49,921 nucleotides of DNA from Candidatus Colwelliibacteriota bacterium (GTDB lineage: Bacteria; Patescibacteriota; Minisyncoccia; UBA6257; Colwellbacteraceae), in the NCBI GenBank assembly GCA_027448785.1, contig DAIDMW010000004.1, positions 1 to 49,921 on the forward strand, in the 5' to 3' direction. Shown here piece after piece: positions 1 through 49,921 of the stretch. The position numbers and the translations under genes were made by a program. A model generated the notes under the pieces. It saw nothing but the letters and a program-made list of their open reading frames with translations, searched no databases and was not told the origin of the DNA. How positions within the stretch are numbered: position 1 is the stretch's first letter; every line of letters starts with the position of its first letter.

Positions 1-1038
1 CACAGCGACGCTGCCGGACCCTCTTGCGTAGAGCAGGTTGCTAGGTGTAGTTGTAAACCCAAAAAATCCATAGGATCCGTTTATTGTGTTAGCGAAGGCG
101 ATTGTATCTCCAGTCGAAGTTCCTATTTTATACAATGATACAGGAATGCTGCCGGCGGAATATTCTTTGACGTTTCCGACGACTTCCAAGGGGACACTGG
201 GAGTAGATGTTCCTATTCCAACGTAGCCTGCGGAGGTGATAAGTAGAGAGTGGTTAGAAGATGCTACTACATCTAAGAGACCGATCGGAGTTTTTGTTCC
301 TATACCCAAACTTCCCCCACTGGCTCCGGTTCCAAGCGTTACGGTTCCGGAGAAACTGCCGTTCCGCCAGCGCAGGTCCGGAGAGGTTTGTCCGATATTA
401 AAGGTGTTGTCCGAATTTGGAATTAGGTCGGAATCGAAAACCGCGGCATTGGCTCTACCGATGACCGAACTTATTTCCTTGGAAATTGCCAAACGAGGAT
501 TAACGGTGTTGACGCTGAACCTGGCATCGACTTTGACGAAGGCGTGCCCGCCGGCTTGTGAGGCGACCATGAATTCCAGCGAATCGGCGACTACCTTATT
601 GGTGGTCAGATCGGTGGTCTGGCTGGTGCACTCGCTTTTATTCAGAGCATTCGGTCCGACCGCCAACTTCACAGCGCCGCCGCTCGAATAAACGCAGGTC
701 GGGTCGGTAGAAGAGGAACCGGTGCGGATCATTAAATAGCTTCCGGTGGTGGTAGGAGCAGAAAGATGGGCGGAGTCCTGGTAAACTTCGATTTGGCTGG
801 AGTCTTTGACGTGCTTCTGGACAACGGCAAGAACTGTGTTCAGTTGGGATACTAGTTCGTTGGAAGAAGAGTTGCGCGCGTTGGTGTCGACCACTTCGGC
901 AAGTATTCCCGTAAAAATCAGAGCCACGGCGGAAAATAGGCCTAGGTAGATAAGGAGTTCAGCTATGGAAAATCCTTTGGGACGCGCGGATTTACTGGAG
1001 TAATGGAACATTAGAGAAGCGGATAAAACGCCTTTCAT
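1..1038 (-). CDS. Prepilin-like secreted protein with GIGT repeats (3' end cut by window)
   Basis: This ORF is missing from the supplied track because it has no stop inside the window; I read 346 codons without interruption from an ATG at 1038 to base 1. The N-terminus has a type III (pilin-like) signal: a short basic leader, then RPKGFSIAELLIYLGLFSAV, matching the PilD cleavage site (G followed by F) and hydrophobic helix of type IV pilins and pseudopilins. The middle (about residues 60-200) resembles a minor-pilin head. From about residue 240 the protein changes to repeats such as SLGIGTKTP, VGIGTSTPS and FGFTTTPSN, the style seen in tail-fibre and endosialidase-chaperone proteins and in large CPR surface proteins. 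I infer a cell-surface or pilus-tip protein exported through the type IV pilus route. The real C-terminus, possibly an S74-type autoprotease, is not visible. Confidence 0.8.
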   Translation of the reverse strand, partial: MKGVLSASLMFHYSSKSARPKGFSIAELLIYLGLFSAVALIFTGILAEVVDTNARNSSSNELVSQLNTVLAVVQKHVKDSSQIEVYQDSAHLSAPTTTGSYLMIRTGSSSTDPTCVYSSGGAVKLAVGPNALNKSECTSQTTDLTTNKVVADSLEFMVASQAGGHAFVKVDARFSVNTVNPRLAISKEISSVIGRANAAVFDSDLIPNSDNTFNIGQTSPDLRWRNGSFSGTVTLGTGASGGSLGIGTKTPIGLLDVVASSNHSLLITSAGYVGIGTSTPSVPLEVVGNVKEYSAGSIPVSLYKIGTSTGDTIAFANTINGSYGFFGFTTTPSNLLYARGSGSVAV

Positions 1039-1076
1039 CGGAATTATAAGTTATGAATATTTTATGAACAAGTGAG

Positions 1077-1181
1077 CAAAAAAGCGCAAAGCTTAAAGCG
1101 CAAAACGCAAAAGAACTGGCGACTAGCCGCTAGTCTCTAACCGCTAGTCGCTATTTTACGCTTTTCGTTTTACGCTTTTAC
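1077..1181. repeat. Palindromic GCGCAAA element A
   Basis: An A-rich left arm (AAAGCGCAAAACGCAAAAG) and a T-rich right arm (TTTTACGCTTTTCGTTTTACGC) flank a core with a perfect 9-bp stem, GCGACTAGC/GCTAGTCGC. It fills the gap between two divergently transcribed genes. This is the first member of a family that recurs at 10.3, 13.0, 16.9, 18.8, 25.6, 27.3, 28.2 and 30.4 kb. Confidence 0.8.
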
Positions 1182-1182
1182 T

Positions 1183-1548
1183 ATGCAGTTCTATTGGACA
1201 ATACACGCCAAGGATAAGATGAGATATTACAGGCTTTCCGAGAGCAGGGTAAAAAGGGTGATAAACTTTCCCAAGCGCATCGAGGAGGGAATCGCCGAAG
1301 ACACCGTGGCGATGATGCAGCCGGGCGGAAGCGCGAGGAATCCATATGAGATATGGGTGATGGTCCAGCGGGGAAGCGGCAACTACTCAAAGGCCAAAAC
1401 CGCCAAAGAAAAAGAGGTGGCAAACAAACTTGGCCTGAAAGAGAAATCGCTGAAAGTGATATCGGCCTGGAGGTATCCCGGAACAACCAAGCCCGGAGAA
1501 AAACTGCCCGAAGAAATCCTTCGCGAATTCCGCTCAGTCGCAAAATAA
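1183..1548 (+). CDS. Small conserved-looking hypothetical protein (possible DUF4258/RelE-like fold)
   Basis: A 121-residue soluble basic protein with no signal or membrane segment. The N-terminus (WTIHAKDKMRYYRLSESRV) resembles the HA..KM..R.IS pattern of DUF4258 and BrnT-like proteins, a RelE-related fold, and is followed by VINFPKRIEEGI and a lysine-rich middle. No partner antitoxin gene is adjacent, so I would not call it a toxin. It stands alone between the pilin-like gene and uvrB, with an inverted repeat just after its stop. The opposite-strand ORF over the same bases is rejected as a shadow. Function unknown. Confidence 0.6.
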   Translation: MQFYWTIHAKDKMRYYRLSESRVKRVINFPKRIEEGIAEDTVAMMQPGGSARNPYEIWVMVQRGSGNYSKAKTAKEKEVANKLGLKEKSLKVISAWRYPGTTKPGEKLPEEILREFRSVAK

Positions 1549-1557
1549 TCCAAATGC

Positions 1558-1600
1558 AAAATATCAACTACCAAAACAATCGTTCCGCTAGTTGATATTT
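1558..1600. terminator. Inverted repeat downstream of the 121-aa gene
   Basis: AAATATCAACTA at 1558-1569/70 is mirrored by TAGTTGATATTT at 1589-1600, a perfect 12-bp stem with an 18-nt loop starting 9 bases after the stop codon. There is no long U-tract, so it may terminate weakly or protect the 3' end. Confidence 0.5.
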
Positions 1601-1627
1601 CCAACCGGCGAGAATATGCAACGTGAA

Positions 1628-1656
1628 TTGACCGATGAGATATTTTGTCGTATCTT
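1628..1656 (+). promoter_or_regulatory. Sigma-70-type promoter for uvrB
   Basis: TTGACC (1628-1633), 17-base spacer, TATCTT (1651-1656). The predicted start near 1663 places a GC hairpin and T-rich stretch between the +1 and the uvrB start codon. No LexA-type palindrome is apparent. Confidence 0.65.
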
Positions 1657-1670
1657 AGCTGGAGCTAATA

Positions 1671-1710
1671 CCCCCTAGAGACGGAAGGACGGGGGCGTTT
1701 TGGCGTTTTT
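1671..1710 (+). promoter_or_regulatory. Terminator-like leader hairpin abutting uvrB
   Basis: CCCCC (1671-1675) can pair with GGGGG (1691-1695), followed by CGTTTTGGCGTTTTT running directly into the ATG at 1711. It looks like an intrinsic terminator or attenuator in a leader of about 48 nt and leaves no room for a Shine-Dalgarno sequence. Function is inferred from shape only. Confidence 0.45.
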
Positions 1711-3738
1711 ATGCCGGAATTCCGATTAGTCAGTAAAAATAAGCCGACCGGAGACCAGCCGCAGGCGATAGCCAAGCTGGTCGAGGGCTTGCGAAAAGGG
1801 TTTGATAAACAGACCCTTTTAGGCGTGACCGGATCCGGAAAAACTTTCACCGCGGCGAGCGTCATCGCCGAGGTCAATAAGCCGACTTTGGTTATCGCCC
1901 ACAACAAGACTCTGGCGGCTCAGCTCTGCAACGAGTTCCGCGAGTTGTTCCCCGACAACGCCGTCCATTACTTCGTTTCTTATTACGATTATTATCAGCC
2001 GGAGGCTTACATGCCGGCCAGCGACACTTATATCGACAAGGAGGCGATGATCAACGACGAGATCGACAAGCTGCGCCATGCGGCCACTACCGCGCTTCTT
2101 ACCCGCCGCGACGTCATCGTCGTCGCCTCAGTCTCGTGCATCTATGGCCTCGGAGCTCCGGAAGTTTATAAGGCCAATCTACTGCGCCTTAAGGCCGGCG
2201 ACCGCCTTTCGCGCAAGGAGCTGACCAGGAAGCTTATCGAGGTTCACTTTAACCGGACCACTTCGGATTTAAAGCGAGGCACCTTCCGCCTGCGCGGCGA
2301 CAACTGGGAGATTATGCCGGTGAACGAAGAGGTCATTTACAACCTGCGGGTGGCTAACGACATAATTACCGATATCTTCGTTATAGATCCGGTTAAAGGA
2401 TGGCAGATGGGTAAAACTCCGCGCGTTGAAGAGGTTTACATTTCTCCGGCCAAGCACTTCCTGACGGTCAAGGAGGACCGAGAGAGGGCGGCCAAGGAGA
2501 TAATGGCCGAACTCAAGGAGCGGCTGAAGTATTTTGAAAAAGAGGGAAAGTACTTGGAGGCGGAAAGGCTGGAACGGCGGACTAAGATGGATGTGGCGAT
2601 GATCCGCGAGGTCGGGTACTGCCACGGCATCGAAAACTACTCCCGCCATTTGTCAGGAAGAGAAGCCGGCGAGGCGCCGGACACGCTTTTGAATTATTTC
2701 CCCGGCGACTTTCTAACAATCATCGATGAGTCACATATCACTGTTCCGCAGTTGAATGGCATGTTCCAAGGGGATCGGGCCAGGAAAGAAACTTTGATCG
2801 AATATGGCTTTCGCCTGCCATCGGCAGCCGACAATCGGCCGCTGCGCTTCCCCGAGTTCGAGGAGCGGACTGGCCAGGTCATCTTCACCTCCGCCACTCC
2901 TGGGCCGTATGAGCGGGAGAAGAGCAAGCAGATCGTTGAGCAGATTATTCGACCCACCGGTTTGGTCGATCCGCAGATAACTATCCGGCCGGCCACGGGG
3001 CAGGTGGATGATTTGATTCCGCGCATCGAAGAGCGAGTCGCCAAGAAAGAGAGAGTTCTGGTTACGACTTTGACCAAAAAAATGGCCGAGGACCTAAGCG
3101 ATTACCTGGCTCAGCAGAAGAAGATTAAGGTCAGTTATCTACACAGCGACGTGAAGACTCTGGAGCGGATAAAGATACTGACCAAGCTGCGCAAGGGTGA
3201 GTTCGACGTTTTAGTCGGAGTTAATTTGTTGCGCGAAGGTTTGGACTTGCCGGAGGTAACGCTGGTGGCGATACTCGACGCCGACAAGGAAGGATTTTTG
3301 CGCAGCGAGACGTCGCTGGTCCAGACGATCGGCCGGGCCGCCAGGAACGTCAACGGCGAAGTCCTGATGTACGCCGACCAGATTACCGGCTCGATCAAGC
3401 GGGCGGTGGAGGAAACCGAGCGCCGGCGCAAGCTGCAGCTGCGGTATAACGAAGAAAATCACATCACTCCGCGAACCGTCGAGAAGGAGATTAAGGATAT
3501 TCTGCCAGCCGAAGAAATTTTGTCGCTCGAGATGAAACCGGTGGCAAAGTCGAAAGCGGCTATAGCCGAGATGATTCGCGACAAAGAGCGGGAGATGAAA
3601 GAAGCCGCTAAAGACCTTGATTTCGAATTGGCGGCGATACTGCGCGACGAGATCAAGGAGCTTAAGACCACCAAATTTCCTAAAGAAAAGGGCGATAAAG
3701 ATGAGAAGGTTCTCCGCACGGGAGCCGGAAAGAAATAA
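1711..3738 (+). CDS. uvrB: Excinuclease ABC subunit B
   Basis: The damage-verifying helicase-like subunit of nucleotide excision repair; it is loaded by UvrA and recruits UvrC. At 675 residues it is full length. Visible motifs: Walker A GVTGSGKT (about 38-45), the aromatic beta-hairpin region [13 protein letters not shown] (about 90-103) that clamps the DNA strand, DESH in place of DEAD (about 339), the helicase motif QTIGRAAR (about 538) and a C-terminal UVR motif (about 620-660) that contacts UvrC. The start [17 protein letters not shown] aligns with the usual N-terminus. Only 6 bases separate its stop from uvrA, and uvrC follows, so uvrBAC is probably one transcript. Confidence 0.98.
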
Positions 3739-3744
3739 ACCAAG

Positions 3745-6267
3745 ATGCAAACCAAGATAAAAATAAAAGGAGCGCGCGAGCATAATTTGAAGAACGTCGA
3801 TTTAGAGATCCCGCGAGACAAAATGATAGTCTTCACTGGGCCTTCGGGATCGGGCAAATCGAGTTTGGCTTTCGACACGATCTTCGCCGAAGGCCAGCGC
3901 CGGTACATCGAGTCCCTTTCCGCCTATGCCCGGCAGTTTCTGGAGAGAATGGACAAGCCGGACATTGATGAGATCGAGGGATTGTCGCCGGCCATCTCCA
4001 TCGACCAAAAGGCGCACTCCTCGAATCCGCGCTCGACGGTCGCCACCATCACCGAGATCTATGATTATCTGCGGGTTCTTTTCGCGCGCGTCGGCACACC
4101 GTTCTGTCCGATCTGCGGACGCGAAATTAGAAGGCTGACCAACGACCAGATCGTCGACGCCGCCGTCGCTTTGGCTGGCGAGGACAAATCAGGAAAGAAT
4201 ATTCTGATAATGTCTCCGGCGGTACGCGGCCGGAAAGGCGAATATTACCAGATGCTTTACGATTTCTTGAACGCCGGATTCCGCGAGGCGAGGATCGACG
4301 GCAAACTACATTCCCTGCACGAAAGGATTGAGTTGAACAAGAACAAAAAGCACGACATCGAACTGGTTGTCGACCGCATTCCTGGGGGAATGGATTTTTC
4401 CGACAAAGACAACCGTCAGCGCCTGGCGGAATCCATCGAAGCCGCCTTAAAGTACGGCAACGACGTGGTGACGATCGTCACCAGCAGCAACGAAGTGGCC
4501 CTTTCGGCTAAGTTCACTTGCCCGAACGACAACTTTTCCTTCCCGGAAATCGAGCCCCGGCTTTTCTCCTTCAACAGCCCGTACGGAGCTTGCGAGACTT
4601 GCCACGGCCTCGGCACCAAAGATTTATGGACAGAGGAGCTTTGCCCAGCCTGCGCCGGCAAGAGGCTTCGTCCCGAGGCTCTGAGCGTTTTGATCGCCGG
4701 AAAGAACATCGCCGAGGTTACCGCCTTTTCAATAGACGAGGCGACTGAGTTTTTCGACAAAGTAAAATTGACTGCGGAGCAGAAAGTAGTGGCCGAAGTG
4801 CCGCTGCGCGAAATTAAAAGCAGGCTGAAGTTTCTATCCGACGTCGGACTGAATTATCTGACACTTGACCGTAAGGCCGGCACGCTTTCCGGCGGAGAGG
4901 CCCAGAGGATCAGGCTAGCTTCACAGATCGGCTCGCGGCTGGTCGGAACGCTGTATATTCTAGACGAACCAACCATCGGATTGCATCAGCGGGACAACGC
5001 CAAGCTTATCAAGACGCTCCAGAATTTGCGCGACCTCGGCAACACTATCGTAGTGGTCGAGCACGACGAAGATACGATCCACGCTAGCGACTACCTGGTT
5101 GATTTCGGTCCGGGAGCCGGGGTTAACGGCGGGAAAGTGGTCGCGGAAGGACCCCTACCGGACATTTTGAAAGATAAGAAAGTTAAGTCGCTGACCTTGG
5201 ATTATTTGCGCGGCGATAAAAGGATTGAAATTCCGCAGGAGAGACGGGCGGTGCGCCACCCGGGAGATTTCTTAAAGATTAGGGGAGCGACCGAAAATAA
5301 TCTTAAGAATATCGACGTGGACATTCCTCTCCGCAAACTGACAGCGGTGACCGGAGTTTCCGGATCGGGCAAGAGCACTTTGGTTTACGACGTCGTTTAC
5401 AAAACCTTGGCCAACAAGTTCAATCGCGCCAGCTACAAGCCAGGGGCGCACAAATCTCTCCTCGGACTGGAATATATCAATCGCATCATTAACATCGACC
5501 AGTCGCCGATCGGGCGCACGCCTCGCTCCAATCCGGCGACCTATATCGGCGCCTGGACGGAGATCAGGGAACTGTTTTCCGCGACCGAGGACGCGCGCGT
5601 CCGCGGCTGGAAGCCGGGCAGGTTTAGTTTTAACGTCAAAGGCGGAAGATGCGAGCACTGCGAAGGGCATGGCTATTTGTCTATTGAAATGCACTTTCTG
5701 CCGACGGTTTACGTTACCTGCAACATCTGCCAAGGAAAGAGGTTTGACCGCGAGACGCTGGAAGTCCAATACCGCGGGAAAAACATCTACGACACCCTGC
5801 GGATGACGGTGAGTGAGGCGGTGAAGTTTTTCGAAGACATCCCGTCTCTCTACGACAAGCTGAAAATCCTCGATGAGGTCGGCTTAGGATATATGGAGCT
5901 GGGACAGCCGGCAACCACTTTGTCCGGCGGAGAGGCTCAGAGAATAAAGCTGGCGGCGGAGCTGGCTAAGCGCGACACGCGCCGCACGCTTTACCTGCTG
6001 GACGAGCCGACCACCGGTCTGCATTTTTCAGACATCGAGAAACTCCTGATCGTCTTACAGTGCCTGGTCGACCGTGGCAACACTATCGTTGTCATCGAGC
6101 ACAACCTCGATGTCATTAAGTGTGCCGACTGGGTTATCGATCTCGGGCCGGAAGGAGGCGAGGCCGGCGGGAGGATAGTCGCTATCGGAACGCCGGAGGA
6201 TGTTTCCAAAAAAGCCGGAAGCTACACAGGAGAGTATTTGCGGAAGGCGTTAAATCCTAAATTCTAA
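3745..6267 (+). CDS. uvrA: Excinuclease ABC subunit A, shortened form
   Basis: The DNA-damage sensor ATPase of nucleotide excision repair. Two ABC modules are intact: Walker [10 protein letters not shown] (about 32-40) with [12 protein letters not shown] (about 381), and GVSGSGKST (about 537) with [12 protein letters not shown] (about 726). The C-terminal zinc module CEHC...CNIC (about 635-660) is present. The protein has 840 residues against roughly 940 in the family. The missing part lies between CETCHGLGT and [10 protein letters not shown], where about 100 residues of the first signature-domain insertion are absent. The preceding zinc module reads CPND instead of CxxC. The last residues (NPKF) and the stop are encoded by a sequence of the intergenic AAATCCTAAATTC repeat type. 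Confidence 0.97.
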
Positions 6268-6298
6268 ACCAGAAATACGAAACGCGTTTTATCCGCCG

Positions 6299-7510
6299 AT
6301 GATAAATCAAAAAAAACTTTACCAAAATCTACCCACGGCGCCGGGTGTTTATTTGATGAGAAACGCGTCCGGGAAAGTTATTTACGTCGGCAAGGCGGTT
6401 AATCTGCGCCGGAGGGTCTCCAGTTATTTTTTGCGCTCACAGGAAGCCAGGATAGCAATGTTAGTCTCTGAAATTCGGAAGATCGACCACGTCCCGACCG
6501 ACACGGCCATTGAGGCGTTGATACTCGAATCGCAGCTCATAAAAAAATACTCGCCCTTTTATAATATCAAGGAGAAGGACGACAAGAGCTTCCTATACGT
6601 GGTCGTGACCAAGGAAGAGTTTCCCCGCGTGATTCTCGCCTACGGCAAAGAGCTGGGAGGGCTGCCGGCACGCTCCACCTTCGGCCCGTTCACCTCGGCG
6701 TCCAGTATCCGTGAAGCGCTGCGGATAATCCGGCGTATTTTCCCCTATAGCATCCACCCGCCAGAAAAAATCAGCAAAGGAAAGCGGCCGTGCTTCGAGT
6801 ACGAGATCGGCCTTTGTCCGGGAACCTGCGTCGGGGAAATACGCCGCAGAGAGTATTTGAAGACGATTAAGAACATCGAGCTGTTTTTCGGAGGGAAGAA
6901 AGAGAGGATTTTAAAATCGCTGGAAAAAGAAATGGGCGAAGCTTCGAAAAAAACCGAGTTCGAAAAAGCGGCTAAGCTGCGCAAGCAGATTTTCGCTTTG
7001 AAGCATATTCAGGATGTGGCGCTGATCAGCGAAAACAAAATAGAAGGCAAGCCCTTCGACGCCGTTCAAGGCAAGAGGGTGGAGTGTTACGACATATCCA
7101 ACATCTCCGGAACCTCGGCTGTCGGTTCGATGACAGTTTGGCAGGACGGCGGAATCAAGAAGGGCGAATACAGGCTTTTCAAAATACGCACCGTGACCGG
7201 TTCGAACGATGTCGGAATGATGAAAGAAGTAATCTCTCGCCGCCTGAACAACTTATGGCCATTGCCGAATCTTATTCTAGTCGACGGAGGAGTGTCTCAA
7301 GCCGCCGCGGCTAGGGAGGCGCTTATGGAAAAGGGGCTGCGGATTCCAGTTGCCGGCATCGCCAAAGGGCCAGAGCGCAAGCGCAACGATTTCATAGGCC
7401 GCCTACCGGAGTGGATAAAAAAGGAGGATTTAATCATGCTTCGAGACGAGGCGCACCGCTTCGCCATCGGTTACCACCGCCGAGTGCGAGGTAAAAACCT
7501 CTTGGGCTAG
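6299..7510 (+). CDS. uvrC: Excinuclease ABC subunit C without the C-terminal HhH domain
   Basis: The dual-incision nuclease of nucleotide excision repair. Domains in order: GIY-YIG nuclease (about 12-90; GVYLMR, VIYVGKA), a cysteine-rich segment (CFEYEIGLCPGTC, about 165), a UVR motif for UvrB (about 205-240) and the RNase H-like 5' incision domain (about 262-395; YDISNISG, ILVDGG, DEAHRFA carrying the expected Asp/His residues). It stops at residue 403, immediately after the RNase H domain, whereas typical UvrC (about 600 residues) continues into tandem HhH motifs that bind DNA. It follows uvrA by 31 bases in the same direction. Confidence 0.95.
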   Translation: MINQKKLYQNLPTAPGVYLMRNASGKVIYVGKAVNLRRRVSSYFLRSQEARIAMLVSEIRKIDHVPTDTAIEALILESQLIKKYSPFYNIKEKDDKSFLYVVVTKEEFPRVILAYGKELGGLPARSTFGPFTSASSIREALRIIRRIFPYSIHPPEKISKGKRPCFEYEIGLCPGTCVGEIRRREYLKTIKNIELFFGGKKERILKSLEKEMGEASKKTEFEKAAKLRKQIFALKHIQDVALISENKIEGKPFDAVQGKRVECYDISNISGTSAVGSMTVWQDGGIKKGEYRLFKIRTVTGSNDVGMMKEVISRRLNNLWPLPNLILVDGGVSQAAAAREALMEKGLRIPVAGIAKGPERKRNDFIGRLPEWIKKEDLIMLRDEAHRFAIGYHRRVRGKNLLG

Positions 7511-7513
7511 CTT

Positions 7514-8008
7514 TTATCGGCAGTAAATAACCAAGAAGGCGATTATAGCTAAAACGCTCGCTTGGAAAACAACGCCGCCCAAGGCCGACCTTATCCTTTT
7601 CGTCGCGTGCATCCAGACGTGAAATTTCTGCAGTGAAGTTATAGGTTCCGCCTTGAAAACGAAGTAAATGAACTGCAAAAAATCCGGCAAGGCGCCGGCG
7701 GCCGCGCCGATGAGCATCGGCACGAGCGGCAGCGCGGCGAGGTAGTGAAAGAGAAGTATAACGGCTAAGCCGATCAAACAATCCAGCACGACTTTGGCTG
7801 CGTCCCCACGGAAACCGCGTTCGAAGAGCACTTTGTTGCGCAATGGGTCAGCGGGATTGCGCTCCAAGGAGGAGATGTTGTAATCCCAGTGCGGGATCGC
7901 ATCAAGGGCGAAATGACTTAAGAAGGCGAGGACGAAACCTATGGCCGGTAACGGCGCGACTACTGCGGCTACCAGCCCCCCGGCGGCTTCATGCGTGGCG
8001 AGTGTCAT
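7514..8008 (-). CDS. Membrane protein, YdjM-like putative metal-dependent hydrolase family
   Basis: A 164-residue integral membrane protein with about four hydrophobic segments. The motif LSHFALDAIPHWDY (about 30-43) with its His/Asp pair, and GALPDFLQFIY (about 108-118), resemble the LexA-regulated YdjM/PF04307 membrane hydrolase family. It converges with uvrC (stops 4 bases apart) and is divergent from dinB. No substrate can be named. Confidence 0.6.
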   Translation of the reverse strand: MTLATHEAAGGLVAAVVAPLPAIGFVLAFLSHFALDAIPHWDYNISSLERNPADPLRNKVLFERGFRGDAAKVVLDCLIGLAVILLFHYLAALPLVPMLIGAAAGALPDFLQFIYFVFKAEPITSLQKFHVWMHATKRIRSALGGVVFQASVLAIIAFLVIYCR

Positions 8009-8104
8009 ATTTTTTAAAGATAACCCCGGGACGGATCAGGGTCAATCAAACAAGGAGATCGGCGCTAACACTATTCTCGGCGCTGGTTTATCATTCAAAT
8101 AACC

Positions 8105-9178
8105 ATGCGCATCATAGGTCACTTGGACATGGACGCATTTTTCGCCTCCATCGAGGAAAGGGATCGTCCGGAACTGGCCGGCCGGCCGATAGTCGTCGGT
8201 TCCGACCCTAAAGAGGGCGTCGGCCGCGGAGTCGTCTCAACAGCCAACTATGCGGCCCGTAAATACGGCATTCACTCCGCCCAGCCGATTTCTGTCGCCT
8301 GGCGGCTTTCTCAGGCGGCGGAAAAAGAAGGAAAGCCGGCGGCCGTCTTTTTAGGCGTAAACATCGGGAAATACTCCAAAGTTTCTGCGGAGATAGAAGG
8401 TATTCTGCGGAGGCGTATTAAAGCCATACAAAAAACCAGCGTCGACGAGGCGTATCTAGACTTAAGCTTCTGCGGCAGCTATAAGCGGGCCGAGGAGCTG
8501 ATGAGAAGGATAAAGGAGGAGGTACGGAAAAAAGAAGGACTTACCGCTTCGGTCGGCATCGGCCCCAATAAACTGGTGGCCAAGATTGCCTCCGACTTAC
8601 AGAAGCCGGACGGTATGACGGTCGTACGGGAAAAGCAGGTCCAAAGACTGCTGGACATGCTCCCTGTCCGAAAGCTGCCTGGCGTCGGCCCGAAAACCGA
8701 AGCGAGGCTGAATGAGATCGGCGCGCAGACTATCCGCGAACTGAGGGAAATCTCGGACAAAAAATTGACTGACGAGTTTGGAAAATGGGGCCGCGAGCTG
8801 CGCGCCAAAGCGCGCGGCCTGGATGACTCTCCGGTCGAGGAGGAAAGGGAAACGAAGTCGGTGGGAGAGCAGGAGACGTTCGACGAGGATACGCTGGACT
8901 CCAAATTTTTATTAGGCAAGATCGGCAAGATGGCGGAAAGCGTCTTTGCCAAAATGCGGAAGGAGGGATTTTCCTCTTTCCGCACAGTCGCAATTACTGT
9001 CAGGTTCTCCAACTTCCGCACCGTCACGCGATCGCGCACCTTGCGCCAGCCAAGCGCCGAAACCTCATTATTGAGATTCGCGGCCACCGACCTTTTCTTG
9101 CCGTTTTTGGACAAACGGGAAAATCCCCGCAAGAATCTCATCCGGCTGCTTGGAGTCCGGGTTGAGAATATCGAATAG
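8105..9178 (+). CDS. dinB: DNA polymerase IV (Y-family)
   Basis: A translesion DNA polymerase of 357 residues, the normal length for a Pol IV core. Catalytic motifs are DMDAFFAS (about 8-15) and SVDEAYLD (about 112-119), which carry the metal-binding Asp/Glu residues. GIGPNKLVAKIASD and the helix-hairpin-helix LPGVGPKTEARL follow, then the little-finger domain. The C-terminus ends at RVENIE without an obvious beta-clamp motif, so clamp binding is uncertain. It has its own promoter region and sits next to excision-repair genes. A 251-aa antisense ORF over the same bases is a shadow. Confidence 0.96.
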   Translation: MRIIGHLDMDAFFASIEERDRPELAGRPIVVGSDPKEGVGRGVVSTANYAARKYGIHSAQPISVAWRLSQAAEKEGKPAAVFLGVNIGKYSKVSAEIEGILRRRIKAIQKTSVDEAYLDLSFCGSYKRAEELMRRIKEEVRKKEGLTASVGIGPNKLVAKIASDLQKPDGMTVVREKQVQRLLDMLPVRKLPGVGPKTEARLNEIGAQTIRELREISDKKLTDEFGKWGRELRAKARGLDDSPVEEERETKSVGEQETFDEDTLDSKFLLGKIGKMAESVFAKMRKEGFSSFRTVAITVRFSNFRTVTRSRTLRQPSAETSLLRFAATDLFLPFLDKRENPRKNLIRLLGVRVENIE

Positions 9179-9184
9179 GTTATG

Positions 9185-9239
9185 TTTATCCGCCTGCGCG
9201 AGAATACCCCGGGCGTAAGCCCGGGGAGCTTCATTTTTT
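9185..9239. repeat. Short palindromic repeat, CCCCGGGC hairpin (copy 1)
   Basis: CCCCGGGCGTAAGCCCGGGG (9207-9226) is an 8-bp stem with a 4-nt loop, followed 7 bases later by CATTTTTT, so it could terminate dinB. The same sequence in inverted orientation, with one mismatch over 41 bp, lies at 11600-11640. A weaker third copy lies at 11491-11526. Confidence 0.8.
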
Positions 9240-9299
9240 GGCGTAAATCGAACGGATGGTCAGCCAGATAAAAATGGCGTAAGCGATTATATAAATAGC

Positions 9300-9515
9300 T
9301 TACTCGATGACTTCACCGTCGCCTGCGAAAACCGTGCGCAGCCCGCCTGCGAACAGCAGCGCGCGCCAAACCCTGCCGATGGCTAAGAAGACAAGGACCC
9401 AAACAACCGCCATGAAGGCGTAATAGGTTAAACCCTTGTCCATGGCGGCTTTAGCGGTAAAGACGGCGATTAGCGAAAGAATAGCGACGATTACGGCCAA
9501 AATAAAATAAAGCAT
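9300..9515 (-). CDS. Small two-helix membrane protein
   Basis: A 71-residue protein with two hydrophobic helices (about 1-20 and 31-56) and a short acidic tail (GDGEVIE). Family not recognised. Immediately after its TAA the same frame stays open for 22 more codons and encodes another hydrophobic stretch (AIYIIAYAIFIWLTIRSIY), resembling CcmD-type mini-proteins. The gene may therefore be interrupted, or an overlapping mini-ORF may exist. It lies opposite to truB; the two are divergent. Confidence 0.5.
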   Translation of the reverse strand: MLYFILAVIVAILSLIAVFTAKAAMDKGLTYYAFMAVVWVLVFLAIGRVWRALLFAGGLRTVFAGDGEVIE

Positions 9516-9600
9516 GATTGGTTATGCTTGGTGCATCGACCTTTAAACTTGCGAAGGACAAAATATCGAAATCGTATGGGCAGCCGGCGAGTCAACCGCT

Positions 9601-9630
9601 TTGTGATTTTTGGGAAAACAGTTATATAAA
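9601..9630 (+). promoter_or_regulatory. Probable truB promoter
   Basis: TTGTGA (9601-9606), 18-base spacer, TATAAA (9625-9630), with the ATG only 9 bases later. The transcript would start at or within a few bases of the start codon. Confidence 0.5.
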
Positions 9631-9639
9631 TATTACGCA

Positions 9640-10308
9640 ATGCAGAATGTTTTCGCAATCTACAAGCCGAAGGGTCCTAGTTCGAACCGCGTCTTGCAGA
9701 CGATAAAGAAAGAGTCCGGAGTCAGAAAGATAGGGCACGGCGGAACGCTGGATCCTTTGGCTAGCGGGGTGTTGGTGGTCGGGATCGATGCCGGGACAAA
9801 ACTTCTCGACTCTCCGGAACTGAAAGAGAAGGAGTATCTAGCGGACGTCCGCCTGGGCTCGTACAGTGCTACCGACGACGACGAAGGGGAAAAAACCGCC
9901 GTCGCGGTAGCGGAGATTCCGGAGAAGGAAGACGTGCAAAAGACATTAAAGAAATTTATAGGCCGCATCGAACAGGTGCCTCCGGCCTTTAGCGCCATAA
10001 AAATATCCGGCCGCGAGGCCTATAAGATAGCCAGGAAGGGGAAGGAGGTGGCGATGAAACCGCGGCCTGCCGAAATAAAAGAGATTGAGCTATTGAGTTA
10101 CGCCTGGCCGGACTTGCGTCTGCGCGTGGTCACCGGTCCAGGTGTCTATATCCGCGCGTTAGCCCGCGACATCGGACAAGCGCTTGCGACCGGAGCTTAT
10201 CTTTCCGGACTGGAAAGGACGAGGGTTGGCAGCTTCACAAAAGAGGCGGCGCTGTCGCCGGAAGAAGCGGCGTCACAGATAAGCGCAAAGAGAAAAACGC
10301 AAAGTTAA
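9640..10308 (+). CDS. truB: tRNA pseudouridine(55) synthase
   Basis: Makes pseudouridine 55 in the T-arm of tRNAs. The track starts at 9610, but homology begins at MQNVFAIYKPKGPSS, so I choose the ATG at 9640 (222 residues), which also fits the promoter. The catalytic Asp lies in GHGGTLDPLASG (Asp about 38); GPGVYIRALARDIG (about 166) is the second conserved block. The protein stops after the catalytic core, without the C-terminal PUA domain of E. coli TruB. The last residues (SAKRKTQS) are encoded by the neighbouring GCGCAAA repeat. Confidence 0.95.
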   Translation: MQNVFAIYKPKGPSSNRVLQTIKKESGVRKIGHGGTLDPLASGVLVVGIDAGTKLLDSPELKEKEYLADVRLGSYSATDDDEGEKTAVAVAEIPEKEDVQKTLKKFIGRIEQVPPAFSAIKISGREAYKIARKGKEVAMKPRPAEIKEIELLSYAWPDLRLRVVTGPGVYIRALARDIGQALATGAYLSGLERTRVGSFTKEAALSPEEAASQISAKRKTQS

Positions 10309-10562
10309 AAAAAACGCAAAACTAAAAGCTAAAAGCGAAAAACAGCGCCAAGGCGAGCGCAAAGCGCAAAACTAAAAGCTAAAAATAACGGCTAGCAGTT
10401 AGCCAAATCCTAAATTCGAAATACTAAATAACAAACTTAAAACCCTTCTGTGTTTGTGATTTCGGATTTGTTATTTCTGATTTGTTTAGGATTTCGATAT
10501 TAGGATTTATGATTTCGAGTTTTCGTTATTTTGCGCTTTTAGCTTTGCGCTAATTTCTAGCG
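10309..10562. repeat. Palindromic GCGCAAA element B with AAATCC-type inner repeat
   Basis: Outer arms are GCGCAAAACTAAAAGCTAAA on the left and TTTTGCGCTTTTAGCTTTGC on the right. A GC core (AACGGCTAGCAGTTAGCC) follows the left arm. The inner part is a long AT-rich inverted repeat of AAATCCTAAATTCGAAATAC units and their complement (GATTTGTTTAGGATTTCG). No ORF is supported here. The right arm supplies the TTGCGC -35 box of the next gene. Confidence 0.8.
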
Positions 10563-10572
10563 GCGGTATAAT
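10545..10572 (+). promoter_or_regulatory. Promoter for the DUF5652-like gene and nth
   Basis: TTGCGC (10545-10550), 16-base spacer, perfect TATAAT (10567-10572), and only 6 bases to the ATG at 10579. This predicts a leaderless mRNA. The -35 box lies in the right arm of repeat element B. Confidence 0.65.
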
Positions 10573-10578
10573 TGGACC

Positions 10579-10797
10579 ATGACATATCCATTAGGAGTCC
10601 CCGGCCTGACGCCGGTAATGATCTTTATACTGATCCTCTGGGTCCTTCCGTGGAAGGGGGTCGCTCTATGGAAAGCTGCGCGAAAAAACAATTTATGGTG
10701 GTTTATCGTTTTACTGGTGATCAACACCGTCGGCGTCTTGGAAATTTTATATATATTCGTCTTCAGCGAGCGTAAGGGGATAAAATCGGCTAAATGA
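10579..10797 (+). CDS. DUF5652-like small membrane protein
   Basis: A 72-residue protein with two membrane helices (about 10-25 and 41-62) separated by the signature-like LPWKGVALWKAARKNNLWWF. It resembles the DUF5652 family, common in Parcubacteria; function unknown. Its TGA overlaps the ATG of nth by four bases, so the two are translationally coupled. I chose the 10579 frame over the overlapping ORF at 10572 because of the hydrophobic pattern and the promoter position. Confidence 0.8.
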   Translation: MTYPLGVPGLTPVMIFILILWVLPWKGVALWKAARKNNLWWFIVLLVINTVGVLEILYIFVFSERKGIKSAK

Positions 10798-11453
10798 AGC
10801 GCAGAGGCCAATCCAGCCGAGATCCAGTAGCGGAGCTGACGGAAAAGAAGGCGCGAGCTCTTGCGATCCTGCGCGCCTTGAAAAAGCTTTTCCCTGATCC
10901 GAAGATGCAGCTCAACTACTCCAATAACTGGGAGCTTTTGGTCGCTGTTGTCTTGTCGGCACAATGCACCGATAAAAAGGTTAACGAGGTCACGGCCAGC
11001 CTGTTTAAAAAATACCGCAAGCTCGACGATTACCTAAAAGCCAAGCCGCGCGAATTTGAAAAAGACATCAAGCCTACCGGCTTTTATCACAGCAAGACTA
11101 AAAATATCCTCGCTGCGGCCGGAGTGGTGAAAGAGAAGTTCGGCGGCCGCCTGCCGAAAACAATGGACGAGATGCTCGCTATCCCAGGGGTCGGAAGGAA
11201 GACCGCCAATGTGGTTTTGTGGAACGCCTACGGGGTTGTTTCCGGAATCGCCGTCGATACTCACGTCCGCCGCCTCTCGCGCCTCCTCGGGCTCACCAAA
11301 CATTCCGATCCCGACAAGATCGAAAAGGATTTGGAAGTGGTTATCCCGAAGAAGGAATGGCCATACATAACCTACGCTTTAATCCAGTACGGACGAGAAT
11401 ATTGTCCGGCGCGATCGCACGATCACTCCGCCTGTCCACTTTCGAAAAAATAA
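10794..11453 (+). CDS. nth: Endonuclease III, degenerate Fe-S site
   Basis: A bifunctional DNA glycosylase/AP lyase for oxidised pyrimidines in base-excision repair. The 219 residues include LSAQCTDKKVN (about 52), the HhH and catalytic lysine motif IPGVGRKTANVV (about 128-139) and the catalytic Asp in AVDTHVRRLS (about 154). The usual C-terminal Cys-x6-Cys-x2-Cys-x5-Cys cluster is reduced to CPARSHDHSACPLSKK: the second Cys is His and the fourth is lost because the protein ends early. The [4Fe-4S] cluster is therefore probably absent. It is coupled to the DUF5652-like gene by an ATGA overlap. Confidence 0.93.
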   Translation: MKRRGQSSRDPVAELTEKKARALAILRALKKLFPDPKMQLNYSNNWELLVAVVLSAQCTDKKVNEVTASLFKKYRKLDDYLKAKPREFEKDIKPTGFYHSKTKNILAAAGVVKEKFGGRLPKTMDEMLAIPGVGRKTANVVLWNAYGVVSGIAVDTHVRRLSRLLGLTKHSDPDKIEKDLEVVIPKKEWPYITYALIQYGREYCPARSHDHSACPLSKK

Positions 11454-11490
11454 ACTACCTCACTGCAAGCGGCGAGATATTGCAGATGAA

Positions 11491-11640
11491 AATGAAGCTT
11501 CACGGGCTTACGCCCGCGGTATCTCACATTTCTTCGCGGAATCCGCCGAAGCACCCTCCTTCGCTCTTCGGGCTTCGGAGGGTCCGCCGCGCTCTCATTC
11601 CCGGGCTTACGCCCGGGGTATTCTCGCGTAGGCGGATAAA
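11491..11640. repeat. Cluster of short palindromes (CCCGGGC copies 2 and 3)
   Basis: Copy 2 (AATGAAGCTTCACGGGCTTA, 11491-11526) and copy 3 (11594-11640) of the palindrome at 9.2 kb flank another hairpin, ACCCTCC (11553-11559)/GGAGGGT (11577-11583). Copy 3 matches the complement of copy 1 over 41 bp with one change. It lies between the convergent nth and the minus-strand gene at 11654. Confidence 0.75.
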
Positions 11641-11666
11641 AAAATCCCCCATCCTAAGATGAGGGA
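11638..11666 (-). terminator. Intrinsic terminator of the 147-aa gene
   Basis: On the minus strand, a 9-bp stem TCCCTCATC/GATGGGGGA with a 4-nt loop is followed by TTTTTTT. The gene's TAG stop overlaps the loop of the hairpin. Confidence 0.85.
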
Positions 11667-12097
11667 TCTGGTCTAAATAGGAAATCGTTTGCCGTACAGT
11701 AAGCGAACATATCGATCGGGAAGCGTCCGGGATCAAACGAGTATGGTTCGATGAAGGTCGGCAGGGTCAGGGCCGAGAATGCTTCTCGCACGTCCGCGTC
11801 GTTCTCGCCGCCGCCCGGTATAACGTGATGGCGGGAAAGAAGCTTTCTGCGCAGCTCTCGGTATCGCGGATGATCAGGCAAGGCTAAGACGGAAAAGATC
11901 TCGTCAACGACATATTCGTCGTTAGTCTCTCCCAAGCGACGCCCGGCGAGTATCTCTAGAATTCGGTAGAGAACGTACTTTACGGAAAACTCGCCGTACT
12001 GCGAACCGTTGTTCTTGGCGAATAATACAAGTCGCAAAACGGCGTTCGCCAGCCAAAGATCGCCCTCCGGCCATATGAGGCTACCCACTTTCGTCAC
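11654..12097 (-). CDS. Hypothetical protein, 147 aa
   Basis: A soluble protein of mixed composition with no membrane segment, signal or recognisable motif. The N-terminus (LIWPEGDLWLANAVLRLVLF) and the segment LALPDHPRYRELRRKLLSRHH are mostly helical in character. A well-formed terminator at its end supports it as a real gene. It sits between two base-excision-repair genes, convergent with nth and divergent from nfo. I do not recognise the family and assign no function. Confidence 0.55.
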   Translation of the reverse strand: MTKVGSLIWPEGDLWLANAVLRLVLFAKNNGSQYGEFSVKYVLYRILEILAGRRLGETNDEYVVDEIFSVLALPDHPRYRELRRKLLSRHHVIPGGGENDADVREAFSALTLPTFIEPYSFDPGRFPIDMFAYCTANDFLFRPDPSS

Positions 12098-12149
12098 ATC
12101 CTTATCCGGCTAATTGGTGCAGATCCAATCCAAAGGTAGACCAATTTAA

Positions 12150-12178
12150 TTGTGAAGTCCAGCACCGGGGTTTAAAAT
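12150..12178 (+). promoter_or_regulatory. Promoter of nfo
   Basis: TTGTGA (12150-12155), 17-base spacer, TAAAAT (12173-12178), 7 bases before the ATG; predicts a leaderless mRNA. Confidence 0.6.
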
Positions 12179-12185
12179 ATTACCC

Positions 12186-13070
12186 ATGCCAAGGGAGATC
12201 AAAATAGGCGCCCATCTTTCTGCCGCCGGCGGTCTGGCGAATGCCGTTTTCTCCGCGGAAAGCATGGACTTGAACTGCCTGCAGATTTTTGGGGCCTCGC
12301 CCAGACAGTGGCGCACCAAGCTTCCTTCGGAAGCCGATATTAGAGCTTTTAAGTCGGCAAGAAAAGCGGCCGGACTAGAGGAGGTCTATCTGCATGCGGC
12401 TTATTTGGTGAATCTCGCCTCCCCCGATCAGGAAATACTGTCGAAGTCAGTTGGCAACTTAGCCGAGCATTTCCGCATCGCCCAGGAACTAGAGGCCGAC
12501 GGGTTGGTTTTTCACATAGGTTCAGGGAAAGAGCTGCCAAAGCGCACGGCTATGGAGAAAGTGGCGGAAGGAGTGCGCTCGATTTTGAAAGAGATACCCG
12601 GGCCGGCGAAAATCATACTGGAAAACTCCGCTGGCGGAGGACAAAAACTCGGCTCGTTTCCGGAGGAGATCGGCGAGATGTTGGAATTAATCGATTCGAA
12701 GCGGGCAGCGGTATGCTTTGACACGGCGCATGGCTTGGAAGCGGGGCTGATTCCCGAGTACACCATAAGCGGCGTAAAAACGTTTTTCGAGCGCTGGGAA
12801 GAGGCTGTCGGTTGGGAAAGGACGCCGGTGATCCACGCCAACGATTCGCGCACCGCGCCCTCATCTTGTCATGACCAGCACGAGAACATCGGTCGGGGAT
12901 ATATCGGCGTGCAGGGATTTAAAAATTTAGCGGCTATAGAAGCCGTGCGAATGAAAGCTTGGATTATGGAGGTTCCCGGATTCGACGGCGACGGCCCAGA
13001 CAGTCAAAATGCAGATCTCCTAAGGGAAATCCTTTTAACCGCAAAACGAAAAGCTAAAAGCGAAAAATAA
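12186..13070 (+). CDS. nfo: Endonuclease IV (AP endonuclease)
   Basis: A zinc-dependent AP endonuclease that cuts 5' of abasic sites in base-excision repair; it complements the glycosylase/lyase product of nth upstream. The 294 residues show GAHLSAAGGL (about 8-17), LVFHIGSGKE (about 107), the metal-ligand motifs ILENSAGGGQ, CFDTAHGLEAG (Asp/His, about 180) and HANDSRTAPSSCHDQHENIG (about 218-236), and a late IMEVPG (Glu). All expected metal ligands appear present. The last residues (TAKRKAKSEK) are encoded by the left arm of repeat element C. Confidence 0.96.
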   Translation: MPREIKIGAHLSAAGGLANAVFSAESMDLNCLQIFGASPRQWRTKLPSEADIRAFKSARKAAGLEEVYLHAAYLVNLASPDQEILSKSVGNLAEHFRIAQELEADGLVFHIGSGKELPKRTAMEKVAEGVRSILKEIPGPAKIILENSAGGGQKLGSFPEEIGEMLELIDSKRAAVCFDTAHGLEAGLIPEYTISGVKTFFERWEEAVGWERTPVIHANDSRTAPSSCHDQHENIGRGYIGVQGFKNLAAIEAVRMKAWIMEVPGFDGDGPDSQNADLLREILLTAKRKAKSEK

Positions 13071-13150
13071 CGACGAATTGTTAGCTGTCGGCTCTTTTAA
13101 CTTTTGCGCTTTTAATTTTGCTCTTTTTCTTTCCCCTTTCCCTTTGCGCG
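13038..13150. repeat. Palindromic GCGCAAA element C
   Basis: CGCAAAACGAAAAGCTAAAA, then a core CGAC...GTCG, then CTTTTAACTTTTGCGCTTTT. The left arm overlaps the end of nfo; the right arm leads into a TATAAT at 13160-13165, 7 bases before the next ATG. Confidence 0.7.
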
Positions 13151-13172
13151 GGCAGATTTTATAATAAAAGCA

Positions 13173-13445
13173 ATGCCGAGGAGTAAGTTGGAAAAAATAA
13201 AGCAGGAGGGAGAAAACGTTAAGAAAGAAGTAAGGGAGCAAACCGTCGGATTGATTATCGCCGCTTTCGGTCTGGTGGCCGGATTAGCCTGGAACGACGC
13301 CGTTAAGTCGCTGATCGAGTATTTTTTTCCGCTCAACGCAGCGACGCTGGTTGCAAAGTTCACTTACGCTCTGATCTTAACAGTAATTTTAGCCGTCCTA
13401 GCCTACGGTTTGAATAAGTTGCGCAATCAATCGATCGAGAAATAA
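13173..13445 (+). CDS. DUF5654-like small membrane protein
   Basis: A 90-residue protein with a charged N-terminal helix, then two membrane helices (about 25-42 and 62-82). The motif ALGLVAGLAWNDAVK-type sequence (here AAFGLVAGLAWNDAVKSLIE) matches the DUF5654 style of CPR bacteria; function unknown. It is preceded by TATAAT 7 bases before the ATG (leaderless) and followed by sod after 30 bases, probably in one transcript ending at the terminator at 14108. Confidence 0.8.
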   Translation: MPRSKLEKIKQEGENVKKEVREQTVGLIIAAFGLVAGLAWNDAVKSLIEYFFPLNAATLVAKFTYALILTVILAVLAYGLNKLRNQSIEK

Positions 13446-13475
13446 AAAAAGTCGAAAAAAAACAGATAAAAACAA

Positions 13476-14090
13476 ATGAAACACACTCTGCCTGAATTGC
13501 CATACGCTTTCAATGCACTGGAGCCGCACATCGACGCGAAGACTATGGAGATCCATTACGGCAAGCATCACCAAGGATATGTCGACAAACTTAATGCCGC
13601 CCTCGAAGGACACACTGATTTGCAGGAACTGAGCGTCAAGGAGCTTTTGTCCGATTTGGATCGCGTCCCGGAGGACATCAGGACCGCCGTCAGGAATAAC
13701 GGCGGCGGACACGCTAATCACTCGCTTTTCTGGAAGATGATGAAGCCCGGAGGAGGAGGGGAACCGCAGGGGGAATTGAAAGAGGCTCTCGACCGCAAGT
13801 TCGGCGATTTCTCCAAATTTCAAGAGGCATTTACTAACGCCGCCGCTACTCTTTTCGGCAGCGGCTGGGCCTGGCTGGTAGTCAACAAAGAAGGGGAGCT
13901 GGAGATAATCCAGACGCCGAATCAGGATTCTCCGCTAAGCCGCGGCCTTATGCCGGTTTTGGGGTTGGATGTCTGGGAGCACGCCTACTACCTCCATTAC
14001 CAGAATCGCCGGCCGGAGTATATAAAGGCCTGGTGGAACGTTGTGGATTGGGAGAACATTGCAGAGAACTACCGCAGCGCTCGTTCTTAA
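13476..14090 (+). CDS. sodA: Superoxide dismutase, Mn/Fe family
   Basis: Converts superoxide to hydrogen peroxide and oxygen. The 204 residues have the full family pattern: [14 protein letters not shown] (first His ligand, about 26), [13 protein letters not shown] (second His), and [13 protein letters not shown] (Asp and His ligands, about 166-171). The second-sphere residues GGHANH and PNQDSPL are of the manganese type rather than the iron type; metal use is inferred from these and may be cambialistic. There is no signal peptide, so it is cytoplasmic. It ends at a strong bidirectional terminator. Confidence 0.95.
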
Positions 14091-14107
14091 GGGATAAGAT
14101 TACCGAT

Positions 14108-14138
14108 AAAAAACGCGGAGATAACTCCGCGTTTTTTT
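14108..14138. terminator. Bidirectional terminator between sod and the PEGA gene
   Basis: A perfect 8-bp stem ACGCGGAG/CTCCGCGT with loop ATAA, flanked by an A-run on the left and seven Ts on the right. It serves the convergent genes on both strands. Confidence 0.92.
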
Positions 14139-14153
14139 ATTGGGCCACGAAAA

Positions 14154-15500
14154 CTATGACGGCTCGATGGCCAGCTTTTCGACTGCATGGCCGTCGGTAA
14201 AGTAAAGAAGGTTGGCGCTCGAATCATAAGCGAAGCTCTTAACGTTTCCGGAAATCTTTACCATATTTAGCGGCGGATTGCGGTCGTCGACCTCACTGAA
14301 GTAAAGGTTCGTTCCGCTCTGCAGGAAAAGATGGGCTCCATCGTCGTACCAGACGACATCCGACGAGATATTCGGCAGCTCGGTATTCATTGTTATCGTC
14401 TTTCTGGTCGCTATCGTGTAATCGCTCACCACGCCGTCTCCAGAAAGGTAGATTAAGTCCTGGCCGACTGGGGAAAGAGAAATGTCGCTGACTGCGGATG
14501 CCAGAAGTTTGGGAGCTTGGTTTTTGTTTAGCACATAAAGCCGGCCGTCGTTATAAAGGACGAAAAGCTGGCCGCCGGCCGAGGCGGTGGTCAGATCTTT
14601 GACGCCGCTTGCGTCGGTCGGGGAATTGCTGAACTTGCCGAACACCTGGAAGACGACATTATATGATTCGACCCCGTTGGAGTTTATCCAATAAACGTCA
14701 TTGCCTCCGCTGGCGTATGCCGAGAGTTTGCCGGAGATGAGCTGGGCGCTATGTTGTCCAAGGTTCAATCCGTAAAGGCCCAAGTTGGTGCGGATAAGGA
14801 TATACCGGTCGCTGACCGAGGAGAAGGACATTCCGGCGACCTGCTCGCGCGGAGAGAGGATTCTGCGGGCATCCAGCGTGAATTCGGAGAGCAGATTTAC
14901 TGGAACCGAAGAGGAGAGGGGATCGGAGAGGTAGTACCCTCCGGTCAGTGCGCTGTAGGTGATGAGCTGCCCGCTATTGCTGACATCCACGATTTTATTT
15001 CCGCGCATCCTCTGGTCGGCGACGTAGATTACACCGCCACTGGTTTCGGTGATCAAATTGCCGCTGGCCAGACCAATACTGCTTATTCCCTGCGAGGCGG
15101 CGGCAGCGGTGCTGGTCGGCAAGGTAACGGCTATCGCGGCGTTCTGGGGAACGAGCACGACGCTGTCGTAAACCGAGACCAACCCCGGATTGACCTCGAT
15201 GTTCTTCTTCCAAATTGAATAGCCGTTTTCTGAAACGGTTACCTTGTACCGGCCGCTGGTCAGATTGTCGATAAGCGTTCCCGGGGTGAGGATGTTGGAA
15301 GCGTTGGCAATCGGCTTTCCGTCCAGCGTCAGCGCGGCGTTGCTCGGGTGGCTGATGATGTAAATGCCGCCGGTCTTCTCGATGGTCAGGGTTTTAAAGT
15401 TGAAGCGGTTGCCCAGGGCGTAAAGGATCAAAACGCCGCTTAGGATGACGAATAGAAACGAAAAAATTATGAAAAGAACTCGCCGCTTAATAGGTGTCAT
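14154..15500 (-). CDS. Membrane-anchored PEGA-domain protein
   Basis: 448 residues with an N-terminal membrane anchor (about 8-30, IIFSFLFVILSGVLILYAL) and an extracytoplasmic PEGA domain (about 42-115; GGIYIISHPSNAALTLDGKP, SGRYKVTVSENGYSIWKKNI). The remaining 300 residues are rich in beta-strand and short D/G/S turns and look like a beta-propeller (repeated ...YDDG.HLFLQSG..., DISLSPVGQDLIYLSG). The start overlaps the murA stop (ATGA), so it is co-transcribed with murA. A cell-surface, wall-associated role is inferred. Confidence 0.8.
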   Translation of the reverse strand: MTPIKRRVLFIIFSFLFVILSGVLILYALGNRFNFKTLTIEKTGGIYIISHPSNAALTLDGKPIANASNILTPGTLIDNLTSGRYKVTVSENGYSIWKKNIEVNPGLVSVYDSVVLVPQNAAIAVTLPTSTAAAASQGISSIGLASGNLITETSGGVIYVADQRMRGNKIVDVSNSGQLITYSALTGGYYLSDPLSSSVPVNLLSEFTLDARRILSPREQVAGMSFSSVSDRYILIRTNLGLYGLNLGQHSAQLISGKLSAYASGGNDVYWINSNGVESYNVVFQVFGKFSNSPTDASGVKDLTTASAGGQLFVLYNDGRLYVLNKNQAPKLLASAVSDISLSPVGQDLIYLSGDGVVSDYTIATRKTITMNTELPNISSDVVWYDDGAHLFLQSGTNLYFSEVDDRNPPLNMVKISGNVKSFAYDSSANLLYFTDGHAVEKLAIEPS

Positions 15501-16807
15501 TTTATTATCTTTATCTTAGCCCCCAAGGAGTTCAACCGAGAGCTGATATCTTCGTATCCGCGGTTGATGGTATAGACATTACGCAGAGTCGATACCCCTT
15601 TGGCGGCCATCATCCCGATCATGATGATCGCCGCCGGGCGCAAAGCCGGGGGCGCCACGACCTCGGCGGCCTTGAGCGGGGTTACACCTTTAATGAAGAC
15701 GCGGTGCGGGTCGGCTAGGGTGATGCTCGCTCCCAGCTTGGTTAGCTCGGTGTAATAGATGGCGCGATTTTCGTAAACCCAGTCGTGGATGAGCGTTTCT
15801 CCTTTGGCTTGCGTAGCGATCGGAACGAAGAAAGGCAGGTTGTCGATGTTCAATCCCGGGAAGGGGCGCGCGTATATCTTCTCCTCCAGCGCTTTCAATT
15901 TGGAAGGGAAAGTTTGGATATCAGCCAGGTTGGTGAAGCCGTTCCTCGCCTTATACCGGCGGAGTATCTTGTAGCGGAAACCCATCTTTTCCAGCTTTAA
16001 AAGCTCCAGCTCCAGGAAATCTATCGGACAGCGCTCGACGGTGATGCTGGAGCCGGTGGTGGCCGCCAAGCTTATGAACATCATCGACTCGATCGGATCT
16101 TCGCTGATGTAAAATTCCACCGGCGCCGATAGTTCTTTGCGGCCGGTGATGGAAAGAGTGGTGGTGCCTATTCCGTCGATCTGTACTCCCAGTTCCTGCA
16201 GGAAAAAGCAGAGGTCTTGAATTTGGTAGTTGGCCGAGGCCAGCTTCAAAACAGTTGTTCCTTCGATCCTGGCAGCGGCCATAATCGCATTTTCAGTAGC
16301 CGTGTCTCCCGATTCGTAAAGGACGATCTCGGCCGGGCGGAGCCTCTCCGCTTTTACTTCGTATGCGTCGGAAAGAGCTTTGATTTTCACGCTCAATTTT
16401 TCCAGGGCAAAAAGATGCGGGCGCACGGTCCGCGCGCCCAGCTTGCAGCCACCGGGCTGGGGGATCTTAAAATGGGATTTCAAGTGTACCAGCGGTCCGA
16501 GGAGTAGGATGACGCTTCTGGTCATCATCGCCGCCTGGCGGTCTATTTCTTCAAGTTTTAATTCGCCGGCTTTGATTTCCAGGTCGCGCTCGTTGAGCCA
16601 CTTAACTTTGACGCCGATGCTTTTCAGCACCTCGATGATGCGGTTGACCTCTTCGATTCTCGGGACGCCGCGCAGTACGGTTTTGTCCTTATTTAAAAGA
16701 GCCGCCTGCAGCAGCGCGACGGCCGAGTTCTTCGACGAGTTGGTTGAGATTTTTCCCGAAAGCTTTTCTCCTCCTTCGATGCGGAAGTTAATGGTTTTAT
16801 CTGGCAT
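15497..16807 (-). CDS. murA: UDP-N-acetylglucosamine 1-carboxyvinyltransferase (divergent MurA)
   Basis: Transfers enolpyruvate from PEP to UDP-GlcNAc, the first committed step of peptidoglycan synthesis. The 436 residues show the EPSP-synthase-like double fold. SSKNSAVAL (Lys about 26) replaces the usual GAKNA, the catalytic Cys is kept in PQPGGCKLGAR (about 121), and LRPAAIIMIG and YEDISSRLNSLGAKI close the protein. The loop with the general-base Asp reads NIDNLPFF instead of PTDMQA, so it is a divergent member; assignment to murA rather than a sister function is likely but not certain. On the minus strand a TATAAT sits 7 bases before the ATG (leaderless). Confidence 0.88.
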   Translation of the reverse strand: MPDKTINFRIEGGEKLSGKISTNSSKNSAVALLQAALLNKDKTVLRGVPRIEEVNRIIEVLKSIGVKVKWLNERDLEIKAGELKLEEIDRQAAMMTRSVILLLGPLVHLKSHFKIPQPGGCKLGARTVRPHLFALEKLSVKIKALSDAYEVKAERLRPAEIVLYESGDTATENAIMAAARIEGTTVLKLASANYQIQDLCFFLQELGVQIDGIGTTTLSITGRKELSAPVEFYISEDPIESMMFISLAATTGSSITVERCPIDFLELELLKLEKMGFRYKILRRYKARNGFTNLADIQTFPSKLKALEEKIYARPFPGLNIDNLPFFVPIATQAKGETLIHDWVYENRAIYYTELTKLGASITLADPHRVFIKGVTPLKAAEVVAPPALRPAAIIMIGMMAAKGVSTLRNVYTINRGYEDISSRLNSLGAKIKIIK

Positions 16808-16852
16808 ATGGGCAATTATATGCCTGCCTTTTCCGGAGCGCCAGAGGAGAAT

Positions 16853-16943
16853 AAGTGCAAAGCTAAAAAATAAAAGCGAAAAACAACAACATAGTCCGTT
16901 AAGATCGTTATTTTGCGCTTTGCGCTTTTAGTTTTTAGCTTAT
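16853..16943. repeat. Palindromic GCGCAAA element D
   Basis: Left arm AAGTGCAAAGCTAAAAAATA, a weak GC core around ATAGTCCGTTAAGATCG, right arm TTTTGCGCTTTGCGCTTTTA. It lies between divergent murA and mreB, so here it cannot act as a terminator for both; it separates two promoters. Confidence 0.7.
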
Positions 16944-16972
16944 TTTGACACCTCCAGCCAAACATAATAATA
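16944..16972 (+). promoter_or_regulatory. Strong promoter of the mreB operon
   Basis: A consensus TTGACA (16944-16949), 17-base spacer and TAATAT (16967-16972). The +1 would fall about 5 bases before the ATG at 16985. Confidence 0.8.
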
Positions 16973-16984
16973 TAGCGTTGTTAT

Positions 16985-17992
16985 ATGTTTACCCGCAGAA
17001 TTGGTATCGATTTAGGAACGGCGAACACGGTTGTTTTCGTTCCAGGAAAAGGCTTCGTCATTAATGAACCGACGATTGTCGCCTTGAGTTTGCCTAAGAA
17101 CAACGTACTTGCGGTCGGCCGCGAAGCGAAGGAAATGATCGGCCGCACTCCCGAAAACATCGTGGCTTACAAGCCGCTGCGCGAAGGCGTGGTGGCCGAT
17201 TATTATATCACCCGCGCGATGCTGAAATACTTCATTAACCGCGCGGTTGGCGGAATGAATGTCGTCCGTCCCGACGTCGTCATCTCCGTTCCCGCCGGCA
17301 TTACGGCGACCGAGCGTCGCGCGGTGATCAACGCCGCCGTCGAAGCCGGCGCCAGGAATGCTTATGTGGTTCGCGAGCCGCTTCTCGCCGCCTTGGGCGC
17401 TGGCATCACCATCAACTCTTCGTCCGGTAATATGATCATCAATATCGGCGGCGGAACCTCCGAGGTGGCGGTTATCTCCTTAGGCAGCGTGGTTTGCTGG
17501 TCTTCCCTGCGGGTGGCCGGCAACAAGTTCGACGACGCGATCATCAACTACATCAAGAAAAAATATTCGATCGTCATCGGCGAGCAGACGGCGGAAATGA
17601 TCAAGATCGCCGCCGGATCCGCCCTGCCGGTCAAGAACGGCATTGAAGTCGAGTTCCGCGGGCGCGATCTTATTTCCGGTCTGCCGAAGGACTTGACCAT
17701 AACCTCGAATGAGATCGCCGAAGCACTCAACCCGCACCTGATGGATATCGCCGCCTCGGTCCAGGAAGTTTTTAACCAGACTCCGCCGGAGCTGGTAGCC
17801 GACGTTATGGAAAAGGGGATAATCCTTTCCGGTGGCAGCGCTGGTTTGCGCAACATCGACGAATTCTTCAAGCGCTTTCTCGGCGTTCCGGTTTACGTCG
17901 CCGACGAGTCCATTTTCTGCGTGGCTAAGGGGACCGGAATCATCCTCGACCACCTCGACGTTTATCAGCGCACTCTGTTGAATAAGAAATAA
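16985..17992 (+). CDS. mreB: Rod-shape actin homologue MreB (paralogue 1)
   Basis: An actin-like ATPase that forms membrane-associated filaments guiding cell-wall synthesis. At 335 residues it is full length. Nucleotide-binding motifs are RIGIDLGTANT (about 5-15), the second phosphate loop MIINIGGGTSEVAVI (about 145-159) and the adenosine motif IILSGGSAGLRNID (about 279-292). It opens the long operon to mrdA. A second MreB is encoded 3.7 kb downstream. Compared with it, this copy has a shorter N-terminus (MFTRR), without the hydrophobic LLENFY start, which may change its membrane binding. Confidence 0.95.
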   Translation: MFTRRIGIDLGTANTVVFVPGKGFVINEPTIVALSLPKNNVLAVGREAKEMIGRTPENIVAYKPLREGVVADYYITRAMLKYFINRAVGGMNVVRPDVVISVPAGITATERRAVINAAVEAGARNAYVVREPLLAALGAGITINSSSGNMIINIGGGTSEVAVISLGSVVCWSSLRVAGNKFDDAIINYIKKKYSIVIGEQTAEMIKIAAGSALPVKNGIEVEFRGRDLISGLPKDLTITSNEIAEALNPHLMDIAASVQEVFNQTPPELVADVMEKGIILSGGSAGLRNIDEFFKRFLGVPVYVADESIFCVAKGTGIILDHLDVYQRTLLNKK

Positions 17993-18000
17993 AGCAGACC

Positions 18001-18828
18001 ATGCTCATCGGCCACGACAAGCTGGTTACGGACTTCAAGCGCCTGGCCGACGAAGGCGGTTTGTTCCACGCTTATCTTTTTGTCGGCGAAAAGGGAGTCG
18101 GCAAGTTCTCTTTCGCCCTGGCTTTGGGCAATTATTTGGAAAAAGGAAGGTTCGATCTTCTGGGAGAGAACGAAGTCCTCGGAGAACTTCTGATCGTTCG
18201 CCCCGAGGAAAGGGAAACGATCGGAATAGATCAGATTAGGCGCATCCGCTACTTTCTTTCGGAAAAGCCGGTGCGCGGAACCAAGCGTTTGGTGATAATC
18301 GACCAAGCCGAGACCCTGACCGACCAGGCCGCCAATGCCTTGCTTAAGGTTCTCGAGGAACCGCCGGAAAGTGGACTTTTGGTGTTGATAGCTGAAAGCG
18401 CCGAATCGGTTTTTCGCACCATTCGTTCCAGAACCCAGGTGGTCTATTTTGGCAAAGCTGGGGAAAAAGAGGTCGCCGCCTGGCTCACCGAAGAAAAAGG
18501 CCTTAAGAAGGCCGAGGCGGAAAAAATCGCCGCACTCTCGTTCGGAAAGCCGGGCGCGGCCTCCCGCCTGAGCGGCGAGAAGGGCGTGACGCTGGCTCTG
18601 GCCGAGGAGTTCTTGGCAAGCCCGTCCAAACGCTCGGCCATCATTAGACAGCTTCTGGACGAGGAGGCTAGCGTGCCGGAATTTTTGGAAGATCTTCTTC
18701 TCCTGCTGCGCCGCTCTCCGCAGCCCGAATTCAAAGCGATGCGCGCGGTGACGGAGACAATGACCAGGGTGATGGATTATAATGTGAACAAGCGCCTGCA
18801 GCTCGAAGCCATGGCAGCCGATATGTAA
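18001..18828 (+). CDS. holB: DNA polymerase III, delta-prime subunit
   Basis: A clamp-loader AAA+ subunit; 275 residues. MLIGHDKLVTDFKRL matches the IGH/IGQ start of the family, HAYLFVGEKGVGKFSFA (about 23-39) is a modified P-loop, VIIDQAETLTDQAANALLKVLEEPPE (about 98-123) is the Walker B/sensor region, and FRTIRSRTQVVYF is the SRC-like motif (SRT here). The zinc module of DnaX is absent, which favours delta-prime over tau/gamma. The start codon lies 9 bases after the mreB stop, so it is part of the operon. Confidence 0.88.
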   Translation: MLIGHDKLVTDFKRLADEGGLFHAYLFVGEKGVGKFSFALALGNYLEKGRFDLLGENEVLGELLIVRPEERETIGIDQIRRIRYFLSEKPVRGTKRLVIIDQAETLTDQAANALLKVLEEPPESGLLVLIAESAESVFRTIRSRTQVVYFGKAGEKEVAAWLTEEKGLKKAEAEKIAALSFGKPGAASRLSGEKGVTLALAEEFLASPSKRSAIIRQLLDEEASVPEFLEDLLLLLRRSPQPEFKAMRAVTETMTRVMDYNVNKRLQLEAMAADM

Positions 18829-18905
18829 AAAACGCAAAGTGCAAAGCGCAAAGCGAAAAATAAAGTCGTGTTTCGTATTTAGTATTTAGAAATTAGAATT
18901 TTTTT
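18829..18905. repeat. GCGCAAA element E (partial)
   Basis: AACGCAAAGTGCAAAGCGCA followed by GTATTTAGTATTTAGAAATT; a left arm and an inner AT-rich unit only, without a clear right arm. It lies within the operon between holB and frr, so it must be transcribed. Confidence 0.55.
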
Positions 18906-18911
18906 GTTTTT

Positions 18912-19439
18912 ATGGATTACCAAAAAGAGTTCAGTGAAAAAAACATGCAGATTCTCGCGGATTTCAAAGAGGAGCTCTTGGGTTTTCGCACCAACCGGCC
19001 GAGCGCCAAGTTGGTCGAAAACGTAAAAGTCGAATACTCCGGAACCGTCTTAAGCGTCAACCAGTTGGGCTCGATCAGCATCGATCCGCCGCGCGACATT
19101 ATTATCAGCGTCTGGGACAAGAGCGCCATCGCGCCGATGGTGAAGGCGATAGAATCCGCCAATCTCGGGCTCAGCGTCCAGAGCGACAGTGCCGGACTGC
19201 GGATCAAATTTCCCGAACTGACCGAGGAAAGGCGGCGCGAATTGCAGAAGGCGATTAAGGCTTCGGCCGAAGAAGCACGGATAAAAATGCGCATGGCCCG
19301 CGACGAAATCAATAAGGCCATTTCCAAGGAGGCCGACGAAAATGCCAAGTTCAAGGCCAAAGAAGGCTTGCAAAAAGAAGTTGATTCCTTCAATAAATCG
19401 GTTGACGAGCTGGTTGAGAATAAAATGAAAGATTTATGA
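18912..19439 (+). CDS. frr: Ribosome recycling factor
   Basis: Splits post-termination ribosomes together with EF-G. The 175 residues carry the RRF core: ELLGFRTNRPSAKLVENVKVEY (about 16-37), the beta-rich domain II (QLGSISIDPPRDIIISVWDK) and the long C-terminal helices (LTEERRRELQKAIKASAEEARI, about 104-125). Slightly short but otherwise typical. Its TGA overlaps the start of rseP (ATGA), indicating coupling. I saw no Shine-Dalgarno sequence upstream, only a T-rich stretch. Confidence 0.96.
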   Translation: MDYQKEFSEKNMQILADFKEELLGFRTNRPSAKLVENVKVEYSGTVLSVNQLGSISIDPPRDIIISVWDKSAIAPMVKAIESANLGLSVQSDSAGLRIKFPELTEERRRELQKAIKASAEEARIKMRMARDEINKAISKEADENAKFKAKEGLQKEVDSFNKSVDELVENKMKDL

Positions 19440-20458
19440 TCACGATAATTCTGGCAGTGGTCTTCATTATCGTCCTCGTGCTGGGCCATGAATTCGGCCA
19501 TTTTCTGGCCGCCAAGCTTTCGGGAATGAGAGTCGACGAGTTCGGCTTTGGTTTTCCGCCGCGGATCTGGGGGAAAAAGAAGGGAGAAACGCTGTATAGC
19601 GTCAACGCCTTCCCGTTCGGCGGCTTCGTTAAAATCTACGGCGAAGACGAGACCGGAGAGAAGGAGTTGAGCCAGGAAGAGCGGAAGCGCAACTTTCTCT
19701 ACCAGCCCGCCTACAAGAAAGCCATCGTTCTGACCGCCGGAGTTCTGATGAACTTCCTGATCGGTTGGTTGGCTTTGACCGCGGTTTTCATGATCGGCAT
19801 CCCGCAAAGCGTGGTGGTGACGGGGGTGATCAAGGGGAGTCCGGCCGCCGCCGCCGGGATCAAAGCCGGCGACGAAATCCTGGGTTTCAGCAACATAAAC
19901 GAGTTTATTAATTATGTTTCCGACTCCAGCGCCGGCGGCAAGAGTGTGGCCGTCAAGCTCCTGACCAACTCGAAAGAGGAAACTTTGAACATAACTCCCA
20001 AGGGCGGACACCTCGGCGTTTACATCGTGCAAGGCGGAATTCCCAGCGAAGGGTTTTTCCAATCCGTTTGGGACGCGATGAAGTCCGCCGGTAATATCTT
20101 CGGAATGATCTTCTATTCGGTCTATCAAATGATCGCCAGCGCCTTTGCCGGACACTACGGAACTTTGAGCGAGGTTACTGGGCCGGTCGGTATCTACAAC
20201 ATCCTGGCTTTAAGCACCAAGATGGGAGCGGCCTACGTGCTCCAGCTTTTGGCGTTGATCTCCATAAACCTGGCGGCCATCAACATCATTCCTTTTCCGG
20301 CCTTGGACGGGGGGCGTCTGTTTTTTCTGGCTTTCAACGGCCTGTTCCGCGGTAAGCCCAATTACAAAATCGAAGCGGTAGCCAACACTATTGGTTTTGC
20401 TCTGCTCTTCGCCCTGATGATTGCCATAACCGTCAAAGATGTTATAAATGTACATTAA
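19436..20458 (+). CDS. rseP: RseP-type site-2 protease (M50)
   Basis: An intramembrane zinc metalloprotease; 340 residues. GHEFGHFLAAK (His18-Glu-x-x-His22) in the first membrane helix is the active-site HExxH. A PDZ domain follows (about 115-170; GSPAAAAGIKAGDEI), and the second metal motif is NIIPFPALDGGRLFF (about 282-296), in a late helix. The family cleaves anti-sigma factors and signal peptides within the membrane; the substrate here is unknown. It overlaps frr by four bases, and proS starts at the next base after its stop. Confidence 0.95.
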   Translation: MITIILAVVFIIVLVLGHEFGHFLAAKLSGMRVDEFGFGFPPRIWGKKKGETLYSVNAFPFGGFVKIYGEDETGEKELSQEERKRNFLYQPAYKKAIVLTAGVLMNFLIGWLALTAVFMIGIPQSVVVTGVIKGSPAAAAGIKAGDEILGFSNINEFINYVSDSSAGGKSVAVKLLTNSKEETLNITPKGGHLGVYIVQGGIPSEGFFQSVWDAMKSAGNIFGMIFYSVYQMIASAFAGHYGTLSEVTGPVGIYNILALSTKMGAAYVLQLLALISINLAAINIIPFPALDGGRLFFLAFNGLFRGKPNYKIEAVANTIGFALLFALMIAITVKDVINVH

Positions 20459-21679
20459 ATGCGGCAATCCAAGCTTTTCTCCAAAACCCAGCGTTCCGAT
20501 CCGCAAAACGAGGAGTCGGTTAACGCCAAACTCCTGATTCGCGCCGGGTACGTCGACAAGGTCATGGCCGGCGTCTATACCTTTCTGCCATTGGGCAAGC
20601 GGGTGATGGCTAACATCGAAAATATCATCCGCGAGGAGATGATGGCCATCGGCGGCGAGGAAATCTTTATGCCCTCGTTGCAGCCGAAAACCAACTGGGA
20701 AACCACCGGCCGGTACAACGCTTACGATACCCTCTTCAAATTTCAAAGCTTTTACAGCAAGACCGATTACGTGTTGGGACCGACGCACGAGGAGATAGTT
20801 TCGCCGCTCTTGGGGAAGTTCATAACTTCCTACAAAGACCTGCCGGTTGCGGTCTTCCAGATCCAGAATAAGTTCAGGGACGAGAAGAGGTCAAAATCCG
20901 GACTTTTGCGCGGCCGAGAGTTCTTGATGAAAGACTTGTATTCTTTCCACGCCGACGAAAAAGATCTGGAAAAGTTTTACGAAAAAGTGCGGAAAGCTTA
21001 CGTCAAGATTTTCAATCGCGCCGGCATCGGCAAGCTAACCTACTACACCTACGCCTCCGGCGGTACTTTTTCTAAATATTCCCATGAGTTTCAAACGCTC
21101 ACTCCAGCCGGAGAAGACGTTATTTATATTTGCGACAAGTGCCGGATAGCCGTTAACCGCGAGGTCATCGACGACTTGCACGGATCCTGCCCGGAATGCG
21201 GTTCAAAGACCCTGCGTGAAGAGAAGGCGATCGAGGTCGGAAACATCTTTCCGTTGAAAACTAGATTTTCCTCGCCTTTTGGCTTAAAATTCTCTGGCAC
21301 GAACGGTCAGGAAAACGAGGTTCTAATGGGCTGTTACGGCATAGGCCTAAACCGCCTGATGGGAACGATTGTCGAGGTTTCCCACGACGAAAAGGGCGTT
21401 ATCTGGCCGAAGGCGGTAGCTCCCTTTCCGGCGCACCTTGTGGAGCTCGGCAAGGGGAAGGGGCGTCGGCTCTACGAGCAATTGGCGAAAGCCGGCATCG
21501 AGGTCCTTTACGACGACCGCGACGCCACGGCTGGCGAGAAATTCGCCGACGCCGATCTGATCGGCCTCCCGGTGCGGCTGGTCGTCAGTGAAAAAACCAA
21601 AGATAAAGTCGAAGTAAAGAAAAGAGGAGAAAAAAATTCAAAATTAGTCAGCTATGGGTCTGTTAGAAAACTTCTATAA
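20459..21679 (+). CDS. proS: Prolyl-tRNA synthetase lacking the editing domain
   Basis: Charges tRNA-Pro. The 406 residues have class II motifs: motif 1 near GVYTFLPLGKRVM (about 38), motif 2 FRDEKRSKSGLLRGREFLMKD (about 139-159) and motif 3 GCYGIGLNRLMG (about 290-301), then an anticodon-binding domain (about 315-400). Bacterial ProRS usually carries an INS editing domain of roughly 180 residues between motifs 2 and 3. Here that space holds only about 50 residues with a zinc-ribbon-like CDKC...CPECG pair. Its last 26 bases overlap the next mreB. Confidence 0.94.
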   Translation: MRQSKLFSKTQRSDPQNEESVNAKLLIRAGYVDKVMAGVYTFLPLGKRVMANIENIIREEMMAIGGEEIFMPSLQPKTNWETTGRYNAYDTLFKFQSFYSKTDYVLGPTHEEIVSPLLGKFITSYKDLPVAVFQIQNKFRDEKRSKSGLLRGREFLMKDLYSFHADEKDLEKFYEKVRKAYVKIFNRAGIGKLTYYTYASGGTFSKYSHEFQTLTPAGEDVIYICDKCRIAVNREVIDDLHGSCPECGSKTLREEKAIEVGNIFPLKTRFSSPFGLKFSGTNGQENEVLMGCYGIGLNRLMGTIVEVSHDEKGVIWPKAVAPFPAHLVELGKGKGRRLYEQLAKAGIEVLYDDRDATAGEKFADADLIGLPVRLVVSEKTKDKVEVKKRGEKNSKLVSYGSVRKLL

Positions 21680-22700
21680 GAATATCGGAATCGACTTGGG
21701 AACGGCCAACACCCTCCTATACCTGCAGGATCGCGGCATAGTAGTTCAGGAGCCGACATTGGTTGCTTTTAATAACCGTACCGGGCAGATCCTGGCCGTA
21801 GGCGAGGAAGCGAAGAAGATGCTGGACCGGACGCCGGCCCACATCACCATCGTTAAACCGCTGATGAACGGGGTCATCTCGGATTTCGAGACCACGCAGG
21901 AGATCATTAAGCACTTCCTGCATGAGATTAAGAACCAGAGCTTCTGGTCCAGATACCGCACCGCGTTGGTGGCGATACCGACCAACCTGACCGAGGTGGA
22001 AAGGAAATCGGTCGAGGACGTGACGGTTGCTGCCGGAGCTGGAAAAGTTTTCCTGGTCGAAGAGCCGATCGCGACCGCCATCGGCGCCAGGCTGCCGGTG
22101 GAGGAGGCGACCACGAACATGATCATTAACATCGGCGGCGGCACCACAGAGATATCTATAATTTCCGTCGGTGGCGCGGTTATTTCCAAGAGCTTGAAGG
22201 TCGCCGGGCAGAAATTGAATGACGACATCGCCAAGTTCATCCGCGACGAGTTTAAGTTGTTGATCGGCGAGCCGACGGCCGAGGAGCTGAAGATCAATAT
22301 AGGCTCGGCGATCGGTATTGAAGAGAAGTTGGAAATGCCGGTGCGGGGCCGCGATATGGCCACCGGCCTTCCGCGGGAAATACTCGTTAAAAACACCCAC
22401 ATTCGCGCGGCTATCCACCGTTCGCTGAAATCAATCGTCGACGAGGCGAAGTCTCTGATCGAGTCGGCTCCGCCGGAGTTGGTCGGCGACATGCTGAAGC
22501 GCGGAATCTACGTCTCGGGAGGCGGCAGCTTGCTGCGCGGACTCGACCGCTTCATTGAAAAAGAAGTGACTGTGAAGACGATGGTGGTCGACGACCCGCT
22601 GACCTCGGTGGCGAGGGGCTTGGGCATCATCCTCGAGGATATGCCGAAGTACAACTCGATCCTTTCCAACCAGCAGAGGCCCAGACAGGTCAACCTGTAG
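21654..22700 (+). CDS. mreB: Rod-shape actin homologue MreB (paralogue 2)
   Basis: A second actin-like MreB, 348 residues, directly upstream of mreC as in the classical mreBCD order. Motifs: NIGIDLGTANTLLYL (about 10-24), MIINIGGGTTEISII (about 154-168) and GIYVSGGGSLLRGLDRF (about 283-299). The N-terminus MGLLENFYKN is hydrophobic and could insert into the membrane, unlike paralogue 1. The start overlaps proS by 26 bases; the upstream extent of homology supports this ATG. I expect the two paralogues to co-polymerise or divide roles, but that is inference. Confidence 0.95.
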   Translation: MGLLENFYKNIGIDLGTANTLLYLQDRGIVVQEPTLVAFNNRTGQILAVGEEAKKMLDRTPAHITIVKPLMNGVISDFETTQEIIKHFLHEIKNQSFWSRYRTALVAIPTNLTEVERKSVEDVTVAAGAGKVFLVEEPIATAIGARLPVEEATTNMIINIGGGTTEISIISVGGAVISKSLKVAGQKLNDDIAKFIRDEFKLLIGEPTAEELKINIGSAIGIEEKLEMPVRGRDMATGLPREILVKNTHIRAAIHRSLKSIVDEAKSLIESAPPELVGDMLKRGIYVSGGGSLLRGLDRFIEKEVTVKTMVVDDPLTSVARGLGIILEDMPKYNSILSNQQRPRQVNL

Positions 22701-22712
22701 CTTAATCAAGAC

Positions 22713-23396
22713 ATGCCCCACTCCATTCGCAGAAAACGATGGTCGGTGCCGGTATTGATACTGGTGTTGGCGGCCGTCGTTTTCGGCGGATGGTATTTTC
22801 CCGAAAAATTTCGCGTCTCCTCGTTCGTCCAGACCGTCATCGACAAGCTGACTCCCAATTATCAGCTGCGGCAGCAGATTGCCGAACTGCAAAAGGAAAA
22901 CGAAAACCTGCGCGCCCAGATTTTCGACCAGAGTATAACCCAGACCAGCACGGTCAAGGTTTATTCCACTTATCCTTTCAATAACAACCAGTACATCGTT
23001 CTGGCCGCCGGAAGCAATCAAGGGCTGAAAGTCGGAGACGTAGTTACTTACGGCGGCAACTTGTTAGTCGGAAAGCTGACCAGCGTTTCGGCAAATGAGA
23101 GTGTGGCGGAAACGATTTTCAACCCCAACTGGGAAATGGCGGTCAGAATAGGCAGCCAGCAGGTTAACGCACTTTTCCGCGGAGGTATAGAGTTGAAAGT
23201 TACGCTCATCCCTAAGAGCCTGCCGGTGAATAGCGGGGATCTGGCGGTCACTGCCAGCCAAGGTTTCCCGTATGGCTTGGAAGTTGGCAGCGTTCAGTCG
23301 GTCATCGACGACGTCGGTACTCCTTACAAGGAGGCTACGCTGCAGGCGCCGTTCAAATTAGAAGACCTGCGCGATGTTTCTATCATTCATTCTTGA
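22713..23396 (+). CDS. mreC: Rod-shape determining protein MreC
   Basis: A bitopic membrane protein linking MreB filaments to extracytoplasmic wall enzymes. The 227 residues have a short cytoplasmic N-terminus, one membrane helix (about 10-27), a coiled coil (about 45-70; LRQQIAELQKENENLRAQIF) and a beta-rich periplasmic-type domain with YIVLAAGSNQGLKVGDVVTY and VTASQGFPYGLEVGSV. The order mreB-mreC-mreD-mrdA is conserved, and mreD overlaps its end by 23 bases. Confidence 0.92.
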   Translation: MPHSIRRKRWSVPVLILVLAAVVFGGWYFPEKFRVSSFVQTVIDKLTPNYQLRQQIAELQKENENLRAQIFDQSITQTSTVKVYSTYPFNNNQYIVLAAGSNQGLKVGDVVTYGGNLLVGKLTSVSANESVAETIFNPNWEMAVRIGSQQVNALFRGGIELKVTLIPKSLPVNSGDLAVTASQGFPYGLEVGSVQSVIDDVGTPYKEATLQAPFKLEDLRDVSIIHS

Positions 23397-23820
23397 GATA
23401 TTCATAATTGCTCTGGCAAGCTTCGTCCAGCTGACTAACGCGGCTTTTTTTAATGCGGTCAAGCCCGACTTGGCGCTGGCTTTGATATTGGCTCTGGCCG
23501 CCTATGACAAGCGGTGGGAGCGGAGAATCTCCTGGCTGATAGTCGCTGCCTTGATTTTGAAATTTATGCCGCAGTTCGACATCCAAGCTCTTTTTTTCGT
23601 GGTGGCGGCTTTGATCGGGATGCTTATGATCGACTACCTGCCCTGGCGGCATTGGATCGGAGTCGCGGTTGCTGTTATCGCGGGGACGCTGATCGTCAAC
23701 TTCAAGCTTTTCGGGCTGGAATGGGGAGCGACTTTTACGGAGATGTTGTATAACGTCCCGCTCGCGCTTATCCTTACGTATCTGGCAAATTTGGCTTATG
23801 GCAAAAAAGAAATTCATTAG
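23374..23820 (+). CDS. mreD: Rod-shape determining protein MreD
   Basis: A 148-residue polytopic membrane protein with about five hydrophobic helices and a conserved-position KPDLALALILALA segment (about 29-41). Assignment rests on size, topology and position between mreC and mrdA, since MreD sequences diverge strongly. The start overlaps mreC by 23 bases and the end overlaps mrdA by 23 bases, so the three are tightly coupled. Confidence 0.85.
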   Translation: MFLSFILEIFIIALASFVQLTNAAFFNAVKPDLALALILALAAYDKRWERRISWLIVAALILKFMPQFDIQALFFVVAALIGMLMIDYLPWRHWIGVAVAVIAGTLIVNFKLFGLEWGATFTEMLYNVPLALILTYLANLAYGKKEIH

Positions 23821-25591
23821 AAAAATAGCGCTCGACGACATAGTGGCCGACACTATGGCGGGAGACTTGGAGAGCAAGGAACTGCCGGTCAAGCCGTCGA
23901 TCTTCAAAGTGGTCTTCGGGGTCGCTGCGCTTTTGCTCGGCGTGGGGGCGGCCCGCGTCTTCTATCTTTCAGTCGTTCAGCACGGTTTCTTCAGCGGACT
24001 GGCGCTGGCCAACGTCAACGAAGAGATACCGATAATCGCGCCGCGAGGAATAATTACTGATCGCTTCGGCACGCCGTTGGTCACCAACCAGCCGATTTTC
24101 AGCGTCTTTCTGGACGTCAGCGAAATGGTCCGGGACGGCGAGGAGAGCAAAGTTGTGGCCGCCGCCCAAAGCATTCTTAATATGCCGCCCAGCACTTTTT
24201 ATTCGATTCTCGCCAGGACCAACCTGGAAAGCAATAATGCCGTCATTATCGCGACCGACATTACGCGCGAACAGTCGATTGCCATCCAAAGCTTGGACTT
24301 AAACTCCCTGAAAGTTGAGAACGACTATAAGAGAGATTACCTAAGTCCGGCTTTTTCCACTTTCATCGGCTATGTCGGCCGCAGCGTGTCCGATAACGAA
24401 TTAAAGGGCCGGGCCGGGTTGGAGGCGTACTACAACAGTATTCTGCAGGGGACGGACGGGGCGACGGTAATCTACAGGAATGCGCTTGGCAAGCCGCAGG
24501 GCACGGCCACGATCGAGCCGAAAATGGGACAAAACTTGCAGACAACAATTGACGGACCGTTCCAGCAGTACCTGTACCAGGACATGATGATGCACATGCA
24601 ACAGATGGGGAAAACTTCGGGTTTGGCTTTGGCGATCGATCCTCAAAATGGTCAGGTTTTAGCGATGCTCAGCCTGCCCACCTACGACGGGAACAACCTC
24701 GGTCCGGCTTTAACCAACCCAGACCACCCCCTTTTCAACCGCGTGGTTTCCGGCGTTTACAGTCCCGGCTCGACCATCAAGCCTTTGGACGCCACCGCGG
24801 TCCTGAAGGAGGGGATAATCACCACCTCCACCCAGATTTTTTCTCCCGGATATCTTATGTTGCCAAACCCCTACGATCCCTCGCATCCAACCAAGTTCTT
24901 AGACTGGCAGTATCAGGGGTGGGTTAACGTTTTCTCGGCCATCGCAAAATCAAGCGACGTTTTCTTCTATGAAGTCGTCGGCGGTTATCAGAACCAGCCC
25001 GGCTTGGGAATTTACAAGTTAATCGATTACTGGAAGACGTTTGGTTTGGGCAAGCCGACAGGAATCGACTTGCCGGGAGAAGCGAGCGGCAGCCTGCCGA
25101 CCCCGGCCGAGTTCCAGAAGACGCACGGGCACCCGTGGCTAACTGGCGACACTTACAATGTGGCTATCGGTCAAGGAGGGCTTTTAGTCACACCTCTGCA
25201 GCTGGTCGACGCGATCTCCGCCATCGCTGACGGAGGAGTTGTTTATCAGCCGCATTTGAATCTAAACGAAAAGCCGCGACAGATACTCAATCTCACCTCG
25301 CTGGAGCCCGAGTTCCAACTGGTCAGGCAAGGAATGAACGATACGGTCTCGCAGCCCTACGGAACCGCCTATGTTTTGCATACCCTGCCTGTGCAGACCG
25401 CGGGCAAGAGCGGCAGCGCCCAGTACGACTTCAACCAGAAGACGAATGCCCTTTACATCGGATACGCTCCCGCCAAAAATCCTCAGATCGTGATGCTGAT
25501 CCTGGTGGAGAACGCCACCGAGGGAACATTAAACGCCGTTCCTATCTTCAAGGACGTCATCAACTGGTACTACCAGAACAGAATTAAGTAA
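23798..25591 (+). CDS. mrdA: Penicillin-binding protein 2 (elongation transpeptidase)
   Basis: The peptidoglycan transpeptidase of the elongasome; 597 residues. A membrane anchor lies at about 34-56, followed by the dimerisation domain starting IAPRGIITDRFGTPLVTN (about 78), and then the transpeptidase domain. The active-site serine is in SPGSTIKPL (Ser about 324), the second motif is KSSDVFFYEV (SxD), and the third is AGKSGSAQ, where KTG is usual (KSG, about 535). It ends the operon; repeat element F begins at its stop codon. Confidence 0.94.
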   Translation: MAKKKFIRKIALDDIVADTMAGDLESKELPVKPSIFKVVFGVAALLLGVGAARVFYLSVVQHGFFSGLALANVNEEIPIIAPRGIITDRFGTPLVTNQPIFSVFLDVSEMVRDGEESKVVAAAQSILNMPPSTFYSILARTNLESNNAVIIATDITREQSIAIQSLDLNSLKVENDYKRDYLSPAFSTFIGYVGRSVSDNELKGRAGLEAYYNSILQGTDGATVIYRNALGKPQGTATIEPKMGQNLQTTIDGPFQQYLYQDMMMHMQQMGKTSGLALAIDPQNGQVLAMLSLPTYDGNNLGPALTNPDHPLFNRVVSGVYSPGSTIKPLDATAVLKEGIITTSTQIFSPGYLMLPNPYDPSHPTKFLDWQYQGWVNVFSAIAKSSDVFFYEVVGGYQNQPGLGIYKLIDYWKTFGLGKPTGIDLPGEASGSLPTPAEFQKTHGHPWLTGDTYNVAIGQGGLLVTPLQLVDAISAIADGGVVYQPHLNLNEKPRQILNLTSLEPEFQLVRQGMNDTVSQPYGTAYVLHTLPVQTAGKSGSAQYDFNQKTNALYIGYAPAKNPQIVMLILVENATEGTLNAVPIFKDVINWYYQNRIK

Positions 25592-25890
25592 GCGCAAAAC
25601 TAAAAGCTAAAAGAGAAAAGCAACGGCCAGCAGTCGGCCAAATTTGAAACTCTAAATCCGAAATCCTAAACAAATCACAAATAACAAATCCCAAATACGA
25701 AACACAAACGGGTTTATAAATTGAAGTTTGGTATTTCGAATTTGTTTCGGATTTAGTATTTCGAATTTAGGATTTGGAAAGCGCAAAATACCGACAATCC
25801 GTTAGTCGTCGGTTCTTTTGCGTTTTGCGCTTTTAGTTTTTCGCTTATTTTTCCGTTCTTTTAAATTTTGCGCTTTTAATTTTGCGCGTC
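25592..25890. repeat. Palindromic GCGCAAA element F, fullest copy; gap of about 340 bases without a gene
   Basis: The gap from 25592 to 25932 holds no supported ORF. From the left: GCGCAAAACTAAAAGCTAAA, a GC core (CAACGGCCAGCAGTCGGCC), AAATCCGAAATCCTAAACAA units, their complement (GGTATTTCGAATTTGTTTCG), a second GC hairpin (ACCGAC/GTCGGT) between GCGCAAAA and TTTTGCG, and T-rich TTTTGCGC arms. It shares runs of about 30 identical bases with element H at 28.2 kb. Confidence 0.85.
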
Positions 25891-25896
25891 TTAACC

Positions 25897-25920
25897 TATG
25901 CTTAAGAAGCATATTTTTTT
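25897..25920 (+). promoter_or_regulatory. Terminator-like hairpin just upstream of dedA
   Basis: TATGCTT (25897-25903), loop AAG, AAGCATA (25907-25913), then seven Ts, ending 12 bases before the dedA ATG. It is either the terminator closing the upstream unit, with a leaderless promoter (TAATTA, 25920-25925) behind it, or a leader attenuator. Confidence 0.6.
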
Positions 25921-25932
25921 AATTATTGACCT

Positions 25933-26556
25933 ATGACCACTCTTTTGGCCGATATTTCTAGTGTTTTCTCTGGGGCGGTTTCTTCTTACGGCTACTTCGG
26001 CATAATCGCGCTGATGTTTTTAGAGACGGCCAACATTCCCATCCCTTCGGAAGTAATCATGCCCTTTGCCGGTTTTCTCTCGGCTCGCGGAGAACTTTCT
26101 ATTTGGCTGGTCGTTCTCTCCGGCGTCGCAGGCAATTTGATCGGAGCCGTTTTTTCCTATTCGATAGCCAAGCGAGTGAACGAGAATATTAAACATGAAC
26201 ACAGTTTCCGGATTGCCGAGCGGTGGTTCAAGCATTATGGAGAGCCGTCGATCTTCTTCGGGCAGCTGGTGCCGCTGGTTCGCACCTTCATCGCGTTTCC
26301 CGCCGGGATGTTCAAGATGAACAAAACCAGATTCGTCGCCTATGTTTTTTCCGGATCGCTGATTTGGTCCGCGGGCTTGTCTTATATCGGCTGGCTTCTG
26401 GGCGATCGCTGGAACGTCTTGGGACCGATCTTCAGCAGGATAGACGTCCTGGTGCTACTTCTCGCCGCTTTGGCCTCGCTTTTCGTCGTGTGGTATCATA
26501 AAAAGAATCATAAGAATAATGAAAACGATCATCGCCAACTGGAAGAGCAACCCTAA
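25933..26556 (+). CDS. DedA-family membrane protein
   Basis: A 207-residue polytopic inner-membrane protein of the DedA/SNARE-associated superfamily, proposed lipid scramblases or proton-coupled transporters. Visible hallmarks are FLETANIPIPSEVIMPFAG (about 30-48) with the key Glu residues, and the re-entrant RTFIAFPAGMFKMN (about 117-130) with the conserved Arg and FxPAG. Four to five hydrophobic helices are present. The 3' end overlaps tpiA by 38 bases in another frame, so the genes are co-transcribed. Confidence 0.9.
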   Translation: MTTLLADISSVFSGAVSSYGYFGIIALMFLETANIPIPSEVIMPFAGFLSARGELSIWLVVLSGVAGNLIGAVFSYSIAKRVNENIKHEHSFRIAERWFKHYGEPSIFFGQLVPLVRTFIAFPAGMFKMNKTRFVAYVFSGSLIWSAGLSYIGWLLGDRWNVLGPIFSRIDVLVLLLAALASLFVVWYHKKNHKNNENDHRQLEEQP

Positions 26557-27259
26557 CTCGTTCAAGGCTGCCTCGATCCTGGCTAAATCATCCGAAAAAG
26601 CGGCGTTAAGATATCCGCAGGCCGAAGTGGTAATCGCTCCTCCTTTCTTATATCTCGCCGAAGTTAAAAAAGAGCTCAAGCGCGCCAAGCTCGGAGCGCA
26701 GGACTCCTTTTGGAACGAGGGGGGAGCCTACACTGGAGAGGTTAATCTTTCCCAGCTTAAAGCTTCCGGAGTTTCTTTCGTCATTATCGGCCACTCGGAA
26801 CGCCGCCGCTACCTGGGAGAAAGCGACGAGGTTATAAACCGCAAAGTATCCGCTTCGCTGCGCTACGGGCTTAAAGTAATCCTCTGCGTTGGAAACCGGG
26901 AAAGATCGGAGGATCCAATGCGCATTATCAGCAGCCAGTTGGCCCAGGATTTAAAGGGGCTGGCGCCCGGAGACAAGGTTGAAAATTTAACCATAGCTTA
27001 CGAGCCGGTCTGGGCGATTGGCACTGGCGATGCGGAGAGTCCCGACGGAGCTGCCGATGTTGCCGCGCGCATAAAGGAACAGTTGACCCGCTACTGGAAG
27101 ATCGAATCGCCTCGCGTCCTTTACGGAGGCTCGGTGGACAGTAAGAATATCGAAAAGTTTTTGGAAAAGGAGGAAATCGACGGCGTGCTGGTCGGCGGCG
27201 CCAGCCTTAAAGCCGCGGAGTTCGGAAGGATGATAAAGGAGACAAATTCTAAATCATAA
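26519..27259 (+). CDS. tpiA: Triosephosphate isomerase
   Basis: Interconverts dihydroxyacetone phosphate and glyceraldehyde 3-phosphate in glycolysis. The 246 residues show the catalytic Lys in IANWKSN (about 9), the His in IIGHSERRRY (about 92), the Glu in AYEPVWAIGTG (about 162), the flexible loop 6 just after it, and the phosphate-binding GGSV and VGGASL loops. The start overlaps dedA by 38 bases. The C-terminal TNSKS and stop come from AAATTC/AAATCA repeat sequence. Pgk, the next glycolytic enzyme, lies 1.2 kb away. Confidence 0.97.
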   Translation: MKTIIANWKSNPNSFKAASILAKSSEKAALRYPQAEVVIAPPFLYLAEVKKELKRAKLGAQDSFWNEGGAYTGEVNLSQLKASGVSFVIIGHSERRRYLGESDEVINRKVSASLRYGLKVILCVGNRERSEDPMRIISSQLAQDLKGLAPGDKVENLTIAYEPVWAIGTGDAESPDGAADVAARIKEQLTRYWKIESPRVLYGGSVDSKNIEKFLEKEEIDGVLVGGASLKAAEFGRMIKETNSKS

Positions 27260-27305
27260 ATCCGAAGTTCAAAGCGCAAAGCGAAAAGCGCAAAAGTTAA
27301 AACAA
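27260..27305. repeat. GCGCAAA element G (left-arm fragment)
   Basis: AAAGCGCAAAGCGAAAAGCG and CAAAAGTTAAAACAACGGAG without a right arm, between tpiA and the hydrolase gene. Confidence 0.5.
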
Positions 27306-27318
27306 CGGAGTTGCGCAG

Positions 27319-27987
27319 ATGGAAAAAATCTCTCTGACAACAAAAGACAACAAAAGCATATCGGGCAATTTCTTCCCCGCCGAAAACGCCAGGGGGTGGG
27401 TTATTTATCTGCACATGATGCCGTCCACGAAAGAATCTTGGAATAAGCTGGCTGAACGCCTGGCGAGCGACGGCTATGCCGGATTAGCGATAGATCTGAG
27501 AGGACACGGCGAATCCGAGGGTGGTCCGGAAGGGTACAAGTATTTTTCCGACGCCGAACACCAGGCGAGCATTAACGACGTCGAAGCCGCCTGCGATTTT
27601 CTTGTAAAGAGCGGAGCTCAAATCGGCAGAATCCATCTGATCGGCGCTTCGATCGGAGCCAACCTGGCTATCGAATTTCTCGCTAAACACGAGGAAATTC
27701 CTTCGGCGGTCCTTCTTTCCGCGGGCACGAACTATCGTGGAATTTCGGCACTCCGCGCCGCCGAAAAACTGAAGTCCGGGCAAAAAGTTTTATTTCTTAC
27801 CAGCCGCGACGATCTTGGCGCCGACGGATCAAATCCTAAGCAAAACGAGATGGTAATCAGCTTTCTTCCTGGGGGCGTAAAATCGGAGAAAGTGGTCTAC
27901 AACGCTGCCGGACACGGGACGAACATATTCCAAACCAAAGAAGATCCCGACCCCGAAGAGTTGATTGTTTCCTTTATCGAACGTTGA
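27319..27987 (+). CDS. Alpha/beta hydrolase
   Basis: A 222-residue cytoplasmic serine hydrolase of unknown substrate. The order of the fold is clear: oxyanion region YLHMMPSTKESW (about 30-41), AIDLRGHGESEG (about 57-68), nucleophile elbow IGASIGANLA (Ser about 114), acid in LTSRDDLGADG (about 160-170) and the His in NAAGHGTNIF (about 196-205). It resembles dienelactone hydrolase or BAAT-like esterases. A promoter -35 box overlaps its stop codon. Confidence 0.85.
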   Translation: MEKISLTTKDNKSISGNFFPAENARGWVIYLHMMPSTKESWNKLAERLASDGYAGLAIDLRGHGESEGGPEGYKYFSDAEHQASINDVEAACDFLVKSGAQIGRIHLIGASIGANLAIEFLAKHEEIPSAVLLSAGTNYRGISALRAAEKLKSGQKVLFLTSRDDLGADGSNPKQNEMVISFLPGGVKSEKVVYNAAGHGTNIFQTKEDPDPEELIVSFIER

Positions 27988-28011
27988 CAAAGAGACTGAA
28001 AATCATATAAT
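27984..28011 (+). promoter_or_regulatory. Consensus promoter with no ORF behind it
   Basis: TTGACA (27984-27989), 16-base spacer, TATAAT (28006-28011). Both hexamers match the sigma-70 consensus perfectly, the best promoter in the window. The nearest downstream gene, pgk, is about 440 bases away and has its own -10 box. Confidence 0.85.
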
Positions 28012-28017
28012 TATTTT

Positions 28018-28110
28018 TGAGTGAGTGTTTGCAGTCCTGAACGACGATATCGATTTAGGAGTGCCGCTTCCAAGTTATGCCCCCGCTTTCAAGCGGGGGC
28101 ACTTTTATTT
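28018..28110 (+). ncRNA. Candidate small RNA of about 90 nt
   Basis: The predicted transcript starts about 7 bases after TATAAT and ends at the terminator at 28079-28110. It contains a long hairpin: GCA-g-TCCTGAA (28031-28041) pairs with TTTAGGA-g-TGC (28054-28064), with one G/G mismatch and an inner CGA/TCG. A single-stranded linker (CGCTTCCAAGTTAT) separates it from the terminator stem. No start codon with a meaningful ORF lies inside, and I do not recognise it as 6S, SRP or tmRNA. It lies in the 466-base gap between the hydrolase and pgk; the rest of that gap is the two repeats listed next. Confidence 0.6.
28079..28110 (+). terminator. Strong intrinsic terminator
   Basis: A perfect 10-bp stem GCCCCCGCTT/AAGCGGGGGC with a TC loop, then ACTTTTATTTT. 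Confidence 0.88.
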
Positions 28111-28187
28111 TCATCCTGAGCCGCGTCGAAGGATGAAAACATCCTGAGCCGCGTCGAAGGATGAAAACATCCTGAGCCGCGTCGAAG
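28107..28187. repeat. Tandem 28-bp hairpin repeat (CTGAG...TCGAAG type)
   Basis: Two full units and one partial unit of CATCCTGAGCCGCGTCGAAG plus GATGAAAA start at 28112, 28140 and 28168. Each unit with its flanking Ts forms a 10-bp stem TTTTCATCCT/AGGATGAAAA. There are no unique spacers, so this is not CRISPR. The same CTGAG...TCGAAG core occurs in rnpB and near 43.2 kb. Confidence 0.85.
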
Positions 28188-28222
28188 GGTTGCCGTAGCA
28201 CCGCTTGCAGTGCGGGAGTTCA

Positions 28223-28436
28223 TTAGCGCAAAACTAAAAACTAAAAGCGAAAAACAACTGTCAGTAGTTAGGCAAATTCGAAGCTCTAAATCCGAAATCC
28301 TAAACAAATCACAAACTCTAAATGTCAAATACGAAACATAGACTGGTTTGTAATTTGAAGTTTGGTATTTCGAATTTGTTTCGAATTTAAGATTTTCGTT
28401 ATTTTGCATTTTACGTTTTTCATTTTGCACTTCTCT
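28223..28436. repeat. Palindromic GCGCAAA element H
   Basis: GCGCAAAACTAAAAACTAAA, a GC core (CAACTGTCAGTAGTTAGG), an inner repeat identical to element F over CTCTAAATCCGAAATCCTAA and the bases around it, a complementary half (GAAGTTTGGTATTTCGAATT), and a T-rich right arm. Upstream of pgk. Confidence 0.85.
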
Positions 28437-28453
28437 GGTGCTATAATTTCCCT

Positions 28454-29554
28454 ATGGCGCGAACGATTTTAGTCAGACTCAACCTCGATATAAAAGAAAA
28501 GCCGATAGGAGCCGCGCTGCGCTTCAACGCGGCGGTGGACGAACTAAGAAAAATTTCCAAACCGAACAATAAGGTGGTTATATTAAGCCACCGCGGGCGT
28601 CCGCAAGGAGTGGAAAAGAAACTATCATTGCGGCCTTTCGCGCCTCTCCTTTCCAAAGCTTTAAGAAAAAAAGTCGTTTTTTTGGACAACGCCGATTTAA
28701 ACAAGGCTCGGAAAGCGATAGAAGCTGCGCCTAACGGAAGTGTTTTTCTTTTGGAAAACTTGCGCTTCCTGAAAGGGGAAACGGAGAACGATCCGAAGCT
28801 GGGGAGGGCTCTAGCTTCGCTCGGTACCGAATTTATAAGCGATGATTTCGCCACCAGTCATCGCGCCGACTCATCGCTCTCGGCGATTACCGCTTTCCTG
28901 CCTTCGCAGCCGGGAAATCTTTTACGGGAAGAGGTGAAGAATCTTTCTATGGCCATGGGTGATACGAAAAAACCGTTCGTCCTCGTGGTCGGCGGCGCCA
29001 AGGCGAAGGATAAGGTTGGGGTCATTTCGAACCTATTAAAGAAGGCCGACTTGGTTCTGGTGGGGGGAGCGGCGGCCAACACATTCTTGAAGGCCGATGG
29101 TGTTGATGTTAGAGACTCGCTTTATGAGCCGGAGATGGTTGAAACCGCCAAAAAGCTGATGCGCAGCGGAAAGATAGAGACTCCTGAGGATTTCTTATGG
29201 GACGGCAGCAAGATCCTGGACATCGGGCCGAAGACCGCCAAAACCTACGCCGCGTATCTGCGCGGAGCCAGACTGATCGTTTGGAACGGGCCGATGGGGA
29301 TGTTTGAAAGGAAGAAGTTTTCCGCTGGAACTGCCGCGGTCGCGAGGGCTGTGTTGCGAAACGGCCGCGCGAAATCGGTAATCGGTGGTGGAGAAACTGT
29401 GGCGGCGCTCGGATTAAGAAAGCAGGTGCAAAATCCGAAAACCAACATCTTTGTTTCGACCGGGGGAGGAGCGATGCTTGAATTTTTGGCCGGAGAAAGA
29501 ATGGCCGGACTAGAAGCGGTTTTCAAGGATGGGAAAAAGAAAAGAAAAAAATAA
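28454..29554 (+). CDS. pgk: Phosphoglycerate kinase
   Basis: Makes ATP and 3-phosphoglycerate from 1,3-bisphosphoglycerate in glycolysis. The 366 residues are somewhat short (about 390-400 usual), mainly at the N-terminus, where VRLNLDI replaces VRVDFNVP. Clear motifs: LSHRGRPQG (about 43), LLENLRFLKGE (about 99), the hinge VVGGAKAKDKVGV (about 179), VWNGPMGMFE (about 275) and the nucleotide loop GGGETVAAL near the end. A TGC-TATAAT extended -10 lies 6 bases before the ATG (leaderless). rnhA follows after one base. Confidence 0.95.
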   Translation: MARTILVRLNLDIKEKPIGAALRFNAAVDELRKISKPNNKVVILSHRGRPQGVEKKLSLRPFAPLLSKALRKKVVFLDNADLNKARKAIEAAPNGSVFLLENLRFLKGETENDPKLGRALASLGTEFISDDFATSHRADSSLSAITAFLPSQPGNLLREEVKNLSMAMGDTKKPFVLVVGGAKAKDKVGVISNLLKKADLVLVGGAAANTFLKADGVDVRDSLYEPEMVETAKKLMRSGKIETPEDFLWDGSKILDIGPKTAKTYAAYLRGARLIVWNGPMGMFERKKFSAGTAAVARAVLRNGRAKSVIGGGETVAALGLRKQVQNPKTNIFVSTGGGAMLEFLAGERMAGLEAVFKDGKKKRKK

Positions 29555-29555
29555 C

Positions 29556-29963
29556 ATGGGGAAACTTATTATTTACACCGACGGCGGTTCACGGGGCAAT
29601 CCCGGGAAAGCGGCGATCGGAGTTGTTATCGGCGAAAAGAAGTACGGAGAAGCGATAGGAACGACCACCAATAACGTGGCCGAATATCAGGCGGTTGTTT
29701 TCGCCCTGAAAAAGGCTAAGCAGCTTCTAGGAAAGGAGAAGGCGAAAGAAGCCGAGCTCGAGGTGAGGATGGACAGCGAACTGGTTTACAGCCAGCTTAC
29801 CGGGAGGTATAAGGTGAAGGAGGAATCCCTTTTTCCGCTCTTCATCGATATCTGGAACCTGAAACAGGAATTCAAGAAAGTTGAATTCGTCCACGTTCTG
29901 CGCGAGAAGAACAAGGAGGCGGACAAGCTCGTTAATCAGGCCCTTGACGGATTACTGTTTTAG
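29556..29963 (+). CDS. rnhA: Ribonuclease HI family protein
   Basis: Degrades RNA in RNA-DNA hybrids. The track starts at 29529 inside pgk; I prefer the ATG at 29556, one base after the pgk stop, giving 135 residues that begin MGKLIIYTDGGSRGNPG. The four acidic catalytic positions are visible: Asp in YTDGG, Glu in NNVAEYQAV, Asp in VRMDSELVYSQL and Asp in NKEADKLVN. The spacing is of the short archaeal or RnhA-like type without the basic handle loop of E. coli. The end lies at the rnpB promoter. Confidence 0.9.
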   Translation: MGKLIIYTDGGSRGNPGKAAIGVVIGEKKYGEAIGTTTNNVAEYQAVVFALKKAKQLLGKEKAKEAELEVRMDSELVYSQLTGRYKVKEESLFPLFIDIWNLKQEFKKVEFVHVLREKNKEADKLVNQALDGLLF

Positions 29964-29992
29964 TTGCCAAATACACGAAAATGTGGTATACA
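29964..29992 (+). promoter_or_regulatory. Promoter of rnpB
   Basis: TTGCCA (29964-29969), 17-base spacer, TATACA (29987-29992); the +1 falls at about 30000, where the RNA's first helix begins. The -35 starts at the rnhA stop. Confidence 0.8.
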
Positions 29993-30000
29993 ATCATGGC

Positions 30001-30390
30001 GCGGTGGGCAAGGCAGCAGCTCCGGCCCGCAAGGGTTTAGGAGAGGAAAGTCGGGACACCATCTCTCCGCTTCGGCGGAGAGGAACATACCAGCTAACAG
30101 CTGGCGTCCGCAAGGATAGAGGTGCGAGCAGTGACGCCGGAGGCCGAAAGACCGACGGCATCCTCGTCCGTCCGCCACCAGGCGGATTAGGGCGGGATGA
30201 ATCTTCGCGGAAACGCGAGGGGTGAAACGGCTAAATCCTTATGAGGTGCAAGGCCGCGTCCCAAGCTTTTATCAGTGAGGGAAGTGCCGCAACATGTCCT
30301 GAGTTTAATCGAAGGACAACAGACTCTGAGAGCGATCGAAGAGCAAGACAGATTGCTGCCCGCGACAGAATCCCGCTTACTGCCCACCGC
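30001..30390 (+). ncRNA. rnpB: RNase P RNA, bacterial type A-like, with extra hairpins
   Basis: The catalytic RNA that matures tRNA 5' ends. P1 is formed by GCGGTGGGCA (30001-30010) and TGCCCACCGC (30381-30390). Conserved sequences are GAGGAAAGTC near 30042, GGGTGAAACGG near 30219, GAGGTGCAAGGCC near 30243 and GACAGAATCCCGCTTA near 30364. Two consecutive hairpins at 30295-30318 and 30323-30342 (TGTCCTGAG...TCGAAGGACA, CTCTGAG...TCGAAGAG) occupy about the P18 position and match a repeat motif found elsewhere in the window. ORFs drawn through this gene are spurious. Confidence 0.95.
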
Positions 30391-30462
30391 TTAAAAAGCA
30401 AAGCGAAAACAATAATTCAGTTCTTTTGCGCTTTGCACTTTTAGTTTTGCGCTTTTTTACGC
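30391..30462. repeat. GCGCAAA element I
   Basis: AAAAAGCAAAGCGAAAACAA, then TTCTTTTGCGCTTTGCACTT and TTAGTTTTGCGC. A short copy between rnpB and the typA promoter, and the last copy in the window. Confidence 0.65.
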
Positions 30463-30469
30463 TTCCATG

Positions 30470-30498
30470 TTGCCATTTGTCGGTTTTTAGCGTATTTT
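30470..30498 (+). promoter_or_regulatory. Promoter of typA
   Basis: TTGCCA (30470-30475), 17-base spacer, TATTTT (30493-30498); predicted start near 30505, giving a leader of about 60 nt. Confidence 0.7.
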
Positions 30499-30517
30499 AT
30501 CAAGGTCTAATCAGCCG

Positions 30518-30556
30518 CGCTCCAAACAGGAAGCAAAGCTTTCGGGGCGTTTTTTT
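30518..30556 (+). promoter_or_regulatory. Terminator-like leader hairpin of typA
   Basis: CGCTCC (30518-30523) pairs with GGGGCG (30544-30549), with an inner AAGC/GCTT stem, followed by seven Ts and the ATG 9 bases later. It resembles the uvrB leader (both contain CGGGG(G)CGTTTT). It may attenuate transcription. Confidence 0.5.
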
Positions 30557-30565
30557 ATTAAGCCA

Positions 30566-32362
30566 ATGGAGATAAGAAACATAGCTATCATCGCGCACGT
30601 CGATCACGGCAAGACCACTCTGGTCGATGCCTTATTAAAGCAGTCCGCGGATTTTAAGGTGAAGATGGATATGCCGCAGGAGCTTATTATGGATTCCAAT
30701 GAGCTGGAGCGGGAGAGGGGGATAACTATTTTCTCGAAAAACGCCGCTGTCACTTATGGCGGCGTGAAGATCAATATCGTTGACACTCCCGGCCACGCCG
30801 ATTTCGGGGGCGAGGTCGAACGTATTATGCGCATGGTCGACGGTGTTTTGCTCTTGGTCGACGCCAAAGAGGGTCCGATGCCGCAGACTAAGTTCGTTTT
30901 GAAGAAGGCGATTGAGGCTGGCCATCGGATCGTCGTGGTTATCAGTAAGATCGATAAACCGGGCGCCCGCCCCGAGTGGGCTCTCGATGCCACTTACGAC
31001 CTTTTTTTCGACTTGGGAGCCAGCGAGGAGCAGATAGAATTTCCGGTGGTTTACGCCTCGGCCGTTCAAGGCAAAGCCGGTCTGACCAAAGAGCTTTCCG
31101 AGATGAAGGACATCCGGCCTATTTTCGAGGAGATAATCAAGCATATTCCAGCGCCGGCCGTAGACGCCTCCGCGCCTCTGCAGATGCTCACCGTCAACCT
31201 GGCTTACGACAATTACAAAGGCAAGATCGCGGTCGGACGCCTTTACTCCGGAAAATTAAGCAAGGGAATGACAATCGCCCACATCAATCGTGAGGGGGAG
31301 ATTAAAAAGTCGCAGCTGACTTCGATTATGACTTTCAGCGGCTTAAGCCGCGCCGAGACCGACGAGATCGAGGCGGGAGACATCGCCGCCATCGCCGGTA
31401 TTCCGGACATCACGATCGGCGAAACGATTACCGATCCGGAAAATCCCCGAGCCCTTCCGACCATCGCCATCGACGAGCCGACTATCAAGATAACCATCGG
31501 GGTCAACACCTCGCCCTTCCGCGGCAAGGAGGGAAAACTCATCACTTCGCGCAACATCAAGGAGCGTCTGGAAAAGGAGCTGGAGACCGACGTGGCTTTG
31601 TCTGTGGCCACCACCGACCAGAGCGACCGCTGGATGGTGGCCGGCCGCGGCGAGCTGCATCTTTCCATCCTAATCGAGAAGATGCGACGCGAAGGCTTCG
31701 AGCTGGAAGTTTCCAAACCCCAAGTTATTTTTAAGGAAGAGAACGGCAAGAAGATGGAGCCGATGGAACTGGTTTCTATCGAGGTTCCGGAAGAGTTTTC
31801 CGGAGCTGTGATCGAGATGATGGGGAAGCGGCTCGGTTCGATGAAGAATATGACGGTGGAGAACGGAACGGTCTTTATGGATTTCGCCATTCCGACCAGA
31901 GGACTCATCGGGATGCGCAATAAGTTCCTGACCGCCACCAAGGGAACGGGGATAATGAACAGCCTATTTCTGGGATATGAGGAGTACAAAGGCGACCTAC
32001 CGGAGGCGGCGCACGGCTCGATTATCGCTACCGAGGCTGGCGTCACTAACAATTACGGACTCGTTACCGCCCAGGGCCGCGGCAAGCTTTTTCTGGCCGC
32101 CGGCGTGCCGGTCTACGAAGGAATGGTGGTTGGAGAAAACGCTCGTCCAGAAGATATTCGAGTTCACGTCTGCCGCGCTAGAGAGCTAACCAACTTCCGT
32201 GCTAAAAACGAAGGCTTGCAAGACCAGTTGGAAACCCCGATCCGCATGACTTTGGAAGGCGCCTTGGATTACATCGGCGACGACGAGCTGGTGGAGGTTA
32301 CTCCGGAGAGTATCCGAATCCGCAAGCTTTACCTCAACGAAAACGACCGGAAGCGGGTGTAA
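30566..32362 (+). CDS. typA: Translational GTPase TypA/BipA
   Basis: A ribosome-associated translational GTPase linked to ribosome assembly and stress adaptation. The 598 residues are full length. G1 is [10 protein letters not shown] (about 9-18), the switch I region has [12 protein letters not shown]3 is [16 protein letters not shown] (about 72-87) and G4 is [12 protein letters not shown] (SKID for NKID). EF-G-like domains II, III and V follow, and the BipA-specific C-terminal domain has [17 protein letters not shown] and [11 protein letters not shown]. It has its own promoter and leader hairpin. Confidence 0.97.
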
Positions 32363-32401
32363 AAGTAGCGTCCGTTTGCCGACGTTCATCGGGTATTCAT
32401 C

Positions 32402-32430
32402 TTGAATATTCACGTGAAAAATGCTATTAT
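32402..32430 (+). promoter_or_regulatory. Promoter of the zinc-ribbon gene
   Basis: TTGAAT (32402-32407), 17-base spacer, TATTAT (32425-32430). Confidence 0.65.
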
Positions 32431-32498
32431 TCAGGTCTACCAGGCTTGAAAATTAACAGCGGCAATAGTCGATGTCGTTAAAAGGTATGACAATAACA

Positions 32499-32684
32499 AT
32501 GTATAAGTGCCCACAGTGTGGAGCTACCTCTAACGAACCGGGGAACTGCCCGACTTGCAACGTCCCGATGGTTGAGGAAGCCGCGACTACCGAGGTTGCC
32601 GGAGGCACCGAGGAAGCCACCGAGCAGACTCCTAGCGCTGAGCAAGCCGCTCAACCGGACCAACCGGAACAGCCGGCTGCTTAG
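32499..32684 (+). CDS. Small zinc-ribbon protein with acidic Pro/Gln tail
   Basis: About 61 residues. One zinc ribbon, YKCPQCGATSNEPGNCPTC (Cys-x2-Cys...Cys-x2-Cys), is followed by a disordered acidic tail rich in Glu, Ala, Gln and Pro. I start at MYKCPQCG, where the domain begins; in-frame ATGs at 32472 and 32487 are also possible. The predicted leader is about 60 nt. It has its own promoter and terminator, so it is a single-gene unit. Function unknown. Confidence 0.75.
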   Translation: MYKCPQCGATSNEPGNCPTCNVPMVEEAATTEVAGGTEEATEQTPSAEQAAQPDQPEQPAA

Positions 32685-32693
32685 GTTAATACG

Positions 32694-32726
32694 AAAAAAC
32701 CCGCTTAGAAAAAGCGGGTTTTTTTT
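32694..32726. terminator. Bidirectional terminator between the zinc-ribbon gene and tig
   Basis: A 9-bp stem AACCCGCTT/AAGCGGGTT with loop AGAAA, six As before and eight Ts in and after the right arm; serves both converging genes. Confidence 0.92.
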
Positions 32727-32739
32727 ATTGCTTGATATT

Positions 32740-33795
32740 TTATGCCTCCTCTTTAGCAGCTGGTTCAGGCGTCGCCTTATCTTCGCCTTCGAGTATCGAG
32801 AAAAGCTTGCGCTGCAGTATCATCGCCTCGGCGGTGCGCCGCAATGATTCTTCCGTTCGGTCCGGATAGTAGAACTTCAGATGTGATACCTCTTCATTCA
32901 TCTCTTCACTGGAAGCGCGGATTCCCTCTTTCTCGCGAATTTCCTTAAAGATAATGCTAGTCTTCAGTTGATCTTCAACCAGCTTGCGGTCGTTTTTCTC
33001 GACTTCCTCGGCTGTTTTGCCGAGCTGCTTCAAATATTCTTCGTAAGTTATTCCCAGCTTCTGCAACTCGTCTTCTCGGTCGTGGGAGAGATGGTGAACC
33101 TCTTGGTCTACGAGAAGCTCCGGGATCTTCAGTCCCGACTGTTTGATGATTTCGGAGATCATTTCGTCGCGCTTCTCTTCCCTCTGCGAGATTCCTTTTT
33201 CTTCGCTTAGTTGCTTCTTGATCTCGGTCTTAAGCTCGGCGAGCGTCGCAAATGGCCCGACTTTCTTGGCAAACTCATCGTTTATCTCCGGCGCTTTTTC
33301 TTCTTCTTTCGCCTGTCCAGCGTACATCTTCGCCACTTGCTGCAGGGCTTCGTTCACCTCTTTCTCGGTAGCTTCGGCCGGCTTTTCCTTGGCACTTATC
33401 TCGCGTCCGATCTTACGGTAATCAGGGAGGTTAATCTCCGGCACCAGAGCCAGCTTAATTTTAAATTCCACCGGAGCTCCGGGCTCCAGCTTGGTGACGG
33501 TCAGTTCCGGACTGCCCAGGGTCTCAAGCTTCTCATCGGCGACGATTTCTCCGACGGCATCGTATAAAGCGGAATCGGCGGCTGAGTCCAGTAGCCTGAT
33601 CTCGCTGATATTCTGGCGCACGATTTCTTTGGGAACCTTGCCTTTGCGGAATCCGGGCATCTCAAAGTCCTGGGCGGCCTCGGCTAGAGCCTCCTCGCTT
33701 TTTTGGTTTATGACTTCCAAAGGTATTTCGGCCTGGAACTCCACTGTGCCGTTCTTCTCGGAAAGCTTCTTTAGTTTTGCGTATGACTTTTCCAT
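32740..33795 (-). CDS. tig: Trigger factor lacking the PPIase domain
   Basis: A ribosome-bound chaperone for nascent chains. The 351 residues have the N-terminal ribosome-binding domain with the signature GFRKGKVP (about 48-55) and the helical C-terminal arms (about 175-330; INDEFAKKVGPFATLAELK, VDQEVHHLSHDREDELQKLG). The FKBP-like peptidyl-prolyl isomerase domain of about 90-100 residues that normally separates them is missing: the text passes from ISAKEKPAEATEKEVNEALQ straight to the C-domain. A separate secreted FKBP is encoded at 38.3 kb. The C-terminus is an acidic tail (EGEDKATPEPAAKEEA). Confidence 0.93.
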   Translation of the reverse strand: MEKSYAKLKKLSEKNGTVEFQAEIPLEVINQKSEEALAEAAQDFEMPGFRKGKVPKEIVRQNISEIRLLDSAADSALYDAVGEIVADEKLETLGSPELTVTKLEPGAPVEFKIKLALVPEINLPDYRKIGREISAKEKPAEATEKEVNEALQQVAKMYAGQAKEEEKAPEINDEFAKKVGPFATLAELKTEIKKQLSEEKGISQREEKRDEMISEIIKQSGLKIPELLVDQEVHHLSHDREDELQKLGITYEEYLKQLGKTAEEVEKNDRKLVEDQLKTSIIFKEIREKEGIRASSEEMNEEVSHLKFYYPDRTEESLRRTAEAMILQRKLFSILEGEDKATPEPAAKEEA

Positions 33796-33891
33796 ATTTT
33801 TATTATTAACCAGTTGATATTACCGAAAAAACCGGCTTATGACAACATAAAGCTGGTGTTTTTTACATATAAGTGTTACAATGGCAGCGTA

Positions 33892-35187
33892 ATGAACAAC
33901 AGCGACAAGGGGTTTCACGGCCTCGGGATAGCGCCGGGAATCCTTAACGTCCTGGCTAAGCATAAGTTTAGCGCGCCCACTCCAATCCAGGAGCAGGCGA
34001 TACCTCCGGCCATAGAAGGCAAGGATATTATCGGCATAGCTCAGACCGGAACAGGCAAGACTCTCGCTTTTGGCGTCCCGCTGATCCAGCGGGTTCTGCA
34101 AAGCGATATTCAAAGTTTGATCATCGTTCCTACCAGGGAACTGGCGGTCCAGGTAGACGAATCCCTGTATAAAATCGGGGCTCCTTTAGGGATAAAAACG
34201 GCGGCCTTGGTCGGCGGAGAGCAGATCTTCCGCCAGATCAGCCGCCTCTCGCGCCATCCGCAGATCATTATCGGCACGCCGGGGAGGATTATTGACCATA
34301 TGGAACGCAAGACGATCGACCTGAAGCAAATCGGCGTTTTGGTATTGGACGAGGCCGACCGTATGCTCGATATGGGATTTGCTCCGCAGCTAAACAAGAT
34401 CCTGGCCGCTTTACCTAGGGAAAGGCAGACGATGTTGTTTTCGGCGACCATGCCGGAACAGATTGTCTCCATCGCCAAGAACCACCTGAAGCTTCCGACG
34501 AGAATCGAAATTGCGCGCTCAGGCAGCACCGCCCAAAACGTCACTCAGGAACTTTTCTTCGTTCCGCAGGAGGATAAGATCAGGTTGTTGGAAAAGATCC
34601 TCCAGGATTACCGCGGCTCCGTTTTAGTTTTCTCCCGCACCAAGTTCGGAGCCAAGAAAATTTCATCGGCCATCCGCGCTTTGGGGCACACTTCGGTGGA
34701 TATCCACTCGAATAAGACTCTTAGCCAGAGGCGCGACGCTTTGAACGGCTTTAAAACCGGCCGTTTTCGCGTCCTGGTCGCCACCGACATCGCCGCTAGG
34801 GGAATAGACGTCAGCAATATCGAACTGGTCGTTAATTACGATCTCCCTGACAATGCCGAAGACTACGTGCACCGCATCGGACGCACCGGACGAGCCGGAG
34901 GAATCGGCCACGCCATCTCTTTCGCCAGGCCGAACCAGCGCCGAGATGTTTTTACCATCGAGCACTTGATTAAAGCGACCCTGCCGATCTCTAAATTGCC
35001 GGAACTTCCGCCGCGCGCCGCACTGCCGAAGTTTCGCGTTGAAGAAGAAAGAAAGGAGTTTAGGCCGCCCAGGCACCCCAGGTCCGCAGAGGGCCGGCCG
35101 TTCGGCAAGAAAAAAGGAGAGTTCCGGCGTTCTCCGCGTCGTCCGCGATACGACTCAGGCAGGCCTCCGCGCAAATTCAGCCACTAG
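33892..35187 (+). CDS. DEAD-box RNA helicase, RhlE-like
   Basis: An ATP-dependent RNA helicase. The track starts at 33814, but the ATG at 33892 (MNNSDKGFHGLGI) fits the family; it has TACAAT 18-23 bases upstream and yields 431 residues. Motifs in order: Q motif SAPTPIQEQAIP, AQTGTGKT, PTRELAVQ, GTPGRIIDH, VLDEADRMLDMGF, SATMPEQ, ATDIAARGID and HRIGRTGRAG. The C-terminal 60 residues are basic and rich in Arg and Pro, probably an RNA-binding tail. The stop overlaps the converging obgE stop by 4 bases. Confidence 0.93.
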   Translation: MNNSDKGFHGLGIAPGILNVLAKHKFSAPTPIQEQAIPPAIEGKDIIGIAQTGTGKTLAFGVPLIQRVLQSDIQSLIIVPTRELAVQVDESLYKIGAPLGIKTAALVGGEQIFRQISRLSRHPQIIIGTPGRIIDHMERKTIDLKQIGVLVLDEADRMLDMGFAPQLNKILAALPRERQTMLFSATMPEQIVSIAKNHLKLPTRIEIARSGSTAQNVTQELFFVPQEDKIRLLEKILQDYRGSVLVFSRTKFGAKKISSAIRALGHTSVDIHSNKTLSQRRDALNGFKTGRFRVLVATDIAARGIDVSNIELVVNYDLPDNAEDYVHRIGRTGRAGGIGHAISFARPNQRRDVFTIEHLIKATLPISKLPELPPRAALPKFRVEEERKEFRPPRHPRSAEGRPFGKKKGEFRRSPRRPRYDSGRPPRKFSH

Positions 35188-36176
35188 CTTTCAGCTTTTG
35201 CCTTTGCGGCCGATTTTCGTTCGGCCTTTATCGCGTTTAAAATGCGCTCGACTTTTTTAAGGCTGTCAAAATCGTAGATGGAAATGGCGGTGGCGTCGGG
35301 ATTTAGACGCTTAAGGATCGTCAGTTTTTCCTTCAGCTCTTTTTCGGAAACCAGATCGCTCTTGGTCAAGAAAAGGTATTCGGGTTTTTCAAGAAGTTCC
35401 TTGTTGTAATTTCCCAGCTCCCGACGGATACGGCGGTAATCCTCGTCCGGGGCGGGGGAGTCGGCCGCAATGAGGTGAAAAATAGTGCGAGTCCGCTCGA
35501 TGTGGCGCAGGAACCTAAATCCCAAGCCTTTGCCGGCCGATGATCCTTCGATCAGTCCCGGAATGTCGGCCAGAATCAGCTCATAATAAGCTCCTAGGTT
35601 CGGCTCAAGAGTGGTGAACGGGTAGTTCGCCACTTTGCTTTTGGCGCTGGTCAGCTCGTTTAGGAGGCTTGATTTGCCGGCGTTCGGAAAACCAACCAGG
35701 CCGATGTCGGCGATAAGCTTAAGTTCCAACCGCAAGGCGAAGCTTTCTCCAAGAAGGCCGGGCTGGAATTGCTGGGGCGAGGTGTTGCGCGGCGAACGGA
35801 ATAGATAATTTCCCTTTCCGCCGTGTCCGCCTTTGGCCAAAAGAACCCGCTCGCCGACTTTCTCGACGGAAACATCTTCGCCGGTGTCTAGGTTGTGAAT
35901 AACGGTGCCGACAGGGACTTTCAAAAGCAGATCCTCCCCGTTGTGCCCGTCCCGGAACTGGTTTCTTCCGACCTGGCCGTTTTCGGCGTTAAACTCTTTT
36001 TTAAAGCGGAATTGGTTTAAGACGCTTAAATTGGACACCCCTTCGGCGTAAACGCTTCCGCCGTTGCCTCCGGATCCGCCCGCGGGTCCGAGACTCATCA
36101 TATTATTGTTGAAAGCCACCGCACCGCTGCCGCCGTTTCCGGCCTTTATTTTTATTTTTACGTCGTCGATGAGCAT
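35184..36176 (-). CDS. obgE: GTPase ObgE/CgtA
   Basis: An essential GTPase of ribosome maturation and stress control. The 330 residues show the glycine-rich Obg fold (about 1-155; KAGNGGSGAVAFNN, GPAGGSGGNGGSVYAEG, AKGGHGGKGN), then the G domain: G1 GFPNAGKSS (162-170), PFTTLEPNLG, G3 ADIPGLIEGSSAGKGLG and G4 FLTKSD. There is no C-terminal OCT domain. On the minus strand TATCAT lies 7 bases before the ATG, again a leaderless arrangement. Confidence 0.96.
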   Translation of the reverse strand: MLIDDVKIKIKAGNGGSGAVAFNNNMMSLGPAGGSGGNGGSVYAEGVSNLSVLNQFRFKKEFNAENGQVGRNQFRDGHNGEDLLLKVPVGTVIHNLDTGEDVSVEKVGERVLLAKGGHGGKGNYLFRSPRNTSPQQFQPGLLGESFALRLELKLIADIGLVGFPNAGKSSLLNELTSAKSKVANYPFTTLEPNLGAYYELILADIPGLIEGSSAGKGLGFRFLRHIERTRTIFHLIAADSPAPDEDYRRIRRELGNYNKELLEKPEYLFLTKSDLVSEKELKEKLTILKRLNPDATAISIYDFDSLKKVERILNAIKAERKSAAKAKAES

Positions 36177-36211
36177 TTATCGAATGATACAGTAAATCGC
36201 CGGAAAAGCGA

Positions 36212-37497
36212 TTATTCAGGCGTCTGGACGGAGTGCGCGCCGCGTATCAGCCGAGCGATCCAGGAAAATAGGGAGTTTGGATCGCTGACGGCCATGTCCG
36301 CGGCTCGCCAGTCGAATGCGCCGCGCAATGCCTTGCGGTAGTCCTTTTCTCCTTTTGTAAGCTCGATGTTTCGCATCCCGATCTCTGCGCCGTAATAAAT
36401 GATCGGCGCGCCAGGGGTTTCGAAGAGCATCTTAAAAGCGTTTCTTATCTTTTCTTCGTCTCCGCGCAATAAATTATTTAGCCTCATCGCCAATCCGTTA
36501 TTGAATACGAATTTCCTCTCCGGATCGAAGTGCTCCAGCAGCTCGGCATCGCGGAGGGGCAGTTCATCGTGGTGTCCCAGGAAGATCGCCCATTGGCAGC
36601 TCTCCGGTATGCGGGAAACGGATTCCATAAACTCTTCGTTTATTTTAAAACTCCCGTCGGCAATCGCCCGGAAGAAATATTTTACCAAGGGAAAGTTGTA
36701 GCTTAGGTGCGCCTCGTCTCCGTTTCCGAAATATTCTTTTATTATTTCCGGCAGCCCGTCCGCCTCGGTCAGCAGTATCACATCTTTGTTATTCTTTTCG
36801 ATGTGAGCCCGGATTTTCTTGATTATCGCGTGCGTTTCCGGCAGGTGTTTACAGTCCGATCCCTCTCGCTTGATTAAGTGGGAAGCGGCGTCTAAACGAA
36901 AGCCGTCAACTCCGAGCCCCAGCCAGAAGTCGACGACATCCATCATTTTTTCAAACACCTCGGGGTTATCCCAATTCAAATCCGCTTGTTGCGGATAAAA
37001 CGTTGAAAAATAGTAATCATTGGTCCGGGGATTTTTAATCCAGTTACTCGGTTTTAATTCGTAAAATGGATTAGCCGCTCCTTTATACTCTTATACTCTT
37101 CTCCGGTTTCGCTCCAGAGGAAGAAGCTCTTTTTCGGATTATCTTTAGAGCTGCTGGCCTCGAGGAACCAGGGGTGATCAGTCGAGACGTGGTTCAAGAC
37201 AAAGTCGATAAGAACGCGGATGCCTCGGTGGTGGGCTTCGGAAGCGAAGCGTCGGAAGTCTTCGATGGTTCCCAATTCCTTTCGCACCGCCATATAGTCG
37301 GAGACGTCGTATCCGTCGTCGATCATCGGCGAGGGATAATGCGGGAGGATGTGCAGACAGCCGACGCCGAGCTTCTTTAAGTAATCCAAGCGGCTGATCA
37401 ACCCTGGAAAATCGCCGGCAAACTTGTCGACGTATAATTCGTAGAATACCGCGTCCTTCCACCAATACCGCCTTTCTCCCTCTTCGGATGATTCCAT
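36212..37497 (-). pseudogene. GH13 glycosidase, trehalose-synthase-like, split by an 8-bp duplication
   Basis: Two ORFs (37054-37497 and 36212-36979) are halves of one alpha-amylase-family gene of about 430 codons. The first half holds VFYELYVDKFAGDFPGLISR, YPSPMIDDGYDVSDY and DFVLNHVSTDHPWF; the second holds GVDGFRLDAASHL (nucleophile Asp), LLTEADGLPE (acid Glu) and LGHHDELPL (Asp). The best match is the maltose alpha-D-glucosyltransferase (TreS) style. Between them the minus strand reads GAGTATAA twice in tandem (37083-37098). Removing one copy restores the frame EEYKGAANPFYELKPSNWI through the gap to DLNWDNPE. The C-terminal beta-domain seems to be missing as well. This could be a true lesion, a slippage switch or a sequencing error. 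Confidence 0.88.
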
Positions 37498-37578
37498 ATT
37501 TCAAAATATTATAAACTTTATGCCTTTGACTTGAAACAAGTATTCCTCGCTACTTGGATTAAGAGTAAAATCATTCGA

Positions 37579-38289
37579 ATGGAGATAAAAAATAAGGTGA
37601 TAATAGTCACGGGCGCCTCGATGGGCATCGGCTTGGCCACCGCCAGGCTGTTGTCGGAGAAGGGGGCAAAGGTGGCGCTCGTTGCCAGATCAAAAGAAAT
37701 CCTTGAGAAACTCGCCGAAGAATTGCCGGAGTCGTTTTCGGTAGCCGCCGATTTAAGCGACGCGAAGGAGGTGGAAAGAATGATCGACGAGGTTAATAAG
37801 CACTATGGGCGCATCGACGCTCTCGTTAACAACGCTGGGCGAGGAATATACGGCGCCATAGAAAACGTAGACATCGATTCCTATCGCAAGGTCTTTGATC
37901 TAAACGTCGTGGGGCCTTTGATGGCGATGAAGTGTGTAATACCTATAATGCGCGCACAGGGAGGGGGAGCGATAGTCAATGTCAGCTCGATGGTCTCCAA
38001 GGCCTACATTCCTTATCTCGGGGCTTATGCCTCGACCAAATACGCTTTAAACGCCATTTCTTTAACCGCTAGGGCCGAATTGGATAAGGACGGAATAGTG
38101 GTTGGTGTCGTTCATCCGGGAATGACAGCTACCGAGTTCGGCAAGAACGCCGTTAAGTCGGATGCCGTTGCTGAAAGGATGGAGTCGCGACACCGCGAAC
38201 ACCTGCCCGAGCCGGATACGGCCGAATATGTCGCCGGCCGCATTCTTTTGGCTCTGCAAAGCGGGGAGGCCGAAATTTTCGCGCATTAG
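37579..38289 (+). CDS. Short-chain dehydrogenase/reductase
   Basis: A classical SDR oxidoreductase of about 236 residues, substrate unknown. I start at ATG 37579 (MEIKNKVIIVTGAS) instead of the track's 37531, since the Rossmann fold begins there and TAAAAT lies 7 bases upstream. NAD(P) motif TGASMGIGLA (about 11-20), ARS after beta2 (suggests NADPH), NNAGRG (about 82), the catalytic Ser in NVSSMVS (about 135) and YASTKYALN (Tyr-x3-Lys, about 149) are present; HPGMTATEFG follows. Confidence 0.92.
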   Translation: MEIKNKVIIVTGASMGIGLATARLLSEKGAKVALVARSKEILEKLAEELPESFSVAADLSDAKEVERMIDEVNKHYGRIDALVNNAGRGIYGAIENVDIDSYRKVFDLNVVGPLMAMKCVIPIMRAQGGGAIVNVSSMVSKAYIPYLGAYASTKYALNAISLTARAELDKDGIVVGVVHPGMTATEFGKNAVKSDAVAERMESRHREHLPEPDTAEYVAGRILLALQSGEAEIFAH

Positions 38290-38336
38290 ACACGGAGAGT
38301 CTTGCCTCAATGGCCCGCAGGAATTATTCTTAACCT

Positions 38337-38852
38337 ATGAAACGAAAAGCAGCAATAATAGCGATAATTGCCGCGGTTGTCGTGGCGGCGGTAATCATCA
38401 TAATCACCAACAGCAAGGTCGCGAGCGAGCCGACACAGACCGCGACGCAGCCGACACAGACCGCGACGTCGTCAGTAACAACTAATCAAACAACCACTAT
38501 GGAAAGCACAACTTTGCCCGACGGGCTGCAGATAACCGATTTAGTAGTAGGCACCGGAACACAAGCGATGGCCGGAGACACTGTTAGCGTCGATTATGTC
38601 GGAACTCTGACCAACGGCAAGCAATTTGACAGTACCGCGGCCCACGGCGGCCAGCCTTTCAGCTTCGTCTTGGGGGCTGGACAGGTGATCCGCGGCTGGG
38701 ACGAAGGAGTCGCCGGAATGCGCGTAGGAGGGGAGAGAAAGTTGGTTATCCCGCCTTCCTTGGGCTATGGTAGCCAGTCGGTCGGCAACGGCCTGATTCC
38801 CGCCAACTCGACTCTTATCTTCACCGTTAAGCTCTTGGCAGTTCAGCCGTAA
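38337..38852 (+). CDS. Secreted or membrane-anchored FKBP-type peptidyl-prolyl isomerase
   Basis: 171 residues. An N-terminal hydrophobic helix (about 4-23, AAIIAIIAAVVVAAVIIII) anchors or exports it, and a Thr/Gln/Ser-rich linker follows with two copies of PTQTAT (a 21-base tandem repeat at 38428-38468). The FKBP domain (about 64-171) has TVSVDYVGTLTNGKQFDST, FVLGAGQVIRGWDEGVAGMRVGG and PSLGYGS, with the usual active-site aromatics. It acts outside the cytoplasm; it may be the only PPIase here, as trigger factor has lost its own. Confidence 0.93.
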   Translation: MKRKAAIIAIIAAVVVAAVIIIITNSKVASEPTQTATQPTQTATSSVTTNQTTTMESTTLPDGLQITDLVVGTGTQAMAGDTVSVDYVGTLTNGKQFDSTAAHGGQPFSFVLGAGQVIRGWDEGVAGMRVGGERKLVIPPSLGYGSQSVGNGLIPANSTLIFTVKLLAVQP

Positions 38853-38853
38853 T

Positions 38854-40923
38854 TTAGGCGTTAACTCCTAATTGCCAGAAGATAAAACTCCATTCATCAG
38901 CCGCTTTCTCTATTAATCGAGAGATGTCCGAAGCTCCGCCATGGCCGGCGTTCCTTTCAACACGGAGGATAATCGGGTTATTTTTGTTAACCTCCTGCAG
39001 CCTGGCAGCTATCTTAAATGCCTGCCCAGGATGTACCCGATCGTCTTTATCTCCGGTTACTATTAAAGTAGCCGGATACTCCACTTGGTCTCGAATGTTA
39101 TGGTAAGGACTGTATTTAAGCAGATAATCGAACATATCTAAATCCTCCGCGCTTCCATAGTCCGGTATCCAGTGCCTGCCTCCATGAAAAAGGTGATAGC
39201 GCAACATATCCGCCACCGGAACGCCCATTATAACGGCCTTAGCCAGCGCGGGCTCCTGCGTCATAAACGCACCCACGAGAAGCCCTCCATTGCTGGCTCC
39301 GCTGATCGCCAAATGATCGGAATTAGTATAGCGATTCTCGATGAGCCACTTGGCCGCTGCTATGAAGTCGTCAAAAGTGTTTTGCTTTTGTTTTTTCGTT
39401 CCAGCCGCATGCCACTCTTCGCCAAACTCGCCGCCTCCTCTTAAGTTGGCAATCGCGTAAACTCCGCCGCGTTCTATGAAGGGGATTATGCTCTTATTAA
39501 AGGATGGGGTCAGGCTGATGTTAAACCCGCCGTACCCATATAGCACCGTGTGGTTGAGCCTATCTTTTCTTAAGTTGCGCTTATGGATAAGAAACATCGG
39601 CACCCTTGTCCCGTCGCGCGAGATAAACCATACTTGTTCCGTCTCCAGTGACTGCAGATCGAAATTAACTTCCTGTTGTTCTATAACCGATATGCCGCCG
39701 CCGTTTATGTCTATTCGGAAAACGGTGAACGGGTAGGCGAACGAGTTAAAGCTGTAAAATATTTCCGATCCCTCCGGCTCAGCCGCCATGCGCATGCAAG
39801 TGCCAATGCCGGGGAAATCGATATCGCGCCTCAACTTCCCGTCCATGAAGTACTCTCGTAAGGACGAATGCACGTTCTCCAGCGTTAAGACGAATATTCG
39901 GTCTTGAACCATCTCAAATTCTTCTATGTTTCTTCCCTCGACCTCCGGAATGACAGTCTCCCACTGTCCTCCTCCGTTTTCCAAGTCGTTCAACGGAATT
40001 CGTTGTATCTTTCCCCACGGAGCCTGACAACTGGTTTGTAGGTAGAAGTAGCCGCGATGGGGAGCGCCTTTGAAGTAAATATCGCTTTCTCCGCGGATGC
40101 CTTGAATAACCGGCCGGAACTCTTTTTCGCCTTTTTCTAAATCGCGTATGTATATTTCCATCCGCTCCCGCTTCTCTGAGGAAATACTTACGTGCACCAC
40201 CAAATAGCGGCCGTCCATGGAGCAGAAGACACCTGGAGAGTCTTCCTTAGCCAAATCCTTTCCATAAACCATTTCATCTTCCGTATAAGAGGTGTTTAAG
40301 CGATGATAATAAGCTTTTCGATGAAATTTTTCTTCGCCGGTCGGAACGTTTTCCATTCTTCGCGTATACCAAAAACCGCTATTATCCATAGACCATGATC
40401 CATTGCGCGGATAAAGATTGGCCGGTATACACTCACCCAGAGTTTTCCTGTTATCGATATCCATAACATATAAAGAGCTTTGATCGTTAGACGATTCAGA
40501 CAAAGTGTAGGTGATGAACTTCGCATCTTTAGAAACGTTATAGCCGGTAATAGCCACCGGATGTCCTTGTTCTTTGGAAAGCTTGTTGGTATCGACTAAA
40601 AGCTGGGGTTGACCGTCTAAGCCTTCTTTGAAGTAGAGAGAGGCGTGATCCTCCTCAGCCTTTCGCTTCATAAAGAAATACCGGCCGGCGCGAGGATAAA
40701 GAAACGGCGTGCTGTCCTGTCGGTATAACTTCTGGAACTCCTTCAATAATCCTTCGCGAGAGGGGAGGCTGTTTATGATAGATTCAGTGTAAGCGTCTTG
40801 CGATTCAAGCCAGGAGCGCGTTTCTTGACTATCTACATCTTCCAGCCAGCGGTAAGGATCGCTTATTTCAACGCCGTGCAGGACTTCTTTAAATTCTTTT
40901 TTAGGCGTAATTGGTTTGTCCAT
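38854..40923 (-). CDS. Prolyl oligopeptidase (S9A family)
   Basis: A serine peptidase cleaving short peptides after proline. The 689 residues are family-typical: the N-terminal start DPYRWLEDVDSQETRSWLE, a beta-propeller (about 70-420) and a C-terminal alpha/beta-hydrolase domain with GYGGFNISLTPSFNK, the nucleophile in AISGASNGGLLVG (Ser about 543), Asp in VTGDKDDRVHPGQ (about 625) and His in RNAGHGGASD (about 661). There is no signal peptide, so it is cytoplasmic; it probably recycles peptides. It converges with the FKBP gene (stops next to each other). Confidence 0.95.
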   Translation of the reverse strand: MDKPITPKKEFKEVLHGVEISDPYRWLEDVDSQETRSWLESQDAYTESIINSLPSREGLLKEFQKLYRQDSTPFLYPRAGRYFFMKRKAEEDHASLYFKEGLDGQPQLLVDTNKLSKEQGHPVAITGYNVSKDAKFITYTLSESSNDQSSLYVMDIDNRKTLGECIPANLYPRNGSWSMDNSGFWYTRRMENVPTGEEKFHRKAYYHRLNTSYTEDEMVYGKDLAKEDSPGVFCSMDGRYLVVHVSISSEKRERMEIYIRDLEKGEKEFRPVIQGIRGESDIYFKGAPHRGYFYLQTSCQAPWGKIQRIPLNDLENGGGQWETVIPEVEGRNIEEFEMVQDRIFVLTLENVHSSLREYFMDGKLRRDIDFPGIGTCMRMAAEPEGSEIFYSFNSFAYPFTVFRIDINGGGISVIEQQEVNFDLQSLETEQVWFISRDGTRVPMFLIHKRNLRKDRLNHTVLYGYGGFNISLTPSFNKSIIPFIERGGVYAIANLRGGGEFGEEWHAAGTKKQKQNTFDDFIAAAKWLIENRYTNSDHLAISGASNGGLLVGAFMTQEPALAKAVIMGVPVADMLRYHLFHGGRHWIPDYGSAEDLDMFDYLLKYSPYHNIRDQVEYPATLIVTGDKDDRVHPGQAFKIAARLQEVNKNNPIILRVERNAGHGGASDISRLIEKAADEWSFIFWQLGVNA

Positions 40924-40986
40924 CTAAATAGAAAGATAGACTTCGTCGATGCCTTTTTCAATAGTTTTTCAGCGATGATTTCCGAC

Positions 40987-41015
40987 TTGAAAAATCCTAT
41001 ATACGAGGGTAAAAT
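40987..41015 (+). promoter_or_regulatory. Promoter of tRNA-Gln
   Basis: TTGAAA (40987-40992), 17-base spacer, TAAAAT (41010-41015), about 11 bases before the tRNA. Confidence 0.75.
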
Positions 41016-41026
41016 CTAGTGGATTT

Positions 41027-41100
41027 TGCCGGATCGTCTAATGGTAGGACGCCTGACTCTGAATCAGGTAATCTTGGTTCGAATCCAGGTCCGGCAGCCA
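41027..41100 (+). tRNA. tRNA-Gln (anticodon CUG)
   Basis: The acceptor stem TGCCGGA pairs with TCCGGCA, discriminator G, and CCA is encoded. The anticodon arm is CCTGA-CTCTGAA-TCAGG, giving anticodon CUG for CAG codons; the T-arm contains GGTTCGAATCC. The U1-A72 pair is a known glutamine identity feature. It marks the left edge of an AT-rich accessory region. Confidence 0.96.
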
Positions 41101-41298
41101 TTCAACTCGCTTCACTGAACCCAAAGTCCTACTTCACTCCACTAGACCCTTTCCGAAATGGTGTCCTTAGCCCCTCGGCCTGCTGGTTTCTGGACTTTGC
41201 GTGGCGTGTCTAAATTCCTCCCCAACCTTATTTTGTGTGCCCGAGGGCGCTTGTTGTGAGCTGGACGAAACCAATTTTGGTTTAGTATTATTATTTGT

Positions 41299-43068
41299 AT
41301 GTTTGAGGTAGAAAAGAAAAGAATAAAAACACTTTTTAATGAGACTAGGAGTTTTGTAATCCCTGATTTTCAGAGAGGCTTTGCTTGGGGGATTGAAGAA
41401 GTAGATGAGTTCTATGACGATCTTAGAAATGAGACCTTGTTTTTCATAGGCTCTTTTATCTTAAAAGTTACACCTGAGTCGAGAGCTGAAAGAGTTGAGA
41501 TAATCGATGGACAGCAAAGAACGATAACTCTAGCATTATTTTACGCTGCTTTAAGTCATCTCCTGGATCATTCGATTGAACAAGAAAATGTTAAGGATGC
41601 AAGTCTTAATGCTCACGAACTTAGGAAAAGTATCGCCGAAGTTGATCCAGCTCGTCCAACCAATATTTCAAAGTTCAAAATAGATTTCCAAAATGATGCT
41701 ACTAACAAATTATTCGCTGCACTTTTATCTGAGAAAGACTTAGATGAATTACCTGGTAATGAGGATCTTGTGAAAAAAGTTAAAAAAGTCTATGGGAGAA
41801 TTCGTGAGTTGATAGAAGACGATACTAATCTGAGCTATCAGAAACTTATTGACTTAAAGCAAAAGATTGAAGATACAGAAATAATTATTATTACAATTCA
41901 AAAAGACGAACTTGCCTATCAGATTTTTGAGACTGTTAACGCTAGAGGTGTTGATTTAACAGTCGCAGAGTTACTAAAGAATCATCTTTTCAAAACAATC
42001 TCTGATCATGAATTGCTCAAGAAAAAATGGGCAGAGATAACTGATAATTTAAAACAGACTCAAGTTAAGCAGCTTGACCTCTCAACTGGATTAAGGTTTT
42101 ACTGGATATCGAATTTTGAGCACATAACCAAACGGAGACTATATCGCGCCATAAAAGATAAGCTATCGAAAGGGGAGATAACAGAAAATGATCTTCTAGA
42201 AGATATATATGATTTTAGCGTTGATTTAAGCAGGATCTATGATATAGATCAGAATAGATGGGTCGCTCTTTTCAAGAAAACGACTAAAGAGAGAAGGCAG
42301 GCGGCTCGCTGGTTTTTCTACAAAAATGATTCTGTTAGAGTGTTCTCAAAATCGATACAATACTTGCCTATATTTACAGCTCTTCTTAAACAGAGAGAGA
42401 AAGTGGATATAACATCTTCAGCTTTTAGGAAATTAATTCATGCAATGGAAAGTATAAATTTTATATACTTAGAGGTTATGAATTTGCCAGGTAATGTCCT
42501 TGAAAAGAAATATAGCGAATACTCCCGTAAGATTAACCAATCAAAGAACTCAGAAGAACTGACTGGTAATATTACTAAATTGTATAAGGAACTGGTAGGT
42601 ATTATTAAAGGAAAAACCGATAGGCAGCAAGTCCGAGATTATATTGCCAATCTAAGATATAGTAATAAGAAAGACTACAATATTATTATGTTTATTTTTG
42701 CTCGACTTGAATATCTCAAGTCTGATTTCGGAGTTACGATAAATCCGACAAACGTTAGTGCTGAGCATATCTATTCTCAAAGCGGCATTGGCTCTTCCGA
42801 AGAGATTGATTATGAACTTGGGCATTCCATAGGCAATCTCACTATTATGGAGTTCAGTGGCCCAAATGGTAATGGTGGTTTAAATGACGATTCTTTCGAA
42901 AAGAAGCAGGAGACGTATAAGAAAAGTCCTTATGCTATGACAAGAAATTTATGCGATTATTCAAAATGGGGAGAAAAAGAAATAAAAGAAAGGACAAGTC
43001 GATTTGCTGATCTGGTCTGGAGAGTTTGGGGACCAGATCAAGAAATAAAGGAATTCGATATACTCTAG
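41299..43068 (+). CDS. GmrSD-like DUF262/DUF1524 protein (probable phage-defence nuclease)
   Basis: 589 residues. The N-terminal DUF262 domain has VIPDFQRGFAWGIEEVDEF (about 19-37) and VEIIDGQQRTITLALFYAAL (about 67-86), the ParB-like nucleotide-binding motif. A helical middle follows. The C-terminal DUF1524-like domain has SAEHIYSQSG (about 487), SIGNLTIMEF and a late SKWGEKEIKERTSRFADLVWRVW, consistent with an HNH-type nuclease. Proteins of this order form the GmrSD type IV restriction group acting on modified phage DNA; the target here is inferred. It is AT-rich compared with the core genes. TATTAT lies 7 bases before the ATG. Isolated, without a methyltransferase neighbour. Confidence 0.88.
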   Translation: MFEVEKKRIKTLFNETRSFVIPDFQRGFAWGIEEVDEFYDDLRNETLFFIGSFILKVTPESRAERVEIIDGQQRTITLALFYAALSHLLDHSIEQENVKDASLNAHELRKSIAEVDPARPTNISKFKIDFQNDATNKLFAALLSEKDLDELPGNEDLVKKVKKVYGRIRELIEDDTNLSYQKLIDLKQKIEDTEIIIITIQKDELAYQIFETVNARGVDLTVAELLKNHLFKTISDHELLKKKWAEITDNLKQTQVKQLDLSTGLRFYWISNFEHITKRRLYRAIKDKLSKGEITENDLLEDIYDFSVDLSRIYDIDQNRWVALFKKTTKERRQAARWFFYKNDSVRVFSKSIQYLPIFTALLKQREKVDITSSAFRKLIHAMESINFIYLEVMNLPGNVLEKKYSEYSRKINQSKNSEELTGNITKLYKELVGIIKGKTDRQQVRDYIANLRYSNKKDYNIIMFIFARLEYLKSDFGVTINPTNVSAEHIYSQSGIGSSEEIDYELGHSIGNLTIMEFSGPNGNGGLNDDSFEKKQETYKKSPYAMTRNLCDYSKWGEKEIKERTSRFADLVWRVWGPDQEIKEFDIL

Positions 43069-43310
43069 CCTATCGAGGCTGATTAAAAACCTTGGCTAGT
43101 GGCCTCGAGCTGAAATAGTTTTAAACGCAATTTGGAGGGGTAAATAGCCTCGGAATGTAGGAGTAAGACGATCATTACCTATAAAATATACTCGGGCTAC
43201 ATCCGCCGGACGAGCGCTTCGACAAGCTCAGTGCAAACTGCTTCGACAAGCAAAATATTTCGCATTATCATTAATGTAAATTTTTAATTGCGTATCGCTG
43301 TATCAATTAA
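43069..43310. repeat. Gap with CTGAG/TCGAAG-type repeat
   Basis: Contains GCTTCGACAAGC twice (43219-43252), the complement of the CTGAGC...TCGAAG hairpin motif of 28.1 kb, and a TCGAGGC/GCCTCGA inverted repeat just after the DUF262 gene (about 43074-43117). No ORF seen. Confidence 0.6.
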
Positions 43311-43733
43311 ATGGAGCTGCCAATCAAAATTGAAGGAATAATGTATGCCGTCAAAGACGGTGGCGTTAAGTTTTTAATCCTAAAGAGATCCCAGGAAGAC
43401 GGAGATTTTTGGCAGCCGCTAACCGGAACTCTCGAAGAAGGGGAAACTTTAAAAGGATGCCTTTTAAGGGAGTTAAAGGAAGAGACTGGCATCGAGAAAG
43501 TAGTAAAGGTTAGTGATGAGGTTTGGAGGTTTAATTGGCTTAAAGGCAATGATGTTATAACTGAGTTTGTTTTTGGAATAGAACTTTATCCGGGTAGCGA
43601 GATTACGCTCGATCCGAAAGAGCATTCGGATTTTGGATGGTATGACTTTAACGAAGCCGTAGATATGTTGGGTAGGGAAAATAATAAAAAGGCATTTGAA
43701 ATTTTCTATAATAAATTGCAGGTGAAGTTGTAA
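43311..43733 (+). CDS. Nudix hydrolase, NudB-like
   Basis: A 140-residue pyrophosphohydrolase. The Nudix box is perfect: GTLEEGETLKGCLLRELKEE then TGI (about 40-62). The start MELPIKIEGIMYAVKDGGVKF and the tail HSDFGWYDFNEAVDML resemble dihydroneopterin-triphosphate/dATP pyrophosphatases (NudB). Substrate is inferred only by resemblance. It lies in the accessory island and is followed 21 bases later by a nucleotidyltransferase-fold gene. Confidence 0.9.
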   Translation: MELPIKIEGIMYAVKDGGVKFLILKRSQEDGDFWQPLTGTLEEGETLKGCLLRELKEETGIEKVVKVSDEVWRFNWLKGNDVITEFVFGIELYPGSEITLDPKEHSDFGWYDFNEAVDMLGRENNKKAFEIFYNKLQVKL

Positions 43734-43754
43734 TTATAAGCATACGTAAACCTT

Positions 43755-44156
43755 ATGGATATTTTTACTCAGATAAAGAGACTTAATTTTCCGCTCGATC
43801 AATACGTAGTTTTCGGAGGCGCTGCAATCGCGGCAAGAGGCATACGCGAGACTAACGACGCCGATATTCTAGTAACTAAGGAATTGCTCGATAAATGCGC
43901 TCAAGATGGACAATGGAAAATTCATCCGCGTTTGGACCCAAACGAACCAGCGGGGCTTGATAACGGAATTATTGAAATTTACCCAACGATTGGAGGCGGA
44001 TTCTCGACAAACTTCAAAGAACTGCGGGCGAATGCCGATATGATAGATGGCATTCCTTTCTGCAGCTTAGAGGACGTTATTCGAATCAAGGAAGTATATG
44101 GGCGGGAAAAAGACTTAAAGGATGTTGAGCTTATAAGACGGTATCTTATAAGCTAA
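43755..44156 (+). CDS. Nucleotidyltransferase-fold protein
   Basis: 133 residues. The motif VVFGGAAIAARGIRETNDADILV (about 18-40) matches the GG...G.R.T.D.D pattern of the nucleotidyltransferase superfamily (AbiEii/MNT-like and DUF6036-like), and the end SLEDVIRIKEVYGREKDLKDVELIRRYL matches the usual C-terminal helix. It may be an antitoxin-like or tRNA-modifying enzyme; there is no obvious HEPN partner immediately adjacent, though HEPN-like genes follow within 0.2 and 0.9 kb. Confidence 0.75.
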   Translation: MDIFTQIKRLNFPLDQYVVFGGAAIAARGIRETNDADILVTKELLDKCAQDGQWKIHPRLDPNEPAGLDNGIIEIYPTIGGGFSTNFKELRANADMIDGIPFCSLEDVIRIKEVYGREKDLKDVELIRRYLIS

Positions 44157-44293
44157 AATGTCCTTTTCGTCCTATTTGGTGGCCAGACCGGGACGGGTTG
44201 TCTCCAATCTTTATTGGATGTTTAATTATGTTGGGTTAGATAAGTTACCGAATTTTAGAATTTATTATCATTACTAAAATTTATTTAAAAGCC

Positions 44294-44926
44294 ATGCCTA
44301 AAGTTAACAGGGTATATGAGTGGATACAATTTTACGGAAGTTATCTGGCAATCGCTTATTTGGGATGTCAAGAACTTGAAGATAAAAAATATAAAACTCC
44401 GGATAATAAGGAATACGAAATAGAGGATCTTATAATTCCGGTTTATTTTAATCTTAAGCATGGAATAGAAATTTATATAAAAACCCTCCACTTAGTTTTG
44501 GATGATAAGTATGACCAAGGTCATGATATTAAAATATTGTTTAGCAAATTAAAAACAAAGATCGACAATAATAAACCCAATATTAAAGAAACTACTGCTC
44601 CAAATAACTATATTGTGACAAAGGATGATGTTGAAAAATTTCCTGAATATTTAAATGAGATAGAAGATAGTATTAATTACTTCTACGAAGTTGGATTATT
44701 ACAAAAGAAAATAAAGGATAACTTTCTTATTTACGACGAAATGAACGATATATTCCGTTATCCAGAGAATAAAGCAACAATAGATATAGAGTGGCCAGCG
44801 ATTTTGAAAAGATTTAATAGTCAAGATATTTTAGAAATTAAAGAGCAGGTAAAAAATCTGTGGGCATTATGCAACATAACTGGGTATATATTATCAGTGT
44901 GCTCACAAAATAGTATTACTATTTAG
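44294..44926 (+). CDS. Hypothetical helical protein, possible HEPN-like
   Basis: 210 residues, strongly AT-rich DNA, rich in Lys, Ile, Asn and Asp, all-helical appearance. The stretch VYFNLKHGIEIYIKTLHLVL then DDKYDQGHDIKILFSKLK (about 53-90) resembles the paired helices of HEPN and AbiV-type proteins (a G.E...K...L...H.l..L pattern), but no clear R-x4-6-H pair is seen. It is followed by a clearer HEPN protein. Function unknown; I assign the fold only tentatively. Confidence 0.5.
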   Translation: MPKVNRVYEWIQFYGSYLAIAYLGCQELEDKKYKTPDNKEYEIEDLIIPVYFNLKHGIEIYIKTLHLVLDDKYDQGHDIKILFSKLKTKIDNNKPNIKETTAPNNYIVTKDDVEKFPEYLNEIEDSINYFYEVGLLQKKIKDNFLIYDEMNDIFRYPENKATIDIEWPAILKRFNSQDILEIKEQVKNLWALCNITGYILSVCSQNSITI

Positions 44927-44994
44927 TTTTTTTTCAAAAGCTGCTGCGTTATAAAATCTACACTCTTAAGAACCTGAACATTTCTATAATCCTT

Positions 44995-46011
44995 ATGCCA
45001 ATAGACTTTAATAAACTTAAGCACATCGATCTACTTAGAGACGAAATGTATAAATCGATTTTATTATTGTTCCCAGTAGAATTAAGTAACACAACCGACT
45101 TGTCGCTACTAATGATTAGTGATAGCGGTATAGAAATAGCTAATCCTAGTGCAGAAGAAAAAAGTACAATTACCTCTCTTGAAAGTTATTTAACAGATTC
45201 CAGTGAGCTACCGGTTAAACCTTTCCTTTTTATTCTTAATAAACTTTCCTCTCCTGAAAAACCTAGTGTTGGCTTAAAGCTTTTCGAAAGGTCTCGAATA
45301 CTTCGCATCGCGATAAGTATTTTAACAAGTAAAGCTTGCTTTGAGAGGGCTATGTTTCATTACAACGATACGCTTAAACCGCCATCATATTATAAACCGC
45401 TTGTAATTGATAATAATATAGCTGAAAGTACATATTTTGATAAACCTGCAGTAATTTCAATAAAAGACAATCTCGATTCTTTAAAGCTAATTTACAACAG
45501 ACTCACAAGCCTAAAATTATGGGGATATAACCATTCTTTTTCTAAACTTTCTAATGCGGTAAAGTTCTACGAACTTTTTATTAATAAAGACGAGTGGATT
45601 CTCCAAAAGATCGTCTTTGCAATTTCTATATTAGAAAGTGTGTTTAGCGACTCAAAGACAGAAATCGCGGAAAAAATAGCAGTTCGTACCACATATTTCT
45701 TATTTCCTAACGACGTAGACGCACGCCATAAAATTTATAATTTATTAAAGACCACTTATGATTGTAGAAGTCAATTTTTACATGGCTCAAACGTAGATAT
45801 TCCGAAGATAGAAAAAAAATTAAGCAGTATAAAAGATGCTAAATATAGTTTTTACTTTGATCTGCCAGACGAACTTCTTAGTATTATATCTCAAGTATTA
45901 CTAAAGATTATTTCTGAAGAATCGTACTATGAATTCTTTTCAAAAGAATTAACATCTGAAGAGGAATCTGATTTTTATAATCAACTAGTCCTCGGTAAAA
46001 ATGATAAATAA
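44995..46011 (+). CDS. HEPN-domain protein (ApeA-like C-terminus), putative defence RNase
   Basis: 338 residues, AT-rich DNA. The C-terminal part (about 200-330) has FAISILESVFSDSKTEIAEK, an IAVRTTYFLFP helix and YDCRSQFLHGSN, in which RSQFLH (about 258-263) is the R-x4-H catalytic pair of HEPN ribonucleases; this layout resembles the ApeA-like HEPN family. The N-terminal 200 residues are not recognised and could be a sensor. The role in abortive infection is inferred from the family and from the GmrSD-like neighbour. Confidence 0.7.
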   Translation: MPIDFNKLKHIDLLRDEMYKSILLLFPVELSNTTDLSLLMISDSGIEIANPSAEEKSTITSLESYLTDSSELPVKPFLFILNKLSSPEKPSVGLKLFERSRILRIAISILTSKACFERAMFHYNDTLKPPSYYKPLVIDNNIAESTYFDKPAVISIKDNLDSLKLIYNRLTSLKLWGYNHSFSKLSNAVKFYELFINKDEWILQKIVFAISILESVFSDSKTEIAEKIAVRTTYFLFPNDVDARHKIYNLLKTTYDCRSQFLHGSNVDIPKIEKKLSSIKDAKYSFYFDLPDELLSIISQVLLKIISEESYYEFFSKELTSEEESDFYNQLVLGKNDK

Positions 46012-46057
46012 CAAATTAAGGAATTATATATAATCTATACTTAAAACATATAAAAAC

Positions 46058-46369
46058 ATGAAGAAATGCCCATATTGCGCAGAAGAAATACAAGGTGATG
46101 CTATTTTCTGCAAACATTGCAGAAAAAGCCTAAATAATTCCACATCTTCAGACGAAGGAGAGAAAAATTGGCTTGTGGCTCTGCTTCTATCCATCTTTCT
46201 TGGTGGCCTAGGTGTAGATAGATTTTATCTAGGAAAAATAGATACCGGCATACTAAAACTGATAACTTTCGGTGGATTTGGGATATGGTGGCTTATTGAC
46301 GTCATTTTAATCGCGACGGACAGCATGCGCGATAGTGGGGGTAGAAGACTAAAACATACAGAGGCTTAG
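46058..46369 (+). CDS. Zinc-ribbon plus TM2-domain membrane protein
   Basis: 103 residues. A zinc ribbon KKCPYCAEEIQGDAIFCKHC (Cys 4, 7, 18, 21) is followed by a charged linker and a TM2 domain: two membrane helices (about 40-57 and 68-88) with the signature LGGLGVDRFYLGK between them. TM2 proteins occur widely in bacteria without a firmly known function. It is the last gene of the AT-rich island. Confidence 0.88.
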   Translation: MKKCPYCAEEIQGDAIFCKHCRKSLNNSTSSDEGEKNWLVALLLSIFLGGLGVDRFYLGKIDTGILKLITFGGFGIWWLIDVILIATDSMRDSGGRRLKHTEA

Positions 46370-46476
46370 CTTTTAGAGTTGAGTTTTAAAGAGTTTTCTT
46401 TTGGAATTATAAATATATTTGAATTCCAACGGCGTCCCAAGTTTGCAGGGCGACGTATTAATTGAGCTGGTTGTCA

Positions 46477-47265
46477 TTAATCGGTTGAAAAAAGCGATAA
46501 TGTAACGGTGCAAGGGCATTCTGACGGTGCGTCTTTGGGGCGGTTTTGGTAGTCTATCCTAAAGCCGGTAATAATCACTTTTCCATTTTTTCTATATCCC
46601 GTTTGTCCGCCCACATGTCCTCCGGCCGCCAAGTCGTTAGCAATACTCCAACCTAAAGCCTTCAATTTTTGGTCGTAATAATTGCTGAAAGGCGTAATAA
46701 CGCTCCCGGGATTCATTCCGGCGGATAATGGAAGCGAAGAAATGCTGGCGCCTGAGTAGTTGGTAGTTCCGATAAGAAAGCTTTCCACGCCGGAAGCGTT
46801 CCACTGTGCTTTGTTATAAAGAGGATAAAGATCCGAAGACAGCCTTGGATGGGTGATGATAAATTCCTTACTTTCAGAGGAAATCGGATTTGTAACCGGC
46901 ACGGATTTGTAGGCGCTAATTCCCAAAACGTAAGTTCCATTCGGATACATTGTAGATATTGTCCAGGTGACCGAACCGGTATTTGAAAGATTGGTAAAAA
47001 TAATCGGATCAAACTCTTGACCCTCCTGTTGAAGCGGAGGAGGAGGAATCCGCCGAATGGTTATAGAAATCTTATCAACGGCTGGGATGTCTTTGGTTTT
47101 CCAGGAAATAACGTGCTTCTCGCCCGGTTGCCAGTTTTCGCCGCCAATTGGCGAAGTTATAACTATTTCCGGGGAGATTAATTTAGCGGGTGGCCGCCAA
47201 TATACAAAAGCGATTACGGCGACACCGAGAGATAGAGCAAAAACCAATAACCAGACCGGTTTCAC
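46477..47265 (-). CDS. Membrane-anchored extracytoplasmic protein with Kre9/KNH-like Ig domain
   Basis: 262 residues starting at GTG 47265 (TACAAT lies 6 bases upstream). One N-terminal membrane helix (about 5-23), then an Ig-like domain of the Kre9/KNH type (EIVITSPIGGENWQPGEKHV then ISW, about 34-55; YVLGISAYKS). The C-terminal domain (about 150-260; FSNYYDQKLKALGWSIAND) is unrecognised. Its C-terminal 77 coding bases are duplicated exactly at the window's right end. Confidence 0.75.
   Translation of the reverse strand: MKPVWLLVFALSLGVAVIAFVYWRPPAKLISPEIVITSPIGGENWQPGEKHVISWKTKDIPAVDKISITIRRIPPPPLQQEGQEFDPIIFTNLSNTGSVTWTISTMYPNGTYVLGISAYKSVPVTNPISSESKEFIITHPRLSSDLYPLYNKAQWNASGVESFLIGTTNYSGASISSLPLSAGMNPGSVITPFSNYYDQKLKALGWSIANDLAAGGHVGGQTGYRKNGKVIITGFRIDYQNRPKDAPSECPCTVTLSLFSTD
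46503..46579. repeat. 77-bp exact repeat, internal copy
   Basis: Identical to 49845-49921. It encodes the residues from about VIITGFRIDYQNRPKDAPSE to CPCTV of the minus-strand gene. Confidence 0.95.
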
Positions 47266-47382
47266 ACTATTATTGTACTTTTAAAAAACAAAACCGTTAA
47301 TCCTCAATACTGACTCCCTCAATAATATTTTGATCTTTTTGCTGATAGGAAAAGAGATTTTATTTCATGTTATACTTCCCGT

Positions 47383-47652
47383 ATGGCTGGTAAAAGAATC
47401 CCTGCCGGCGTGGTTCACGAGCTGCCGCCGGATTTGCGCAAGGCCCTAATGTCCGATCCAGCAGCCCTGGAAAAATGGGAGGATATAACGCCTTTGGCGC
47501 GCAACGAATGGATTTGTTGGACGATCTCCGTTAAAAAGGCGGAAACCAGGGATCAACATGTCGCAAGAGTACTCTCCGAGCTTAAGGATGGGATTCGAAG
47601 ACCATGTTGCTGGCCGGGCTGCCAACATCGCGAAAATAAATCTAAATCATAA
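47383..47652 (+). CDS. YdeI/OmpD-associated family protein
   Basis: 89 residues. ELPPDLRKALMSDPAALEKW (about 13-32), ITPLARNEWICWTISVKKAE and the C-terminal RRPCCWPGCQHR with its Cys/His cluster match the YdeI-type domain found in bacteriocin-protection and OmdA-like proteins. Only the core domain is present. TGT-TATACT (an extended -10) lies 6 bases before the ATG, predicting a leaderless mRNA. The next gene starts 2 bases after its stop. Confidence 0.8.
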   Translation: MAGKRIPAGVVHELPPDLRKALMSDPAALEKWEDITPLARNEWICWTISVKKAETRDQHVARVLSELKDGIRRPCCWPGCQHRENKSKS

Positions 47653-47653
47653 A

Positions 47654-47917
47654 ATGGCTGATAGAAAATACTGGTTCAGAAAAAGAAAATACGGTGCGGG
47701 GCTTACTCCGGCCACTTGGCAGGGATGGCTTTTATTAATAGTGTTTGTCCTGCTTTTTCTTTCCATCCCGCATTTAAGCGGAAATCTGAATTATGCGAGC
47801 AATAGAACAAAAATCATTGCGGAACTTGTTATATTAGTAGCGGTTTTTGTCACGGCCGTTTATTGGAAAGGAGAGAAGCCTATCCGGTGGCGTTGGGGCA
47901 AGAAAACGTCTGAATAA
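47654..47917 (+). CDS. Small membrane protein (WFRKRKYG...PATWQGW type)
   Basis: The track ORF begins at 47558 inside the previous gene; I start at ATG 47654 (MADRKYWFRKRKYGAGLTPA), giving 87 residues. A conserved-looking N-terminus ending TWQGW precedes one membrane helix (about 24-39) and a second (about 52-69), with a basic tail. Function unknown. It is co-transcribed with the YdeI-like gene. Confidence 0.7.
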   Translation: MADRKYWFRKRKYGAGLTPATWQGWLLLIVFVLLFLSIPHLSGNLNYASNRTKIIAELVILVAVFVTAVYWKGEKPIRWRWGKKTSE

Positions 47918-47941
47918 ATGGTTGGTGTCTTGAAAACAAAG

Positions 47942-47971
47942 TAGGCCGCTACAACTTTAGGTAGCGGCCTA
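47942..47971. terminator. Hairpin between converging small genes
   Basis: A perfect 11-bp stem TAGGCCGCTAC/GTAGCGGCCTA with an 8-nt loop. The U-tract is poor on both strands, so the terminator assignment is moderate. Confidence 0.6.
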
Positions 47972-48020
47972 AAAGGCTGGCGAAAAATTTTCATCCCAGC
48001 CGGCTTAAAAACACACTTTT

Positions 48021-48233
48021 CTAGTCTTTCCCTCTGAGCATCCTTCGCCAGGCGTCCGTGTTTTGAAACCACGGACAGAGAGAAGTGCCTAGCGCGCCGA
48101 GTACCAGCAAAACCAGTGCGGCCCACCACGGGTTGGCCAGCGTTGGATTTTGAATGAGATAAACGGCATAGTAGGCGAAGAAATACCAGATAATCAGATC
48201 GACAATCGATAAAACCACATCTTTTGCTTTCAT
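48021..48233 (-). CDS. Small two-helix membrane protein
   Basis: 70 residues with helices at about 8-27 and 36-53 and a C-terminal CPWFQNTDAWRRMLRGKD tail. Family not recognised. On the minus strand TATTCT lies 7 bases before its ATG. It is divergent from the deoxyribosyltransferase-like gene. Confidence 0.6.
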   Translation of the reverse strand: MKAKDVVLSIVDLIIWYFFAYYAVYLIQNPTLANPWWAALVLLVLGALGTSLCPWFQNTDAWRRMLRGKD

Positions 48234-48361
48234 ATGGATAAGAATATTGATTTTCGACCTTTAAACTCCGGTTATGCATTAATTTTAGACCATTTTAAAG
48301 ATCGCGGGAAAGCGCAAGCTGTTCATTATGGACGAGCGCCTTAACCTGCTATAATTTCCGC

Positions 48362-48769
48362 ATGACTATCACTATCTGCGGATCGATTAAGTTCTATGAC
48401 GAAATGCTCGAGGCTAAAAGTAAGCTGGAAGCAGCTGGACACGATGTGCTTATGCCGATAAAGGCCGAAGGAGTCGATTATTGGTCGGAGGATAACACTT
48501 CCAGGGTGGAAGCCAAGAAAAAATTCGGGTTTATATCGGAGCATATGGATAAGATCGATAAATCCGACGCTATCTTGGTGGTAAACATCACGAAAGGCGA
48601 TGTGGAGAATTACATCGGCGCGAACACCTTTTTGGAAATGGGTTTTGCCTATTACCGCAATAAGACAGTATATCTTTTAAACGGAATTCCCAACCAGAAA
48701 TACATCGACGACGAGATATCGACCATAGAGCCGATAATCATAAACGGCGATCTAAGCAGGGTCGTATAA
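48362..48769 (+). CDS. Nucleoside 2-deoxyribosyltransferase-like protein
   Basis: 135 residues. ITICGSIKFYDEMLEAKSKL (about 3-22), DKSDAILVVNITKGDVENYIG (about 66-86) and NTFLEMGFAYYRNKTVYLLN (about 88-107) fit the nucleoside deoxyribosyltransferase/DNPH1-like fold, with the Glu of FLEMG as the likely nucleophile. These enzymes cleave or exchange bases on (deoxy)nucleosides or nucleotides. TGC-TATAAT lies 6 bases before the ATG (leaderless). It heads a unit with a Nudix and a methyltransferase gene. Confidence 0.82.
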   Translation: MTITICGSIKFYDEMLEAKSKLEAAGHDVLMPIKAEGVDYWSEDNTSRVEAKKKFGFISEHMDKIDKSDAILVVNITKGDVENYIGANTFLEMGFAYYRNKTVYLLNGIPNQKYIDDEISTIEPIIINGDLSRVV

Positions 48770-48773
48770 ACAA

Positions 48774-49238
48774 ATGGCGGTATGCGATCATAAGAGCGTT
48801 GGTGTGCTTGTTTGGAAAGACGGCAAGCTGCTATTAATCGAGCGGCGCAAGCCGCCTTACGGTTTCGCCCCGCCAGCCGGACACGTTGACGATCACGGTT
48901 CTTTTGAAAACGCCGCGAAAGACGAGCTGAAAGAAGAGGTTGGTCTCGACGCCGTCAAATTAGAATTGCTAGCCGAAGGGAGAAAAAACAACCGTTGCCG
49001 ACGCGAAGGAGGTGATTGGCATTACTGGCGCATTTTTAATGCTAAAGCTCAGGGAGAAGTAAAAGCCAGCGAGGAGGAGACAAAGAAATTCGGTTGGTAC
49101 AGCGAGGAACAGTTAAAGGATCTTGCCGGTAAGACGGAAATATTTTTGAAAGGAGAGGTGTCCGACAGCGAATGGGAATCATCTCCGGGTTTGGAGCCGG
49201 TATGGAAAGATTGGCTATCGGAGCTTAAAATCATTTGA
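48774..49238 (+). CDS. Nudix hydrolase
   Basis: 154 residues. The Nudix box is GHVDDHGSFENAAKDELKEE then VGL (about 36-58); the catalytic EL.EE.GL half is intact, while the first Glu is Gly and the Arg is Asp. The substrate cannot be told from the sequence. It starts 4 bases after the deoxyribosyltransferase-like gene, suggesting a joint role in cleaning or salvaging nucleotides. Confidence 0.85.
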   Translation: MAVCDHKSVGVLVWKDGKLLLIERRKPPYGFAPPAGHVDDHGSFENAAKDELKEEVGLDAVKLELLAEGRKNNRCRREGGDWHYWRIFNAKAQGEVKASEEETKKFGWYSEEQLKDLAGKTEIFLKGEVSDSEWESSPGLEPVWKDWLSELKII

Positions 49239-49243
49239 CCGCC

Positions 49244-49837
49244 ATGGACCGGAAAACCATAGATACCTACAATCGATTCGCGAAGGAGTACGACGAAGAG
49301 ACTGTTGATTTTTGGGATAAATTTCCGCGGACGATTATCGATAAGTTTATCGACCTAACTAAAGGCAAGGTTTTGGATGTCGGCAGCGGCCCGGGTCGGG
49401 ACGGATTGATACTCCAGCACGCCGGCTTGGATGTAACTTGCCTAGACGCCTCTCAGGAAATGGTGAGAATATCTTCGGAGCGCGGCCTGAAGTCGGTTCT
49501 CGGCGATTTTAACAGTCTTCCTTTTGAAGATCTGTCTTTCGATGGAATTTGGTCATACACCTCGCTTCTACACGTTCCGAAGAGTGAAATAAACAAACCC
49601 TTGGCGGAGATAGCGAGAATTTTAAAGCCAAACGGTACATTCGGTCTGGGTCTTATCGAGGGAGAGGGGGAGTCATACCGCGAGAGTTCAGGCGTGGGAA
49701 GCCCAAGGTGGTTTTCATTCTATACGAAAGAGGAAGTAGAAAGCCTTTTGTGGCAGAATGGCTTTAAGATAGTTTACTTCGAGGAGTTCAAACCAAATAC
49801 GAAAAATTACTTCAATTTTATTGCGAAGAAAAAGTAA
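49244..49837 (+). CDS. Class I SAM-dependent methyltransferase
   Basis: About 197 residues; I start at ATG 49244 (MDRKTIDTYNRFAKEYD) instead of the track's TTG at 49235. SAM motif I is VLDVGSGPGRDGLIL (about 45-59), motif II has VTCLDAS, motif III has LPFEDLSFDGIWSYTSLLHV and motif post-III ILKPNGTFGLGL. It belongs to the Methyltransf_11/25 small-molecule type; substrate unknown. Third gene of the nucleotide-related unit. Confidence 0.9.
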   Translation: MDRKTIDTYNRFAKEYDEETVDFWDKFPRTIIDKFIDLTKGKVLDVGSGPGRDGLILQHAGLDVTCLDASQEMVRISSERGLKSVLGDFNSLPFEDLSFDGIWSYTSLLHVPKSEINKPLAEIARILKPNGTFGLGLIEGEGESYRESSGVGSPRWFSFYTKEEVESLLWQNGFKIVYFEEFKPNTKNYFNFIAKKK

Positions 49838-49921
49838 GAAATGATAACGGTGCAAGGGCATTCTGACGGTGCGTCTTTGGGGCGGTTTTGGTAGTCTATC
49901 CTAAAGCCGGTAATAATCACT
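49807..49921 (-). CDS. 3' end of a possible paralogue of the 262-aa Kre9-like gene, cut by the window
   Basis: The minus strand is open from the window edge through the 77-bp repeat (same frame as the gene at 46477, ...GFRIDYQNRPKDAPSECPCT) and then diverges to VIISYFFFAIKLK before a stop at 49807-49809. It overlaps the converging methyltransferase end by about 31 bases. It could be a real second copy or an assembly-end artefact. Confidence 0.35.
   Translation of the reverse strand, partial: VIITGFRIDYQNRPKDAPSECPCTVIISYFFFAIKLK
49845..49921. repeat. 77-bp exact repeat, terminal copy
   Basis: Identical to 46503-46579 and reaches the last base of the window, so the duplicated segment may continue outside. 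Confidence 0.95.

Follow-up and report, generated by a model that had tools for sequence, protein, structure and literature searches.

The question raised by this locus is what lies between the gene for a hydrolase and pgk, where a consensus promoter is followed within about 100 bases by an intrinsic terminator. The initial annotation of the window (the whole stretch of DNA analysed, 49,921 nucleotides) had proposed a stand-alone, unannotated small RNA. This RNA, here called A, was compared with related genomes, and the comparison led to a second conserved element, the leader B, which is complementary to it.

The gene for sRNA A and its conservation

The promoter, hairpin and intrinsic terminator of A together span 27984-28106. 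The initial annotation had described a perfect TTGACA-16-TATAAT as the best promoter of the window, and this is borne out: it is the sole 12/12 sigma-70 match in the whole window, with the runners-up at 10/12. The 5’ end of the transcript is predicted to be G28019 because the conserved GARTGAGTG starts there, 5-9 nt past the -10 element in most relatives. The features of the locus are as follows.

27984 to 27989, plus strand: -35 element TTGACA, overlapping the stop codon of the upstream hydrolase gene
28006 to 28011, plus strand: -10 element TATAAT, with a 16-nt spacer to the -35 element and a distance to the RNA 5’ motif that is kept in relatives
28019 to 28106, plus strand: predicted transcript of sRNA A, about 90 nt (~88 nt with the terminator), based on the covariance model and compensatory stem changes
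28019 to 28027, plus strand: segment a, GAGTGAGTG, the conserved 5’ end and exact complement of CACTCACTC in leader B
28031 to 28044, plus strand: 5’ strand of the main hairpin P2, GCAGTCCTGAACGA, based on folding and compensatory changes
28045 to 28049, plus strand: apical loop CGATA, belonging to the conserved CGAYGATATCG
28050 to 28064, plus strand: 3’ strand of P2, TCGATTTAGGAGTGC, with a bulged A at 28053, based on folding and compensatory changes
28067 to 28077, plus strand: segment b, the linker CTTCCAAGTTA, complement of TAACTTTGGAGG in leader B with one bulge, covarying across clades
28078 to 28106, plus strand: intrinsic terminator with a 10-bp stem and a T-rich tail
28435 to 28453, plus strand: pgk promoter, with its TATAAT at 28442-28447, 6 nt short of the ATG at 28454

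The long hairpin claimed for the transcript is found at 28031-28064, and the folding energy of 28017-28110 is -40.7 kcal/mol compared with -22.4 +/- 3.0 kcal/mol in shuffles (z = -6.1). The terminator (TGCCCCCGCTTTCAAGCGGGGGCA at 28078-28101) has the 10 pairs attributed to it and is followed by CTTTTATTTT. The statement that no ORF lies between promoter and terminator is nearly correct, but a 40-aa GTG ORF (28025-28147) passes through A; indels and stem changes among the relatives of A break any reading frame. Directly 3’ of the terminator, 28112-28190 holds three tandem 28-base copies containing CATCCTGAGCCGCGTCGAAGG, which are missing at the equivalent site of the near-identical relative G001.

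A nucleotide search placed A between the hydrolase gene and pgk in three of four congeners, with traces in two other families. The first covariance model, built from those sequences, had exactly one match per genome in 76 of the 244 genomes of the order, and the refined model found one copy per genome in 90 of the 244. E-values came from short calibrations. Counts of absence, for A and for B, are weak because the large genome searches used strict filters. Members share the 5’ GARTGAGTG, a sequence-variable stem, an apical CGAYGATATCG in most, a variable linker and the terminator. In a 65-sequence alignment, both partners vary in 11 of the 14 stem pairs (109 cells with double changes, 0 of 500 shuffles). 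The stem cells pair in 86.7% of cases compared with 74.8% when shuffled; the alignment was fitted to the model structure and is biased towards it, and sliding the partner by one column lowers pairing to about 38%. The -10 element, which lay outside the covariance model, matches TATAAT at 5-6 of 6 positions in 58 of 86 relatives (8% at random positions), and the -35 element reaches the same level in 31 of 86 (2% at random positions). A strict detector finds the terminator in 79 of the 86 relatives and the remaining seven are visible by eye.

The inner six bases of the apical loop read GATATC in 58, GACGTC in 11 and GATGTC in 2 of the 71 canonical loops, and all three are self-complementary if G-U is counted. 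A kissing palindrome fits 71 of 71 canonical loops and triloop pairing fits 60 of 71. Since the apical loop is lost in about 19 members, it is not essential. Seven genomes (L231, L234-L239) have longer hairpins in its place, and in three others (L057, L062, L076) an additional hairpin separates the 5’ motif from the main stem. A motif scan with a gap of N{8,12}, shorter than the real one of about 14, returned a single true member, on a Candidatus Wolfebacteria contig. Two scans of viral contigs for phage-borne copies gave chance-level matches only.

A is outside every Rfam family, as the initial annotation had supposed for 6S, SRP and tmRNA. Rfam 15 gives nothing at the gathering cut-off over A in a search of the whole window, and at E<=10 the region 27960-28460 has chance matches only. 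Searches at E<=5 on 17 homologous loci, most of them also with B, found nothing at cut-off over A or B. RF00169 (Bacteria_small_SRP) has no match in the own genome. There is no Rfam match to 6S, and the folds of A show short hairpins only; the raiA-motif RNA (ModT) likewise has no match, and A is a single hairpin before a terminator. Searched over all large contigs, which cover nearly all of the own genome, Rfam gives tRNAs, rRNAs and tmRNA, with no RNase P, SRP or 6S RNA at cut-off. No earlier description of A or B was found in the open-licence literature. With its main stem kept by compensatory changes and no match to a known class, A is, on this comparative evidence, a real and previously undescribed small RNA of ultrasmall Patescibacteria.

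The leader element B and its probable pairing with A

Reading the regions downstream of A in most loci gives a second conserved hairpin, B. It is upstream of murB-hpf-secA, and in some lineages of hpf or secA alone or first. Its position in the own genome is as follows.

Contig C2, 5476 to 5528, minus strand: leader element B, directly upstream of murB-hpf-secA

The element consists of an arm of 9-25 bp, a loop reading GAGAG-CACTCAYTC-N-b’-TTGGAGGTCACC-A, and the complementary arm. The loop is about 40 nt long with invariant GCACTC and GGAGGTCACC (consensus from L019-L240), and an invariant GGAGG lies inside B. The stem covaries at 9 of 9 tested pairs (78 cells, 0 of 500 shuffles). The B model matches 170 of the 244 genomes of the order, nearly always once each, which is a wider detection than that of A, and B also occurs in 18 sampled genomes from other orders of the class. 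Under the strict filters 74 of the 244 genomes gave no match to B, and more gave none to A. A -10 element is close upstream of B in many loci; therefore, B is probably the 5’ start of the murB, hpf or secA mRNA. The 3’ arm of B can pair with a strand further downstream. A length of at least 10 bp is reached by this alternative in 38 of 65 leaders (the shuffled mean length is 8.6), and 15 show a T-run; it is absent or not clear in many lineages, the own genus included.

Two explanations considered for the conserved motifs of B were rejected. There is no tRNA gene between A and murB that could be the source of GGAGGTCACC. GGAGGU is not a good candidate for a Shine-Dalgarno sequence, since the 3’ end of the own 16S rRNA is without CCUCC and the start codon is seldom near the motif. 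That 3’ end (contig C1, near 19200) reads GTGGAACAATTAAACT where GGATCACCTCC is expected, and the anti-Shine-Dalgarno CCUCC appears to be missing. Partial duplications of the 5’ arm of B and its CACTCA site are present upstream of the main copy in L052, L076, L233 and L238.

The CACTCAYTC of B is the reverse complement of the A 5’ motif (segment a, GARUGAGUG), and b’ is the reverse complement of the linker b; a’ and b’ are adjacent in the loop. The conservation of GGAGGUCACC in B extends beyond the pairing with A. In the own genome, a would pair with CACTCACTC at C2 5506-5514 on the minus strand, in a predicted 12-bp duplex of -19.4 kcal/mol. Apart from B, the only site of this 9-mer in the 596 kb of the own genome is antisense to A. 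At their longest, runs of complementarity usually measure 9-11 bp for a and 8-13 bp for b; the b pairing of the own genus carries a bulge, and a or b is weak in some lineages. Cognate A-B complementarity is 20.35 for a and 19.96 for b compared with 18.11 and 14.07 in permuted pairs, and the observed values are reached in 0 of 10,000 permutations for a, for b and for both. Because these runs were picked as best matches, fixed anchors that ignore pairing were also tested. The variable positions 1-4 of a then form 162 of 196 possible Watson-Crick pairs (permuted mean 121, maximum 141 in 10,000), and six positions flanking the TTTG/CAAA anchor of b form 187 of 264 (permuted mean 137, maximum 159). 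Position 3 of a is A-T in 27 genomes and G-C in 19, and the 3 exceptions (the own genome, L015 and L020) come from rows whose register was misread.

Both A and B are vertically inherited and the permutation of genomes ignores relatedness; therefore, the paired changes weigh more than the permutation count. One such change is GAATGAGTA/TACTCATTC in L403, and others are GTGTGAGTG/CACTCACAC and AGATGAGTG/CACTCATCT. L050 and L079 have GATTCTTTTTG/CAAAAAGAATC where their relatives read GATTCTGTTTG/CAAACAGAATC. In L068 the pair is TTCTGTTG/CAACAGAA, a matching 1-nt deletion on both sides, and in L041 it is GCGATTTGTA/TACAAATCGC. L404 has a 16-bp b pairing of wholly different sequence. The pairing of A with B is thus strongly supported by comparative evidence. 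A different role had been suggested for part of the linker, namely an alternative fold in which GTGCCGCTT pairs with AAGCGGGGGCAC of the terminator. This fold is possible in the own sequence but is not conserved, and the terminator stems of G003 and G004 are unrelated. The comparison indicates that the linker is conserved for its complementarity to leader B and not for an internal alternative fold. Other partners of the 5’ motif were also considered: complements of a show no enrichment near the gene starts of the own genome, whereas a seed against many mRNA starts would be expected to give one, and neither rRNA nor tmRNA offers a convincing complement.

The complementarity also has predictive value. 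In 22 genomes with B and without a match to the A model, upstream positions were ranked solely by complementarity to a’. The top position had a -10 element of at least 5/6 at the right distance in 12 of 22 genomes (8% expected), and most of those 12 then show a hairpin and terminator. The search upstream of B therefore recovers A genes that were missed by the covariance model, and B can serve as bait for the fast-evolving A where covariance models fail. The B of other orders has GGAGTC or a similar sequence instead of GGAGGTCACC. There too, this search yields promoter-hairpin-terminator genes; their promoters resemble TTGACA/TATAAT, their a is exact or nearly so, and their b matches. Examples are TCTATTTGTC/GACAAATAGA (L413), TACTAAGTC/GACTTAGTA (L415) and CATTTGTCC/GGACAAATG (L419, L421). 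Since the A-B pair is found in other orders, it is older than the order studied here.

A and B share a strand in most lineages, with A 100-400 nt upstream, and the linkage of the two therefore cannot be dismissed as irrelevant. The two are separate in several genomes. In the own genome B is on contig C2 and A is 22 kb inside contig C4; G031 has both on one contig with 115 kb between them; L037 and L225 carry them on opposite strands. The widespread gene order is TIM/SIMPL/hydrolase/GtrA-like - A - murB - hpf - secA, with pgk following A in the family of the window (the own genes are named by Pfam; the GtrA-like and SIMPL names are a reading of the sequences). Most relatives within this family have a perfect TATAAT that precedes the ATG of pgk by 6-8 nt (e.g. 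L004, L003, L016, L038, L040, L066), which makes a leaderless pgk mRNA probable there. Since pgk has its own TATAAT, A is a separate transcription unit.

Proposed mechanism and competing explanations

Taken together, A is very probably a stand-alone, trans-acting, base-pairing sRNA with the murB-hpf(raiA)-secA leader B as its dedicated target, and remodelling of this leader would set expression. As in trans-encoded sRNAs, it is a separate gene with its own promoter and terminator, and it has covarying complementarity to an mRNA leader elsewhere. From the sequence comparison we infer that A is expressed, that A and B bind physically and that regulation exists. A would be transcribed from its own strong promoter, end at its own terminator and fold as one hairpin between two pairing segments, with a at the extreme 5’ end and b between hairpin and terminator. 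These segments would pair with the adjacent a’ and b’ in the B loop, beside or over the invariant GGAGG. Since the order is a-b on A and a’-b’ on B, the geometry of the complex would be that of a bimolecular H-type pseudoknot. It would have two helices of ~9-10 bp each, split between two molecules, and a short, usually A-rich connecting loop. The pairing may remodel the leader, in that the B stem would compete in many lineages with the second hairpin before the gene, sometimes then followed by a T-run. Such remodelling would set the expression of cell-wall, ribosome-hibernation and secretion genes. The likeness to antisense attenuation makes repression slightly the favored direction of regulation.

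Four other explanations were weighed. A could be a cis-acting leader or attenuator of the adjacent downstream gene (pgk here; murB, hpf or secA elsewhere), with one transcript running through the terminator. This would fit the same-strand position upstream of those genes in most genomes, the resemblance of a hairpin plus terminator to a riboswitch, and the order a-b-a’-b’, which is also that of a cis pseudoknot. However, the downstream gene is not constant as it would be for a riboswitch or leader, pgk has its own TATAAT beyond the A terminator, and the complementary site may be on another contig, 115 kb away or on the opposite strand; a cis role is therefore quite improbable. The complementarity is symmetric and does not itself tell which RNA is regulated, so B could be a decoy, a stable released leader fragment which titrates A away from its true targets, either other mRNAs or a protein. 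Although the preservation of GGAGGUCACC beyond the pairing would suit a decoy, B is at the 5’ end of murB, hpf or secA with its own -10 in many genomes, in many lineages the 3’ strand of its stem finds other possible partners ahead of the gene, and complements to a are not in excess near the gene starts of the own genome. The decoy explanation is improbable.

An unrecognized housekeeping RNA may exist in the own genome, since no SRP, RNase P or 6S RNA reaches the Rfam cut-off there, and A could be a strongly divergent form of one of these. It nevertheless has neither the domain IV motif of SRP RNA nor the core of RNase P RNA, it is too short for RNase P or 6S, no supporting Rfam match appears even at E<=10, and none of the three is known to show covarying pairing with the leader of an mRNA; this identity is very improbable. 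It is hardly credible that A encodes a small peptide or is the mere 3’ end of the hydrolase transcript. The GTG ORF does overlap A and the promoter overlaps the hydrolase stop codon, but single-nucleotide length changes in the stem and linker and compensatory non-coding substitutions do not fit a peptide, and in other genomes A sits with its own promoter downstream of unrelated genes.

The trans-acting sRNA with its leader target could form part of a wider system. It is tentatively proposed, with doubt slightly outweighing confidence, that A and B make up a class-wide, Hfq-independent two-RNA switch of Patescibacteria. In this proposal one sRNA would form a bimolecular H-type pseudoknot in the loop of one leader and switch its hairpins, so that peptidoglycan synthesis (murB), ribosome hibernation (hpf/raiA) and secretion (secA) would be adjusted jointly, perhaps as cells pass from host-attached growth to a dormant swarmer state or back. 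Hfq (PF17209) is absent from 21 of 21 genomes (the own genome and 20 relatives) in a search with positive controls, and 20 of the 21 encode a KH protein of the KhpA type.

The Patescibacteria, most of which are uncultivated, form a very large group of ultrasmall bacteria, and searches of open-licence papers gave no account of a small RNA among them that has a conserved target. A 2024 perspective describes the mechanisms of the switch between host-attached and swarmer states in Patescibacteria as completely unknown, with regulation of translation likely to be key (PMC11665869). RaiA, which is normally dispensable, is required for the growth of S. epibionticum (PMC11665869). A and B, both outside Rfam, co-evolve upstream of the hpf/raiA gene set throughout at least one order and also beyond it. 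Since the pairing segments are known exactly, tests with compensatory mutations can be designed at once.

Comparison with known RNA systems

The A-B pair resembles the RNAI/repC leader system of pT181, in which a small RNA pairs with leader loops that are able to form alternative hairpins (PMC3753616). That system works by transcription attenuation; in some lineages a possible alternative hairpin of B looks terminator-like, though not clearly in the own genus. However, the pT181 antisense RNA is encoded opposite its target, whereas A is a separate chromosomal gene with two short complementary segments and is often unlinked.

A also resembles trans-encoded sRNAs, such as those dependent on Hfq, in having its own promoter, one or two short seeds, a stem-loop, an intrinsic terminator and a 5’ leader as target. 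It differs from the Hfq-dependent sRNAs in that the own genome and the 20 relatives are without Hfq, and A has one conserved target and no regulon. Its two seeds are also in an order that would imply a pseudoknot-like complex.

Yfr1 of cyanobacteria is likewise very short and strongly conserved, has an unpaired stretch that is ultraconserved, and pairs with several mRNAs via one central motif. The likeness to A is limited to the short length, the strong conservation and the unpaired stretch; sequence and architecture differ.

The raiA-motif RNA (ModT) of Bacillota and Actinomycetota is a stand-alone structured RNA which is next to raiA in 66% of cases (PMC11706538). Like A, it is conserved and structured and often near raiA, the gene for the HPF/RaiA hibernation factor. 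We know of no leader partner for ModT. Its structure has eight helices and two internal pseudoknots, whereas A has one hairpin and a terminator and belongs to no Rfam family.
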